From Pycnococcus provasolii (taxonomy: Eukaryota; Chlorophyta; Pseudoscourfieldiophyceae; Pseudoscourfieldiales; Pycnococcaceae), in NCBI GenBank assembly GCA_938743325.2, contig OW568864.1, positions 620,001 to 684,000 on the forward strand: 64,000 bases of DNA. Reading direction: 5' to 3'. The notes under the pieces were generated by a model. That model was not told where the DNA came from. It worked only from the letters and a program-made list of their open reading frames with translations, and searched no databases. Positions 1 to 64,000 of this stretch are shown here, piece by piece (position 1 is the stretch's first letter; the number at the start of each line of letters is the position of its first letter). The position numbers and the translations under genes are program-made.

Positions 1-111
1 ATGTTACATGAAAATTATATTGGTACATTTACGAGCGTTAGCCCCCCGTCTCACATTGTGTGGTAATAAATAATCGTAATGGTAACAAATAATCGTATAT
101 AGTACACGTGG

Positions 112-630
112 TCATCTGCCATGACGAGAGTGTCCTACCGGGGGTCGATATATGGATGAGCCGCCACCGTGCAACCTATATCTATCTTCACGAGGGCCAT
201 ACATACTCTGGTGCATTTTCATCGCGCCACTAAAAATGCCCGTCCCAGCTAGCAAACTGAACGCGCAGAAAATGAGAGGACTAAAGGTGCTCGCTGAAGG
301 TCTTGCCCCAGGCCTTGCCCTCACCTCCCACCTTGCAGCGTGCGGTGAACCTTTGCGTGCAGCGACAACTCGTGCTGCGTCGTCTGGCACTGTTCCGGTG
401 GTGAGCGTTCTGTACGCCGATTGCACGTTACGAAATCTTTCCGAGAGAGCATCCGCCTTGCTGGTATCCCCCTGCGCCGCCACGACGTCTGGGTGTGTTT
501 CCTTGACGAGTCGCAGGTACGCCGCCTTGACAGCGTCCGGGTCGCGCGCGGTTTCAGGCGTTATGTTGAGCGTGTTGCACGCGCGAAGCCATATGTCGTT
601 GTGGGACCTCGAGCCTGGTGAGTCCGCCAT
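112..630 (-). CDS. J-domain (DnaJ-like) protein with C-terminal membrane segment
   Basis: Encodes about 172 aa from the ATG at 630; the frame stays open to 705, but that upstream part looks like 5' leader. Residues about 12-70 form a J domain: helix II (DAVKAAYLRLVKE) is followed directly by the HPD signature at residues 46-48, which in this family stimulates Hsp70 ATPase. After a basic linker, residues about 118-138 are hydrophobic and can cross a membrane once. The short tail is basic and Gly/Arg/Tyr-rich. There is no Gly/Phe region or zinc-finger domain, so this is a class III (type C) J protein. Its Hsp70 partner and membrane cannot be told from sequence. The HPD and frame are seen directly; membrane anchoring is inferred. 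Confidence 0.78.
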   Translation of the reverse strand: MADSPGSRSHNDIWLRACNTLNITPETARDPDAVKAAYLRLVKETHPDVVAAQGDTSKADALSERFRNVQSAYRTLTTGTVPDDAARVVAARKGSPHAARWEVRARPGARPSASTFSPLIFCAFSLLAGTGIFSGAMKMHQSMYGPREDRYRLHGGGSSIYRPPVGHSRHGR

Positions 631-832
631 GTTTGGGAAATGAAGAAAAACAGTTATGCGCGTGGGGGGGGAGACTTGGGGGGAGTTAAGGTTAGGCGCG
701 TTCACCTAATTGGTACCGACAGCGACGGATCCCCGAAGCAGGGGGGATCCCTCGTTGACCTCCCCTCCTAGGTCCTCTTTCCCCGGTAATGTGCGTTTTC
801 CGCCACTCCGTCGCCCTCCCCCTCGCCCTCCC

Positions 833-1882
833 ATGGCGTCGACGTTCAAGGCGGACCGACCAGCATTCTGGGCGCCCGTAAACAGACACACGCGCATGGA
901 CGTCGGCATGTCGCCCGCCAAGGAGAAGAGTAACGGTGCAGGCAAGGCGAGCGGTAAGCACGCGACGACGGACTTCACGACGCAGGCCGCGAACTTGCAC
1001 AGTCTCTCGGCCGTGCAGTCGCCGACGACGTCGTTCAACGCACACGCGAGCTTCCACTCAGACTCCGGGCACGACGCCGCGGCGTTGCTGCGAATAAGGA
1101 TGAGCGACCTGCGTGGGCGCATGGAGCGCCTGAGGGCATCGAACGACGAGCTCTTGCATGACCTTCGACGTGGCCAGAGCGACTCCGCGCCACCGCCGAG
1201 TGGCAAGCCAGGTGTGGCTCCAGCTCAACTTCACGTGCCACCGGCTCATCGTGCACCTGCACCTGCACCTGCACACGGCAGAGTGGTACGAGAGACCGAC
1301 CCTCCTTCTGACGGCGGCCTTTTGGACCGACGCGTCTTGCAGGCGTATGACTGCGAATCTCTGCGCAACCTCCTAGCACGAGCTTCCACCGACGGCGGCG
1401 AGACGTTCGCCTTCGACGTGCTCGTTCCGATGTTGCGGTTTCTCAAAATTGCCGGACTGCGCTATCTCATAGGCCCGGTGGGCGATACGCCGGAGTTGCG
1501 CAACGCCGCAGTCGCCGCGGTGACGAGTGCTCTGGAATGCGAAGACCTCGCCGAGGTTCGTTCTTTCCTCGGCCAGCCTAAGTTTTCGATCGAACAGCTC
1601 GTTGGCGTACCTGAGTTGTTCGCACTCTGCCTTGCCGGTCGAACGCGCGATCCGAATGGCGCATACGCACGAACCCTGCTGCTTTGTTTGCAGGCTCTGA
1701 TCCATCGCGCGTCACAACTTGGCGCGGAGGCGATCGTCGACGTCTGCATGGTTTGCCAACGTATACAACACGTCGGAGGCGAGTGCTTTCACGCGCCGAA
1801 GGACTTGATAAAGTTGGTGGAGGAGAGTAATGTTGTGGAACACCAAATTGCGAGATTGTCGTGGATGCCCAAGCCTCTCTGA
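833..1882 (+). CDS. Uncharacterised helical protein
   Basis: About 349 aa if translation begins at the ATG at 833; the frame is open upstream to 710 but is proline-rich and probably leader. The N-terminal 140 residues are low complexity with one short coiled-coil stretch (RMSDLRGRMERLRASNDELL, about residues 88-107) and a Pro/Ala-rich segment. The C-terminal 200 residues are rich in Leu and Ala and read as successive amphipathic helices, compatible with an armadillo- or HEAT-like solenoid. I do not recognise a family. The gene diverges from the J-domain gene, with about 200 bp between their starts. Confidence 0.6.
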   Translation: MASTFKADRPAFWAPVNRHTRMDVGMSPAKEKSNGAGKASGKHATTDFTTQAANLHSLSAVQSPTTSFNAHASFHSDSGHDAAALLRIRMSDLRGRMERLRASNDELLHDLRRGQSDSAPPPSGKPGVAPAQLHVPPAHRAPAPAPAHGRVVRETDPPSDGGLLDRRVLQAYDCESLRNLLARASTDGGETFAFDVLVPMLRFLKIAGLRYLIGPVGDTPELRNAAVAAVTSALECEDLAEVRSFLGQPKFSIEQLVGVPELFALCLAGRTRDPNGAYARTLLLCLQALIHRASQLGAEAIVDVCMVCQRIQHVGGECFHAPKDLIKLVEESNVVEHQIARLSWMPKPL

Positions 1883-2191
1883 AGTACATATTTACCACCC
1901 TGGTCTATCATGATTTGCTGTAAACAATATGAAAAGCTTTAGTTCGTTCTAAAGACTCCGCTTTTTTTAAACAATCTGGTGGTAGGTAGAGTAGTACATG
2001 TGACACTTCAGTCATCGTGTTGATGCGCGGTTGGTGGCGATGGCGACGACAACAATGACAACGAGTCGCAAGCGGAACTCGAATTGTGTGAATAGTGGAC
2101 GACATTTCGACAGAGTTAAACTCCATTTCGTTACTGAATTACTGAATGAGCCATCTTATTTAGTACGTTTATAATATATCAACTTTCAACC
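1883..2191. other. Convergent intergenic gap
   Basis: Short AT-rich spacer between the 3' ends of the helical-protein gene and the bZIP gene. I see no gene. TGTAAAC at 1918-1924, about 35 nt past the stop, could be a TGTAA-type polyadenylation signal of the kind used by green algae; this is weak. Confidence 0.4.
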
Positions 2192-2678
2192 TTAAGTGCT
2201 TGTCATATGTTGTTCTGGTGACCGCACGGAGTCGACCACCTGGCTAATGCTCGCAAAGGCTACTCGTAGCCTGCCCAACTCCGCGTGCATTTCGAGCTTG
2301 TTCGCTCCCAAAGTTGCGTTGAGGCTGTCCACGTGCGCCTGCAGTTCCTGGCACCTCAGCTTTAGCGCTTCGTTCTCTGTGGTGAGCTGCTCGTTCTTCT
2401 CCGTGAGGAGCTTGTTCTCGGCGACGGACGCCTGGAGCTCCGTCTTTTTGCGCTCACGGTACCTCTTGACTGCCTGTGTATTCTTCACGCGGTAGAGCTG
2501 GGTGCGTGTGCACTTCATAATTTCCTGGCCGCTGCTCGGGTCCACGTACAGTTCGTGCTCATGAACTGTGTTCGTGTATTCCGGCGCCTGCCCTCCGTTA
2601 GCGACCGCCTGTGGTAAGTTGCAGTCGTGGTTGTTGCACCCAGCCTGAAAGTGCTTGTGCGGTACCGCCGCGTGCTCG

Positions 2679-2710
<32 letters not shown>

Positions 2711-2914
2711 GTGGTGGTTGTGTGCGTGTCCGTTCGCGGGGGGTGGCGCCGGGGGTGCAGCAATGCAGACATTCGTGTGAGGCACGTCGGTCGCGCGCTG
2801 CTCCGCCGCCGCTGCGAGGTGGGGGCAGAGGAGGTCATCCCACTCGACGACGTCGACGTCCAAGGGTGAGCCGTTGGCGTGCATTGGCAATGGTGCACCG
2901 TGGTTGGGACCCAT
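2192..2914 (-). CDS. bZIP transcription factor with His/Gln-rich N-terminus
   Basis: About 240 aa from the ATG at 2914. Residues about 147-165 (KNTQAVKRYRERKKTELQ) are a bZIP basic region with the N-x7-R signature that contacts DNA. A leucine zipper with a heptad pattern follows to about residue 215 (LLTEKNEQLTTENEALKL). The N-terminal half holds His- and Cys-containing stretches and a polyglutamine run encoded by a CTG/CAG tract at about 2681-2710. It should bind DNA as a dimer in the nucleus. The target genes are unknown. The His-rich stretch could bind metal, but that is speculation. The basic region and zipper are visible; subfamily is not assigned. Confidence 0.88.
2681..2711. repeat. 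CTG/CAG triplet tract (polyGln)
   Basis: About nine to ten CTG triplets inside the bZIP gene, read as polyglutamine on the minus strand. Such tracts commonly vary in length between individuals. Confidence 0.85.
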
Positions 2915-3658
2915 GATGAGAGGAAAGAAGCTATCTATGAAAGAATGAAATGACACGAGAGCAAAGCAAAGCTTCAAAAGCGTCCGTTCCCCAAGCCAAC
3001 CAACAAGACGACGGAATGAAGATGAAGATGAAGACGCGCTGAAGCGATGAAGATGCTCTTGTTAACAGGAGGAGAGGAGACAACAGGAGGAGGGGAGGGG
3101 AGAGCGGCGAAATATTTACCCTACGTCTAGAGCCAGCGAAGAAGCAGAGCAGAGGAAAGCAGAGGCAGCAGCAGAAGTGAAGCAGGCGTCCCTGAATGAA
3201 GAGGAGAGGGGAAGGGAAAGCAGGCCGCCTGCTTGGGCTTGGCTGAAAGGGGGAACTGTTCTGGAAGGGAGGTAAAATAATAGCCTGCTTGGCACCTACC
3301 TACCTTTTTAATTAGGCTTTTCCATCCCTCGGGACCCTCCTCCCACTGACCCACTCCGACATCCGAGAAGAAGACGACGACGACGACTACCCGGTATTCT
3401 TACCCTTAGAAAAGAGGGGAAAGATCTCCCTGGAGGGAGGCTGCCCGGGCCGTTGGGGTCGAGGTTTTGCTGATGACGACATTTCCCATTCTGGTGACAA
3501 CATCAATCATGGGTTCCTTTTCTAGGGGGGGTTATTTTTAGGGGGTAGTTAGGCTGGCGGTTCTTTCACCTGGTTCTTTCCCATTCCACGTTCCACAGGG
3601 GGTTCGACGTTAAGGGTCAAACCCCCAGAAAGGGAAATAAGGTGGCCGGGGCAGGAAT
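2915..3658. other. Intergenic region upstream of bZIP gene
   Basis: Contains purine-rich stretches and a CGACGACGA run near 3370-3390, and should hold the bZIP promoter. No credible gene is visible; short open frames here lack domain or codon support. Confidence 0.4.
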
Positions 3659-3663
3659 CGGAT

Positions 3664-4109
3664 TGTTAAGGTTCGGGGTTTCTTTTTGGTTTTCTATTCG
3701 GGTTTCCCTTAGGGGATCCCGGTCCTCTTCGTTTGGATCTTTATTTGGGTTTCTTGTGGATACCTGTTGGTCTCCACTGGATATTTTATTGGTTTGTCTT
3801 AAGTGATAAGGTTAGCTCTGGTTGTGTATGGCTTCCAATGGCCAACGCGTTTGGCCAACGCGTTTACTTCGTTTACTTTGAGAATGGTTACATATATAGA
3901 TTCCTTTTCTTTGGTCTTCTCCACTTGAGAACCGTTCCCTCTTGGATTCGATTGGATTCTTTTCGATTGGCTCCCATGAGCCCTCGTTATATGTTGCCGT
4001 TGTAGCGGGCATGACGAGAGGATGTCGACACCCTCTCGTGCCGTGCTTTGCTCTTCCCTCGAGGCCTCACGGTCTCGGGAGGCTCTTTCTTTCCCTTTTT
4101 CTCTCTCTT
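3664..4109 (+). repeat. Left terminal repeat of LTR element
   Basis: Starts TGTTAAGGTTCGGGG and matches 5134-5579 at every base I compared. Confidence 0.88.
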
Positions 4110-5133
4110 CATATGGTCATCCTTGGACGTCATTTGGAACTTCCGCTCTGGCTTCTTCCTGATTCTTCTTTACCTCCTGATCTGGACGCCTATATGCATA
4201 ATACGTTGACTAAGCAGCGCGAGGTTCATAAGTATGCATCGGAATATTTGGTTCGCGCAGCTGCGCGTATGAAGGAAGCTGCCGATGTTCACCGGCGCAA
4301 GTCTAAACCGATCGAAACGGAGTTTGTTAAACTTCGTACGGGCCTTAAGGATTCTCGTGACAAATCTAAATTGGATCCATTTTGGTCTGGTCCTTACCGA
4401 GTTCTCAAGGTCAATGATAACAACACTGTTGAGCTTCAATTGCCTACGAGCTCCTCGATTCATCCTGTGGTTAACCTTGACAAGATAGAGCCATTCTATC
4501 CTGCTGATGTGCGTTTTCCTACTCAGATTTCTACGCCTCCAGCTCCTCAACCAATTCCTGATGATCTGGATGACCCCAACCGATATCATTTCGACATTGT
4601 CTACTTTCGTGACTACTCTAAGTTTCCCGTGGTTCGTTACTGGGTCCGCTGGCAAGGTTACGAAGCTAATGCAACTGACTCTCATAGCTGGGCCTATGAA
4701 ACACCGGATACGCTTTCTATGTGGATTGCTTTGGAACGTGGATATGGTATCTTCCCTGAGAAGGGTATATCCAAACGTCTTCTTTCTCGAATTCGACGAC
4801 ATAAGATGGAATCTTATCAGCATGTTTTTCCTATCTGCCAAAATACACCTACGGTTTCTTCTACTGTTCGCTCTCGTACTCTCTCACGCCGGTCCACACC
4901 TCTTCCTTCTAATTTGGTTGGTCAAGTCATTGAACATCTTCTGGACCGTCCTGCTCTTGATTCCGACCATGCTGTTTTCTTGGCTGGACTTATTCTTTCT
5001 TTTGATTCTTCTACAAACTGTTACCTGGTCAAATATACTGATGGTATTACAGCTACTCTCTCTGCTGATGTCGTTAAGACTCTTTTACTTCCCCCTGATC
5101 CGGTCGGAGTCTCGGATTAGATGTTGGGGAGAA

Positions 5134-5725
5134 TGTTAAGGTTCGGGGTTTCTTTTTGGTTTTCTATTCGGGTTTCCCTTAGGGGATCCCGGTCCTCTTC
5201 GTTTGGATCTTTATTTGGGTTTCTTGTGGATACCTGTTGGTCTCCACTGGATATTTTATTGGTTTGTCTTAAGTGATAAGGTTAGCTCTGGTTGTGTATG
5301 GCTTCCAATGGCCAACGCGTTTGGCCAACGCGTTTACTTCGTTTACTTTGAGAATGGTTACATATATAGATTCCTTTTCTTTGGTCTTCTCCACTTGAGA
5401 ACCGTTCCCTCTTGGATTCGATTGGATTCTTTTCGATTGGCTCCCATGAGCCCTCGTTATATGTTGCCGTTGTAGCGGGCATGACGAGAGGATGTCGACA
5501 CCCTCTCGTGCCGTGCTTTGCTCTTCCCTCGAGGCCTCACGGTCTCGGGAGGCTCTTTCTTTCCCTTTTTCTCTCTCTTAGTAACGTCATAACTTTCTTT
5601 CCCTTACTTATTTCTTGTGCACGTCGCACAGTCTTAAGCACCTGTGGCGCGTCTTCTCGCGTCTACCGCTCACGTCTTACTACGCCTAACTACTGCTCGA
5701 ACAACGCCTAAGTTGTCCTGCAACA
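5134..5725 (+). repeat. Right terminal repeat of LTR element
   Basis: Starts TGTTAAGG and ends in CA next to the CGGAT target duplication (5726-5730). Confidence 0.85.
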
Positions 5726-5730
5726 CGGAT

Positions 5731-6035
5731 CATGTAAGTTACGGAAAGTTACAGTTACGGTAAGTTACGGTAAGTTACGGTAATTTACGGGGCTCCGTCG
5801 TTGCGCGTGGGATAAGTTACGGGATGTTAATCAATCTACAGTGTTATAATAATCGATTTGGTCGTGAAAATAGGTCGGCAGAAAAACCCTAACCGCTTTA
5901 GTCGTAGAAATAGGTCGGCGGCATAAGTTACAACCATAACTAACAATAAGTTACGGTAAGTTACATGTTACGGTAAGTTACGGTAATTTACATAGGCCGA
6001 TTTATAAGTTACCGTAACTTTCCGATCCCTGGGCC
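5731..6035. repeat. GTTACGGTAA-rich repeat region
   Basis: Clusters of the decamer AAGTTACGGT recur at 5736-5800 and 5938-6000, and its complement ACCGTAACTT appears at about 6007-6017. Between them a motif containing GTCGTGAAAATAGGTCGGC occurs twice (about 5860-5880 and 5900-5920, with small changes). The inverted arrangement of the outer motif could be the remains of a non-autonomous DNA element. No coding content. Confidence 0.6.
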
Positions 6036-6395
6036 GGGGGCCTAGAGCTGAAACCCCCATTTTTAGAGACATTCCCCCTCCTCGACTACACCACCCATCC
6101 CACCGAACTGCGAATTCACCCATCGCAACAAAGGCGCGATGAGCGGCAACGCCTCCCGACCTTGGCGCCGACCAACAAAATTTGCCCACCTCCCTCCGAC
6201 CTGGAGCCCCGATCAAAAAAAGGTTGCCGATGGAGAAAAAGGTTGCCCGACCTCTGGCCCCGAACAATCCCGCAATTTTTCAAACTCCCCATGAAGCGCC
6301 CCCTCCACCGACCTGTAGCCACCGACCAAGGTGTCCCCATCCATCTGTCAATTGCCCAACGGGGTTCAAAAAAAGGGGGGATGTTCCATTCTTTC
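6036..6395. other. Intergenic, no gene seen
   Basis: Spacer between two repeat arrays. Open frames exist on both strands but they are short and low complexity, and none carries a recognisable domain. Confidence 0.4.
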
Positions 6396-6530
6396 TTCGA
6401 CCAAAATCTCCGTTATGAGGCGCCCCTCCTCCGACCAAAATCTCCGTTATGAGGCGCCTCATCCTCCGACCAAAATCTCCGTTATGAGGCGCCTCATCCT
6501 CCGACCTAAACTCTCCTTGTGAGGCGCAAT
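6396..6530. repeat. 35-bp minisatellite, four copies
   Basis: Four tandem copies of a unit containing GACCAAAATCTCCGTTATGA start at 6399, 6433, 6468 and 6503 (spacing 34, 35, 35); the fourth is diverged. It creates repetitive open frames that are not genes. Confidence 0.9.
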
Positions 6531-6740
6531 TAGGAGATGCAAGAGCTTCCACCCCAAGGGGTTTCAGAATTGGGGTTTCTGGTTTACGTCCCGGAGATTT
6601 GTCTCCCGGTGTTGTGCCGGTACGTGATGTCACACTGGTGCAGCAGTAGTCCCCTTTCCATTCGGGAAAGATATACTTATAGGTAGATCTTTGGTAAAGT
6701 TTATTGTTGTTACTCCTTCTTCTTGTGACTGACTCTTCAG

Positions 6741-9029
6741 TTACTTCCCCTCCTCCATTATCCCAGCAAAAAGTATCTGCTCACCACCGCTTGCTCCGCT
6801 TGCGCTTATTATTGTGGAGTCACGTACACGCACTGTCGTGCTGCAGTCCTCCACGGCGGCTGTCGCGGCGTCCATGGCAGCAAGCTTCAACGTCGCCTCG
6901 CCGCGTGGGGACCCCAACAGACCCATAAGCGCATCTCCGTCCAGATCCACCACAACTTCATAGCCAGGCAATGATGAACTCTCACCACCACCTAACTCGT
7001 CACCCTGACTGCTGCTAACGTCAAACTCAACAGCGGATACTTCCGCTTGGACCCGAAAGACTCTACGTCTCTCCGCCCGAACGGTCAGTCGTGCCGTCGA
7101 CGATGCAACCTCCTCACGCTCTGCCTTGGTGGTGGAACGCCAACCGTCCACCAACTGGGGGGAAGCAGCATGCCTATTATTATTATCGCGGTGATGCTGG
7201 CGCACAAGGAAGGAACCACCCTTCGTCTTGCCCTTTTCTCCATCGATGCGAAACAGCAAACGCAAAGAAACTGGCGCACCATCGTCATCCGTCGTCGTAT
7301 CGATTTTGGAAGCAGCGTCGTCAAAGTCAACCAAAATAGCGCCACCAGCACCATCCGAAAACGCTGACACGCCTTGACCCGTCGTCTCAACGCGCACGAG
7401 CGAAATGGAAAATCCAGGATCCAAAACGGTGGTCAGTGTTGGAGCACTGAGAACCTTAGCACTGCGTACGGCAGCCTGAGAAACTTCCAGCGATCCCTTT
7501 TTCGACCACACGTACCGAGCATACGCACCGTCTCGTTTGAGCAGAAGTGCAAACCATGCGCTTGCGAGGGAGTGGGAAATGGCCTGCTGAGATCGAATCG
7601 CATCGGAGCACACTCGTTCGCACGAAGGTATGCCGCCATACGTCCTGGCTGCGCAATCGCCGCACGCACCGCCCTCGCACTCTGCTCCGAGCAGTGAGAT
7701 GAAGCAGTGCGTCGCCTTCGCTAATGTTTGCATGACGCGCGGGGACTTGGACGATGCATACAGATCTGATGCGCCTTCCAATCCACCACGTTTATCATCA
7801 GCGCCAGCTACGAGAAGGATTGGCGTTCGCTTGTTCTTCCTGCCATCGAGCAGTTCCTCACGAGCTCCCGTCCCATACGGAAGACGGATACCAATTGTTG
7901 GGGCAACACTCACGACGCCGCGCACGCGCGGCGGCTTCGGCGTCGCAAACTGCCGGCTCGATGACGACGACGATAAGGCCCATTTTGTGTAAGCATCCTC
8001 CATTTTATCTGCGACTCGAACAGCCTCCGCACCCCCAACGCTGTACCCGATGATTCCCACGTTCGAGCAATCGATTCGGCGCACAACTTCGTTGATGACG
8101 GCAGATGATCCTGATGCACCACCTTGTTGTTGTTGTTGGCACACCAGAGAAAGAGTCGCAAGTGCATGTTCACCGGGCTCCTGGAAGGTTTCCTTGTCGT
8201 AACCTCTCTCTGGCAATGCTCGAAGGCCGGACGACCGTAGGCGTAGACTGCACAGCACAACAAAGCCTTGCGATGCAAAACTTTCCAGCCATGCTCGATT
8301 ATGCGTATTCACGAGATCTTCCAGAGGCAGGCGGTAAATGGGATGGACGTAGTACAGTATGGGATGCTTGGTTGCCGCCATTGATGATGACGAAGAAGCT
8401 GGCAAAAAAGCGACGGCATCATCTTGATTCCACACGGTGAATGTCACAATCTTCGCTTTCTCGTCGTCGTTCGCCGCAGTAGTAGGTGGCACGATGGTGG
8501 TGGTCGATGCCATCGTCGGGGCAGAAGAAGAAGAAGAAGAAGGCGATGATGATGACCACGGTGGCTGCCACATAGTTTGAGATGACGATGATGGTGGTGG
8601 TGATGGCGGTGCCGACGGTGCCGTGATCATCCTCCACTGCTGTTGGAGAGGAAGCTGCTGCTTCTCCTCCTGTTCCCATGGGGAGACGAAGTCAGCCGGA
8701 CGTTCCCAAGGTCTCGACCAGTCCTCCTCCTGCTGTGGCCACGACGATTGCGGGAAAGTCTGTGCCGCCGGTGGCGGCGTGTAGTAGGAGCTGTATGGAT
8801 TTTGAGACTGCGGCGGCGGCGGCGGCGACGGCATCTGCCGCCACCTTGATGACGGTGGTGCTCCGTAGTAGAGGTCCGCCATGTCATATCGTCTGTCGGC
8901 TCCTCGCAATCGGCTCGTGATTGATGACAGCACGTTTCCGAGAGAGGGGATTCCTGGCAAAAGCGCGTCAACGCGTACGACATGCGCCACCAGGAGCACT
9001 GTCGTTGAGAGTAGAAGATACCACCGCAT
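6741..9029 (-). CDS. Secreted alpha/beta-hydrolase (chlorophyllase / PETase-like fold)
   Basis: About 762 aa from the ATG at 9029 (the frame opens upstream at a GTG). Residues 1-22 are a hydrophobic signal sequence. About 160 Pro/Ser/Gln-rich residues follow. The hydrolase domain runs about 205-520. The nucleophile elbow is GYSVGG (Ser330); an Asp in AGADD (411-412) and His441 in THC are good acid and base candidates. Spacing and surroundings recall chlorophyllases, PAF-acetylhydrolases and dienelactone-type esterases, so ester hydrolysis is likely. The C-terminal 240 residues are a separate region, probably beta-rich, of unknown role. Being secreted or in the endomembrane system argues against plastid chlorophyllase. 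The substrate is not predictable. Confidence 0.82.
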   Translation of the reverse strand: MRWYLLLSTTVLLVAHVVRVDALLPGIPSLGNVLSSITSRLRGADRRYDMADLYYGAPPSSRWRQMPSPPPPPQSQNPYSSYYTPPPAAQTFPQSSWPQQEEDWSRPWERPADFVSPWEQEEKQQLPLQQQWRMITAPSAPPSPPPSSSSQTMWQPPWSSSSPSSSSSSAPTMASTTTIVPPTTAANDDEKAKIVTFTVWNQDDAVAFLPASSSSSMAATKHPILYYVHPIYRLPLEDLVNTHNRAWLESFASQGFVVLCSLRLRSSGLRALPERGYDKETFQEPGEHALATLSLVCQQQQQGGASGSSAVINEVVRRIDCSNVGIIGYSVGGAEAVRVADKMEDAYTKWALSSSSSSRQFATPKPPRVRGVVSVAPTIGIRLPYGTGAREELLDGRKNKRTPILLVAGADDKRGGLEGASDLYASSKSPRVMQTLAKATHCFISLLGAECEGGACGDCAARTYGGIPSCERVCSDAIRSQQAISHSLASAWFALLLKRDGAYARYVWSKKGSLEVSQAAVRSAKVLSAPTLTTVLDPGFSISLVRVETTGQGVSAFSDGAGGAILVDFDDAASKIDTTTDDDGAPVSLRLLFRIDGEKGKTKGGSFLVRQHHRDNNNRHAASPQLVDGWRSTTKAEREEVASSTARLTVRAERRRVFRVQAEVSAVEFDVSSSQGDELGGGESSSLPGYEVVVDLDGDALMGLLGSPRGEATLKLAAMDAATAAVEDCSTTVRVRDSTIISASGASGGEQILFAGIMEEGK

Positions 9030-9288
9030 TTTACTACGAAGCAACAACAACGCACACAGTAAACGCCACACTGGCTAGTCACAAGGTCGTGGCCATGAAA
9101 AAAAAAAGACAATACCAGTGACTAGGAATGGATGTGAAGCACCTCAGATTATGTGAAGCTGAAATCTTCGCAGTAGAAAAAGGGAAAAATCGGAGTTTTT
9201 GGGAGTTCTCGACTCGATATCGTAACCGTTCAATTTTACCCCTAATTCCAACCCCCTCTTTCCTCAATCCGTCAATCGTCACTTCTTC

Positions 9289-12035
9289 TCACCACAACGA
9301 AACCACCCAACTCCTCACGTCTGCAAGCGCCTCATGCCGCCTCACCTCCATCATCTCCGCGAGTTCCACCCGCTCGATCGCACGGGCGCGAGGAGTCTCG
9401 CGATTCGCCATTGAGCTTGCAGGTGAATCGCCGAGCAAACGCCATGCCGGACCGCGCAATGACTTGGGCACCATGGTCATTAGGACGCTGCTGCCGTGAC
9501 GATCACACGACGATGGATTGAGGTGAGATGTCACAGGCGGCAAGACAATCGGACGCTGCCGCGAAGTGGCTTGAATCTTAGCGCTATTGGTTCCGCTCGT
9601 GCTGCTGCGTCGACTCGCCTCATGCCGACGACGCCTTTGTAGCGCAAGATCCGTGGCAGTAGCAATGACGCCGCCGGATTCCACTGGCCGAGCGTGGCGC
9701 GCGGTGAATGACACGAAATCGTCGTCGTTGAGCAGGCGGCACCTACATCGCAGCGCACTCAAGCGCGGCGTGATCACCGTATCACCGACGCCGTTTTTCT
9801 CATCACCTCCATACACCCTGTGAATTTGGGCCAGGTCCAAGCGCGGTACGGGGCACGACGCGGACAAATTTGCATCGGAAATCTTGTCTGATGTGCTCAA
9901 GCGAAGACGAGGCGGCGACTTCACCAGCGCCTGATGCTTGGCGGCGGCGCGAACGGCTTGCTTTCGGGCGCGCTTCGTCTGCTGCTCACGCGCACCGAGC
10001 CGGTCCAATCGCGATGCCGCATGCTTAGCAAGCATCGAACGGCAGAGCGTACCAAGCAGGCGCAGCGCGTCGCGACGAGGCAGCATGAGTAGCTCGGTGC
10101 GTGACCGCGCACTCACCACCGTTACCTTGTGCTCGGCGGGCGCAGGATTGCCGCGGCGGTCGCGGCGCAGAGCTTCCTCACCAAAGGTGTCGCGTGGTCC
10201 AATCGCAGCCGCCTCCACGTCCACGCAGTCGTCGCTGTTGCCGGGAGCGAGCAGGCGGCATTCCCCACTCTGCACGAGGTACATGCCAAGTGCCGGAGCG
10301 CCACGCTTCGCCGCAACTGTCCAAAGGCCGCACGTAATCGGCTTGAGCGCACAGACGACGCGAACGGCATCCTCGCGCCTCAGCATTCGCATCGGGCCGA
10401 TGGCGCGAAGGAAGGATAGTTGACTCTGCAAAGCCTCCTCCTGGGCGGCACGCAGCGTGACATCGTAGTCAATGCGCATGAGCTCGAGTAGCTCGGCACC
10501 GCCATTGCCAGCGGTGATGGATGCAAGGCGACACTTGGAACTGTCAATCAGCGCGAGTTCTCCGAAAGAATCCCCAGGAAGAACGACCTTGACAACAGTA
10601 CCGTATACAGACTCGTTTTTCGCTGCCCAGCTCGTTTGAATTTCGTTGTGCATGGAAGCAAACCGCTCGGCGATTGCAATTGGATCGATTGAGATGGACA
10701 GTCGCCCTGAGCTTCTTCTGCGCGAGTCTCGCCGTTCCGAGAGGGCGCCGGCGCAATTTGCCGCCGGATCCGTTGCTTTCGTGGACACCGCGACTGTGGA
10801 CATCTTTCGCAGAACGGATTTCGAACGCTTGTCCTGACCTTCTTTTGCTGCGGGATCTTGTTCTGAAGCATCGCCGGCAGCATTTCCCAAAGAAGTGCCC
10901 TCGGCAGCTAATCCCTTCGTCGAACGTGCTGCAGTGGCAGCGGGGACTGAAGACATTCTACGTGTGACCGAGCCTCGTCTCTTCTGGCGAGCTCCACTGG
11001 ACGGCACGCCGTTTGCATTTGGTGGCACTGATGGTGCTACCGATGGTTCGGTCACGCCTCCATGATCGCTCGATCTGCGCTGCAGGATGCGAACCTCGCA
11101 GGTGCCAGACAGCACGGCGTAGAAGGCATTGCCCTCGTCACCCTGCTTGAAGAGCATTTCGTGCGGATTCATGCGGCGATACTTAATGCATCGTCCAATA
11201 TGCACGCGCCCCGCAGCAGGAACTTTCTGTAAAAGTTCCGGCGCCATGTCAACGGCGAGTTGCGTGACGAGTTCCGCATCGTCGCCCACGCGACTCATCG
11301 GCAGGGTCTGTGCGGCGGCACGTGCACGAGGTGGAACGAACCACCAGCGTTTCATCAAGTCACGTGCCTGACGTGCCGCTGCTGCGGGCACAACCACGCA
11401 CTCGGTTGACACTTGTGCGACAGGCGCAGGTGATGGAGGAGCGCCGACAGGTTCCGCGGCATGGCCTGCAGCGAAACCGGCAGTGAGCAAGTGCACATCT
11501 TCTTTGTCGTCGTTGCCTCCGTACGGGCACAGCAGCGCACCGCACCACACCACGATGAGTCCTTCGTTTGCCTGCGCGGGCACAGCCTCGCCCGGGCGAA
11601 GCACGAGTCGCTGCGCGTGTGCGCACAACGTGACGAGGCACTTTTCCGAGAGTGTGCGAAAGAATGTGCACTCACGCAGATAGAGGCTGAGAATGTGAGC
11701 ACCTGAAATAATGTGTGAAAGGTTATTTGTGAGGCTATCGTTGTTGTTGTTCGTGACGCTTAAGAGAGGAAGGTGTGCGGCGTACACTCTGCGTCACGTT
11801 CGTGCTCACTTAGCGTGAGCAGGGAGACAGCCGCGGCATTCAGCCTCTCGCTGGTGGGTAAGTCCGCATCCTCGCAATCAATTTCAGTGACGTCTTCGTC
11901 AGCCTCCTCGATAGCGTGCTCTTCTTGCACACGCGGCATCTCTTTGCGCCGGGTTAGCAAAACTGAAGGCCTGTGCACGGCTGACGAACCGCGTCGTTGT
12001 GGTGGTAAGTCATCCTTCGGCCCAGTCGTCGTCAT
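9289..12035 (-). CDS. Protein with three cyclic-nucleotide-binding domains (two exons)
   Basis: Best model: exon 1 is 12035-11786, an 83-nt GT-AG intron is 11785-11703, and exon 2 is 11702-9289, giving about 887 aa. The splice joins codons cleanly (GCAGAGT|GTACGC to TTTCAG|GTGCTC). Three CNB-like domains are visible. CNB1, about residues 85-150, is degenerate. CNB2, about 230-480, has a long Ser/Arg-rich insertion and a good phosphate-binding cassette (FGELAL, then R). CNB3, about 505-640, has GEEAL but no clear arginine. So CNB2 is the likeliest real nucleotide binder. No kinase or channel segment is present, and the C-terminus is Arg/Ser-rich and disordered. A scaffold or cAMP/cGMP effector role is inferred. 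Confidence 0.82.
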
Positions 12036-13414
12036 GCTCACGTGACCGCACCACGAGCGCGACACTTTGGTTGAGGATGAGAATGCAGACGATTGATGAG
12101 AGGAGTGGGGAGTGACGCACCCATCTTGCACGGCTGCGCGTCACCACGCACGGCGTACCACCACCGGGTAGAGTGTTTCAGAGGTGTGTTAAGGCCATAT
12201 TGCCAACCGGAAACCGCAAGCCTTACTATGCTGTCATTTAGCATAATACAACACAGCACAGCTAACGGCTGACGTTCAATCACTCACTCACTCACTCACT
12301 CAAGCGAAGCAAGGAGAAGCAAGGCGACGAAGGCAAGGCAGGTTCACCGTACAAGGCCAGGCGGACATCCGAGCTGGCATCGACGACAGGGACAGGCCGA
12401 TTGAGCTGCGATCGGTGTGCCGGACGGGGCGGGAACCGGCACTTTGGCTGAAGCGTCGCCTTTACTCTTTTACCATGCATGGGTCGGTGTTGCCCCGTTG
12501 AACGTTGTTGCAGTTTGGCGAATTGGCGGCGACGACATCATGTGGTGGCCGCATCGCAGCTGGCATCTTGACCACCTTCATCAACGTACAAAAAACAACA
12601 ACAACAAATATTATTCATTATTGGACTATTGGTGCATCCGCCATTCCGCGAACGTGCCGTGCCGTATTGCAATCATGCAATGCTTCAGCGCAACCGGAGG
12701 AGGTTAAGCATAGGTATGTCGGACGCCAAACCTTCGATGTCACCCGTCGCTCGCGGTGAAAGGCGACCGTCGAGTGCACTGGGAGGTGTGAGTGGGAATG
12801 GACGACCGGTGCACGAAGTAAAAGTACCGAATGAATTTTGGGCAAAAAAATAAAAATAAATTAATATAAAATCTTAATAATACAAAAGATCTAGTCGCGA
12901 TATATACTCTCTGTCTCTCTCTCTCCCTGTGTGTGGTGTATCGTGCATGTGTGTGGAATTGCGTGGTGGCGGCGTGAGTGAAGATCCGTACCCTTGCCCT
13001 TGAACAAACACTTATTTGTCCACACGCGATCCCGAGTTTCATGTCGGCTGATACAAAATGAAGTTCATGTATCATGTAAAGGATACCAACTAGATACCTT
13101 TCAGCCATGAAAAGCTGCGGTGTCGCCGAGCACGCAAGGCAAACAAAACAGAAAACGTGCGCGCCGTAGTTGGTCGTCGTCGCCACTTGTGTCGTTGACT
13201 GTATTTGCTCATATTCTATGGGTGTATATGGTCGTCCACGAAACTGACGACGCCTCGGCGCCATGTGCCAGCCCATTCCGAACGAGGAATCCTCTCACGA
13301 GGTTGTCTCATCACTGCAAACAGTTGACACAAGCAGAGACGACGACGACCCACCAGACCAGAAAAGAAAAGAGCAAAACCAAAGCGAGAGAAACGAACGT
13401 ACCTCCTCCTCCTC
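12036..13414. other. Intergenic region, 1.4 kb
   Basis: Contains a TCAC tetranucleotide run at 12284-12302, a CA-rich stretch near 12590 and a CT-rich stretch near 12910. The open frames here are low complexity with no domain and look like chance. It should hold the promoter of the CNB-protein gene. Confidence 0.45.
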
Positions 13415-13744
13415 CTAGTCAACTTCCGCTGCCTGGCTTGCTCGTAGTGACATGCGTGTACGCAACCCAGACGCAAGCGCGCGCGTTCGAGCGAGCGGGT
13501 CACGAGCACGCAGGCGCTCAGCCTGTTCCTTCGACAGGGTGAGGTGAACGGGCTCCATGCTCACTGGCCTAGGTCCGCGAAACTTGGCTGCCACACTTTG
13601 GTAGCTCACCACTTGCCAAAGCACGATCAAAAGGAAGAGCGCAGCGATGACGGCGAACAGTCTCTTTTTCTCCTCTTGCAGTCCAGCCTTGCGCGCCTGT
13701 TGTGACCCAGGTATAGCAGCCGGCAAGGGTGCCGGCATGGGCAT
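13415..13744 (-). CDS. Small single-pass membrane protein
   Basis: About 109 aa from the ATG at 13744 (MPMPAPLPAAIPG). The same frame stays open upstream to 13921 but reaches only a GTG, and TAATACAG at about 13830-13837 on the minus strand could be a splice acceptor, so an upstream exon is possible. Residues about 29-49 (LFAVIAALFLLIVLWQVVSYQ) form one transmembrane helix preceded by positively charged residues. The C-terminal tail is Arg/Leu-rich and helical. I do not recognise a family. A small organelle or ER tail-anchored-type protein fits the topology but is inference. Confidence 0.5.
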   Translation of the reverse strand: MPMPAPLPAAIPGSQQARKAGLQEEKKRLFAVIAALFLLIVLWQVVSYQSVAAKFRGPRPVSMEPVHLTLSKEQAERLRARDPLARTRALASGLRTRMSLRASQAAEVD

Positions 13745-14343
13745 ATCGCTCGTTTGGTTCTCCACGGTGTATGCCAAGGAGAAGGTAGAGTCACTCGACG
13801 ACTCAAATGGAGGGGGAGGAGGACTCTGTATTATTAAAGGGAGAGATGTCTGCGAGGTCTCGGACAGAGCAGATGAACCTTTGTCCGTCAGCAGCGAGGC
13901 GGCGAGACTGCGAGACTGCACAATGCCTCCCAGACTGCCGAGGAGCCGAATGGCTGCTGCAGGCCTATGGAGGGCAGACGTGCTTGTGAGAGGCGTTCCA
14001 CCGGAATGAATGAACGAACCGGGTCGGGCGTCCTGGGGGGGGGGAGGTGTGCGCGCGCGTGTTGAAACAAAGGGAAGGCCAAAGGCGGCGCGCGCAGAAC
14101 AACCCTAAAACCCTACCCCGGGAGTACCAAGGGGAAGGGGGCCTCTCTCTCCAGCCCTCCCCCCCCCCGCGGCTCTCTGGCCCGGCTCCTCCTAGCTTTA
14201 GCTAAAGTGGGGATCCCTTCTTGAATGGGACCCCATCGGTATCTCTCCGGTAATTTATCTCTCTGATGTGCTCTGCAAAGTAAATTTAAGTTATGTAAGA
14301 GAGCTCGAAAAAGAAGAAGAAAACACGAAATTAAAGGTTTTTA
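13745..14343. other. Intergenic region with AACCCTAAAACCCTA motif
   Basis: Upstream of the small membrane protein and downstream of EF-Ts. Holds a degenerate telomere-like/telobox motif at 14101-14117 and C- and G-rich runs near 14035 and 14158. No gene seen. Confidence 0.4.
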
Positions 14344-15180
14344 TTAAGCCTTGCCCGTCACCTCGGCAATTTCCTCCGCGAAACTCTTCTTCTCTTCTTT
14401 GACAATCGTCGCACCCAACTCGAACTTCGTGAAGCGAGCGACGGCGATCTTCTCGCCAATCTCAGCGGTCGCTGACTTGATGTAATCCGAAACGCTCATG
14501 TTCGTATCCTTGATGAAAGGCTGCTCGAGAAGGGCGAGCGTCTTGGCAATCTTGCCAATGCGACCGTCGACAATCTTCGCCTTAATCTCGTCCGGCTTGC
14601 CCTGCAGGTCCTCCTTCTCCATCTCGATCTTACGCTCGCGGTCCAGCATCTCCTCGCTGACGTCCTCGAGGCTGACAACCTCCACAGACGGACTCGCGGC
14701 AATCTGCATCGCAATGTCGTTAGCCACCTCCTGGAACTTCTCACCTCGCGCGACGAAGTCCGTCTCGCAGTTCACCTCGCAGAGCACCCCGAGCTTGGAG
14801 CCGAGGTGCACGTAGCTGAAGATGCCACCCTCCGCAGCGACGCGTCCCTGCTTCTTGTCTGCCGACGCCATGCCCTTCTTCTTCAGCCAGTCTTTCGCCT
14901 CCTCGATGCTTCCGTTGCACTCCTGCAGCGCCTTCTTGGCGTCCATCATGCCCGCGCCAGTGGCATCGCGGAGCGCCTTGACATCCTTGGCAGATATTTT
15001 CTGCGCTTCGGCGGCTGCGAGAACGACACTGCGCGAAGCGAAGGAAACCACCGACGACCGAGCCGGCGAGGTTGTTGGCTGAACACGACGCTGCTGCACC
15101 ACCCCCCTTACCACGCTACTACTCCCCCGAGCACGCTGCTGAGGACGCTGAGCAGCACAGGCAGAGTGTCGCGCCAACAT
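14344..15180 (-). CDS. tsf: Elongation factor Ts, organellar (plastid-type)
   Basis: About 278 aa from the ATG at 15180. The first ~55 residues are rich in Ala, Ser, Arg and Gln with almost no acidic residues, a typical transit peptide. The mature part begins ISAKDVKALRDATGAGMMDAKKAL, the conserved N-terminal module of EF-Ts. NCETDFVARG, the EF-Tu-contacting signature, follows at about residues 139-148. A full core then runs to the end. EF-Ts recharges EF-Tu with GTP during organellar translation. The protein holds one EF-Ts unit; the multidomain PSRP-7/EF-Ts fusion known from some green-algal plastids is not seen here. It is divergent from the Sm-D1 gene, with TTAGGG tracts between. Confidence 0.95.
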   Translation of the reverse strand: MLARHSACAAQRPQQRARGSSSVVRGVVQQRRVQPTTSPARSSVVSFASRSVVLAAAEAQKISAKDVKALRDATGAGMMDAKKALQECNGSIEEAKDWLKKKGMASADKKQGRVAAEGGIFSYVHLGSKLGVLCEVNCETDFVARGEKFQEVANDIAMQIAASPSVEVVSLEDVSEEMLDRERKIEMEKEDLQGKPDEIKAKIVDGRIGKIAKTLALLEQPFIKDTNMSVSDYIKSATAEIGEKIAVARFTKFELGATIVKEEKKSFAEEIAEVTGKA

Positions 15181-15387
15181 GACCGTTTTTGTGGAAAAAT
15201 GTGGGGAGGACGAGGGGCCGGCGGTTGCGGATAGCGTTCCCCCTCGAAGGCCGAGGAGAGGCGGAGGAGGAAGAAAAGGGGGAAAGCCAAAGCAACCAGA
15301 GCCACACACAAGGGGGAACCGTCCTTGGATTGAAATCTTGCACGAATGGATGTGCCGAATGCATGCCCATGGACGAATGGAATTTTC

Positions 15388-15485
15388 GGGTTAGGGTTAG
15401 GGTTAGGGTTAGGGTTCGTAAGACCTCGGAACCCCTAACTCCAGCTAAGGTTAGGGTTATTCCAGGGTTAGGGGTTAGGGTTTCC
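15388..15485. repeat. TTAGGG tract between EF-Ts and Sm-D1
   Basis: Four perfect TTAGGG units at 15391-15414, then diverged GGGTTA motifs to 15485. It lies in the 524-bp shared upstream region of two divergent housekeeping genes, so a promoter role like that of plant teloboxes is plausible. Confidence 0.85.
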
Positions 15486-15704
15486 CCCCTCCTCCGTGGC
15501 GGCGGCGTGTTGTGTTGTGGGTCTTCTTTGTTTCACCAAGATTGTCTGTTCTCTTTGTGTTGTTGTGTCACCTGTTGCCTGTGCGTGCGTGCGTGTGCGT
15601 GTGCGTGTTTTATTATATCAATATTGGTGGCGTCCGGCATCTCTCTGACTCTCTCTCTCGTGTTGTGTGCTGTGTGTGTCTTATAAGCTTGTTTTCTGCC
15701 CGCC

Positions 15705-16079
15705 ATGAAGCTCGTTCGTTTTCTCATGAAGCTCGCGAACGAAACGGTGACGATTGAGCTGAAAAATGGAACGTCGCTCACGGGAACTATCGTGGGTGTG
15801 GACGGCGCAATGAACACACACCTGAAGAAGGTGAAACTCACTGTCAAGGGACAGCCGCCCATGTCGCTGGACCAAACGTCCATCAGAGGGGCGAACATAC
15901 GGTACTACATTCTGCCTGACACACTCAACCTCGAGTCCATTCTCGCAGACGTTCAGAAGGAAGCGACACAAAAGCCGAAGAAGGCTGGAACGGCGGCGAA
16001 GGCGAAGGCGGGTGGCGCATCTCTTGGCCGTGGGCGCGGACGCGGACGTGGTCGTGGTCGCGGAGGACCACGACCATAA
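15705..16079 (+). CDS. SNRPD1: Small nuclear ribonucleoprotein Sm-D1
   Basis: Encodes 124 aa, the usual length for Sm-D1. It begins [22 protein letters not shown], essentially the family's own start. Sm motif 1 spans about residues 10-45 and Sm motif 2 ([14 protein letters not shown]) about 62-75. The tail is a GRG repeat, where Sm-D1 carries symmetrically dimethylated arginines that bind SMN-type assembly factors. It is a core ring subunit of U1, U2, U4 and U5 snRNPs and so implies working spliceosomal introns, in line with the short introns found here. Confidence 0.97.
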
Positions 16080-16415
16080 ATGCTAAAGACTGCTCTTTCA
16101 GTAATGGAATGTACTTTGCTTTGTCCAACGGTCGTCCGTTCACACTTTTCACATTCACCGTTCAGCCCAGTCAAAAAAGCGACGCGAAGCGAAGCGACTT
16201 TTGCTCGCGTCCGGCGTGAGAACTCCACTTGCGCTTGTTGTATCCAAAAGGATTCCAACTTGTGGGAAAAGGAAGCTGTCTTGGAGCTGAGGTACTTTAC
16301 ACACACTGTACACAAACACACACTGCATACACACTTCTAGGGTACGAGATATATTTTCGAATAAAAAGTCCTCGTCGGCGTCTTCGACCCAAGTGTCAAG
16401 CGGTAGTTCCAAAGT

Positions 16416-17631
16416 TCAACGAAGTCGTCGTCTCCGATCAAGCTGTTTATCATCACCGTCATCTTCGTGACCATGTTGCTCGTCGATTGCCTGTCGAGCT
16501 GTCGCCTCCACAACACCAACCCACGCCTCCGTGGTCGACGCTCCGGTTGCAACGGCATTTCTGAGCTTCTTGAGTTTTTCAAGGCCTGGCTCAGAGCGCG
16601 TGTCCACAATGTGACCGCGCTCATCCAAAATGCCGCCGACGTGAGGCTGGCGATGCATCGCTGTATTGAGATCATCACGCCGTCGCTTCCTGCCAACTTG
16701 CATCAGCTTAAGATTTTCGACGGTAACAGATGGTAGCGACGTCTGCCAAGTGCGAATGTTGCCAACACGAACGCGCTCGGGGCAGCATCCCGTCATCTCG
16801 TCGCCAGTACATCCGTCGCATCGGCCGTTGTGCCACGTGGGAACGCCGCGCAACTCCTCATCTATGCGGCGAACCTCGGCCAACGGAAGGTTCTCCCAGC
16901 CGTCGATATGCTCGCCGCGTTCCCTCGCGGCGCTTAGCAGTGATTCAAGTCGCTCGTCTTGCTCCTTGAGAATCGCAAGGCGCTCGCGGTAACGTTCATT
17001 CGAGTCGTACCTCTCCATCTTTTTGATTTGCGCGAGTCTCTTCGCACGCTCCTCCTTCTCCTGACGTTCCTTAACCTGACAAAATCCGCGGGCCAACGCG
17101 CGCACGTGTGTGAGTCGTGTGAGTCGTGTGAGTCGTGTGAGTCGTGTTGTGAGACAGTAAAAGTCTTATGGGTGCGAGGGCTTTGCGTACCTCAGCCGCC
17201 TGCTTCACCCAGAACTTATGCGCGTGTCCAGTCTCGACACGCCGCATCGCCTTGGCCCATTCCACCGCTCGCCGCTCTCGTATGCGTTCCGAGATACTCG
17301 GTCTAGACGAGCGTGGCCTTGTCCCTTCAGCCTCGGTGGCTGCGCCCACTGCAGCTTCGGTGTCCACCTCTTCTTCGGAATCGTCCAGGCGTTTGTCCCG
17401 ATATCGCACTTTCACACCCTTGACGAGGTCGCCGAGGAGCATGCACGTCCATAGTGCAAGTGCGACGACGAGCACGCGCCTTGCGCGCACAGTGACGACG
17501 TTCCGCGGGTTGCGTCGGCTTGTTGATTCTGCCGCCGTTGGCGATGGTATTCCCGTGTCAGGGTCAATTTGCAGGCGTCGCAGCGACAGCGCGGGCAGTG
17601 CGCCTCCTCCTGCCGCACCTCCTGCGGTCAT
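16416..17631 (-). CDS. Membrane-anchored coiled-coil protein (two exons)
   Basis: Exon 1 is 17631-17191 and exon 2 is 17075-16416, joined across a 115-nt GT-AG intron (17190-17076) in phase 0, giving about 366 aa. The join reads FWVKQAAE|VKERQEKEERAK and continues one helix, which supports it. Residues about 53-69 (VLVVALALWTCMLLGDL) are a transmembrane helix. Residues about 115-215 form a long basic coiled coil. Then comes a short Cys cluster (GRCDGCTGDEMTGCC), possibly metal-binding, and a basic tail. I do not recognise the family. The ATG at 17631 was chosen because the frame upstream starts only at a GTG. Confidence 0.68.
17108..17148. repeat. Nonamer repeat inside an intron
   Basis: Four copies of GTGTGAGTC (period 9) within the 115-nt intron of the coiled-coil membrane protein. 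Confidence 0.85.
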
Positions 17632-17997
17632 GGCCGCACACAACACACCCGCAGAGAGCTCACCCACCTAATGTGACAGAGGCAGTGTTACCTTTAAGGG
17701 CGCGCGAGCGACATCACTCTCTTCTTCTTTCTAGGTACAAAAGAAACGCCAGTACTGATGGCCGGAGTCTAATCCCATCAAAAGCCAATCAAAACCAGCC
17801 AGAAGCCTCAGGCTGTCCGGGGACGAGATACCTGGGAAAACGAGCTTGCAAAAGGATAGAGCTCGGGTTAGGGTTAGGGTTAGGGTTAGGGTTGGCGATT
17901 AGGGCTTGGGCTGGAAAAATGGTACTTGTTAGTGGTACAAATATGGATACAGTACTGTATTCTTACGATAGTGTTATTTGGTACATGCGGTCGTGCG
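17632..17997. other. Spacer with TTAGGG tract
   Basis: Upstream of the coiled-coil membrane protein gene and downstream of GatC. Four TTAGGG-type units lie at 17865-17893. No gene seen. Confidence 0.6.
17865..17893. repeat. TTAGGG tract
   Basis: GGG(TTAGGG)4TT, about 240 bp upstream of the start of the gene at 16416-17631. Confidence 0.9.
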
Positions 17998-18636
17998 TCA
18001 CGGCCGCTCGACGACGTACACGAATCCGCCACCGTCGCTGACGGTGTGGCTCGCGTTCGCGCGCAGGCTTCTCGCGCAAACCGCGCTGCGCCACGGGCTC
18101 GTGCACGCTCTGCTTGCTGCGAAGCGCGACTCCCCTCCAGCCTGGTGCGCGTTGTCGTCCCACTCCATCTCTACGGGCGAGTAGAGCGGCGGCACGCCTT
18201 GAACTCGCGCGCGCACGTGCGGGTCGTCAAGTCCCTTGGAAAGGAAGGCGAGCGCATCGTCGACGCCTCGTCGCAGGGCGGTTGTGCTCCGCGGGTGGTG
18301 GCTTTGCGCACCTTTTGCTTCCCTCCCTTGCGTCGACGCCACAGCCACGGACGACGTGTGCGCTGGTGCGACAGGTATGCGCGCCAGGGCTGCGATGCGT
18401 GTCACTTCGTCGTCAGATATGCCTTTCGGTGCTGATGTTGGTGTTGGTGCCCCATCACCCGCCCCATTATCACTTGTGAAAGACGTGAAGTGACTGCATA
18501 AACGAGAAGTCCCCAAAAGAAGAGTCGACGTGAAGAGAGGCCGGAAAAGCGAAGTCGAGCACAAGGAGTAGGCACAGTTCGCCACGTTCCCGTGCACGTG
18601 ACTGAGCATGGCACGAAAAGCGAGTGCGTTGGGCAT
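17998..18636 (-). CDS. gatC: GatC-like subunit of organellar Glu-tRNA(Gln) amidotransferase
   Basis: About 212 aa from the ATG at 18636 (or a later one at 18609). The first ~65 residues are Ser/Thr/Leu/Arg-rich and look like an organelle-targeting peptide. Residues about 71-85 (GISDDEVTRIAALAR) match the first helix of GatC. DALAFLSKGLDD and GVPPLYSP, about residues 127-155, match its second helix and the loop that wraps GatA. GatCAB converts Glu-tRNA(Gln) to Gln-tRNA(Gln) in plastids and mitochondria. The middle linker is longer than in bacteria. The alternative is an unrelated helical protein, since GatC is short and weakly conserved. Confidence 0.68.
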   Translation of the reverse strand: MPNALAFRAMLSHVHGNVANCAYSLCSTSLFRPLFTSTLLLGTSRLCSHFTSFTSDNGAGDGAPTPTSAPKGISDDEVTRIAALARIPVAPAHTSSVAVASTQGREAKGAQSHHPRSTTALRRGVDDALAFLSKGLDDPHVRARVQGVPPLYSPVEMEWDDNAHQAGGESRFAASRACTSPWRSAVCARSLRANASHTVSDGGGFVYVVERP

Positions 18637-18826
18637 GTGTCGTAACACGACAACGACAAAAATGGAAAACTCCGAGGGGGAAATGGTAGGTGAAACCGAG
18701 TGAGCCAACCCCTAAAATCATATGAAATCTGAAATCTCCAACCCCGAATATAAAGGTCGACTTTGGCGGCGGCGGCGGCTTGTCCCAATAGAATAAATAA
18801 TCCTCGCACGCACGGAAAGAGTTGTC

Positions 18827-21475
18827 ATGGGCGGCAAGCAGAAGCAGACGCACGACGACGTTGATGATGGTGACGACGGCTCCTTCTCTGATTCGGAGTT
18901 GTCGGAGGAGTTGGTCTCTGAGTCGGAGTTGTCTGAGGAGTTGGTCCTGGACGACTCCGACTCCGGCTTGTCAGAAGAATACGATGGTGGGAATGATGAT
19001 GATTCTGGGGAGGAGGATGATTCTGAGGAGGAGGATGACAATGATTCTGATGAAGACGACTTTGACGAACTCGTCTTACACGACGAAATACACGCGGATG
19101 AAGACGACGCGGATAATCCACATCAAGATGACGACAGCGACTCCTCGGAAGACGACGACGACACCAAAAGGAACACGGTCGGCGCCGTGCCTGTCGCGGA
19201 CTGGTACAGACACGAAGACCACGTCGGGTACGATAAACACGGCGAGAAAGTTGTCAAAGAAGGGGCTGGAGGAGGGGCTGGGGAACCGCCGACGGACGCC
19301 ATCGACTGGTTCCTCAAGCGCGTCGAAGGCGGGAAGGATGCACGAAGCTTCTACGACGAGTATGAAGGGCGAACCGTGAACGTCACGCCGGGCGAACTAG
19401 ACCTGCTTCGTCGGCTAAGAGAGGGACGCATGCCAAGCAGAGCCATTAATCCGCACGCGCCTTTCGACGACTGGTTCTCCAGAGAAACGGAAATCATGCC
19501 CCTATCTGCAGCACCGGAGCCGAAGCGACGGTTCGTGCCGTCGAAGCACGAGGCGAAAAAGGTGCTCAAGTTGGTGCGTGCACTGCGCAAGGGAACGCTC
19601 AAGACGCTCGCGCAGAAGCGAGAGGAGGAGGCAAAGGCGGCAGAGGGAGGATCAGAGCCATACCTGCTGTGGGGCGACGACGGCGACGCACTGCTCGAGG
19701 ACGGAAGGCCGTACGCCGAGGGACTCTCCGCGCGAATGAAGAAGCTCAGCCACGTCGCCGCACCGAAGCAGCGACGACCTGGACATGGGCAGAGCTACAA
19801 TCCACCCACGGAATATCTCAAGGAGGAGCAGGAGGAGCAGGGAGCCACTGGCGAGGACGACGCGCTCAAGGAGGCGACAGAAAAGGATGACGATCGCATG
19901 CTTGCGGCGCCCATACCATCCATGCGCCAAATTCCTGCCTACGATAAGCTCGTCAGTGAGCGCTTCGAACGATGCCTTGACCTCTACCTGTGCCCACGCG
20001 TGGAGAAGAAGCGCATCAACATTGATCCACGCAGCCTGCTGCCGGCATTGCCCAAGCTGTCAGACCTGCGCCCGTACCCACGCCTGAGGCATGTCACGTA
20101 TCAACGAGGCGATACGAGCCGGACGGCGAAGGCTTCCGGCGCGCGCGCCGCGGCCGTTGCGGTGGCTGTGGATCCGAGCGGTGAAACGGTCGCCGTGGGA
20201 TTCGACGATCACGTCGTTGCAATCTTTGACGTGCTGACGTCCGTCGAGGTCCTGCGCTTCTCGCTTCCAATACCGACGGAGGATGATAGGGACGAGGCGG
20301 CAGTGCGCCACATTTCCTGGCGACCTGCGGTTGGCACTATATCGGACAACAGTCTTCCGTTGGGAGAAAGCCGTGCAGCAGCGGCACCGGTGCTTGCGGT
20401 TGCGTACGGGAGCCGCGTTCTCCTCGTGATGCCTGCCGTAGGTCCTGCAGCTGCGGAGGCGGCGGCATCGGTAGCAGCTGCTGCGTCGAGTGCCAACCTT
20501 GCCAAGTCGTCAAAGCAGCGTCGTCAGGCTGGCGACACCAGCGCACACGGCCCACTCGCGGACACTGTGAGCGCTGTTTGGGTGGCAAGACATAAAACTC
20601 GCGCCGCGGCGGCAGCCGCGACGGAAGGCAGCGAGGCAAGCGTGGCAAGCTGGGGCACCTACGAGCACGACCGCGCTGCGGGAGCGTTCTGCACTGGTCC
20701 GTACGCGCGCCTCACAGGTCAAGGTGCGGTGAGCATCAGCCTGCCTCGTGCGAACCGCGCAAACTTCGTACCATGCAGCTCCGTGGCATGGCACGGCAAG
20801 GGTGACTACTTCGTCTCCGTCAACGCTCTACACAATAGATCTGGCGACTCGTCTGCGGTGGTGATCCATCGCCTGAGCTCGTGTGAGAGTGCCAAGCCTT
20901 TCAGCAAGACATTCGGCGGGCTGAAGTTCGTCTCTTTCCACCCATCGAAGCCACAACTTTTCCTGGGAACGATGAATCACGTTCGCATGTACGACCTCTC
21001 TCGTAGGGCGCTGGTAAAGAAGTTCCTCTCTGGAACGAGCGCCAGCCTGAGCCTTCGCGCCGGTTGCCCTGTGCACTCTAGCGGTGACCATTTCCTCTGC
21101 GGTGCGGAAGACGGCACGGTGTCGTGGTTTGACACAGACCTTTCAACGAAGCCTTACAAGGTGCTTCGTCTCGGCCTGAGCCGAGCAGCCTCAAAGAATG
21201 CCGCGGGTGCAGGTGCGGCAATCTCAGCTTTGGCATTTCACCCGCGACGCCCGCTATTCGTTGCGTGCTGCGACGACGCGACGGTGCACGTATACCATGG
21301 CATGGTGTACGCCGACCTCATGAGCAACCCGACGGTAATTCCGCTCAAGACATTCCGCCGCGTGCACACGGTGCCTAAGACGGGCGAGGGAGTGACGGCC
21401 ACTTGCTTTCACCCACGTCAGCCTTGGCTATTCACAGCCGGCGCCGACGGAGACGTGCACCTCTTCTGTGACTGA
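18827..21475 (+). CDS. BOP1: Ribosome biogenesis protein BOP1/ERB1
   Basis: 882 aa. The first ~110 residues are extremely acidic (Asp/Glu/Ser), usual for this nucleolar family. The BOP1 N-terminal domain follows: DWYRHEDHVGYDKHGEKV near 125-142, then DEYEGRTVNVTPGELDLLRRLREG and NPHAPFDDWFSRE. PRSLLPALPKLSDLRPYPRLRHVTYQRG leads into a seven-bladed WD40 propeller from about 425 to the end, including CSSVAWHGKGDYFVSV and TACFHPRQPWLFTAGADG. The protein works with PES1 and WDR12 in 27S pre-rRNA processing and 60S assembly. No intron is seen. It converges with the PKA-R gene, with 185 bp between their stops. Confidence 0.97.
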   Translation: MGGKQKQTHDDVDDGDDGSFSDSELSEELVSESELSEELVLDDSDSGLSEEYDGGNDDDSGEEDDSEEEDDNDSDEDDFDELVLHDEIHADEDDADNPHQDDDSDSSEDDDDTKRNTVGAVPVADWYRHEDHVGYDKHGEKVVKEGAGGGAGEPPTDAIDWFLKRVEGGKDARSFYDEYEGRTVNVTPGELDLLRRLREGRMPSRAINPHAPFDDWFSRETEIMPLSAAPEPKRRFVPSKHEAKKVLKLVRALRKGTLKTLAQKREEEAKAAEGGSEPYLLWGDDGDALLEDGRPYAEGLSARMKKLSHVAAPKQRRPGHGQSYNPPTEYLKEEQEEQGATGEDDALKEATEKDDDRMLAAPIPSMRQIPAYDKLVSERFERCLDLYLCPRVEKKRINIDPRSLLPALPKLSDLRPYPRLRHVTYQRGDTSRTAKASGARAAAVAVAVDPSGETVAVGFDDHVVAIFDVLTSVEVLRFSLPIPTEDDRDEAAVRHISWRPAVGTISDNSLPLGESRAAAAPVLAVAYGSRVLLVMPAVGPAAAEAAASVAAAASSANLAKSSKQRRQAGDTSAHGPLADTVSAVWVARHKTRAAAAAATEGSEASVASWGTYEHDRAAGAFCTGPYARLTGQGAVSISLPRANRANFVPCSSVAWHGKGDYFVSVNALHNRSGDSSAVVIHRLSSCESAKPFSKTFGGLKFVSFHPSKPQLFLGTMNHVRMYDLSRRALVKKFLSGTSASLSLRAGCPVHSSGDHFLCGAEDGTVSWFDTDLSTKPYKVLRLGLSRAASKNAAGAGAAISALAFHPRRPLFVACCDDATVHVYHGMVYADLMSNPTVIPLKTFRRVHTVPKTGEGVTATCFHPRQPWLFTAGADGDVHLFCD

Positions 21476-21659
21476 TCATCAAAAACAACCTTCACTCTTA
21501 TTATTGTTGTGCGCCGCGCGCGTGTGTGTGTGCGTGCGCGTGCGTCCCTCGCCCACCAGCTGGCGTTGTCCTCCTCTCACACGTCTATCTACAGTTTTTT
21601 CTTCTTTGCCTATGACATTGATCTTTTCATTTTTTCCCACCACGTTTCGCCCCCATTCA

Positions 21660-22703
21660 TCATACGGCGAGCGACTCATTCAGCTTCTTGTACTCCTCCG
21701 CGCTCGCCTCGAAGATCTCCTTCACTGGGCCCATCAGACGCTCGAAGGCGTCGCGGCCCATGGCGAAAACGCGCGTCCTGCCCTTCGCTTGGCAGGTGGC
21801 TGCACGCGCCTCGTCGGTGATGAGCGCAAGCTCGCCGAAGAAGCCTCCGATAGGAACCGTCTTCACCTCTTGGCCACCTCGTGTGCACACCACCTCGCCG
21901 GCTTCGACGATGTAGAACTTAGACGTTGCGTCCACGTTGTCGCCCTGTGCGATGATCACCTTGCCGTCATCGTACGTCTCACTCACGAGGCAGTCGGCAA
22001 TCACCGCGCGCTCCTCGTCCGACAGCTCTTTGAACAGCGGCATCGTGCGCAGCGTCTGCTCCTGCTTCTCACGACGCTCCCTCATGCCAACGACGATGAT
22101 GCCCTGGAACGTCACACGGTCCACGCACCACAACTTGCCACCTGACGTCGCCCTCACCGTCGCAGCGCGAGGGCAATTGTACATGAGGGCAAGCTCGCCG
22201 AACGTTCCCTTGTTGTCGTACGCGAACACCTCTCTGTCACCCTTAAGCGCGGTGAAGGTGCCGCTCTCGATGATGTAAAAATTGTCAGCCATGATATCAC
22301 CCTCTTGGATGACGACGTCGCCTTCGTACACGACACGCTCGAACATCGCGTTCACGATGTCCGCGAGCGCCTCGTCCTCGAGTCCTGCGAATAGGAACGA
22401 GTTCGCAATAGACGCCTTGATCGCCGCCTTCTCCTCATCCGTCTTCGGGATGACAACCTTCTCCACACTTTTCAAGCTGCTTGTCGGCTCCGCAGACACC
22501 TGTTGCGTTGTGGTTTCGTGTTGTCTTGGTTAGTTTTGATTGACGTCTTCGTCATCCCCTTAAGGCTGGCAGGTTCCACGTACCGACGCACGCCGTTTGC
22601 GCTGCGGCGGCGGCCGAATAGGTTCCTCCTCGGACATCTCTGGTGCCGGTTCCGACGGGCGATATGCCGTGCTACTACTCCCCACAGGTGTTTGTACAGC
22701 CAT
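21660..22703 (-). CDS. cAMP-dependent protein kinase regulatory subunit (two exons)
   Basis: Exon 1 is 22703-22584 (40 codons), an 84-nt GT-AG intron is 22583-22500, and exon 2 is 22499-21660; about 319 aa. Exon 1 ends PPPQRKRRAS and exon 2 resumes VSAEPTSS, restoring RRASVSAE at residues 37-44, the inhibitor/autophosphorylation site of PKA regulatory subunits. CNB-A (about 67-180) has the cassette FGELALMYNCPRAATV, and CNB-B (about 185-310) has FGELALITDEARAATC. Both keep the Glu and Arg that hold cAMP; Ala after the Arg favours cAMP over cGMP. The N-terminus is too short for the usual dimerisation/docking domain, so it may act as a monomer. The frame of exon 2 starts at a GTG codon, which is internal. 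Confidence 0.92.
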
Positions 22704-24037
22704 GTCCTCTGAGCTCGCACCACAACCCATCTACTCCCTCCTACTGCAATACACACTCACGCGGAGCGAGTGCCCGCAGAATGACGTGAATGTCAGCAAA
22801 TTGTGCGCTGAACGGCTTATGGACACGTGAAAAATGTTCAAGGAGCAAGTGAATGTCAGCAAGGCCAGGAGTGGCCCGTCGACGAGACGAACGGGTAAGA
22901 AACACCAGTGAGAAGCTTGTGTGTCGTTTCAGCAGGACTCGAGGAGCAGAAGAAGAAGGCCAAACGGCAGTGGCAAGAGGCAGTTACAATAAAGGCAACT
23001 GCACGGAGCTGCGGGTAACACAAGCTGCTGATGGAGCTGCTGATGGGGACAGGACAGGTGCTGACAGAACACACCTTACACACGCACAACACGCACAGAG
23101 GAGAGCTCTGAGTTGAGTGCCGCTTCCTTCGTCCTTCTTCCAGCTTCCAGCTTCGCGTTGGTTTCTTTCACAGACTGACAGAGGAGAAGATGAACAACAT
23201 TTGTCAAATCACGGAACAAGAACAAGAAGACGCATAGAATATTCTCGTGCGATGCAAATGCGATGGTGCGGTGCGGTTACAACTTCACCTCGTACGTGGT
23301 ACAAAGTATGTAAAGTTTACCATAGGCGGCTTGCTCTCCCTCAAGTGGCAACAACTATTATTGCCTTAGGCAACGGGCACTGGCACGACAGGAAACTTTA
23401 CACTGCACTGCACACTGCACTAAGCTTAGTGCACTGCCGTCTTCCCAGCCGTACCAATGGGCTCTGCGAAAGTTTCGTCTCGCCTCGCACCTGGCAGCCT
23501 GGAGGGAGTTGCCGAGTTGGTGTTGCGCTGCTATCATTGCTATGCGTTGCGTTGCGTTGCGTTGGAGCCTTCCCGTCAGGATTCCAGCATTCCTTCCAAC
23601 AGGCACTAACTTAGGCGTTGCAATGTTGCTTGAGCTGCTCCTTTACCGTGGTAGTGTTTGGGCCTTTTGTTGGCTTTGCGTTATGGTAAATTCATTATTA
23701 CATAGCCGTGGTCTTTATTTGGCAAGTGGCAACGCCTGCTCGTCGTCGTCGTCGTGCTCGGTGCTCCATCAGGCATCCCGCAGGCTCACCATCGCACTCA
23801 CTACCCGGTAGTTTATCGTAAACCTTTCATCGGTGGTAAACCCTAACCCGCTCCTCTAGGGTTAGCTAGCTAGGGTTATTATTCTTCCGCCAAACAACCC
23901 TAGAGCTCGCTCGCTCAAGCCTCAAGGGCGGTTCCGATAAGGGCGAGATAAGTCCAGGTGGTCGCCTTTTGTCGTCGCCGTCGTCCCCCTTCATTCTTCT
24001 TAGCAGTGACAGCTCTTAGCTTAAGAAGAAGAAGAAT
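22704..24037. other. Intergenic region, 1.3 kb
   Basis: Shared upstream region of PKA-R (minus) and the small coiled-coil gene (plus). TGCGT repeats lie near 23548-23562, a CGTCGTCGT run near 23740, and diverged TTAGGG-type motifs at 23838-23878 and 23896-23904. The open frames lack domain support. Confidence 0.45.
23838..23878. repeat. Diverged TTAGGG-type motifs
   Basis: AAACCCTAACCC, then TAGGGTTAG and TAGGGTTA, about 160-200 bp upstream of the ATG at 24038. Confidence 0.75.
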
Positions 24038-24448
24038 ATGGCAGCGTTCACCGGCTCAGCTCGCAATTCCCTTAGGGGTATGATGTACGAATTCAACAAC
24101 TACAAGAAAGTGCACATCGACGGAAACACCGCGCAGCCGCTCTACCACATCTTCTTCACAATCACGCCGCTCGCGTGGCTCTACGAATCGTACCACCACC
24201 GACAAGTCGAAAAACACATGAAAGTCATTCGAGAACAACGACTCGTCGAGTGCGAACAGAACGTCAACAACACGCAACAGCAGCTCGACGCGGCGAAGTT
24301 CGCCGTCGACAACGCCACGGCGCTCTTGGCGGAGGTGGAGCGAAAGCGCGACGAGGCGAAGGTGAACATGCCGCGCTACGAACGGGAGGCACAAGACGCA
24401 AAATCCGCGCTCGACAAGTTGAAAAAGGAAATGGCCAGCGCGCACTAG
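24038..24448 (+). CDS. Small membrane-associated coiled-coil protein
   Basis: 136 aa. The first ~60 residues contain a short hydrophobic stretch (PLYHIFFTITPLAWLYESYHH, about 34-54) flanked by basic residues. Residues about 58-133 are a continuous amphipathic helix with heptads. The layout, a basic N-terminus, one membrane-dipping helix and a soluble coiled coil, recalls small accessory subunits of mitochondrial inner-membrane complexes such as F-type ATP synthase, but I cannot match a named family. The codon pattern, the clean ATG and the stop just before a 3' region support a real gene. Confidence 0.68.
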   Translation: MAAFTGSARNSLRGMMYEFNNYKKVHIDGNTAQPLYHIFFTITPLAWLYESYHHRQVEKHMKVIREQRLVECEQNVNNTQQQLDAAKFAVDNATALLAEVERKRDEAKVNMPRYEREAQDAKSALDKLKKEMASAH

Positions 24449-24553
24449 CAGCACCGACGAACCATATGCGGTAGCGACTGGGTGGTGGCAAACTTCTAAG
24501 AAATAAAAAGAATCATATATGGGTATGTAACACCACTCACTCTCTTCGCTTCG

Positions 24554-26299
24554 TCACTGATACACCGTGCGATATGCAAGCACAAACGGGAGCAGCACGG
24601 CGACCACGACAAGCACGCGCATCGCCGTGCTCGTGCGCGCATATGCCAAGTAAAATGGAACGGACGACTTCAGGTAAGCCGCGAGGAAGCTCAAGATGGC
24701 CACGTGCATTCCAAAACCTCGCGACAGAGAGCGTGCTTTCGCCTCAACAACCTCCGCGGAAAGGGAAGTTGACTCGTCCAAGCCGCGCAAGGAGGCTGAG
24801 ACTAGCGCGTCGAGGCGGCGTCCCTCGGGGTACGTCAGGTCATTCAGCAGGCCGCGCACGTAGCCCATCGAGTGGAACACGCCAAGCAAGTGATCTGATG
24901 TAGCCGTCGCCGTTGGCGACGTGCTTGTCGCGTCTGCCTGCGCCTGGTCCTTGCGCAAACCTGTGAGAAAACGGCCAACGTCCTCCTTCGATACGCCAGG
25001 CGGCAAGTCTCCACGTGCCGCGGCAAGCGCGTCGGCGACTGTGCAGTCGCCACTCAGAGCAAACCATGGAGATACGAGCATAGGAAAGAAGCGCGCCATC
25101 GCGTCGCCGACGAATGACGCCGAAAGTTTTCGCACCTCTTCTCTCGCCTTGGCAGCTGCGCCACCACCCGCTGTCGCCGCCACGCAGCTGGCACGGCAGA
25201 GCAAGCATATGCGAGTTCGCACGTCGTCAGACAGGGCATGGTAGAGCCCGTGATCAAGCACCACGAGCTGCGTGGCGTACGAACGCGGGTCGCGTCGAAC
25301 GTACACGTTGCCAGGATGCGGGTCGCCGTGCACCCAGCCATGGGTGAGCATCAGCTCCGAGAACAGCGTGCTGACAAGCCGTCCCGCGTACAGCGGATCC
25401 ATGCTCTGGTGCTTGAGCAGTGTGACGTCAGTGACGCGGAATGCGTCGCGAGCAAAGTCGAGAGTGAGCACGCGCTTGCGCGTGTGCGACCATCTCACTT
25501 TCGGAACGTACACGCTGTTCTTTGGCATGGGTCTCTCGCTCGCCGGGGTGGCCGTCTTGTTGTCACCTGGCTCTTCGTCGTCGTCGGCGCCGCCGTCGCC
25601 GTCGAGGCCCTCCACCTCGCATATGTGCGTGCGAACAATCTGGCGCGTTTTGTCAGCATTCTTTGCCTCACCTTCGAAGTCCAGCTCGCGCTCGATTGCC
25701 GCGCGCACGTCGCGCACGAGCCAGGTGAGGTTTCCCGCCTCCGGTCCCAGCGGCTCAACCTGACTTCCCATGGTCTCGAGTACGCCAAAGTCGGCAGCCA
25801 TCTGCTCTCTCAGCCCGTAGTGCTGCACCTTGACAGCCACCGCAGATCCCGGCTTACCCTTGATTTCGGCGACGTGCACCTGCGCGAGCGACGCTGCGGC
25901 GATGGGCGTTTCGCTGAAGTCATCAAAGATGTCGTGCGCGCCTTTCTCTCCGCCTCCGAGTTCCTCTCGTATGACGGCGTCGACGTCTGAGAACGGCCTT
26001 ACGGGCGCGGCGTCGCACAGCACGGCGAGCGCCTGCTTGTACTCCTTGGGTATCAGTCTTTCTCCGGATCCTCCCGAGATGGACGCGACGAGCTGCGCCG
26101 CCTTGATGTAGATACCCCCGTTTTCTCGGCAGAGGTTAACCACCTTGGGCGCGATTTGGGCGTGGCACGAGGTGAGCGCCGCCGCGCGCTTGGCTTCGTC
26201 TGATCCCGCTGCCTCGAGTTCTGCCGAGTACAGCTGCTTGGCTTCGGCGAACAGCGCCATGGCGCGCATCGCGCGGCCCATGCCCATCGCGACGTCCAT
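24554..26299 (-). CDS. ABC1/COQ8/ADCK-family atypical kinase
   Basis: 581 aa from the ATG at 26299. TAACAG|GCC just upstream looks like a splice acceptor, so a short first exon is possible. Family marks in order: NGGIYIKAAQ (the KxGQ motif, with Gly changed to Ala), the Ala-rich loop AAASLAQVH, VAVKVQ with the ATP-site lysine, ELDFEGEAKN, HGDPHPGN (catalytic loop) and LDHGLY (metal-binding Asp). About 40 acidic residues are inserted between the N- and C-lobe motifs. The C-terminus has a hydrophobic segment (about 555-575). Relatives act in mitochondria or plastids on quinone and lipid metabolism. The KAAQ variant is unusual. Which organelle is unknown. Confidence 0.9.
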   Translation of the reverse strand: MDVAMGMGRAMRAMALFAEAKQLYSAELEAAGSDEAKRAAALTSCHAQIAPKVVNLCRENGGIYIKAAQLVASISGGSGERLIPKEYKQALAVLCDAAPVRPFSDVDAVIREELGGGEKGAHDIFDDFSETPIAAASLAQVHVAEIKGKPGSAVAVKVQHYGLREQMAADFGVLETMGSQVEPLGPEAGNLTWLVRDVRAAIERELDFEGEAKNADKTRQIVRTHICEVEGLDGDGGADDDEEPGDNKTATPASERPMPKNSVYVPKVRWSHTRKRVLTLDFARDAFRVTDVTLLKHQSMDPLYAGRLVSTLFSELMLTHGWVHGDPHPGNVYVRRDPRSYATQLVVLDHGLYHALSDDVRTRICLLCRASCVAATAGGGAAAKAREEVRKLSASFVGDAMARFFPMLVSPWFALSGDCTVADALAAARGDLPPGVSKEDVGRFLTGLRKDQAQADATSTSPTATATSDHLLGVFHSMGYVRGLLNDLTYPEGRRLDALVSASLRGLDESTSLSAEVVEAKARSLSRGFGMHVAILSFLAAYLKSSVPFYLAYARTSTAMRVLVVVAVLLPFVLAYRTVYQ

Positions 26300-26368
26300 G
26301 CCGGCCTGTTAAAAAAACAAACGTGTTTTTGGTACGAGGAAAGGGGCGAAAAACGAAAAACCGTCATA

Positions 26369-26387
26369 CCTAACCCTAACCCTAACC
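26369..26387. repeat. CCCTAA (TTAGGG) tract
   Basis: Three CCTAAC-type units about 70-90 bp upstream of the ABC1-kinase ATG, on the side of the gene's 5' end. Confidence 0.85.
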
Positions 26388-26499
26388 TGAATGGGATTGG
26401 AGTTTGGGCATGCAGGCGTGCATGGCGTATGCTCTCACGCCAACATGGTGAACAGTACACTTGTTGTATAATAATAATAAATAATAATACTCGTATGTT

Positions 26500-26760
26500 T
26501 TACACGTCTCTCCTGCTGCCCTCCCTCTGCCCTCTCCTCTGGTGGTCCTCTGGTGCCGCCAACAAACTCAACGCGCTCTCCTGCGAACTCCGTCGGGCTT
26601 GCTCGTGCATGCGCCGTAACGCGTCAATCTGCTCCGCCGTTGGCGGCGTTTCGTTCGCGACAATCATCGCGTGTGAGGTTCGCACGCTCAGAGCGATGGC
26701 CGCACACCCGAACGCGAAGATGCCAAACGCCTCCACGGCGTTGCGCGGTTGAGGGAGCAT
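26500..26760 (-). CDS. Small protein with one hydrophobic helix
   Basis: About 86 aa from the ATG at 26760 (MLPQPRNAVEAFGIFAFGC). Residues about 8-28 are hydrophobic and could cross a membrane. Residues 38-65 form an Ala/Arg/Gln-rich helix. A frame this short can arise by chance. The amino-acid make-up and the break in character at the ATG favour a real gene, perhaps an organelle micro-protein. No family recognised. Confidence 0.42.
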   Translation of the reverse strand: MLPQPRNAVEAFGIFAFGCAAIALSVRTSHAMIVANETPPTAEQIDALRRMHEQARRSSQESALSLLAAPEDHQRRGQREGSRRDV

Positions 26761-27074
26761 ACGACAACCCGAAACAACGGGGATGACACACACACACACG
26801 GATGTCTTATTGATTGGATGGGCGGAGATGAGGGGAAAAAAAGAAAGATGAAAAACAACCACAGGTTCTGTCCCTCCCGAGTGAGAATCCGTCTGGACAG
26901 AATTCACCAGGGGTACTAGTTAGGGGTTTCAAAAAAGGATAAAAACTTCCAAGAACGTTTGATAGACTAAAATACAGGACCAAAACCGTGGTATTCTTTT
27001 AAAGTTATTGGCAATAAAAACGATACATACATAATTTTAACTGCTTGCATAGCGGGCCAACACAACGGGTCCCG
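26761..27074. other. AT-rich spacer before the hAT element
   Basis: No gene seen. Ends at the 8-bp target duplication of the transposon. Confidence 0.45.
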
Positions 27075-27082
27075 TCCCACCA

Positions 27083-27101
27083 CTAGCTTGGGAAATTCGG
27101 G
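27083..27101 (+). repeat. Left terminal inverted repeat of hAT element
   Basis: 19 bp, perfect inverted match to 31088-31106; TCCCACCA target duplication immediately outside at 27075-27082. Confidence 0.93.
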
Positions 27102-27112
27102 GTTGTACTGAA

Positions 27113-27182
27113 AAAGAGAATCCGAATCCACCCGAATCGAATTCCGAATTCCGAATCCGCCGAATCTGACGAATTCCGAATC
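27113..27182. repeat. Left subterminal CGAAT repeats
   Basis: About eight copies of CCGAAT/CGAATT-type motifs. In hAT elements subterminal arrays are transposase-binding sites, so the same is inferred here. Confidence 0.8.
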
Positions 27183-27202
27183 GCTTCGCTGATCGAGCGG
27201 CC

Positions 27203-29887
27203 ATGCCGCGCAAGAAGCACGCAGCGTACGAAGAGTGTCTGCCTCCTGGAGATGGTGTAGAACAAGCTCTCAAAAACGCGCTCAATGATGGAGCTCCTGA
27301 CCCATCAAACATGAGTACCGAGGAGCGTTGTGTTTACGTCTTAAAGCGTGGAACGAAAAACAACAATCACCAGTACATGTGCAAAGGATGCGCGAAAGTT
27401 TTTACGGGTACAAGACAGAAGATTCGCATACACATCACGGGAATTGCGGAGAGCTCAACCTATATTTCGAAGTGCCCGCGGCCCTTCTCAGAACACTTCA
27501 ATTTCTGCCTCGGCGAACAACGCAAAAGACTTGGCGACGCCGCGGTATCTTGCCTTCCAGTTTCAAGTACCCAAGCCTTGCAAGGTCTTAAGGAACCATG
27601 TACCGATGGTGATGTCGCTGACGAAGCGAATGATGGCGCTAATGGAGCGAATGATGGCGCTGACGCAGCGAATGATGGCGCTCCGGGGAGTGCACCTTCA
27701 TCGAGCGGTGCTGGGAAGAGAAAGCGAGTACAAAGCTACATATCGAAGAACACGTTTGACCAGACACGCAAGAAGGAGGTAGACGTGGCACTCATGGAGT
27801 TAATGGCAGAGGCGGGCATCGTCGCCAACGCCGTTGAATACAATAGCTTTGATGTAGTATTCCAGAAAGCTCACGAATATGCCGTTGCTACGGGCAGAGC
27901 GTACAAGCCGCCGGACCGGAAAGTTTTTGGAGCTGGCGGCGCGGTACTGCAAGAGGCGGAGCGGCGCGCCGTGAAAGAGCGAGATAAGAAACTTGCTGCA
28001 GTGGCTCGTTTCGGCAATACACTCGTGGCAGATGCCATGACAAAATATCGACGCCCATCGAACAACACCGTGCTCGTCACGCGACGTGGTGTGATATTCG
28101 GAGGTCACGTGGAATACACGGGAGTGAGCAAGACGGATAAGGAGCTTGCAGATGACGCCACGCGCGTGATAAACGAACTTGGGGGAGTTTCGACCATCTT
28201 CCTAATATGCATGGACGGCGCCGCTCTAGGTGTCATGGATATCTTGGCAGCACGCTATCCAACCATGTTGATCCAACGCTGTGCGACGCACGCATTTTCT
28301 CTCATCATTGGGGACATTCAAGAGCTTTTTCCGGAGACGGAAAAGTTCGTACGTGAACTTGTCACGTTTTGCTTTTCACACTCGAAACTTATTTACAAAT
28401 TGCGCTGTATGTCCGTGCCCATGCTCGCGCGTCCGGTAGAGACAAGGATGGGCAGTTTCGTACTCGCGTGCGAACGCATTCTTAGTGGACGCGGCGAACT
28501 CGAGGAGATCATCACGAGCCAAGATACAGTGGAAGCGGTGAAGACCTCGCGTGCTAAGAAGAAAGATGGTGAAACGCCGACGTCGAAGTACAAGCAGTTG
28601 AGATCAAAAGTGCTCAAAAACTACACATGGCAGCAACTTAAAAAAACCCACGACGTTATGATTCCGATAAAGATCGCTTTGCGAATTACAGATACGTCGA
28701 CGGCGAATCTACATCTAAGTGTGCACGCATTCTATTGTGCGTGGGGAGCCGCGGTGAAGGCGGCAGGTGCAGAACCGCCCGACAGTGTCGAATCAGCGGA
28801 GGCGACAAACGACGGCCTGCCCGGGCGCGTCTCGGCGATCTTCGCCAAGCGCAAGAACGACGTGTGCAGTGACGCCGCCCTTGCCGCAAGCGTCGTTAAT
28901 CCGAAGCACGTGCTCAAACCGATTAATCCTTGGACGGGAAAAGAAATGTCAACGCCGTGGGCGCCACGAGGTGCCCAGCAGGCATTTCGGCGGGTTCTCG
29001 GACGGGTTTTCGGAGGGAACGCGAAAGAAGTGAGTGCCGCGTTACAGGAGCACCGCAAATTCTTGCTTGGCGACGATGGGTTCGACGATGAGCAGCTCCA
29101 AGAGATCGGCGAAAATGGCACCGGCGAGGAATACTGGTTCCAAGTAGTGCTAGAGGGTATCGCGCCCCACCTAGCACCTAAAGCACTAAAGCTGTGCACC
29201 GCGTACTCCGGGCAAGGCGGCGCCGAGCGTGCGAATCGGGATGTCACGTTCCAAAAGTCGAAACTCCAAGCACGGCAAGCAGCTGAAACGACAAGAGCCC
29301 GCCTGGCAATCAAATACTCGCTTCGAGCGAGAAACGCGCAGGGCGGCAAGAAAGATAAGAAAGATGAAGCAGAGCCAGAAACGCGCACCTTGTTTGATGT
29401 TTTGGCGGAGAATGTCAAGCGTGCAAGACAATCGCAGAGAATCGTAGCAGCCGCACTAGACGAGGACGACATCGACGTTGACCAGCGTGACGGCGGCGAA
29501 TACGACGCCAACCGCTGGCTTGCTCACATTCACAATCGAAACGACGAAGAAGAATGCGAGGCTGACGAAGAAGATGACGACGAGGATGAAGTTTGCAACC
29601 AGGAGGAAGACGATGACGACGACGAGGGAGATGACGACGACGAGGGAGATGACGACGAGGAGGAACATGAAGAGGAGGAGCTGAAAGATGACGACGAGGG
29701 AGATGACGACGAGGAGGAACATGAAGAGGAGGAGCTGAAAGATGACGACGAGGAGGAACATGAAGAGGAGGAGCTGGAAGATGACGACGAGGAGGAACAT
29801 GAAGAGGAGGAGCTGGAAGATGAAGACGAGGAGCTAGAAGATGGTGGTGGAGTTAGAGTTGGTCGATGGAACTTCTGGCGACGATGA
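27203..29887 (+). CDS. hAT transposase, apparently intact
   Basis: 894 aa with no interruption. Residues about 53-75 (YMCKGCAKVFTGTRQKIRIH) are a BED-type zinc finger; its Cys pair and downstream His/Cys bind DNA ends. A short Ala-Asn-Asp-Gly repeat (about 137-160) follows. The RNase H-like core lies about 270-480: ICMDGA holds a catalytic-type Asp and RCATHAF the C-x2-H element typical of hAT. The segment about 670-715 (SGQGGAERANRDVTFQKSKL) matches the C-terminal dimerisation region. The last ~130 residues are an acidic tail built from GDDDEEEHEEEEL-like repeats, unusual for hAT. The frame starts 102 bp inside the left repeat region. It looks able to encode a full-length protein; activity is unproven. 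Confidence 0.9.
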   Translation: MPRKKHAAYEECLPPGDGVEQALKNALNDGAPDPSNMSTEERCVYVLKRGTKNNNHQYMCKGCAKVFTGTRQKIRIHITGIAESSTYISKCPRPFSEHFNFCLGEQRKRLGDAAVSCLPVSSTQALQGLKEPCTDGDVADEANDGANGANDGADAANDGAPGSAPSSSGAGKRKRVQSYISKNTFDQTRKKEVDVALMELMAEAGIVANAVEYNSFDVVFQKAHEYAVATGRAYKPPDRKVFGAGGAVLQEAERRAVKERDKKLAAVARFGNTLVADAMTKYRRPSNNTVLVTRRGVIFGGHVEYTGVSKTDKELADDATRVINELGGVSTIFLICMDGAALGVMDILAARYPTMLIQRCATHAFSLIIGDIQELFPETEKFVRELVTFCFSHSKLIYKLRCMSVPMLARPVETRMGSFVLACERILSGRGELEEIITSQDTVEAVKTSRAKKKDGETPTSKYKQLRSKVLKNYTWQQLKKTHDVMIPIKIALRITDTSTANLHLSVHAFYCAWGAAVKAAGAEPPDSVESAEATNDGLPGRVSAIFAKRKNDVCSDAALAASVVNPKHVLKPINPWTGKEMSTPWAPRGAQQAFRRVLGRVFGGNAKEVSAALQEHRKFLLGDDGFDDEQLQEIGENGTGEEYWFQVVLEGIAPHLAPKALKLCTAYSGQGGAERANRDVTFQKSKLQARQAAETTRARLAIKYSLRARNAQGGKKDKKDEAEPETRTLFDVLAENVKRARQSQRIVAAALDEDDIDVDQRDGGEYDANRWLAHIHNRNDEEECEADEEDDDEDEVCNQEEDDDDDEGDDDDEGDDDEEEHEEEELKDDDEGDDDEEEHEEEELKDDDEEEHEEEELEDDDEEEHEEEELEDEDEELEDGGGVRVGRWNFWRR
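27606..27680. repeat. 24-bp repeat in transposase gene
   Basis: Three in-frame copies of a unit with GCGAATGATGGCGCT, encoding Ala-Asn-Asp-Gly-Ala repeats. Confidence 0.8.
29620..29855. repeat. Acidic-tail tandem repeats in transposase gene
   Basis: Imperfect units of GATGACGACGAGGAGGAACA followed by a GAG-rich part, coding Asp/Glu-rich repeats. Confidence 0.85.
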
Positions 29888-30049
29888 GCTCGACCTATAT
29901 TTCGAAGTGCCCGCGGCCCTTCTCAGAACACTTCAATTTCTGCCTCGGCGAACAACGCAAAAGACTTGGTGACGCCGCGGTATCTTGCCTTCCAGTTTCA
30001 AGTACCCAAGCCTTGCAAGGTCTTAAGGAACCATGTAACGATGGTGATG
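29886..30049 (+). repeat. Second copy of a transposase-gene segment
   Basis: 164 bp matching 27451-27614 with three mismatches by my alignment (constant offset 2,435). It begins at the transposase stop codon and ends exactly where the captured host fragment begins, so it marks the joint of the capture event. Confidence 0.93.
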
Positions 30050-31010
30050 GCGCTTCCTCTGCCGCGGCTTCCTGCCGAGCTCGAACGCGGCATCCATGCC
30101 CACGTGCGACAGCTCCGTCCGTGTTGCGTACCCTCGGAACGGCCACAGCAACCCGGCGATGGTGCTTAGAATCTCCCAGATGCACCACGCGCGCGTCAGC
30201 GGGATCGGATCGTTCCAAGGCATCAAAATCAGCACGGTGTGTTGATACTCGCGACGGCCTCCTCGAACGTCGTGAACCACCAGTCGGGCGGCACTTGCGA
30301 GCTCGCGTGCTGGTTGACGGTGAACACGTCGAACCACACGAACGTATCCTCAGAGAGACGGCTAAGCGCATCGACGACGTTGACAAATATGTACTTCCAG
30401 GCGTGCGACACAAACGCCGTTGCGGACTTCACCTCAGCAGGCTCGGTGCTTTTCAGCAACTCGACATACGAGGTTCTGACGTGCTCCGTCTCAGGCTTGA
30501 CGATATCAAAGCACACGTCGTTCGTCGTCATGAGCTCGAACGGAATCTCGGTGTACTGCACATTTGTGGGTTTGCCATCGCCATCCTTGCCTGCGGCGTT
30601 CGTGCGCTCGCGGTGCTCTGAAAGGTTATCCACGTTGATTTGCAAGACGTCATCTTTACCACCGCCATGTTCCGCCTTAAGGTAATCTCTTGCAGTCCAC
30701 GTGTACTTCTTTCCCTTGCATGATTCTGCGAATCGTCTCAGCCACGCAAGACGCACACTGAGTAGAGGAAACACGTGCTCGGTTGAACGAAGCGTATCCT
30801 TTTTATGCTTAATGACCTGTTCAAATCCCTCAGAGAATTCCTCCAGTGTCATGACCCCGTCACCATCCGTATCCAAAGCAGAGAAGAGCGAGTTTCCCAG
30901 CGACTCTTCACCGTTCAGCTCAAGCCACGCGCGTAGTTCGTGCAAGGACAGAAGGCCGTCGCCGTTCGCGTCGACTTGCCTCCGCCGAAGCGCGGCCGCC
31001 ACCGCCACCG
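30050..31010 (-). pseudogene. Captured fragment of host EF-hand / SHAWKY-NQH-domain gene
   Basis: Reads on the minus strand inside the hAT element. From its 5' side it encodes two canonical EF-hand loops, DANGDGLLSLHE and DTDGDGVMTLEE, then about 150 residues and a domain with SHAWKYIFVNVVDALS and FVWFDVFTVNQH. It continues with HTVLILMPWNDPIPLTRAW in the neighbouring frame, so one single-base shift at about 30240 interrupts it. The 3' end is cut at 30050 by the duplicated transposase segment, and the 5' end merges with the subterminal repeats with no convincing start. The family occurs in protists and algae; its function is unknown to me. This is a gene fragment carried as cargo, not a working gene. 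Confidence 0.82.
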
Positions 31011-31011
31011 C

Positions 31012-31087
31012 GCCCGAATCCGAATCCGCAGCGCAGAAACGCCATCCGAATCCTCCCGAATCGAATCCCGAATCCCGAATTCCGAAT
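31012..31087. repeat. Right subterminal CGAAT repeats
   Basis: CCGAATCC/CCCGAAT motifs in the same orientation as the left array, just inside the right inverted repeat. Confidence 0.8.
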
Positions 31088-31106
31088 CCCGAATTTCCCA
31101 AGCTAG
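31088..31106 (-). repeat. Right terminal inverted repeat of hAT element
   Basis: Inverted match to 27083-27101; TCCCACCA target duplication follows at 31107-31114. Confidence 0.93.
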
Positions 31107-31128
31107 TCCCACCACCTGGCCACCAAAC

Positions 31129-31220
31129 ACGGCAACACACCTTGACATCACGGCGACACGGCAACACGGCAACACGGCAACACGGCAACACACCTTGCCA
31201 ACACGGCAACACGGCAACAC
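31129..31220. repeat. CGGCAACAC nonamer tandem array
   Basis: Eight or so copies with small interruptions, directly outside the right end of the hAT element. Confidence 0.85.
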
Positions 31221-31692
31221 AACGGGTGCCATCCACCTGTGCCATCCAACACTCCCACACTAGTACTACATTTCAATGATTTCATCAGAGGGTGATACTG
31301 TAGTAAAACTTTTCACATACCACTTCATCATCAGGGTCTGCCAAAGGACGTGCTGCCAAGGACGTGCTGCCATCCGTTGGTAAACTTTAGCAGTGCCATG
31401 GTTTGGTGACTCACATTGTTTGTACCACGGATTAGCCGTAGCACGTTTGCATCAACAGGCAAGCCACCTGTCCAGTAAAGTTTACAGTGCTTCTTTGCTT
31501 TGTTTTGGGAAAGAAGACGCTTTTTTAAGACTTGCATGTAACGAAAAATACTGTAGACAACAACACCAACAACGTGCATCAGTGCATCATCAGTGCATGA
31601 AATGATGACCCAACGAACGTGAATGAAGAGTAAACGTGTACAGTAACCACCTGGCAGCCTTTTCTACTTTACCTGGGGTTGGATGACCTTCG

Positions 31693-31764
31693 CCATCACA
31701 TCACATCACATCACATCACATCACATCACATCACATCACATCACATCACATCACATCACATCAC
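31693..31764. repeat. CATCA pentanucleotide microsatellite
   Basis: About 14 uninterrupted copies, ending some 65 bp before the ATG at 31830. Confidence 0.95.
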
Positions 31765-31829
31765 TCGGAATCGCACGTGCGTCTCTTCTTGAAGACGTGA
31801 AGTGAGACCGGGTTAAGGTCTCTTCTAAT

Positions 31830-33731
31830 ATGAGCACGCCGTCTCAGCCGCAGCCTTTGTCCCTGTACATGCGAGACTCCGTCGCCGCGGGGCACAACTC
31901 GCGGGGCCGAAATTCTAACGACACTAGTGGGGGAGCAGGCGGCCAGCGCCTCCGAGGACGCACGTCGCACTCGCCTCCAAGAGGTCACGCTCGAGGAGGG
32001 GGAGGTCAAGCGTCTCGGTCAGCCTCGCCAGCGGCGTTTACCGGCGAATTCAATCTGCCTAGTAGAGCGGCGTCGACAACGCCAGGCTTGGGCGGGGCGT
32101 CAAGACTTCGACTGTACGGCTCGTCGTCGTCAGGGTCAGGGGGCGGAGGAATGATGAGGAGTGCAAGTGCCGAACCGCCACTCATGCACGACGATATCGC
32201 AGGCGCGGAACATGCACCTGCCACGACCTCAAAGAGACTGCGCGCACTACCACCGACGCTACCTCAGCTGCAAGCAGAGGCGTCGGACTTAAGCGGCATC
32301 TCCTTCCTCGCCGACGCACGCGCGGAGAGCCGCTCGCCAACCAAGGTGTCAGCTTCAAAACAGCGATACGGCATGCCCTCCCTCGACGGCGCGGGAGGTG
32401 ACAACTTCTCAGACCTGCTTCTGCCACCACCCGTATCTCTCGGAGACCTCGAAAGCAGAACGAGAGACGAGCTGAACATCGTCAACCCTACGGCCGTTCC
32501 TCGCATACGACACAGCGACTCGAGCGTTCCAGACGCACTTTCGTGGCACGTCACATTCTCCGACGGCGTGTTCGGTTTTAAACCACGGCCTTCGGGGCGC
32601 AGCAACGTCTTCCACGTCGAACGGTGGCTCAAGGCGAAGGTTTCAGAGGCGCAGCAGGAAAAACTTCAGGCGGAGCAGGAACGAACGCGCGATGCGACGG
32701 CGTACGGCGAGATCGAAGGTTGGCGTATGCGCGAGCCCGAACGTACGTACCTGAAGCGAGTGCACAGGCTGTACGGCACTGCACACGAGGAGCTCGTGCG
32801 GCAGGTCTCGTCGCACTGCGTAGAGCGTGCAACGTTGCTTACCAGCATATGGCACGGAATCGCCGCGATTCACGCCCGACTCTGTGACCAGGAGGTGTAT
32901 GCGAGCGACGTGGTGGGCAGCCTCTTGACTCGCTACAGCGACAACGAGACGGAAATGGAGGACATTCGAAGGAAGCAAGCTGAGCTGCGTCTCAAGGCGA
33001 ATACGGCCGACGCGCTTGAGCGCCAGGTGCGAGAAATGCAGAGCTCGATGGACCTCCTCGTTATGGAGCGCGACTCGCTGCGCAACACCGTGAAGCTGCA
33101 GGAAGATGAGCACTCACGAAGCCTTGCGGTGCTGCGCAAGGAAAATGACGACGGGCAAATGCAGCGCGTCTCACTGCAGGTGGAGGTGGACAAGCTTCGA
33201 GAGCAGATCAAGAACCTGGACACACGACGACAGAGCATGATGCAGCGACGGCGCAGCTCGATCGCTGCGCCAGCGGGCAGCGTACTGCAGTTGCAGCAAG
33301 AGTCGTTGGAGGAGGAGATTAGCACGATGACGCCACGCCCGCAATTCGACATGCAATTGCTCCCAAATCACCTTCGCGATCCGGGCGAGAAGGACGAAGG
33401 CGGCGATGAGAGGCTCACAGTGGGAGAGAATATGACCTTGCGTCGCGTGCATGCGCTCGAGGCGCAGCTGCGGGAGCAGCAGGAGCGCGCGAAGAAGCTT
33501 GATGCAAAAGCGCGAATGCTAGATGGCAGTCCCCCGATGTCAAAGGCGGCTGCAAATCTCCTTGGCAAGATTATCGAAACGCGCGGGCGCGAAGGAGCAG
33601 CAGCCGAAGCTGGAGCATCAGAACCAAATTCGGAAGCATCGTCTCCTGAGAAGAGGCAATTGACTGCGGAGGAGGCATCCGCCGCGGCAATGGAAGCGGC
33701 GGACACTGTTGCGGCATCACGCGAAGCATGA
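31830..33731 (+). CDS. Coiled-coil protein with axonemal dynein light-chain-like segment
   Basis: 633 aa. The first ~215 residues are Gly/Ser/Arg-rich and disordered. Around residues 300-350, LYGTAHEELVRQVSSHCVERATLLTSIWHGI closely resembles the motif of inner-arm dynein light chain p28 and AXDND1, where F-x-E-x3-Q-V-x3-C-x-E-R-G-x-L-L is typical. A long coiled coil follows (about 365-470) and a shorter one (about 535-560), with a Ser/Ala-rich acidic end. If the match holds, it is a flagellar protein or a relative kept for another microtubule role. It is much longer than p28 (~250 aa). The assignment rests on one motif and is moderate. Confidence 0.65.
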   Translation: MSTPSQPQPLSLYMRDSVAAGHNSRGRNSNDTSGGAGGQRLRGRTSHSPPRGHARGGGGQASRSASPAAFTGEFNLPSRAASTTPGLGGASRLRLYGSSSSGSGGGGMMRSASAEPPLMHDDIAGAEHAPATTSKRLRALPPTLPQLQAEASDLSGISFLADARAESRSPTKVSASKQRYGMPSLDGAGGDNFSDLLLPPPVSLGDLESRTRDELNIVNPTAVPRIRHSDSSVPDALSWHVTFSDGVFGFKPRPSGRSNVFHVERWLKAKVSEAQQEKLQAEQERTRDATAYGEIEGWRMREPERTYLKRVHRLYGTAHEELVRQVSSHCVERATLLTSIWHGIAAIHARLCDQEVYASDVVGSLLTRYSDNETEMEDIRRKQAELRLKANTADALERQVREMQSSMDLLVMERDSLRNTVKLQEDEHSRSLAVLRKENDDGQMQRVSLQVEVDKLREQIKNLDTRRQSMMQRRRSSIAAPAGSVLQLQQESLEEEISTMTPRPQFDMQLLPNHLRDPGEKDEGGDERLTVGENMTLRRVHALEAQLREQQERAKKLDAKARMLDGSPPMSKAAANLLGKIIETRGREGAAAEAGASEPNSEASSPEKRQLTAEEASAAAMEAADTVAASREA

Positions 33732-34013
33732 GTAAAAAAGACGTTTCTTGACCACCGTCCTTAATGAGGACTTTTGCTTGAGCACCTCTCTGAAGGTGAA
33801 GTGTGACTATGATGGTTGTCACAACAACGACAACAAACGCAAGTGAAGCTCTCATGTCGGGCGCCAGCGAATGCCTATAGTAGCTTCGAAACCAGCGCCA
33901 TGTACAAAAATGCGCTGTTGAATGGCGCCGCTGAATGTGAATGGTGTGAACGGACGACCGTCAGACGAAGTAAAGTCTATTACATTACTGGATGGGCGAT
34001 CTTACTTTTAACT

Positions 34014-36216
34014 TTACTTCTTCTTGAACATTCCACCATCGTACATAAGCGTCTCGTCAGTCACGAGTCGCTGCAAAAATTTGCTCAATTCCGCCTGAGA
34101 TTTGTCATACTTCGGGGAAACAACGAACATCTTGAGCATGTTGTGAATCCGCTCGAGGCTAAGAGAGTCGAAGTTCGTCAGCATGCCCATGATATAGCTC
34201 TCATACACCGCCATGTTGTCGCTCTCCTGTTCCTCCTTGCTAGCCACGGCGCCGCCGTCTTCGCCGTCTTCGTCTCGGCGATCAGCTGAGGCACCAATCG
34301 TTGCCGCACCGCCGCCGGAGCTACCATCTGCGCAGCTTGCGGCTTCGTAGCTGAGACCACCACTCTGGCTCGTGCGCTCGAGCAAAAGCCCGCGACTTAC
34401 CCAAAACGTAGCGCGCTTCCTGCACGCATCCACGCTGCACGCAGTCTTTCTTGCAAGATCAGATAGCGTCCAAGATGGAGCATCTGGTGTGAACGCCGCG
34501 ATAATACTCGCCTGTGCTGGTGTACACTGAACCTCCACGGTGCCCCCGCTTGCGCCCTGGATGCGAAGGGTGACACAGCCGAGGTGCGGTAGCCAGCGGA
34601 TCTTTCGAGGACTCTTCAGGCTGGCGTAGCGCCTTGCGTATGCCTCAAGCCCTTCCTTGACACCAACCGGCAGAGCATCGATGAGTGCCTCGTCACTCTT
34701 TGCTATTGGCGGCCAAAAGAGGTGGCTGATGATGGTAGCGGACAGAGAGTTGAACACGTTCGATGATGCAAGAGCCGCGCTTTGGGCACAAGCAGAGCGC
34801 GCCGTTGCATCCCCCACAGCCGCCGGTGCCGCCACCGGACGCGGAGTCATTGTGACTGGCCCGAACGGTGTTCTTGGCGTGCCTCCAGCTCGCCCCGGCG
34901 TCCGCACAGAAGTGGGAGTGCCTGGCGTCGATTGCATCGCGCGAATGCCCGCATGCACGCGCCGTGAGTCAGCCATGTCACGAAGCATCACTTCCACTTG
35001 GCGCAGCGGAGATTCGCCAAGGCGCATCTTTAGAAGTTCGACGCTGCGCAGCTCGCGGTCTATTGCATAGCCAAAACGTGCGAGAAGGCGATTTGCCATA
35101 ATATCACGGTACTCGTTTGCGAGCGCTTCTCGGCCGTAGATGCCAACGAGCGTCGAAGTGAGTGATCCTGCTGCAGCTCCGGTTGGAGGCGCAGCCGCAG
35201 AGCTGCCCAAGCTCGCAAGGCGCGGTGGCCCAGGGTTCCATGCGTCCCAAGGCTCCAGACCAGGCGCGGAACGATCACACTCAACCGAAGTTGGTTGCTG
35301 CGTCGCTGATGTTCCAGGATCCTCGTGTTGGTGGCTCTGCGGCGTCAAGCTGCGAAATGCTGCGCCACCAAAGACGCTCTCAACCCATGCCTGATATGAT
35401 CTATTCTCAGCGCTCTCCTCCATCTCGTCAGTCTCCTCGTTTTCGCTCACCATTTCAACGATGCCACGCACGGCGTCAGGCCGCCCGCGGAGATATGCCG
35501 CGACTGGAGCACCAGCAACCGCAAGAACGGTGCCGCTTGAGTCCACGTGGCCTAAGCTTTTCGCCATAGACGCATACTGCGTCAGCAGATCGCTCGTCGA
35601 CGCGCCAGGATGCAGGAGGCGCCTCTTTATTGACGCTCGAAGGCCTTTGGCCACACCTTCGAGACGCTCTGGATGAACCTGCAGGCACACCGCCAGGTCG
35701 CGCAACGCTGGTAGCGAATCGGGATAGTCGACGATCATGTCAAAGAGCGCGTCGGCACGTGTGGTGCAGAGCATGTCAAGCGCAAGGTGGCGAAGGCGTT
35801 GCCGCCATAGGTGGTCACTCGACTCGCTCAGGCGTGAGTGGTTCGCGAGCCGAAGCCAGCTCAGGACAACGCGCCCAACAAAGCGCCAAAGAGGGCGCAG
35901 GCAGACCACGTCGAAAGTGCCATCCGCTCGCTTCGACAGCCACTTTGCGATGCATCGACGAACGGCGTTTCCAAGACTTGCATCCAGCACTCCCCCAAGA
36001 CCAAGCACGCGCAGGTGGAAGCACGTCCTTTGAAAGCTGCGCGCTGATCCGAAGGCAAAGGCACCATTGGCGTGCGCCGTTTGGTATGCCAACAACGTGG
36101 AGCCTGGTAGCCATCGCTGCGGCTTTTCACGATTCGATGTGCCGTCATGGTTCATCGTGACTGCTTCGTCGTCGTCTCCAATTTCGTCGTCGTCGTCGTC
36201 GTCTTCGTCTTCTTCT

Positions 36217-36248
<32 letters not shown>

Positions 36249-36872
36249 CATTGCGTCATCGCGCTTTTTTTGAAAGTCGTCGAGCGCACGAACAGCCATC
36301 GCGGTTAGAATCTCGGAGGTTTCTGACGGCATGGCCATAGCCGCTGCCGTTTGAACTTCAAGCTCAAACATGCGTCTTAGTTTCGTTGTCCGTCTTCGCT
36401 TATTCCCGTTGTCGCTTTCTTCGTCCAACGCTTGTGAGTCCTCACACTGCAAGTTGGCCATCTCGCCGAGTGCGTCGCACCGCGCTGTGTGCTCCTGTAC
36501 CCCAGCCGCGGCGCGCGCGAGTGCGTCTTCGAGCGCCCGCATGTCTTCGCGTGGCATCTTCTGGGGCATGGAGGCCTCATCTCCTGCTCCTGCTCCTGCA
36601 CCTGTCTCAGAGATCGACGCGAGGCACGCGATCGCCGCGGCACGCAGGGGTGGCATGAGTTCGTCGTTAACTTGTGCGACAGCCGCGTTGACGAAGTGGC
36701 GGCTTACTAGTTGCGCGCCACCAGGAATGGAGACGATAGAGGCGATTGCTAGACGACAATCGGAGCTACCTAACCCCAGTGATCCGGAGCTATCTAACCC
36801 CAGTGATCCTACGGATCCGTGAGAGCTGGAGACGTACACCTGCCATGGCGACGGCGACGACGGCGACGACAT
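34014..36872 (-). CDS. APC2: Anaphase-promoting complex subunit 2 (cullin)
   Basis: 952 aa from the ATG at 36872. The N-terminal half is helical with a polyaspartate run (about residues 208-230). The cullin-homology part includes YRDIMANRLLARFGYAIDRELRSVELLKMRLGESPLRQVEVMLRDMADSRR-type sequence (about 595-640), SATIISHLFWPPI and RKIRWLPHLGCVTLRI. The C-terminal APC2 winged-helix domain ends YESYIMGMLTNFDSLSLERIHNMLKMFV and YDGGMFKKK. APC2 binds the RING subunit APC11 and forms the catalytic module of the E3 ligase that drives anaphase and mitotic exit. All of it is in one exon. Confidence 0.93.
36180..36248. repeat. GTC/GAC triplet tract (polyAsp) in APC2
   Basis: Imperfect TCG/TCT triplets read as Asp/Glu on the minus strand. 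Confidence 0.85.
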
Positions 36873-37984
36873 AAACTTTACCGAAGCAGCTGTGCAGAGC
36901 GAAGAATGGAAAAGTGGTTTGCGCGAGAGAGAAGGTACCGAGAGCCTGGCGAGAGGAGGGCGGGAAAAAAAAAGGAAAAACCCAAATAATCGACACGGTT
37001 AGGGTTAGGGTTAGGGTTAGGGTTAGGGTTAGGGTTAGGCTCCTCAAGCACACTGAGCTTCTGCCCCTACCACTACGATATGGGGATACCGGCCGCGACA
37101 CCTGGCCGCGAGGTTGCCCAATTGAGTGAATTGACCACCGGCCGCGAGGTTGCAATAATTACAATTTACATAAGATACCGGTCTCGCTAACCAACTTCTA
37201 TGTACAGTGCATAGAACCGTTGAACGCACTCAGTTTGCTCCAACCTCTTTGCTACATAAAGTTTAAAAACCTTTAAAGGTAGCAGAAGCAGGATGGAAGA
37301 TGAGGTGTTTGTTGGCGTCACCATTCCATCCATCCATCCAATCCATGAGTTCATACCTTAGACTAACCATCCGTCTCGCCTTCGCCTTCGCCTTCGACCA
37401 AAGCGACTGGTCCATACCAACCTAGTGGTAAATGACTACCGTACTGTACTGTACCGTTGGTAAATAAGATGCTTGAAGCCCGTTGAGGAAGGCCTAACAA
37501 GTAACATCCTGCTTCGAATTCTTAACAAACGGCCTTTTTTTAATTAAAAAATTCACGGCATGGGAATGTGGGAGGATGATAGACTACGGGTAACGAATGG
37601 TAACGAAGCACGGCAAAGCACGGCAACGAAGTATAACGTCATATTATTCTCGGCCCTCCTTTTTAAAGTCAGTGGATCCAGTCACTGCTACGATAGTAGT
37701 ACTTACACTTGGCACTTCGGGCACCTCGGGTGGACGCTCGTTGGCGGCCATTCCATCCTTGCAAGAATAGATTAGCCCGGTTCACGTGCACCACCACCAC
37801 CTCGCACCACCACCACCACCTTCATCTGTTTTCTCTCATTCATCTGTTCGTGAAATCGCGAGAGCAAGTCTTTCTTAAGCCTCTCTCTCTCTCTCTCTCC
37901 AATAGCAATAGCTCTCATAATAGCTCTCATAGATACTTAGCAGGTTCACACATCTTGCCCTCTTCCTATTTTCATAGTGTAAGT
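36873..37984. other. Divergent intergenic region, 1.1 kb
   Basis: Between APC2 (minus) and the integrin-like gene (plus). Contains the longest TTAGGG tract of the window, ATCC and CCTTCG short repeats near 37330 and 37380, and a CT microsatellite at about 37881-37899. No gene seen. Confidence 0.5.
36997..37040. repeat. TTAGGG tract upstream of APC2
   Basis: Six perfect TTAGGG units at 36999-37034 plus TTAGGC, about 125-170 bp upstream of the APC2 ATG. Confidence 0.93.
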
Positions 37985-40144
37985 ATGCACATGACTTGCA
38001 CATCTTCGTTCACAACTCAGCCTTCTTGTGGGCGGACGTGCACGCCTTCGTCGACCTCCTCCTGTAGGTACTCGCCAGGTTCCTTCCGACGCACTTACCG
38101 TGGTGGTGGGCGTGCAAAGAGTGTGCTTGCAGTCTTCGCACTCGCCTGCGCGCTTCTTGGCGCGGTCACACGAGCACAGGAAACAGGAACGCTGTCGCAG
38201 CTGGGAGGTGATATCGCGGGCGAACGAGAAGGCGACGCGTCCGGGTACCGTGTCGCCATCAACTACGAAGGCACGCGCATCGCCGTTGGTGCGCCTTACA
38301 ACTTGCGGGGCTTAAGCGGGAATGCACACGGACACGTGCGCGCGTTCGAATATGAACAGGCTACAAGCTCGTGGAAACAGATGGGAAGAGACATTAACGG
38401 CGAGGGACCCGCGGACGAGTCTGGACGAGGCGTATCACTAAGCGCGGACGGCATGATTCTTGCCATCGGTGCGCCGTGGAACGAAGGCAATGCGCCAGAC
38501 ACAAGGTTCGGTTCAGGGCACGTTCGCGTGTACGAATTCAAAGGTGGCCAAGACTGGGTGCAGATGGGAACCGACATAGACGGCGAAGGGGAGGAAGACG
38601 CATTCGGCAGAATCGTTAGCCTCAGTTCTGACGGCAGACGGCTTGCGGTTGGCGCGCCGTTCAACGACGGGACGACCCAAAGGGCTGGCCACGTGCGTGT
38701 TTTCGATTTCAAGGGCACGGACTGGGTCAAGGTTGGGAGCGACATCGACGGTCAGTCAGCCATGGACGAGTCCGGTTGGGCGGTGTCCCTATCGGGTGAC
38801 GGCACGACCGTCGCAATTGGCGCTTGGCTGAAGCACGACGACTCGACTCCGGCAGGGTATTCGGGCTCGACGCGCGTGTTCAAGTACGATACCTCGCTTG
38901 GCGACTGGAAGCAGATGGGAGATGGCATTGTGGGCAGGGCGCGCGACGACAAGACCGGTGCGTCCGTCTCGATCTCGGAAGATGGTACCCGAATTGCCGT
39001 CGGCGCGCCGCGCAATGACGCCACCGGAGAAAACGCGGGCAGCGTGAGTGTCTGGGAGTTTGCCGGCACCCAGTGGGTGCAGATGGGGCAGTACATGAAC
39101 GGCGAGGCGTTGCTGGACGAATCAGGATGGACGGTGTCGCTCTCGTCGAACGGCCTCCGCGTTGCAATTGGTGCGCCGATCAATAACGGCCAGTCGATTA
39201 AGACGGGTCACGTGCGCATTTACGAGTACGACTTGCCCTCCAAGGTGTGGAAGCAAATTGGCGGCGACATTGATGGCGAGGCGGAAGGCGACAATTTCGG
39301 GTGGGATGTGGCGCTCTCGGGAAATGGCGGGCGCGTTGTCATCGGTGCACCTCTGAATGATGCCAATGGCGATACGTCTGGTCACGTGCGTGTGTTCACC
39401 TTCCCAGCCGTGATCTCCTACCGCTATCAGGCTTCGCCCTTCACCGACTGCAGTGAGGCGTGCGGGGGTGGCGTGAAGACACGCACCGTCAAATGCTACA
39501 AGTCAGATAACACAATCGTGCAAGACGCCTTTTGTGGTAACGGCAAACCTTCGGAGAGTGAGGCATGCAATACTCAAGAGTGTGTGCAGCTGACATTCAC
39601 AGCGGAGCCTTGGGACGAATGCTCGGCGGTGTGTGGAGGTGGCACGAGATACCGCAAGGTTGTGTGCAAGCGCCTTGACGACGTTGTGGTGGACGACTCG
39701 GAGTGCACCGATGAGAAGCCGGCGAGAATGGAAACGTGCAACAAGCAAGCGTGCTCGCCTCCTCCGCCACCTCCGCCGCCGCCGACGCCGCCAGGCATCA
39801 AGCCGCCGCCCCCATCTCCGCCGCCGGTGACGCCCCCATTCCGTGTGGGTCAGGTGAACTACACGACAACGCCGTACGTCACGACGAAGGTGACGACGGA
39901 CATCGCACCAATCATCGGCGGCGCGGTGGGAGCGCTCGTATTCGTGGTTGGCTTCTACGTCTTCGTGAAGAAGGTCCGCCCGTTTGCTAATTGCAAGTTG
40001 GCGTCGACTGCGCCCGTCGTCAAGCCGGTGGCGGTTGAGCCGAAAGTCCCGCCAACTCCGAACCGTGCGTGGCTGAACGGTGCGCCGAGCAGACTGCTGC
40101 GCGACGACTCGAACGTGAAGCCGGGGTGCTTCGGCGCCGTGTAG
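37985..40144 (+). CDS. Integrin-alpha-like beta-propeller receptor with two TSP1 repeats
   Basis: About 719 aa from the ATG at 37985. A hydrophobic signal/anchor lies about residues 45-62 (SVLAVFALACALLGAVTRA). Residues about 65-475 hold seven FG-GAP-like blades, each about 58 aa, with the pattern D-x-D-G-E, then VSLS-x-DG-x-x-x-AIGAP and GHVRVYEF. Two thrombospondin type-1 repeats follow (DCSEACGGGVKTRTVKC and ECSAVCGGGTRYRKVVC, each with six cysteines), then polyproline, one transmembrane helix (about 640-662) and a short cytoplasmic tail. The order is that of a cell-surface adhesion receptor. The blades lack an obvious metal site like that of integrins, so carbohydrate or self-adhesion is as likely as integrin-like binding. 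Role inferred. Confidence 0.88.
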   Translation: MHMTCTSSFTTQPSCGRTCTPSSTSSCRYSPGSFRRTYRGGGRAKSVLAVFALACALLGAVTRAQETGTLSQLGGDIAGEREGDASGYRVAINYEGTRIAVGAPYNLRGLSGNAHGHVRAFEYEQATSSWKQMGRDINGEGPADESGRGVSLSADGMILAIGAPWNEGNAPDTRFGSGHVRVYEFKGGQDWVQMGTDIDGEGEEDAFGRIVSLSSDGRRLAVGAPFNDGTTQRAGHVRVFDFKGTDWVKVGSDIDGQSAMDESGWAVSLSGDGTTVAIGAWLKHDDSTPAGYSGSTRVFKYDTSLGDWKQMGDGIVGRARDDKTGASVSISEDGTRIAVGAPRNDATGENAGSVSVWEFAGTQWVQMGQYMNGEALLDESGWTVSLSSNGLRVAIGAPINNGQSIKTGHVRIYEYDLPSKVWKQIGGDIDGEAEGDNFGWDVALSGNGGRVVIGAPLNDANGDTSGHVRVFTFPAVISYRYQASPFTDCSEACGGGVKTRTVKCYKSDNTIVQDAFCGNGKPSESEACNTQECVQLTFTAEPWDECSAVCGGGTRYRKVVCKRLDDVVVDDSECTDEKPARMETCNKQACSPPPPPPPPPTPPGIKPPPPSPPPVTPPFRVGQVNYTTTPYVTTKVTTDIAPIIGGAVGALVFVVGFYVFVKKVRPFANCKLASTAPVVKPVAVEPKVPPTPNRAWLNGAPSRLLRDDSNVKPGCFGAV

Positions 40145-40337
40145 TTCGGTGGAAAAAAAAATGGAGGTCCACGAACGGTTGTTAGTTCAGTCAGTCGGTA
40201 ATTCAGGACCAATTCCGACCCCTCAAAACCCCCATTTCAAACAAACAAACATAACTAGAAATTGTGAAATCACGATTTGATCGATTTCCCCCCCTCCCCT
40301 TGCTTCATTCGAAACTTCCACTTCCCACTTCTATTAC
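40145..40337. other. Short intergenic spacer
   Basis: 193 bp between two genes on the same strand; polyC/T run at 40288-40299. No gene. Confidence 0.4.
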
Positions 40338-41729
40338 ATGGCGCGAATCTCCATGGCGGCGATTTCCACGCTGCTCCTGTGCGTTTTCCTCTCGGCACCA
40401 CGCTTAGTAGAAGAAGTGCGTGCGCAGCAGGCTGTCGTCGCGCCGCCAGTACCGCCGCGCACAACAACAAGCAACAATGTGACCAGTGGATCCACTGCTA
40501 ACGGTGGTGTGCAAACCCCTTCGTCTTCGGCGTTCCAAGATCCTGCCGCTCCTCCACCAGCGTTGTCGTTTCGACAGCCGTCACCACCGCTGCTTCCCCC
40601 GGCGCGTGTGCAGACGACGACGACCACCACCACGACGAATGAGACGACAAGCAACCGATTCGCCGCGTTGTTCCCTCGTCCTGTCAGCACGGCAGCAGCA
40701 GCAGCAGCGTCAACAACAACGACGACATCGACATCTAGTAGTACAATGCCGCGAAGTGTGCCCTTACCTCCTCAGCCCTCTGCTGCTGAGGAGGAGAAGG
40801 ATGAAGAGGAGGCGATTGTCGTTCAACCTGCGGTAGTGGCTGCGAAGGCGAATGACGACATGGACCTTGGTAACATTGCGTTTCCGTCACCGGGAAGCAA
40901 TCCAGCAGGGGGAGCACCAGAGGAAAAGGCTTTGCCTTCCAATCTGATGAATCTTGAAATGTCCAACGCGGAATGGACGGACGGGAATCCAATCGCTGTG
41001 CCAGATCGTGCGCTTCCTCGAGACTCGGACGTAGGTGGCAGCATGCCCGATGCGGCAAGTCTGGGAGATGCCATAGCCGCCGGCTCGGCGCAATTTGGCG
41101 CCGCAAATCCTGACGTCGCAGGCGACTACATCGATGCACCACCAATTGGTGGTGGCGGCATGCCCACCTCCTCAGCGGTCAGCGAACCACCGCAGATGAT
41201 GATGGGAGGAGGAGGAGGACAGGGCGCCGCAAATCCTGACGTCGCAGGCGACTACATCGATGCACCACCAATTGGTGGTGGCGGCATGCCCACCTCCTCA
41301 GCGGTCAGCGAACCACCGCAGATGATGATGGGAGGAGGAGGAGGACAGGGCGCCGCAAATCCTGACGTCGCAGGCGACTACATCGATGCACCACCAATTG
41401 ATGGTGGCGGCATGCCCACCTCCTCAGCGGTCAGCGAACCACCGCAGATGATGGGAGGAGGAGGACAAGGAGGAGGGGGCGCTGAGTCCATGCCCTCACC
41501 GGTGATGGGCAACGCCGCCGGCGCCGGGGCGCAACCAGGCCAGCAATTGACAGAGGCTCAGTACAATGGAATAGCTGCATGGAACGCCAATCGCGCAATG
41601 CTGCGATACCGAGAGGCAATGGCCCTCCAACGTTACAGCCCAGGTCGCGCGGCATTCCTTATGGGCCAGGCCAAAATGCTCAAAGACGAGTCGGAGAAGA
41701 ACAAGGCTCTTGCCGAATCAATGGGATGA
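40338..41729 (+). CDS. Secreted Pro/Gly/Thr-rich repeat protein
   Basis: 463 aa. Residues 1-29 are a signal peptide ending near RAQQ. A Pro/Thr/Ser-rich region follows to about 150. Residues about 255-378 are three near-identical 42-residue repeats (AANPDVAGDYIDAPPIGGGG, then MPTSSAVSEPPQMMMGGGGG). The last 75 residues are a charged helix (QYNGIAAWNANRAMLRYREAM). The composition suits a cell-wall or extracellular-matrix protein. No known family. It is a same-strand neighbour of the integrin-like receptor, which may be a functional hint only. Confidence 0.78.
   Translation: MARISMAAISTLLLCVFLSAPRLVEEVRAQQAVVAPPVPPRTTTSNNVTSGSTANGGVQTPSSSAFQDPAAPPPALSFRQPSPPLLPPARVQTTTTTTTTNETTSNRFAALFPRPVSTAAAAAASTTTTTSTSSSTMPRSVPLPPQPSAAEEEKDEEEAIVVQPAVVAAKANDDMDLGNIAFPSPGSNPAGGAPEEKALPSNLMNLEMSNAEWTDGNPIAVPDRALPRDSDVGGSMPDAASLGDAIAAGSAQFGAANPDVAGDYIDAPPIGGGGMPTSSAVSEPPQMMMGGGGGQGAANPDVAGDYIDAPPIGGGGMPTSSAVSEPPQMMMGGGGGQGAANPDVAGDYIDAPPIDGGGMPTSSAVSEPPQMMGGGGQGGGGAESMPSPVMGNAAGAGAQPGQQLTEAQYNGIAAWNANRAMLRYREAMALQRYSPGRAAFLMGQAKMLKDESEKNKALAESMG
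41097..41469 (+). repeat. Three 126-bp in-frame tandem repeats
   Basis: Units start at 41097, 41223 and 41349. The first two look identical; the third differs by a few changes and is 3 bp shorter. Recent duplication is likely. Confidence 0.95.
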
Positions 41730-41881
41730 ATGAAGATTGAGGCGACGATGAAGAGAATCCACCAGAAACACCCACCAGAAAATCACATGAAAATCAAGTT
41801 GCCACCGCTCCCGAAGAGTGTGTTGGATTTGGAGAAGTTGTTACAGCAAAAATGAATGATACACATCTACATCTACATTGC

Positions 41882-43084
41882 TCAACGCGCACCCGCCGAA
41901 GGCAGCCCAATTTTGCTCATGTACGTCGCGCACTGGAACTTAGATAGATGGCGCGCCCCGTGGTCACAGAGTATGGTAACCACGACGGGTGTAGGCGCGT
42001 TGGCGAGACGCGCTTGCTCGGCAAGGCGCGACGCGACCACCTCCGCCGCAGCGACGTTCACGGCCGAGCTCGAGCCAATGAGCAGGCCATCTGAAACCAG
42101 CAGGCGATGTGCGGCATCCGCAGCCTCGCGATCTGTCACGCGCACAGCCTCGGTAACGCACGACGAGCGTTTCGCGAAGTTTGCCGTGAGACGTCCGATG
42201 CCCACGCCCTCGACGACGGTGTCGACTGGATGCTTGACGCGTCGTCCTTCTGCGTCGTTGTCGCCGTAGAGAACGCCACGTCGTACAAGGTTTACGAGAG
42301 CACTTCCCTGCGGGTCCGCGACGACGCACAGTGGAGGGGGAACACGTGCCGCCGCCGCCCGGCGCTTGAAGTACCGGCTCATTCCAGCCATCGTGCCTCC
42401 CGTGCCGCACCCGCAAACGAAAGCATGCGGTACGCCGTACGGGTGTCCAAGCTGTTCGAGCTGTTTTGCAAGCTCGGGCGCGGTGATTCGTTCGTGTGTT
42501 CTGTAATTCAGCGTCGTCTCGAACTGGTCAACAAAGATTGGTTTGTCGTCGTTGTTGGCGGCTAACGTGCATCTCCGCCTCGCGGCGTTGACGTAGTGGT
42601 CTGGGTGCGTGATTGCGACAGGCTTCAGCGCAACGACATTCGCACCCAGCGCGCGCAGTAGCGCGTGCTTCTCCGCCGCCGCGTCGTCAGGTAAGAAGAC
42701 GTGACAAGGTACGTTTGCGCTGGCGCACGCCATGGCGAGAGAAATTCCCGTGCTTCCACTTGTTCCTTCCGCGAGTCCCCCCGGTCCTGCCAAGTTTGCC
42801 GCCGCCGCGGCGAGTCGGTCTTTGACGGAACCCCCCGGGCTCTGAAACTCCGCCTTGGCATATACGAGTGCGCCTGATTTTTGTGATGGTCCCTTGAGGA
42901 GGACGAGTCGAGTTAGGCGCGCGGCACTGATGGCGCCGTGTGCCGGCGGCGGTAAATTCCCGTCATCGCGTTTGGTTAAGGTTCCCCTGAACATATACAA
43001 TATCGGGTGTCGTCGGCACGTGGCGAGGAAGGAGGAGAGGCAAGCGCACCATTGCTCCATATGGATATGATGACGACGATGCAT
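41882..43084 (-). CDS. Cysteine synthase / CBS-family PLP enzyme
   Basis: 400 aa from the ATG at 43084; ATGs at 43060 and 42994 are alternatives. Fold-type II PLP marks: SPGGSVKDR with the PLP lysine (about residues 82-90), the substrate loop EGTSGSTGISLA (about 104-115), the phosphate-binding GCGTGGTMAG (about 226-235) and a late GLLIGSSSA. It should use a serine-derived substrate and sulphide, as O-acetylserine(thiol)lyases do. The divergent lineage, with an extended DQFETTLNYRTH (normally DQFxNPANxxAH), resembles yeast mitochondrial YGR012W-like proteins more than plastid enzymes. The first ~45 residues could target an organelle. Confidence 0.9.
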   Translation of the reverse strand: MHRRHHIHMEQWCACLSSFLATCRRHPILYMFRGTLTKRDDGNLPPPAHGAISAARLTRLVLLKGPSQKSGALVYAKAEFQSPGGSVKDRLAAAAANLAGPGGLAEGTSGSTGISLAMACASANVPCHVFLPDDAAAEKHALLRALGANVVALKPVAITHPDHYVNAARRRCTLAANNDDKPIFVDQFETTLNYRTHERITAPELAKQLEQLGHPYGVPHAFVCGCGTGGTMAGMSRYFKRRAAAARVPPPLCVVADPQGSALVNLVRRGVLYGDNDAEGRRVKHPVDTVVEGVGIGRLTANFAKRSSCVTEAVRVTDREAADAAHRLLVSDGLLIGSSSAVNVAAAEVVASRLAEQARLANAPTPVVVTILCDHGARHLSKFQCATYMSKIGLPSAGAR

Positions 43085-43349
43085 ATAAAAGAGCGGGGTA
43101 TCACCAGAGACATGCGTTCTTCATGGAACGAGAGACATCATGTCAGCGACGCCGCCATTGCTGTGCTTGTGCTGTGCTGTGTTGTGTGGAATGAAGGACG
43201 CAGAAAAAGGGAGAAAAATCTCAAGGGGGAAATCTAAATCTGATCGGATTAGGGGTTAAGAGTTTTTTCAATTTCAAAGTTCAGGGGTTTCCATTTTTTC
43301 GTTCCCCTTTGGTATTTTGTTTTATTTCAACACTTTTCCCTTGTTGAGC

Positions 43350-44102
43350 ATGCGTGGCGGCGGCGGCGGCGGCGGCGTCGGCGGTGGCGCGGACACGCAC
43401 ACTTCTGCAGGAGAACCCAGTCTCTCCAGCCTCGTCGAAGCGGCGCGTGACAACGACGTCCAAGCTGCTCGCGACGTCATCAACGCCCACAGGAGAAGTT
43501 CGTCGGCGTCGGCGGATGAACAGCATACGAAGATTGACCAGGACGAACTCGCGACCGCTCTCTGGGCGGCGTGCTCCAACGGACACGTTGACATGGCCTC
43601 TCTGCTACTGGAAAACTCCGCGCCCGTCGAATTTTCAGACTCCGACGGGTTCACAGCTCTGTTTTGGGCGGTCGAATCGGGACATCCCGACCTTGTCAAC
43701 CTCCTGTTAGAGCACGGCGCGGATGCCAACGCACGAACAGACGCGGGGGAGGCGACGCCCCTCATCATGGCGTGCGAGGGAACGCACGGCGCGAAAGACG
43801 TCGCCATCGTGAAAGCACTTCTTGCAAGAAATGTCGACACGGAAGCCGCAGACGCGCAAGACGCGACGGCGCGCGATTTCGCAGAGGCGTGCGAGGACGA
43901 GGAGACGGGCGAGGAACTTGTTGCACTGCTAGACGCGTACGAGAATGAGAAAGGACGGAAACGTGCGCAGCCGGATAAGGGCCCAGAGGCGCGCAATGGC
44001 GACGATGTCAAGACGGAAAATGAACGTCCGTCGAAACGAAGCAAGGCACCCGTTGGCAAGGCAAAAGTGTCTCTAACGAGCTTGTTTGGTAAAAAGCGGT
44101 GA
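43350..44102 (+). CDS. Ankyrin-repeat protein with PIP-box-like C-terminus
   Basis: About 250 aa from the ATG at 43350. It begins with a polyglycine stretch. Ankyrin-type repeats lie about residues 28-185: LSSLVEAARDNDVQAARDVI, ATALWAACSNGHVDMASLLL, FTALFWAVESGHPDLVNLLLEHGADAN and TPLIMACEGTHGAKDVAIVKALL. The C-terminal ~50 residues are basic with a bipartite-type nuclear signal (RPSKRSKAPVGKAK). The last residues, KVSLTSLFGKKR, resemble a PCNA-interacting PIP box with Lys in place of Gln. A nuclear protein that docks on PCNA is a testable guess. Confidence 0.82.
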   Translation: MRGGGGGGGVGGGADTHTSAGEPSLSSLVEAARDNDVQAARDVINAHRRSSSASADEQHTKIDQDELATALWAACSNGHVDMASLLLENSAPVEFSDSDGFTALFWAVESGHPDLVNLLLEHGADANARTDAGEATPLIMACEGTHGAKDVAIVKALLARNVDTEAADAQDATARDFAEACEDEETGEELVALLDAYENEKGRKRAQPDKGPEARNGDDVKTENERPSKRSKAPVGKAKVSLTSLFGKKR

Positions 44103-44227
44103 TAGCTAATCTTTCACAACACAAACATTTAACTGATTTTGGCGTCACCGGTCGGTTGCCTTCACACACAACCATGTACGTAATCTCGTTCCCAGGAATG
44201 CGCACAAACCTACTCCTCCAGCAACTC

Positions 44228-47200
44228 CTAGTAACTCGCTGTCAAAAACGATGAAGGCACGTAGCCAACAACGGTGGATCCATCCTTGTGCATACGCACG
44301 AGACTCCAGCCACTCGACGTACCAGCTTCGCCTTCGTCAACGACGAACACCTCCTCACCCTTGCCAACGCTGAGCTCACCAGGAGCCTCCGCAACAAAGT
44401 CGTACAGCAGTTGGTGCGGGTGGGCACTGGCGGAGAGCGGCGACCCACTGCCCTGGCTCGGTGGTGACGACTCGCTTGGATTCGCCCCTGGAGGAGAAAC
44501 GGCGGCAGCGGCATCTTCGCGCGGGGACAGCGCCGCGCTGACTGCATTCGCCGCCGCGCTGGCTGCCGCCACGGCAACGTCGTTGTTGAGGTGGTGAGGC
44601 GGCGTCGTGCTCCGGCGGTGCTCGAATACAGCCCTCAGCGAGCTCACCTTGCGCGCAACACGGTGCAACTCATCGCGTAGCGAACTCGTCGTGCTGTCGC
44701 GGCTGTCCCGCCGTGATGCGCGGCGGTCGCCTCGGCTCTCTGTAGCGTTCGAGCGCGCGCTTAGCATGCTATCATCGCTTGCAACATTTGCCAGCACGCG
44801 CGCCAGCATTTCGCTAGGTGTTCTGCTTGGCTTGCCGCCGTGCTCTTTCTCGAGAGCTTGCGCCTGCTCAGCAGTCCAGCGTCGCGCAACTGCGCGTCCA
44901 CGCGGCGATGCTAGCAGACGGCGAAGCTCACTTCGCACTTGGCGCCGTGCTGTGTCAGATCCAAATGCACTGCTGGCTGCCGACGATGCGCCCTCACGAC
45001 CGTCGGTTGCAAGCAGCATGAAAAGCGCAGACTTGAGCAAGTCGGCGTCCGACTCCTCGGCTGCTATCGTCCCGGACGGCGGCAACGAACGCGTCTCCTC
45101 CGCCGATCTGTCGCCTGTGGCCGCTGCACCTATAGCAGGTGGCGTGTGGTAGTCATCGTTCTTGTTGTTGAACGTCGACGGTCGTGGGGATTGATTGCTG
45201 CTGGGAAATCCATCGGTGCGCGGGCTGAGCTGTAGAGATGGCGTCGAGAAGAAGTCGACTCCTCCAGACGTCGATGTCGGTACACCGGCGGCATCCCGCA
45301 GAGGCGACGACATTGGCGACGACACGGGAGGTACTGGAACGCCGGCGGCATCACGAATCGATGGGCTTGGCTGGCTCGTTGGACTCGTCAATCCATTAGA
45401 TGAGCGGTCCGTTCCTCCTCCCATTGCCGCAATCGCCTCAGCGAACGCATCCCCCCCTCGATTCGTTGTCGATTCAGTCATCGTCTCTCCTCCAAACGAA
45501 AAGGATGGGCTTGCCAATACCAAATCTGTTGGTTTCGGTGGTTGTTGCGGTGGCATCATTGGTGGTAAGCTCTTGCCAGCCGCCTCCATTCTCTCGAGAG
45601 AACCGGGCGTCAGGAGAGGTGCGCCAGTCGAGCCATCCTCGCGCCATCCGAAAACTGCAATCGCGGAGATGATTGGCCATAGCACCAGTAAGCTTATGCA
45701 CAAACTGAGTGCCCACGCGCCGAGCGCGAGAGGTGCTCCCGTAAAGTAGATTCCCACACCGTAGACGATTGCGAGTGCAAGGAACGGAAGTACGAACAGC
45801 GTGACGACGTACGTGACTTTAGGTGTGCAGCACCCACATTTTTTTGTTGTCGTCTCCGCTTCACGCTGCTGCTGCTGTGCTGCGCTGTGCCCTCCTCCTC
45901 CTCCGTACTTTCGGATGTGCAAGATGCGTGCGATGATCGTCGCGGCAAAGTAGTGGCACAGACAAGCAAGAACGGCTGCTGAGATGCCACGCAAGACGAG
46001 GGGCAGCCAACGCACTCGCCCGTACAAGATGAGCTGGTTGTCGTCGTCGACGGCATATCCACCTTCCACCTCTGCTGCACTCTTCGCACGCACCGCATCT
46101 GCGGTTGACAACGCCACAGCCTCGTGGCTGCATGCCATTGGTAGTGGTGCCACCTCGAAGCTCGCGGCGGCAAGCGCAAGTGCTCCTTCGAATAGCAGAA
46201 GTAGCATAGTGCGCACGAGAGTTGGTAGGTAGTGCGTCGGCTCGCACAGACCGAGAACTGGGTGTACACGTGCGAGACTTGGCAGGTACGGCGCAGGCTT
46301 GGCACCTGCTCCTGTGTAGTAGCGCCTGACTCGTGCTTTGATCACGCGCACGGGAACGTACACGAAGAGGAAGAGGCCTAGGAGGATCGTAGCCACGCAC
46401 GCAATGATGACTGTCGTGAGCGTGAGATTGAATTTGTACGGACATGACGACGAGACGGCTGTAGTTTCGACGGGAGGAGGAGAGGACGATGGTGGCGATG
46501 TTAGTAGCAGGCCATCTGGACCAATTCCTAATGGCAGAGATTCATCTTCAGCCCCATTGTTGTTGTCTGTTGTTGAAGAAGAAGGCTGGATTGGGATGGA
46601 ACTTTTCGCCACGACGTCATCATTGTTGTCGTAATTCGGATATATGATGGGTGTGTCTGGGCATTCCGCCTTGACGTCCGGGCACACAATCTGCAGCGCG
46701 AGTCCCTCGAGAACGAGCGGCGTACCAGGTAACACGCCACGTTTGCATATTCCAAAGACGCGCATTCCGTCCGCCGGGTGCACGACGGAGACGCGCATCG
46801 ACGTCGCCTGTCCACCAATTGCGGGATAATTGCACTCCTGCTGAACATCGAGCGAGAAGAGGCCACCAACTTGTTGTTGCTGCTGCTGTTCTTGAAGAAG
46901 GGTTCTCCTCATCGTCATCAGCTGACGTCTAGAAAACTTTTGTCGACGACGACGACGGCTCTGATGATCATGACGAGCAGATGCAGCAGCAGGTAGATGA
47001 TGAGCAGACGAACCAATCTCAATTTGCGGTGGAATCGCAGCATTCCCTGGCACTAACACCACCACCCTCGAGTCCCAATTCACACCACCATCCCCATTAC
47101 CACCACCACCATTACCACCATCCCCATTACCACCACCACCATTACCATTACCATTACCACCACTACTCAGATATGACACTGACACTGACGACACTGATGA

Positions 47201-47287
47201 CGATGACGATGCGACAACAACACCAAGCCCACAAACGAAGAAGCCGACCCAAACGAACATCAAACGCATTAAGAGCAGAGCAGCCAT
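44228..47287 (-). CDS. Multi-pass membrane protein with extracellular N-terminus and C-terminal SH3 domain
   Basis: About 1,019 aa from the ATG at 47287. A signal peptide (about 1-26) is followed by a Gly/Asn repeat. An ectodomain with several cysteines and QQECNYPAIGGQ runs to about residue 280. Four or five transmembrane helices follow between about 290 and 560 (TVIIACVATILLGLFLFVYV, YLPTLVRTMLLLLFEGALAL, and pairs near 440-460 and 510-560). The ~390-residue cytoplasmic tail is Ser/Pro-rich. It ends in an SH3 domain (about 955-1018): LLYDFVAEAPGELSVGKGEE, GWSLVRMHKDG and GYVPSSFL show the ALYDF, W and P-x-x-Y positions. SH3 domains bind proline-rich ligands. The family of the membrane part is unknown. 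Confidence 0.85.
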   Translation of the reverse strand: MAALLLMRLMFVWVGFFVCGLGVVVASSSSSVSSVSVSYLSSGGNGNGNGGGGNGDGGNGGGGNGDGGVNWDSRVVVLVPGNAAIPPQIEIGSSAHHLPAAASARHDHQSRRRRRQKFSRRQLMTMRRTLLQEQQQQQQVGGLFSLDVQQECNYPAIGGQATSMRVSVVHPADGMRVFGICKRGVLPGTPLVLEGLALQIVCPDVKAECPDTPIIYPNYDNNDDVVAKSSIPIQPSSSTTDNNNGAEDESLPLGIGPDGLLLTSPPSSSPPPVETTAVSSSCPYKFNLTLTTVIIACVATILLGLFLFVYVPVRVIKARVRRYYTGAGAKPAPYLPSLARVHPVLGLCEPTHYLPTLVRTMLLLLFEGALALAAASFEVAPLPMACSHEAVALSTADAVRAKSAAEVEGGYAVDDDNQLILYGRVRWLPLVLRGISAAVLACLCHYFAATIIARILHIRKYGGGGGHSAAQQQQREAETTTKKCGCCTPKVTYVVTLFVLPFLALAIVYGVGIYFTGAPLALGAWALSLCISLLVLWPIISAIAVFGWREDGSTGAPLLTPGSLERMEAAGKSLPPMMPPQQPPKPTDLVLASPSFSFGGETMTESTTNRGGDAFAEAIAAMGGGTDRSSNGLTSPTSQPSPSIRDAAGVPVPPVSSPMSSPLRDAAGVPTSTSGGVDFFSTPSLQLSPRTDGFPSSNQSPRPSTFNNKNDDYHTPPAIGAAATGDRSAEETRSLPPSGTIAAEESDADLLKSALFMLLATDGREGASSAASSAFGSDTARRQVRSELRRLLASPRGRAVARRWTAEQAQALEKEHGGKPSRTPSEMLARVLANVASDDSMLSARSNATESRGDRRASRRDSRDSTTSSLRDELHRVARKVSSLRAVFEHRRSTTPPHHLNNDVAVAAASAAANAVSAALSPREDAAAAVSPPGANPSESSPPSQGSGSPLSASAHPHQLLYDFVAEAPGELSVGKGEEVFVVDEGEAGTSSGWSLVRMHKDGSTVVGYVPSSFLTASY
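47079..47163. repeat. CCACCATTAC-type repeat (Gly/Asn-rich in protein)
   Basis: Short tandem units in the SH3 membrane-protein gene, coding for Gly-Gly-Asn repeats. Confidence 0.85.
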
Positions 47288-47689
47288 GGGGGAGAATGAG
47301 CAAGAGCTGTCAAAGCAGACCCGTGGAGGGAGGAGGGAGGGGAAAGCGGGAAGAAAAATGCCGGAAAGGGGGGGGGGGGAACGAAGCAGGCCTGCTTTGT
47401 TTGGAATCCAAACCACTCCTTTGCGTGGGAAGGTTGGTCCATGTTTGCAGTTTGTTTGGGAATTGGGGTGTGGATTGTTGGGTTTTACCATTTGGTTTAA
47501 CGGGGAGTTTGGTCCCTTGAAAGCCTGATAACTGATTCTTGCTTGGGAGAGTGGGGGACGGGTTAGGGTTAGGGTTACGGAGGTTAGGATTAGGGCCTGC
47601 CCCCCCCTCCCTCAACGCTCAACCTCATGAATTCATGGCGTCTTTTTTTTTTTCTCTCTCTCTCTCTCTGGCTGGTCTCCATGGGTGAC
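47288..47689. other. 5' flank of SH3 membrane-protein gene
   Basis: Carries TTAGGG motifs at 47560-47577 with diverged copies to 47596, and a TTTTCTCTCTC run at about 47643-47670. No gene seen. Confidence 0.5.
47560..47596. repeat. TTAGGG tract
   Basis: GGGTTAGGGTTAGGGTTACGG followed by GGTTAGGATTAGGG, about 270-310 bp upstream of the ATG at 47287. Confidence 0.85.
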
Positions 47690-48342
47690 GGCGACACATG
47701 GTGGTTTTTTTTAACAGGGGATTTGCCTAAGAAGTAGGAATTTTCGCCCTTTTTGGAGGGAGCCCAAAAAATTAACTTTTGCGCTATTTGTGCGCTTGAG
47801 ATGCGGTTTGTTGCGCTGGATTCCTCGTCTTTCGAAATGGTGTTTAGAACAAAACAACACTCAAAACCGACCTGTAGAACGCCGTCAGCGCGTTGTGAAG
47901 TGAGTGCACTCGGCTGATCTATAACGGGGAAATATAACGGGGAGGGGCCCAAATTAAAATTTCCCCGTAGTAGAATTCAGTTCAGGGGATGTTATGGGAA
48001 AATGAACCAAGAATTTGATCGAATGTTGGGGGAGGGAGATTTTCTGATTTTTTATCCCCTCCCCCCCCTAGTCGGAGCAATGCGAAGGGGAAGTTCCCCG
48101 TTATATTTCCCCGTTATAGATCAGCCGAGTGCACTCACTTCACAACGCACTGACGGCGTTCTACAGCTCCGTTTTGAGTGTTGTTTTGTTCTAAAGTCCA
48201 TTACGAGAGATGAGGAATCCAGCGCAAAAAACCGCATCTCAAGCGCACAAATAGCGCAAAAGTTAGTTTTTTGGGCTCCCGACAAACGCTCCTACTTCTT
48301 AGGCAAATCCCCTGTTAAAAAAAAAAAAGAAACAAAGTCGCC
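47690..48342. mobile_element. Fold-back / MITE-like inverted-repeat element
   Basis: Two arms of about 235-260 bp, at 47690-47950 and 48087-48342, are inverted copies of each other at roughly 90% identity by eye. They surround about 135 bp of unrelated sequence. The outer ends read GGCGAC, then a T-rich run, then TTAACAGGGGATTTGCCTAA. No protein is encoded and I find no convincing target duplication. This fits a non-autonomous DNA element (fold-back or long-TIR MITE); the parent transposase is not in the window. Confidence 0.78.
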
Positions 48343-48941
48343 TTAAAACATTATTGATTTGTCGTAATATTAGTTATGTAGTATGTATGGCGTCGTCACG
48401 TCGTGGGCTCTTCTTGGCACTTCTCGTTCGCGCCTTTGTCTTTCTCGTTCCATCCGTCGCCGCCATGCCACTTGCCACTTGCCCTCAGAACTTGCCATCC
48501 GTCGGTCGACTTGCTCTACCCGTACCCGGTAATAAGGTTGCGTGCGTGTTGCCACTCTGTTGCCAACGTGAGTGCATGTTCATGTTCATGCTGTTTTGCT
48601 CGATGATCAAGGTGGTCAACGCAGATAAAAATGTGGACTTGTGGTATCATAATGCTCGATGAACAAGGTGGTCAACACAGATGAAAGAACGAAGAAGAAG
48701 GAGAGCATATGTCGTCGTATCTGTCGTTGTTGTGCATCTCTGCCCGTCGCATCGGCTCGGAGGAGTTGAGCCTCGGCGGGACCCATTGGGATCCATCCCG
48801 CCGTCGGTCCAGGCCTTTTCCGCTCAGCTCGGCCTCTCGCATAACCCTGTCCTGTCACCTCACCTGTCTGTCGCCGGAACTCCTTCGCCTCGCTCGCTCT
48901 TGTCTCACCCTCATTGCTTGTCTTGTGAAAGAAACAGCGTC
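48343..48941. other. Spacer upstream of EF-hand gene
   Basis: No convincing gene. A tandem duplication-like pair near 48600-48680 (GATGATCAAGGTGGTCAAC and GATGAACAAGGTGGTCAAC) is the only structure seen. Confidence 0.4.
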
Positions 48942-51938
48942 ATGGCGCACAGCTCGACGCACCGCTTCTACTATGGATTTCAAACGCCTCAGTCTTCATC
49001 AAAGTCCGCGGCATCTACGGGTGGTGGTGCTTCATCATCATCGTCATTGTCAGCGACATTCCTTGACCCCAACACATGGGGAGTCACGTGCCTGGAAATC
49101 ACGCAAAGAGCACAAGCGAAAGGAATCGACCTGTCGAAAGTTCTCAGAGCGCACAGGACGGCGGACGCACTATCCGGTGCGGACCTCGCAGCCGCACTCG
49201 CCACGCTAGGTGTGCCATTCACGCCGCAGAGAACCATGGCGCTGCACGCAGCACTCGCGCAAGTGCAAGCCACGAGTGCCGCGCGCATGGCTGCTACCAT
49301 GGCACGGTGCGCCATGGATGCGGAAAACACAGAGCACGGAACCAGACGAACCAACTTCTTCGACGAACTCGCTAGGTCCACAAGGCCGCCGAGCATGTCC
49401 AAGGCGGACGTTATTGGAGAACTTGCACAGAGACTTGCCATAATGCAACCGAACAAAGCGCGCTCGTGGCTCGCACGAGGACGACGACTCGACGCGGCGG
49501 ACCGAGGGGCGCTCACGGTGGCCGAGCTTGACAAGTGGCTTCACATGCTTGGCGTCGCGCTCGACGACCCACAGCTCGACGCCATTGCGAGGCGGTTTCC
49601 AAGCCGACTCGGGCGACCAGGCGAGCTGATTGTCGACGATGCCGCGTTCGTCAAGGCTGTTCACCCCGAACTTGCCGCGGCACGGAGGCAAGCGGAAATA
49701 TCGGGAGGCTTCGCGTCGTCGGCGGAGTCAGTTGCCGCCGCAGCTATTAATCCGTGCTGGTCGCAGACCCCAGTCAGCAGAGCAAATGCGTTCGCTGAGA
49801 CGCCGCAGCTCGCGCAGGACCACGACGCCGAGCCCACGGCTGCACGAACTCTTCACATGACACCGAAGAACGACGTGGTGATGCGCCTCGCGGCTGCACT
49901 CGAGGGACGAGGCATCGCGCATCATGCCATGGCGCGTGCCTTCCTCAGTGCTGGGGCTGACGAAAGGGGCACGGCGACAGCAAGGCAAGCCGGCGCAGCG
50001 CTTCTTGCACTCGGCATGACCATCGGCGCCGACGCGCAGTCGCTCGTCGCGCTCGCGCAGCGCTTTCCCGCACCCGGCGTTGCCGCCAACGACGCGAGCG
50101 CCACGGCACGCGCTGGCATGCTGCGAGCTCTGGAGACGGATGCAGACGACGCGCTCGATCTCCTGACGCTCGACTGGACTGCGCTCGTCGACGCAACGCG
50201 GCCGTCGCATTCCATGTACTCGACACGAGGAGCTCGCACGCTCGGTGGCGCGCGTTCCGCCAACGTTCACTTCGCGGCAACCCCGCCGCGAGGCCGCGGC
50301 GACGCTGCGGCGAGCGCGGCGGATCGCCTCGAGCAGCTCGTGCGTTCCGAGCCAGCTATCGTGGCGCTTGGAACGTCGCACCGCGCGGCAGTTGACATGT
50401 GCCGCGGTGCACCGGAGCTGCTTCGTCTGCTCATTGAAACCAAGGCATTCGAGCGTGGCCGCGACGTCCGAACCTTCTTTCGTATGCTCGACATGGACGC
50501 AAGTGGCCGAGTGTGTCGATCAGAGCTCAGCCGTGGCCTTTCGGCGATTGGCGCGAGCCTGGGGGAGGAGGTTGTTGACCTGCTGTACACCCTGCTCGAC
50601 CCGGATGGCGACGGATGGATCAACTTTCGACATCTTGCACATTTTCTCCGGCAAAGCGACGATGGCGGCATTGGCGCCGGTGGTCACGACTCTAGCGACG
50701 TCGCCCTCGGAACGCTGGCTGCGCGCTTCGGAAGCGACACGTTCACGCCAAGCGAGCCTACGGCCAAGAGCGCGACGACAACGAAGCTGTCGGAGCTGAT
50801 GTACAACCCGATTGCGTCGCAGCCCTTGCTCATTCTCGCTCGCAAGGCGCATCAGAAAGCATCGCGTGTCGACGCACTTCTGCGTCGATACATGGACAGT
50901 GACACGGGATTCCTGGACGTCAGCCGCGTTATCGCCTTCAGCATGCATGTTGGCGCACCCGTCTCTCACACCGTGGCGCAGCTCCTGCTCGACGCCGTTG
51001 GAGAGCAGCCGGGCCTTGCGAGCCCGTACGTTCTGGCTGCAGCACTGTCGACAGCATTTTACGGCCAGGGAGCACTCGGTCGGAGTCCAGTTTTACCACC
51101 ACCGGCGGATTCGTACTCTCCCACGTCGAATGTGTCGAATGCGCCTTGGCTGTCACCGCGGGCTGGCGGGCAGGGTGATCAGGCGGCTGCGCCATCGCGA
51201 GTCCTGCGCGGCGATCCGGCGCATCGCGGCGATTTGCTCGTGGCGATCGCGAGCAAGGCACATCAGCGTGGATTCAGCACCGCATCTCGCATTCTCCCCC
51301 TCTTTGGACACGGCACGGACAAGTGGGGTGCTCACCTGCAGAATGTGACGAAGGAGCAGGTGGTTTCCGTGGTGGCGCGCATCGGTTGGCAGCTTTCAGA
51401 CGACGAGGCTGACAAGCTCATGGCGTACTTCGACGTGAACAACGACGGCAATGTTTCACCAGTGGAGGTGGCGGACGCGCTGTCTAACGCGCTCACGCGC
51501 GTGGGTTACGATTCGGCCACCGTGGCGCCAATGGCGCACCGAGAGTCAACGCTCAACCAGGAGCAGCTCAGACATCTCGCCGAGGATCGCAAGCGCCTCG
51601 CGCGAGAGGCGGAGCTCAGCGCCACGCCGGGAAAGAAGATGACTGCGTGGGGCGAAACTCAGCACTTTGCAAGGCAAGGTGACCTGCTTGCTCGCATCGC
51701 GATGAAAGCAGAGCAGCGTGCAAAGTCGTTCGGTCAGCTCTTCCGCCTCTTCAATGGCGACGGCGACGGTAGATTATCTGCTGAGGAGGTGAGGAGAGGT
51801 GTCAGCTTGCTGGGATGGTCGCTCACAGACGACGAGCTTGCTGGCCTTATGGCTGACTTCGACACAGATGGCGATGGCACGGTCAGCCAGCGCGAGCTCG
51901 CGTTGGCAATCGAGCGCGTCATCGGCAGATTTAAGTGA
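48942..51938 (+). CDS. Large EF-hand protein
   Basis: About 998 aa from the ATG at 48942 (the frame is open upstream but reads as leader). It consists of repeated helical modules with EF-hand pairs. The clear 12-residue calcium loops are DPDGDGWINFRH (about 555), DVNNDGNVSPVE (about 830), NGDGDGRLSAEE (about 942) and DTDGDGTVSQRE (about 975). Others such as DMDASGRVCRSE are partly degenerate. Each module starts with a helix like LLVAIASKAHQRG or LLARIAMKAEQRA, so the unit has been duplicated internally. It probably senses calcium; a cytoskeletal or flagellar place is suggested by similar long EF-hand proteins but not shown. No membrane segment. Confidence 0.85.
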   Translation: MAHSSTHRFYYGFQTPQSSSKSAASTGGGASSSSSLSATFLDPNTWGVTCLEITQRAQAKGIDLSKVLRAHRTADALSGADLAAALATLGVPFTPQRTMALHAALAQVQATSAARMAATMARCAMDAENTEHGTRRTNFFDELARSTRPPSMSKADVIGELAQRLAIMQPNKARSWLARGRRLDAADRGALTVAELDKWLHMLGVALDDPQLDAIARRFPSRLGRPGELIVDDAAFVKAVHPELAAARRQAEISGGFASSAESVAAAAINPCWSQTPVSRANAFAETPQLAQDHDAEPTAARTLHMTPKNDVVMRLAAALEGRGIAHHAMARAFLSAGADERGTATARQAGAALLALGMTIGADAQSLVALAQRFPAPGVAANDASATARAGMLRALETDADDALDLLTLDWTALVDATRPSHSMYSTRGARTLGGARSANVHFAATPPRGRGDAAASAADRLEQLVRSEPAIVALGTSHRAAVDMCRGAPELLRLLIETKAFERGRDVRTFFRMLDMDASGRVCRSELSRGLSAIGASLGEEVVDLLYTLLDPDGDGWINFRHLAHFLRQSDDGGIGAGGHDSSDVALGTLAARFGSDTFTPSEPTAKSATTTKLSELMYNPIASQPLLILARKAHQKASRVDALLRRYMDSDTGFLDVSRVIAFSMHVGAPVSHTVAQLLLDAVGEQPGLASPYVLAAALSTAFYGQGALGRSPVLPPPADSYSPTSNVSNAPWLSPRAGGQGDQAAAPSRVLRGDPAHRGDLLVAIASKAHQRGFSTASRILPLFGHGTDKWGAHLQNVTKEQVVSVVARIGWQLSDDEADKLMAYFDVNNDGNVSPVEVADALSNALTRVGYDSATVAPMAHRESTLNQEQLRHLAEDRKRLAREAELSATPGKKMTAWGETQHFARQGDLLARIAMKAEQRAKSFGQLFRLFNGDGDGRLSAEEVRRGVSLLGWSLTDDELAGLMADFDTDGDGTVSQRELALAIERVIGRFK

Positions 51939-52008
51939 AAAAAATATTATTTCGTCGTTGATTTTTGTTACAACTACCCTACAAGGCGATTTCTTTTACA
52001 AGGCCTCT

Positions 52009-53193
52009 TTATGCCGACACCCTGTCGTCCTCTTCGTCTTCAAGCAAACGAAGCTCCGCCTGTTCGGCCCGCCACCCTTCAGGCAGCCATGCGTCGTGAG
52101 AAATTGCTAAGGGCACATCCTGCCGAGACCGGAAGGCTGCTCTCTCCTCGGCTTCCAGCGCGGCGACGTTCGGCGGGTGCCAAAGTGCGCGTTCTTGTGG
52201 ATCTGCAGGCCTGGGCAGGGGCACGGGAGAGTGTCCGAACGAGCCGCCAAGCGGCTTACCCGCACCAGCTGCTGGACGATACATGTCCTCGCACAGTGCA
52301 TCCAGCCTTGCAGCGTGACGCCGGTGAAATTCCGCATGTTTTGTGAGCGTGTTTGGTTCGTCACCCTCCTTTTGTTTTGGCAGACTCCAAAGGGCACGGT
52401 GATGGCTCGCAGCATCCGCCTCGGCACGGAGCCAAAGCACGAGCGGCGCGAAGAATTTCGCACCACTGCCTCGTATGATGGAGCAGTCGAGGCTCGTTCG
52501 CATACCCTCCTGTGCGGACTTTTGTTCCCACGTGAGTATCGTCTCTCCGGCGCCGCGCACGTGCACGCCTTGTGCTGTTTTTTGGAGCGACTCCACGAGC
52601 GGCGAGTGCTCGGTTGGCGGCAGTGGAGCAGGCGCCGGTGGAGCGGCGGAGGCGGCGGCGGAGGCAGCGTTCGTTGGTCGGCTGAGTTCCGCCTTGAGTT
52701 TCTGTAGTTGGTTGCTGTACACAACCCTCGAGTTTGCCCTGTTTGCTAATAGGTTTTCCCGCGTGACTGCGGTTTCCAGTGCGGCATTTCTCCGCTTGAC
52801 GTCGTCCGTCGCCTTGAGGCTTCTGAGTTCGAGTTCGCAGCACGCGTCGAGTGCAATTTGTCTGAGTGCGCGCGGCACTTTGTCGTGCTTAGTGAATTTG
52901 ATGATCGGTCTTTCCGCGGGTGGGATTCCGTACAGGAGCGGGTGACGAGACGCGTGCGTGGATGCTGATGCAGCACTCCCAAGGTCATGATTCTCAGAAT
53001 GAGGCAAAGGCAAAGACGAGCCAGCACTTGCATTTAAATGTATGCTTTTGAATGCTTTAGGTTTACGTGGAGGTACGTCGAGAAACCCCGACGACTTCAA
53101 CTCGTGGAACTTGCGAGTGCGCGCATCACCAGCGTCGTCACCGTCACCGTTGGAAGCTGTATGATTCGCGGAGGCATTATTATGGGAGGGCAT
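52009..53193 (-). CDS. Uncharacterised protein with central coiled coil
   Basis: About 394 aa from the ATG at 53193 (MPSHNNASANHTASNGDG). The first ~100 residues are polar. PLLYGIPPAERPIIKFTKHDKVPRALRQIALDACCELEL (about 85-125) looks conserved. A basic coiled coil follows (about 125-175), then Ala/Pro linkers. The C-terminal half is rich in Trp, His and Arg (LWLRAEADAASHHRALWSLP; AAFRSRQDVPLAISHDAWLPEGW). No family recognised. The 3' end faces that of the EF-hand gene, 70 bp away, and the 5' end is divergent from the GEX1-like gene with TTAGGG motifs between. Confidence 0.7.
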   Translation of the reverse strand: MPSHNNASANHTASNGDGDDAGDARTRKFHELKSSGFLDVPPRKPKAFKSIHLNASAGSSLPLPHSENHDLGSAASASTHASRHPLLYGIPPAERPIIKFTKHDKVPRALRQIALDACCELELRSLKATDDVKRRNAALETAVTRENLLANRANSRVVYSNQLQKLKAELSRPTNAASAAASAAPPAPAPLPPTEHSPLVESLQKTAQGVHVRGAGETILTWEQKSAQEGMRTSLDCSIIRGSGAKFFAPLVLWLRAEADAASHHRALWSLPKQKEGDEPNTLTKHAEFHRRHAARLDALCEDMYRPAAGAGKPLGGSFGHSPVPLPRPADPQERALWHPPNVAALEAEERAAFRSRQDVPLAISHDAWLPEGWRAEQAELRLLEDEEDDRVSA

Positions 53194-53614
53194 GGAGAAG
53201 AATAATGAAAGTATGGCGGCTGCGGATTTCAACAAAACCTTCTCGGGAGAACATCAAAATAAGGGGGGGGGGCGAAGAGGGGATTAGGGTTAGGGTTACG
53301 GGGGGGAGGGAGGTTAGGGGTTTGAAACTTTTTATATACTATGTACCTCTTGGAGTCTTGGAGGTACCAAACCCCGAACTCACTATTTGGTAGGAATTCC
53401 TTCCTCCACCTACCTATAGAAGGAATTCGGGGTGGAGATCGGACCTTTTTTTCCCGAATTCCAAGGAGAGAACAGTGCAGTTTGGGGATTCCTCCTGGCA
53501 CGCCCTTCCATAGTGGGAAGACAAAGCAGGCCTGCTTCGTCACTTTCTTTTTCCCAGCTGCTTTGTGTTTATTTTCACCTTCGCTTCACGTGTGTCTGCT
53601 CAGAGCACTCCATA
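53194..53614. other. Divergent promoter region with TTAGGG motifs
   Basis: TTAGGGTTAGGGTTACGG at 53283-53302 and AGGTTAGGGG at 53311-53320, between two divergent genes. No gene seen. Confidence 0.55.
53283..53320. repeat. TTAGGG-type tract
   Basis: Two perfect units and diverged copies, about 90-125 bp upstream of the ATG at 53193. Confidence 0.8.
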
Positions 53615-53755
53615 ATGGCGGTGATGGCTTCACATTACCGTGTGCTCCGGCCTTGCAGGTTTCCTTGCACGTCACCTTTCAATGTGTGTTTCTTGTGCGC
53701 CTTTCTTGTTAGTCTTATTCTCGTCTTTCAGCCACGATTCATTGACGCCTCCTCA

Positions 53756-53791
<36 letters not shown>

Positions 53792-56389
53792 TCATCCAGT
53801 GATGGGGGTGGTGGTGATGGTATTGGTGACGGTGGTGATGTCACTACTACACAGGTCATGTACGACGAAAACGCAAAATTAAGAAATACGCTCATGCTAA
53901 AAGCTCATCAAGCACGATCGGAAATCGAAAGACGGGCGGGAGAAGAACGAGCTAACCTGCCCTACTACAGAAAGGCACTCGCGGCGGTGTCGTGCACAGA
54001 AACGGCACTCAGGTACCAAAACTCCCTCGGAGGATGCGCAAGCCTACTCACGGACGACGAACCGAGACAGAGACTGAGCATCATGCTCACAAACTGCCTG
54101 CTCGGCTCTGCTTCACTCACGACGTTCCCATGCGCAGAGAGAACCGCCGTGAAGACGTGCCTGAAGGCGCTCGCAAAGGACGAAAAGGCTTTTGAGGCGT
54201 ACACGTCATACTACCTACAAACGCACTCGCTGTGCTTGGCGTTTCAGAGCGAGGACGCCGCGTCGTACGCCGAATGGCTCGCGTCCACGTTGCTGAATGC
54301 TGCCCAAACTTCTCACAAGGAACTCGTCGAGTACCACGAAGCGCTGCAGGCTGCCGTGACAGACCAGGCGGGGCAGCTGAGGCTTATCACTGACGGCGTG
54401 AGCCACATAAGGGACGTGACAATATCCCTCGACGAGTCGGCGACGGCTGCTGCCAGGAGCCTGAACGAGCTGACAAACGGACAGCAAAGACTTGCGGGTG
54501 CCGTTGATGTGCTAGACACGAAGCACGGCGCCCTTCTGACGCGCGCGGATGAGTCGCGCTCGGCGCTCGACGGACTCCAGTTCACGCTCGATCGACACAA
54601 GGAGGCTGCGACGGAGATGTTCAGTCACAACATTGAGGCTTTGGAGGGTTTGGCGACGAGCGCAAATCGGCTTGAGGACAGCCACGCTCGTCTTGTTTCC
54701 AAGAGCGGAGACATGCTCGTTGCCTTCACGGAGGTTGCCGACCGCCTTGGCGTGTATGGCAAGGTACTCCGATCCATTCTGGGTGTGCTCAACACGTTCG
54801 ACGACATCATGTGGTTTCTCGGCGCTCTGTCCGCAAGCCTCGTCGTCGCGGCGTTCGTCGACGACAGAGGCACGCTCAAGGCGCGCCTGTTTACGCTGCT
54901 GGCGCTGGCAGTGCTCGCACAGCGGTTTGCCGCACATTACATGGATGCACACCCGCACGGTGCGAGCATGAGCGATGTCGTCATGGGACCATTCACGCAC
55001 CAGCCACTGACGAGTCGTGAGGGAGGTGCATTCGTCCAGGTTTTGGTGGCTGGATGGCGAAACGAGACGGCTTGGTATGCGAACGAGGTGATTGGTGGGG
55101 CATGCAGGCGATCTGTCGAGGGCTTGATGCGTCGTGCATTTCTACTTGACACCGATTCGGATCTGGAGATGTCAAAGGACGATTTCTTGGTTGATAACGA
55201 TGATGTTAACAACAACGCGACGACGGAGGAGTGCTCTGCCGAGACATCGGAGAATGACACGAAACCTGTGTCGGATGAGGCTTGCACGAAACGTGAAGGT
55301 GAATCTTCGTCGTCACGGTCTTCGACACGTTCAGATTGGCTCAGCTGGATCTTCCGTCCTGTACGCCAGCTTTTTCGTGCTACCACTTCCAGCATCGCCT
55401 CTGCGACGGGGAGCATTGCGTCGGCAACCTGCGCGCTTCCTCTGCACTCGGTGAGCCTAGCGAACGTATACTTGTTTGGTATTGACGGAATCACCGGCAC
55501 GATGCGTCTTCCGTATGGCGCGCAGCTGGCTTGTGATGCTGCCATGGAGATTTGGCTTGCTTCCCCCTGGATTGTTGACAGGAGGGCGCTGTTTGTGCAC
55601 GAGGAAGACTTCTTGATTGAGCAAGATGGGAAGAAGAAGGTGGTGGTTGATACAGCGTCTGGTACGGCGACGCGCGACGAGGATGCGAACGACGACGAGG
55701 AGAAGGTGGATGACACAAGCTCGCTTTCTCGCATGTGGGCTTCCTTCATCGACCCAATTGTGCACGGCTACGTGGACGGATTCAAGCCTTGGGTTTGGTT
55801 TGTGGACGTGAAGGTGTTCACGCGGTACATGCACGGCCTTCTGAGCTTGCTGGTGACACTTTTGTGGGTTCGACGAGGCAACGGACGACCACCTCCTCCT
55901 CCGCCGCCGCCGCCACCGCCGCCGCTTGAGGCGCGCCCACCTCTTCGCCTTCGCGATCGTGTGGCATCGCCCTCGCCACCTCCACGTCGAAGTCCTTTGC
56001 TTCGCCTCCTCTCTTCGCAGCAGGATCCTCATTCGCCGCCACCGCTGGCTTCGCCGTCGCCGCCGCCACGAGTCGGACGACGTTCGTCGGCAGGTTCGGC
56101 CGCGGTTCGCGACGCTCTCGTGCAGGCGCGCCGTCTCGCGGAGGAGCACAAGCAAGTGCTCGATTTGCTCGAGAGCCTCGTTTCGGAGGAGGAGGAGGAG
56201 GAGGAGGAGGAGGAGGAGGAGGAGGAGGAGGAGGAGGAGGAGGAGGAGGAGGAGGAGGAGGAGGAGGAGGAGGAGGAGAAGGATGCAGCTCGCGCGGTTG
56301 AGGTTGACGCCGACGAACGAGCGGAGAAGGAGAAACTTCAAGTTCGCGGTCGTGGTGGTGGCCGGCGCCGCCCAACTCGCCGGTCGTAA
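53615..56389 (+). CDS. GEX1: GEX1 / KAR5 / Brambleberry-family nuclear membrane fusion protein
   Basis: About 924 aa from the ATG at 53615. A signal anchor (about 20-40) is followed by a 17-Ser run. Residues about 118-235 are the family's cysteine domain, with cysteines at 127, 141, 161, 173, 182 and 207 and the hallmark strings LTNC, FPC, YTSYYLQTHSLCLAFQ and ASTLLNAAQTS. A long coiled-coil region (about 240-390) precedes two transmembrane helices (about 397-416 and 424-445) and a later hydrophobic segment (about 739-752). Yeast Kar5, zebrafish Brambleberry and plant GEX1 act in nuclear-envelope fusion after gamete fusion. The long tail with polyproline and ~30 Glu residues is specific to this protein. 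Confidence 0.88.
53754..53796. repeat. TCG triplet tract (polySer)
   Basis: About 14 TCG/TCA codons directly after the signal sequence of the GEX1-like protein. Confidence 0.9.
56187..56279. repeat. GAG triplet tract (polyGlu)
   Basis: About 30 uninterrupted GAG codons near the end of the GEX1-like gene; the antisense reading is polyLeu or polyPro and not a gene. Confidence 0.95.
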
Positions 56390-57415
56390 TGATTCATGTA
56401 GTCTAAGTTAACACTATAAAAAAAAACATATGTATGAAAAGTAAGTTAGTTGTGAGGAGTAACAACAGTAACAGTACAGTATTCCTAAAGTCATCATTCC
56501 CTACAGTACAGTACATACAGTAACCCATATGCAGTCCTGAAGTAAGTGTAAGTAAAGATATGGCGTGCCTGAATGATCGTAACAAAAGTAAAGTACCTAC
56601 CTGTTGAATTGAAATTGAATTCGTCTTGTCGTATAATACAGTAAGTAGGAAGTTGGGTCCCCATTCGGTTACGATAACTAAGGTTTACCAAATACAAATA
56701 GGGGTTGGCCGCTCCTAACGATAATCAGGAGGGGAGGGAGGAATTGCAATTGGGGGTTGGATTTCCCCCCCCCCCCCAGGTAGTCCCCCAGGTGGCACTC
56801 CAGCCTGGACCCCAATTGGACCCTCGAAGTTTGGGTTTGGGATACCTGTTGGGAACACCTCCCCGGACGCCTCTTCATTATTCGCACGCCGGCCATGTCG
56901 CCATCCGACTGGTTCATGGCCCGGGTCCCTCGCCTGTGTCTCGGGAGTTCGAAGACGCCCAATGCCAGCCGTGTGTGTGTGTGTGCTTACCTCGTGTGTG
57001 GTTATATGTGCTATGCGCTTTGTTTCTTTACCTGTGGGCTTTTCCGCACCGCACACCCTTTGGTTGTGCATCCCTGCCTTCGCTTTCACGAGGCACTCTC
57101 TGTTTCTTTCGTCCCAGGGTGTTTCTTCGTTAGGCACGCACGCACGCATTATTAGTCGCGAGCGTCAGTCAGTTCTTCTCTCTAATTCGTTCTGATTGGC
57201 GACGTTAGTTACCAATCAATCATATACACGTGCATCATCGTTGAGGTGCGTTGCGAGCGTTGTGATTAGTATCTGCTGTCGCGTGCGTGCGTGTGGTTTG
57301 GCGTGCACGAGCGTGCTACTACTACTTTGGATATTCGCTGGGTGACGTGCTTGTTATCACGAGGCACTCGCGACATCAGCAGACATCTGCACTTTTTCTC
57401 AGTCTTCCACCAGCC
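56390..57415. other. Intergenic region, 1.0 kb
   Basis: AT-rich near 56400-56690 with repeated TACAGTA motifs, then a C-run at 56765-56777 and a GT-rich run at 56971-57000. It should carry the promoter and 5' leader of the tyrosine-rich gene. No gene seen. Confidence 0.5.
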
Positions 57416-59674
57416 ATGGCACCCTGGCTCGCGTTTGCTGCAACTGCGGCGTTGACGTTCGCCGGCAGCTCAACAGCTGAAGCGGCGGAGAAGAAAGTGG
57501 ACGACTACAGTCACCACACGAAGTTCCCCTATGAAAAGGAGCACGAGTACAAAGACTTCTACGACAAGTTCGACAAGCACACCAACGAATGGCATGACGA
57601 ACATTTTCCAACCTACCACCCGAAGCCGTACCACTGGGACAAGAGCAACGGCAAGTACCGTGTTGGCAGCGCCCCCAAGCCGCACATCGAGCGCTTCTAC
57701 AAGGACTACGGCTACTGGCCGTCGTGGGACTACAGCAAGTACGGAGCGTACGGGCAGGAGTACCGCGAGTATCTGTCTGATCACCGCCCTCTCCCACACA
57801 CGTACAAGTACGGGCAGAAGTACCCCGTGCCGAAGAGCCTGAAGCAGGGCACGGAGTACACGCAGCCATTTGAGCACCCGTCTCTTTACGGCAAGGGGTG
57901 GTACGAATACAAGACTGGACTGCACGGTCTGCGCAACACGGGCAAGTACTCGACGGGCGCGTACAAGAAGTACGGCTACTACGGACCCGCGTACAAGCCG
58001 TTCCAGGCGTTCAAGGTGATCAACAAGGAGGAGTACGTGCCGCCGTACGTGCACATCGGAAAGGGCTCGCCGGTGAGCCCGTACTACGGATCGCTGGATT
58101 TGCTCTACAAGAAGGAGTTTCAGGAGTACCCTGGATCGCCCAAGTACCTTCACGAGCTGTACAACCTGCAGCGCAAGCCTTTCAGCCAGACGAAGTACTT
58201 CACGGACAAGCACATCCCGTACCAGATCGTGAAGCAGGCGCAGCCGCATTTCTGGGATTACTCGTACAAGACAGATTACGGCGAGAAGAAGAAGGAGTCG
58301 CAGGCATTTGGACCTGGCGACTACTACGCGGATTCTTATTCCGTGCCGGTGACGCTTATTGTTGGCGGTGAGGAATTCACGTGCAATATCGGATACACGG
58401 ACATGAAGAACCCATTGGCATGGAAGCGCTGCCTGACGTATCCCGTGGATGGACAGAAGTATACCGAAAAGGACCTTCGTCGCGATTTGCAAAAATACGT
58501 CGATCTCCCGGAAGGCGAAGAGCACAAGATGTCCGATATCTATGCGGACCATCTTGTGAAGCATTTCTTCAGTAAGAATGGGAAGATTGAGACGAGCTCC
58601 ATCGCCAAGCCGCACGATCAGCCGGAAAAGTTTCCCCGCGCAACTTTTCCGGCTTACTGGAACCCGGGCTACTACAAGACCCCCGTGTTCGCCAAGTTCC
58701 CTGGATACTACAGCCGATACTACCCCAAGGATTCCTACTACAGCAAGCTCGCCGGATGGAGCCCCAAGTACGGCAAGTGGGTCCCGCGCTACGGACAAGA
58801 CATTCACCTGCACGAGAAGAAGCCCATCTTCGTGCCCGGCCTGTACACGCCGGAGGGCGTGCACTACCCCGTGTTCGACTCGAAGACTGGCAAGTACGAC
58901 CACTCGCTCCACGTCAAGGAGTACGATCACCTGCACCACGGTGGCGCGCACCTCGCATCAGTGGACTCGAGGAAGCGCCCGTACGTCGTCTCCGACAAGT
59001 ACGGAAGTGCGAAGTACTACAACAAGTGGGACCCGAGCAACATCGAGGCGAATATGACGTACAAATTCAAGCCCGCGTACTACAAGGGCACGCTCGACGA
59101 CCAGAATCCGTTCTACCTGCCTCGCGCTGCCTTGTGGGCCCCTGCATACTCCAAGGCGCACTTCTACCCGGGATACCTCAACTACATCCCCGACGCCAAG
59201 CCGTATGCGGCGTACATCCTCAAGCACCCCAAGGACCTGCCCGATCCGATTGACCTTGACTGGAAGGTTAAGGCTTTCGGCCCGTACGCCTATCCGGGAT
59301 ACCGAATCAAGGACCCTGGCACGTACACGTTCAACATCTTCGAGCGCAACAACCCAGGCGTGTACGGCTTCAAGTACCCGTGGACGAAGTACAAGACGGA
59401 CGGCTACTGGAAGCAGGAGGAGCCACCGACGTTCGAGCCTAAGTACAAGAAGGTCATCGTCAAGGGCAAGAAGGGTGCTGGAAGCCAGTACGAGAACGCC
59501 ATGGGCCTGTTCTGGAACAACTACAAGCACATCAACAAGAACAAGGCGCTCAAGCACCTGCCGCCGAAGAATGGTTACCAGAAGTACAAGAAGGCACCGA
59601 AGACTGTCAAGCAGCCACGCCACTACAAGCACGACTACGTGTATCCGGCGGGCCACAAGCACATACCCCACTAG
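57416..59674 (+). CDS. Secreted tyrosine/lysine/proline/histidine-rich structural protein
   Basis: About 752 aa from the ATG at 57416. Residues 1-24 are a signal peptide (APWLAFAATAALTFAGSSTAEA). About one residue in eight is Tyr by my count (about 94), with very high Lys, Pro, His and Gly. Tyr sits in short motifs such as KYG, GYY, PxYY, YKxGY and YPGY across the whole chain. Only two cysteines are visible, in a central island (about 305-390, SVPVTLIVGGEEFTCNIGY) that looks more like a folded domain. Codons are strongly C-ending (TAC, AAG) apart from that island, which suggests high expression. I know no family. Cell-wall, adhesive or dityrosine-crosslinked matrix use is inferred from composition. 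Confidence 0.85.
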   Translation: MAPWLAFAATAALTFAGSSTAEAAEKKVDDYSHHTKFPYEKEHEYKDFYDKFDKHTNEWHDEHFPTYHPKPYHWDKSNGKYRVGSAPKPHIERFYKDYGYWPSWDYSKYGAYGQEYREYLSDHRPLPHTYKYGQKYPVPKSLKQGTEYTQPFEHPSLYGKGWYEYKTGLHGLRNTGKYSTGAYKKYGYYGPAYKPFQAFKVINKEEYVPPYVHIGKGSPVSPYYGSLDLLYKKEFQEYPGSPKYLHELYNLQRKPFSQTKYFTDKHIPYQIVKQAQPHFWDYSYKTDYGEKKKESQAFGPGDYYADSYSVPVTLIVGGEEFTCNIGYTDMKNPLAWKRCLTYPVDGQKYTEKDLRRDLQKYVDLPEGEEHKMSDIYADHLVKHFFSKNGKIETSSIAKPHDQPEKFPRATFPAYWNPGYYKTPVFAKFPGYYSRYYPKDSYYSKLAGWSPKYGKWVPRYGQDIHLHEKKPIFVPGLYTPEGVHYPVFDSKTGKYDHSLHVKEYDHLHHGGAHLASVDSRKRPYVVSDKYGSAKYYNKWDPSNIEANMTYKFKPAYYKGTLDDQNPFYLPRAALWAPAYSKAHFYPGYLNYIPDAKPYAAYILKHPKDLPDPIDLDWKVKAFGPYAYPGYRIKDPGTYTFNIFERNNPGVYGFKYPWTKYKTDGYWKQEEPPTFEPKYKKVIVKGKKGAGSQYENAMGLFWNNYKHINKNKALKHLPPKNGYQKYKKAPKTVKQPRHYKHDYVYPAGHKHIPH

Positions 59675-59931
59675 TTTTGCCTGGCTTCGTTGATTCATTT
59701 GATAAGTTCGGAAAAAGAGAGAGAGATACGGAGAGATACGGAGAGATAATTCAAACGACTTGATTTTTTTACGGGGGGGGGGAAGTTGTTAAGGTGGGGA
59801 AATACAATAATTCTTATGTTGTAATTCATTCATTCAATTCTTTTTTTCTCATGGATCGAAACAATAATATACAAAACAAGCTATAAATTACAAACAAAAC
59901 TACAAAATTCAAACAAATACTTTTCTTCATC
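59675..59931. other. Convergent 3' spacer
   Basis: GAGAGATACG repeats (about 59720-59748) and T- and G-runs between two converging genes. No gene. Confidence 0.5.
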
Positions 59932-62900
59932 CTAACGACTGCCACCATGAGCTTCAACGATTTTCTTTACGCCTTGCTCTTCTGCCTGTGACACACGCAG
60001 CCTAAGCTCAGCTACCTCAGCCTTGTGCCGAGTATTCTGACGATCCAGGTCGCTCATCAGCTCCTCGTTCATTCCGCTAATCTGCTCCACCGTCTTGTGC
60101 ATCGCCTCCACCTCACGCCCGTTCGCAACTGCCGCCTCCTTCATCGCCGCCTCCGTCGCCGTCGCACGCTCGCGAAGGTCCTCCATCTCGTCACGCAGCA
60201 CCGCAGAAGCTTTCTGCTCCTCCTCGAGCTGATTGCGCACGCGACTCAGCTCGTCAGAATTCTCCGATGCCGCAGAAGTTGACTTCTGCAGCTCCGCTAC
60301 CTCAGCCTTGTGCCGAGTATTCTGACGATCCAAATCGCGCATCAGCTCCTCGTTCATTCCGCTGATCTGCTCCACAGACTTGTGCATCGCCTCCACCTCG
60401 CGCTCGTGAGCGAGAGCGGCCTCCTTCATCGCTGCCTCCGTCGCCGTCGCACGCTCGCGAAGGTCCTCCATCTCGTCGCGAAGTGCCGTGGCAGCCTGTT
60501 GCGATTCCTCGAGCTGGTTGCGCACGCGACTCAGTTCGTCAGAAGTCTCCGATGCCGCGGCACTCGCGTTACCCTGCGCCTCGCTGAGCGCACTCTGCAG
60601 ACGTGCCAGCTCCGACTTGTGCCGAGCATTTATGCTTTCGAGCTCGCGCATCAGCTCCTCATTCATCGTGCTGATCTGCTCCACAGACTTCTGCATCGCC
60701 TCCACCTGATGGTCGTGCGCGAGCTCCGCCTCCTTCATCGCCGCCTCCGTGGTCGTCACGCGCTGACGGAGTTGTTCCAGCTCCGCAGTGTTCGCGTCGA
60801 CATTCGACGCGGATCCTCTAGCTTTCTCCTCAGCCTCCTCCGCCCTTTCGAGTGCAGATGCCATCTTGCCCTCCTCTTCCTCCAGACGAGCACGCAGGCG
60901 TGCGCACTCCGCCTTCGCTTCGTCCACCTGTGCTTTTGCCGCGTCCGCCGCACTTTCCATATCCTCGCAAGCTTTCCTCGCATCACTGAGCGCATCCTCC
61001 GCGGACGACGCGCGCTTCACGAGCGCGTCACACTCTTCGCGGCTGGCGGCGAGTTCGTTCTCCAGCCTCTGTTGCACCACCTCGGCATCATCCACAGCCT
61101 TCTTCCTCTCATCCGCAACGCGTTCCTTTGCCACCTTCGCCTCATCATCAGCCTGCTGGAGCCGTAGTCGCAAAAGAGCCTCTGAACTTGCATGCTCCTC
61201 CTCCTTCTCCTTGAGGGCTTGCTGAACATGCTCATACTCCTCCTCCTTCTTCTTCAGAGCTTGCAGAACCTCCTCACGCTCACTTTTGTGCCGAGTATTC
61301 TGACGATCCAAATCGCGCATCAGCTCCTCGTTCATTCCGCTGATCTGCTCCACAGACTTGTGCATCGCCTCCACCTCGCGCTCGTTCGCAACTGCCGCCT
61401 CCTTCATCGCCGCCTCCGTCGCCGTCGCACGCTCGCGAAGGTCCTCCATCTCATCGCGAAGTGCCGTGGCAGCCTGTTGCGATTCCTCGAGCTGATTGCG
61501 CACGCGACTCAGCTCGTCAGAAGTCTCCGATGCCGTGGCACTCGCGTTACCCTGCGCCTCGCTGAGCGCACTCTGCAGCTCCGCTATTTCTGCCTTGTGC
61601 CGAGTATTCAGACGATCCAGGTCGCTCATCAGCTCCTCGTTCATTCCGCTAATCTGCTCCACGGATTTATGCATCGCCTCCACCTCACGCTCGTTCGCAA
61701 GTGCCGCCTCCTTCATCGCCGCCTCCGTCGCCGTCGCGCGCTCGCGAAGGTCCTCGCACTCGTCGCGCAGCTTTGAAAGCTTATCCTCAAGCCTCGACCG
61801 TTCTGAAGCGGCTTCAGCAGAGGCTGAGCTAGTGAGTGCCTCAAGGTCAGAACATGTGCGCTTTGACTCACCGAGAGCCACCTGCACCTCCGCGAGCTCC
61901 TTGCCAAGCATGGCACTCTTCGCCGTCTCGGCACCCTCACGTGCACGAGAAGATTCCAGTTCCTCCTCAAGCTTCACGAGTGCCGCGGCGTGAACACCCG
62001 CAGCCTCGTTCGCGGCTGTCTGAGCCACCTCGAGGTCGCGCGAGAAAGCATCACGCTCGGCGCGAAGTGAAGCAATCTCCTCTTCGAGCTCCATATTCCG
62101 AGTCGCGGCGCTTGCGGCACCAGCGAGAGTTTTCTCAACATCGCGCAGGCGTGCGTCGCGGCTTGCTACCTCAGCCTCGAGTGCGACCACCTGTTCACGC
62201 GACTTTTCTTCAAGCATGAGAATGTCCTCACGCAGCTGCGCCGTGGATTCCTCCCCATTAGTGGCCATACTTGCCAACGCCGCCTGAGCCGCCGCCAGCT
62301 CACGCTGAAGTTGGCGTAATTTCTCGTCGTGAGTTTCGCCATCCTGACGCTGCAGAGTGCCAAGATCAACTTGCATCGCCGCCACCGTCGAAGCGAGGTT
62401 CGTCGCCTCTGAGACAATCTCAGCTCCGGCAACGCTCATTTCCAATCCAGATGCAATTGCATCCGTTGCAGCCTCGCTCGCCGTCGCGGCAGCTGCCCGT
62501 TCCGCTGCGCTCGTCGCCGCCACGTCCTGTAGCATGGCCGCGAGCTCAGTCGCCGTCGCCGAGGTGGTCGCCAACTTTTCCTCCGTTTCGCGAAGACGCT
62601 TCGAAAGTCGCCGGCCTTTCGCACGCAGGCGATCCACCTCCTCGCTACTGCCGCCTTCACCGGCACCACCCGACGTGCTTTTGGAAATCTCCTCGCGCAG
62701 GTTGGCCACCTCAGCCTTGTGCCGAGTATTCTGACGATCCAAATCGCGCATCAGCTCCTCGTTCATTCCGCTAATCTGCTCCACCGTCTTGTGCATCGCC
62801 TCCACCTCACGCCCGTTCGCAACTGCCGCCTCCTTCATCGCCGCCTCCGTCGCCGTCGCACGCTCGCGAAGGTCCTCCATCTCGTCACGCAGCACCGCAG

Positions 62901-64000
62901 AAGCTTTCTGCTCCTCCTCGAGCTGATTGCGCACGCGACTCAGCTCCTCTGCACTTTCGCTCGCCTTGTCCGCACTTTCGCTCGCAGCAAGCATTTCCGC
63001 CGCATGTCGCCCGTGAGCATCCTCGAGCTCTGCCGTTACGGATTCCAGGCGCTTCCTCTCCTCCTCGAGCGCACGCTTGGACAATTGAGCTTCGTGGCGT
63101 GCCTCGGCGAGTTCCGTCGCCTGCTGCGACGCGGCACCCGATGTTGTGGCCACGAGCGCATCGTGCTGCTCGTCCAGGGCGGACTTCGACTCCTTCAGTT
63201 CCTCAAGATCCTTCTCAAGGGACTCAATACGCGACGTCGCCTCGTCAAACTCGCCTTGCCTATCGCTGATCATCTTTTCTAATTCCTCGACCCGGCTTTG
63301 CTTCTCTTCCACGTCCGTCCGAAGAGCCGCCGCCTCCTCCCGCGCGATTCTTGTATTTTCCCGCGCCTCACTCACATCTGCCGCCTCACTCCCCTTCTTC
63401 TCGTCGCGTAGAATAGACAGCTCTTCGCGAAGGCGCTCCACCTCCGTCTCCGAGGTTGTCGCGCGCTCGGAGAGCCGTGCGCCTTCCTCGTTGAGTCCCG
63501 CGATGGCAACCTTGTGTTCCTCCTCGAGAGCCTGAATCGCAGCGGCATGCTCCTCGCGCAGCGCAGCCATGGACTCTTCGGCACGGTCGCGAAGCTCCAC
63601 CTCGCGGTCGACGAGCCTCGCACGGCCCTCCTCCGTGAGCGCCCCTCTCTCCGCCTCCGCCTCCACAAGCCGTTGTGCCATGGATCGCAGTTCGGCGGCG
63701 TAAACGCGGCGTATGTGCCGAACCTTTGACGAGATTGCCAATGCTAGCTTAGATGGCGACGCGACGTCCACTTCATCTTCTTCGAGCTCCACAGCTCCGT
63801 CCTCGCCATCTTCCTCTTCGTCGTCGAGGTCGAGAAACGCGGGATTCGTGTGCGTGCTTGCGGCAAAGTCCTCGCCAGCAGTGCTATGCGCTTCGCTGAC
63901 GATATCCGCGATATGCGATGGGTCGCCGCTAGCGCGCTTTGCCACGGCGACCGTCGTCGCGGCGGCGCTGCGAAGTGCTCTGACACCCTCCTGCGCAGAT
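59932..64000 (-). CDS. Giant repetitive coiled-coil protein (5' end outside window)
   Basis: At least 1,355 aa. The frame is still open at the window edge, so the start lies beyond 64000; the first in-window start-like codon is only a GTG. GCGCAG at about 63991-63996 on the minus strand could also be a splice acceptor. After an acidic segment (LDDEEEDGEDGAVELEEDEVD) almost the whole chain is heptad coiled coil. At least six repeats of roughly 90-100 residues carry DLRERATATEAAMKEA and VEQISGMNEELMRDLDRQNT. Such rods act as tethers or filaments (golgin-, centrosome- or myosin-tail-like); this one has no motor or GRIP domain in view. The repeats are very alike at DNA level, showing recent duplication. 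Confidence 0.85.
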   Translation of the reverse strand, partial: SAQEGVRALRSAAATTVAVAKRASGDPSHIADIVSEAHSTAGEDFAASTHTNPAFLDLDDEEEDGEDGAVELEEDEVDVASPSKLALAISSKVRHIRRVYAAELRSMAQRLVEAEAERGALTEEGRARLVDREVELRDRAEESMAALREEHAAAIQALEEEHKVAIAGLNEEGARLSERATTSETEVERLREELSILRDEKKGSEAADVSEARENTRIAREEAAALRTDVEEKQSRVEELEKMISDRQGEFDEATSRIESLEKDLEELKESKSALDEQHDALVATTSGAASQQATELAEARHEAQLSKRALEEERKRLESVTAELEDAHGRHAAEMLAASESADKASESAEELSRVRNQLEEEQKASAVLRDEMEDLRERATATEAAMKEAAVANGREVEAMHKTVEQISGMNEELMRDLDRQNTRHKAEVANLREEISKSTSGGAGEGGSSEEVDRLRAKGRRLSKRLRETEEKLATTSATATELAAMLQDVAATSAAERAAAATASEAATDAIASGLEMSVAGAEIVSEATNLASTVAAMQVDLGTLQRQDGETHDEKLRQLQRELAAAQAALASMATNGEESTAQLREDILMLEEKSREQVVALEAEVASRDARLRDVEKTLAGAASAATRNMELEEEIASLRAERDAFSRDLEVAQTAANEAAGVHAAALVKLEEELESSRAREGAETAKSAMLGKELAEVQVALGESKRTCSDLEALTSSASAEAASERSRLEDKLSKLRDECEDLRERATATEAAMKEAALANEREVEAMHKSVEQISGMNEELMSDLDRLNTRHKAEIAELQSALSEAQGNASATASETSDELSRVRNQLEESQQAATALRDEMEDLRERATATEAAMKEAAVANEREVEAMHKSVEQISGMNEELMRDLDRQNTRHKSEREEVLQALKKKEEEYEHVQQALKEKEEEHASSEALLRLRLQQADDEAKVAKERVADERKKAVDDAEVVQQRLENELAASREECDALVKRASSAEDALSDARKACEDMESAADAAKAQVDEAKAECARLRARLEEEEGKMASALERAEEAEEKARGSASNVDANTAELEQLRQRVTTTEAAMKEAELAHDHQVEAMQKSVEQISTMNEELMRELESINARHKSELARLQSALSEAQGNASAAASETSDELSRVRNQLEESQQAATALRDEMEDLRERATATEAAMKEAALAHEREVEAMHKSVEQISGMNEELMRDLDRQNTRHKAEVAELQKSTSAASENSDELSRVRNQLEEEQKASAVLRDEMEDLRERATATEAAMKEAAVANGREVEAMHKTVEQISGMNEELMSDLDRQNTRHKAEVAELRLRVSQAEEQGVKKIVEAHGGSR
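60001..62960 (-). repeat. Six dispersed/tandem coding repeats
   Basis: Units of about 200-290 bp anchored by TGCCGAGTATTCTGACGATC lie near 60001-60270, 60290-60560, 60580-60780 (diverged), 61270-61530, 61570-61780 and 62690-62950. The first and last copies, 2.7 kb apart, are nearly identical over about 235 bp, which suggests gene conversion or recent copying. Confidence 0.88.

Follow-up and report, generated by a model that had tools for sequence, protein, structure and literature searches.

Between its open transposase gene and its right end, a DNA transposon in the genome of the marine green microalga Pycnococcus provasolii carries a patchwork of copied DNA that includes parts of two host genes. 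The element, which lies on contig C4 in the 64,000-nucleotide stretch analysed here (the window, to whose first base all unprefixed coordinates refer), belongs to the DUF659 branch of the hAT superfamily and is apparently complete and recently inserted. Most probably it was a complete hAT whose 3' stretch became a patchwork through faulty repair and which then moved as a unit. The capture itself is well supported, while its spread is minimal. The case extends the capture of gene fragments by hATs that bear a transposase to a lineage distant from the plant, fungal and animal examples, and its three differently sourced patches offer a readable record of how cargo is stitched together.

Ends, insertion and transposase

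The features that a sequence-only reading of this DNA had described, namely perfect 19-bp inverted ends, an exact 8-bp target duplication, subterminal arrays and an open transposase frame, are all borne out. The inverted repeat CTAGCTTGGGAAATTCGGG agrees at 19/19 positions between the ends at 27083 and 31106, and TCCCACCA flanks both ends (8/8). An exact duplication outside perfect ends argues that a single insertion involved both ends. The motif CCGAAT occurs 25 times on the plus strand of the whole window, six times within 27083-27200 and eight times within 30980-31106, and is absent from the remainder of the element on that strand. The 8-bp target-site duplication, the short inverted repeats and the DUF659 transposase core together identify a hAT; the short end consensus that we take to be typical of hATs has no clear match in the element's CTAGC.

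When the 32.3 Mb genome was scanned for the 19-mer with up to three mismatches, seven occurrences were found, as against four for the reversed 19-mer used as control, so that only the exact matches stand out. There are three of these, the two ends of the element and a site on contig C33; the other four have three mismatches each.

The transposase frame runs from an ATG at 27203 to a stop at 29885-29887 with no internal stops. A profile search of the genome detects DUF659 (PF04937) in it with 37.5 bits (cut-off 34.7), and a protein scan gives 33.2 bits, slightly below that cut-off; the homologues P0002 and P0001 score 38.3 and 34.3 bits. Two relatives were obtained by protein search (7,994 candidates scored) and one more by profile search (7,993). 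As candidate catalytic triad we take D277, D338 and E675, of which both aspartates are invariant in the three aligned proteins (3/3) and the glutamate lies within a GGAER motif common to both homologues that reach it (P0002, P0123). The dimerisation domain PF05699 was not detected in the whole transposase, nor in its C-terminal part at E up to 10, and the only match of a profile search of the genome is on C24, none being at the element. An AlphaFold model built on a 3-sequence alignment has a mean pLDDT of 42.5, too low to judge the triad by, and a search of PDB sequences with the transposase profile returned chance-level matches only (E 3.1 and 4.9). The open frame and the recent-looking insertion suggest that the enzyme may act on these ends.

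Features of the element and its insertion site, in window coordinates
Feature	Position	Strand	Basis and remarks
Whole DNA transposon (one element, on C4)	27083-31106		19-bp inverted ends, 8-bp duplication and transposase
Target-site duplication, left copy	27075-27082		TCCCACCA; flank comparison
Left terminal inverted repeat	27083-27101	+	19/19 against right repeat
Left subterminal region, CCGAAT repeats	27102-27200	+	Motif count, end comparison
hAT-type transposase gene, 894 aa	27203-29887	+	Open frame, DUF659 domain, acidic repetitive C-terminus
Source of internal duplication, transposase coding DNA	27451-27619	+	Self-comparison
Cargo piece 1, duplicate of 27451-27619	29886-30054	+	165/169
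Cargo piece 2, 92 bp	30056-30147	-	85/92 (92%) to C9:125627-125718
Cargo piece 3, EF-hand/'SHAWKY' part of TPR gene, 831 bp	30149-30979	-	775/832 (93%) to C26:257472-258303
Right subterminal region, CCGAAT repeats	30980-31087		Includes ~9 bp with no assigned source, 30980-30988
Right terminal inverted repeat	31088-31106	-	19/19 against left repeat
Target-site duplication, right copy	31107-31114		TCCCACCA; flank comparison

Sources and state of the cargo

Three pieces from three different sources, the element itself, a C9-like and a C26-like locus, fill the space between the transposase stop and the right end. Piece 1 overlaps the stop codon of the transposase and differs from its source at 4 of 169 positions. 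The counterpart of piece 2 on C9 lies within an open frame of 886 aa that weakly matches His_Phos_2; this gene is unrelated to the EF-hand gene. Piece 3 runs antisense to the transposase, as had been proposed, and comes without the first codons of its gene and without its TPR part. The estimate of about 960 bp of EF-hand DNA holds for 831 bp only, the rest being the 92 bp of another gene and the 169-bp transposase duplicate. At the joints, single bases with no source are found at 30055 and 30148 and about 9 nt ahead of the native right end, which is what patch repair can leave; inspection of the joints revealed no strong microhomology.

Host coding DNA inside the element thus has relatives elsewhere, at 93% identity on C26 and 92% on C9, both in long open frames, and the proposed capture of a host gene fragment is supported by these relatives together with a copy of the right end on C33. 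The same reading had asked for an intact, full-length EF-hand/SHAWKY gene elsewhere and counted its absence against capture. C26 has a long open EF-hand/TPR frame of 930 aa from stop to stop, and the family to which it belongs numbers at least 12 loci in this genome with 78-93% identity.

The exact EF-hand donor was not found in this genome, where the best relative reaches 93%. As exact donor C26 is ruled out by 57 alignment differences (56 substitutions and one gap), and with 34/56 substitutions synonymous, this 7% difference makes it a relative of the donor. Polarised by the majority of the remaining 11 paralogues (the first 220 bases being covered by just some of them), 34 substitutions leave the family base in the cargo and 22 are derived in it, 14 of them strictly unique to the cargo. 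The ages after capture agree roughly, with 14 cargo-unique bases in 831 vs 4 differences in the 169 bp of the internal duplication.

Could the cargo have a function? It is improbable that the antisense EF-hand stretch provides a regulatory RNA or a short fusion protein to the element or the host. The idea draws on the common orientation of the EF-hand and C9 pieces, both read in their native frames by a 108-aa frame (30023-30349), and on related elements on C15 that likewise carry a probable coding piece in antisense. Against it stand the missing first codons and a 1-nt deletion at about 30242-30244, which shifts the EF-hand frame and is present in 0/12 aligned paralogues; the changes strictly unique to the cargo split evenly into 7 nonsynonymous and 7 synonymous, a small sample that says little. 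With its frame broken by this deletion the cargo looks like a dead passenger, and its functional impact is probably nil.

Origin of the patchwork and a second right end

The most likely start would be the faulty repair of a double-strand break, either within the element or at an excision gap. The repairing end would have copied or joined ectopic DNA stepwise until the right end was reached, so that the stretch behind the transposase gene was replaced or extended by part of that gene together with 92 bp of one host gene and 831 bp of a second. Being located between functional-looking ends, the host pieces would have moved with the element as truncated, frameshifted and antisense passengers, to C4 and, to judge from a remnant on C33, probably once more.

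This remnant is the one other right end with cargo that was found. It is identical at 471/471 positions, from inside the cargo to exactly the last base of the inverted repeat, where a different flank begins, and it includes 344 bp of EF-hand cargo; no left end and no matching duplication were found for it. From the first base past the repeat, the flank resembles an element-free sequence on C38, with 80% similarity over 75 positions. The adjoining DNA (C33:222000-229022) strings together pieces from C9-, C13-, C34-, C28- and C39-like loci, and given such patchwork surroundings the copy could come from repair instead of transposase. Several element copies with the same cargo had been named as support for capture and spread, and in their place there is this right-end remnant. 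One full copy and a remnant that has neither left end nor matching duplication do not prove repeated mobility of the cargo.

The remnant bears on three other explanations. One holds that the EF-hand sequence was resident on C4 and was bracketed by chance by two separate insertions, in keeping with the single full copy and with a search for the empty site in which the joined flanks, run against the genome, matched only the two flanks themselves. We regard this as very improbable: identical outer ends share one exact duplication, the right end recurs with its EF-hand cargo and stops at the tip of the repeat, and pieces of three sources abut with almost no bases in between. An assembly artefact is hardly credible; identity over 471 bases resembles a misjoin, but the assembly combines HiFi reads at 444-fold coverage, a QV of 58.2 and Hi-C curation, and the ends, the duplication and the joints are biologically coherent.

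It is also quite improbable that the cargo was built elsewhere as a patchwork and acquired hAT ends later, or that a non-autonomous element supplied the right end by exchange. The multi-locus patchwork next to the same right end on C33 speaks for such a course and hints that patchworks may form in this genome with no visible transposon. However, the patch closest to the transposase was copied from the transposase's own gene, an origin indicative of repair within the element, and the C9/EF-hand joint is spanned by no further locus among the 20 matches listed. Beyond repair within this one element, we would entertain with considerable doubt that patchwork break repair is common genome-wide, is not limited to transposons and sometimes strikes a hAT, whose later movement takes the patchwork elsewhere. 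If true, the element would be a recorder of genome-wide template switching, with its own gene among the patches.

Known systems and related elements

Gene capture by hATs is already known in plants, fungi and animals, with transposase-bearing cases from grapevine and fungi, and the novelty implied in the initial interpretation was overstated. Copies of the grapevine hAT Hatvine-6 share transposase and ends and vary in a remainder in which matches to host introns, exons or non-genic DNA are frequent (PMC2528002). The algal element has the same arrangement of transposase, ends and host-derived remainder; unlike the several copies in that land plant, it exists as one full copy with a three-source patchwork, its own gene being one of the sources. 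A complete hAT of Pseudocercospora fijiensis and relatives carries histone H3 (PMC6710886). It shares with the algal element DUF659, an undetected dimerisation domain, an 8-bp duplication and a captured host gene, and has 20-bp inverted repeats; it is present in hundreds of RIP-mutated copies, whereas the algal element is low in copy number. Its cargo probably derives from a transcript or retrocopy; in the alga no interruption of the C26 frame falls within the captured part, and an RNA and a DNA origin are therefore indistinguishable. In Pyrenophora tritici-repentis, a likely autonomous hAT holds a full transposase gene and a histone-like H3L gene between its inverted repeats (PMC3538342); that cargo is described as open, expressed and present in several copies, while the algal one is a broken fragment.

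Maize Ds and Ds-like elements have hAT ends around filler DNA that is occasionally genic (2 Ds2, 9 Ds-l4), for which break repair has been suggested (PMC3260210); they are non-autonomous, whereas the algal element retains its transposase. The same difference separates it from the animal Pack-TIRs, 208/370 of which are hATs and for which gap filling and template switching have been proposed (PMC8277862), and from the maize Pack-hATs (PMC8903248), with which it shares host sequence between hAT ends. Among top-ranked literature titles, a scope with most subscription journals outside it, none on hAT gene capture or transduplication in algae was found. The label 'Pack-type' given to the element is not strictly right, since Pack-TYPE elements are defined as non-autonomous and devoid of transposase (PMC8903248) and this one keeps an open 894-aa frame.

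A DNA search with the transposase gene gave 46 matches, with 40 of 68 candidates scored; the non-repetitive part matches only C23 among the matches listed (74%, query 121-425), and the many matches of the acidic repeat region were treated as low-complexity likeness. Of eight matches at the protein level, one is the gene itself and one the internal duplicate, and the other six are weaker, at 27-58% (two on C23, one each on C29, C11, C14 and C40). Dispersal of the whole element was considered and rejected, with one full copy in the genome.

Four ends elsewhere, on C13, C15 (two) and C23, resemble the left end at 87-91% identity; for those on C13 and C23 no right end was recognisable within the 4.9 and 6.2 kb retrieved on the right-end side. 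Two right ends on C15 are 80% identical to 31002-31094 and showed neither a clear outer part nor a duplication. These belong to a related non-autonomous pair of 0.8 kb, which fits the Pack-TYPE definition (PMC8903248) better than the 27083-31106 element. The interior of the pair matches a stretch on C6 at 152/195 positions, and one frame of that stretch stays open across the 210 bases inspected, so that the C15 relatives probably carry another captured coding piece, a second capture, again antisense to the left-to-right direction of those elements.

The transposon and its transposase

The genome searched comprises 32,333,900 bases in 46 contigs (here C1 to C46; the window is C4:620001-684000), and that of P. 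provasolii CCAP190/2 is described as consisting of 44 chromosomes and two organelles (PMC11130579). The hAT element is flanked on left and right by TCCCACCA. The motif CCGAAT, found 25 times in the window, occurs six times at one element end and eight at the other, with none in the remainder of the element. The transposase frame runs stop-free over 894 codons. Its DUF659 domain reaches 37.5 bits when the genome is searched, against a cut-off of 34.7, and 33.2 bits when the protein itself is scanned. The nearest proteins come from P. provasolii (539 aa; 67% over 60% of the query), Pseudoscourfieldia marina (453 aa; 69% over 31%) and an ENA contig (845 aa; 45% over 86%). D277 and D338 are invariant in all three aligned proteins, while E675 lies within a GGAER motif common to both homologues reaching that position; we take these residues to be the catalytic candidates. 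Although profile searches of protein and genome detected no hAT dimerisation domain in it, the element can be assigned to the hAT superfamily on the evidence of its transposase and of the 8-bp duplication.

Two further transposase relatives were observed. A 627-aa open frame at C23:62114-63808 (30% identity) is the only other locus in the genome search for DUF659 (58.7 bits), and C29:331875-332252, missed by that search, shows 45% identity over residues 229-354.

Positions and matches of the element, its cargo and the pieces of locus L058 (C33:222000-231999)
Feature	Position	Match
hAT element	27083-31106	19/19-bp inverted ends
Cargo piece i	29886-30054	element 27451-27619, 4 differences/169
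Cargo piece ii	30056-30147	C9:125627-125718, 85/92
Cargo piece iii (EF-hand)	30149-30979	C26:257472-258303, 775/832
L058 piece	1-799	C9, 98%
L058 piece	2221-2287	C9, 97%
L058 piece	2318-2963	C13, 98%
L058 piece	2981-3198	C34, 97%
L058 piece	3381-3763	C28, 94%
L058 piece	3761-3866	C34, 95%
L058 piece	3864-7023	C39 importin, 99%

A cargo of three pieces

The sequence-only reading had described a Pack-type transduplication with a captured EF-hand host gene fragment of about 960 bp. The element is confirmed and capture is supported, but the anatomy has to be corrected: from the transposase stop to the right subterminal repeats the cargo consists of three pieces, only the last of which is EF-hand sequence. 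The C9 stretch that piece ii matches lies inside an open frame of 886 aa, which weakly matches histidine phosphatases (25.6 bits against a cut-off of 23.6; E 9.9e-6). The C26 stretch matching piece iii belongs to a stop-to-stop frame of 930 aa that contains two EF-hands and TPR repeats. Each inner joint contains a single base (30055, 30148) that neither neighbour accounts for, and about nine bases ahead of the native right end match neither adjoining part. C26- and C9-like pieces between perfect inverted ends support host gene capture by a hAT.

A genome search with the cargo-bearing query returned 20 matches, self included: 12 loci of the EF-hand family (78-93%), two weaker stretches of this family (C16, 73%; C7, 68%), a copy on C33, the C9 match to piece ii, the duplicated stretch within the element and two right ends on C15. 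Within the family, the open frame was assessed for the C26 member alone. The EF-hand piece begins downstream of the codons at which translation of the C26 frame could start, ends short of its TPR part and lacks one base present in 12/12 aligned paralogues; a function of the cargo is unlikely.

Counted site by site, cargo and C26 differ by 34 synonymous and 22 nonsynonymous changes, where a nonsynonymous share of about 72% is expected without constraint (binomial p 3e-7). This synonymous excess argues that most of the divergence arose in working genes and that C26 is related to the donor. When the majority among the remaining 11 paralogues is used to polarise the differences, 34 are assigned to C26 and 22 to the cargo; of these 22, 14 occur in the cargo alone (7 nonsynonymous, 7 synonymous). 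Strictly cargo-unique change, a small sample, amounts to 1.7%. The internal duplication, at 2.4%, has diverged to a similar degree, which is consistent with one capture period for both. As identity to each paralogue varies along the cargo, the EF-hand paralogues seem to exchange sequence.

Related ends elsewhere in the genome

Spread of the cargo, for which the same reading had proposed a check, was not seen on a wide scale. The exact 19-bp end occurs three times genome-wide, two at the element and one on C33, where C33:229021-229491 equals 30636-31106 (471/471) up to the last TIR base. From the next base on, the right flank resembles element-free C38 DNA (80% over 75 positions). To the left lies a 5'-truncated importin-like segment; other copies of it on C4, C11 and C3 extend 18 bases further to a common break, past which an open 1215-aa importin gene frame on C39 runs on. 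We interpret the C33 copy as what is left of a further insertion after loss of its left part, though repair could also have placed it there.

The importin-like copies (C4:835846-839098, C11:871729-872536, C3:53916-54656, C33:225770-229022), shown as 100% identical, differ in their left ends. L058 is, over about 1-7023, a patchwork of pieces from different chromosomes followed by the hAT right end, with 3-base overlaps in two pairs of adjacent matches. Its repeat at 799-2222, for which 26 of 51 among the matches listed start at 792-807 with varied end points, looks like a truncated non-LTR retrotransposon.

Ends related to those of the element were found on C13, on C23 and at two places on C15. 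The C15 pair, about 0.8 kb each and without transposase gene, matches C6:541909-542100 in part of its interior (152/195); on C6, one frame is open across the 210 bases examined and appears coiled-coil-like by eye. We infer that this part of the interior is a captured gene piece. Both members are counted as one event since they sit in the two arms of one near-perfect palindrome. This palindrome (within C15:143000-152999) has arms 100% identical over 2068, 856 and 442 bases, each with one such non-autonomous hAT relative.

Possible origin, known cases and other repeats

Most likely, the starting event was a break inside the element or an excision gap, which would have been repaired by copying or joining pieces from elsewhere, among them the element's own 5' coding part. 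Break repair has been suggested as the source of hAT filler DNA (PMC3260210), and gap filling with template switching has been proposed for animal Pack-TIRs (PMC8277862). The near-blunt joints do not tell template switching from end joining, and RNA and DNA capture are indistinguishable because the C26 frame is uninterrupted across the captured part.

Since transposase-bearing hATs with gene pieces have been described in grapevine (PMC2528002) and two fungal groups (PMC3538342; PMC6710886), the finding, though real and tidy, is of a known kind. In a study of maize Ac/Ds, gene capture is described as rare among hATs (PMC3260210), in contrast to animal Pack-TIRs, 208/370 of which are reported as hAT (PMC8277862); by term search, the word hAT is absent from the main text of a 2026 review on gene capture in plants (PMC13317346). 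Among the titles listed in literature searches, with most subscription journals outside their coverage, none pointed to hAT gene capture in an alga. The new parts are the algal host and the patchwork of self plus two genes.

Other repeats were also observed in the window. Positions 3661-3960 and 5131-5430 (300 bases shown, 1470-base spacing) are identical; a pair of long terminal repeats or a tandem duplication could account for them. An inverted repeat at 47752-48286 has 192-base arms, 94% complementary, with 151 bases between them, and telomere-repeat-like GGGTTA runs lie internally, distant from the chromosome end, at 15377-15482, 17842-17905 and 36973-37048.
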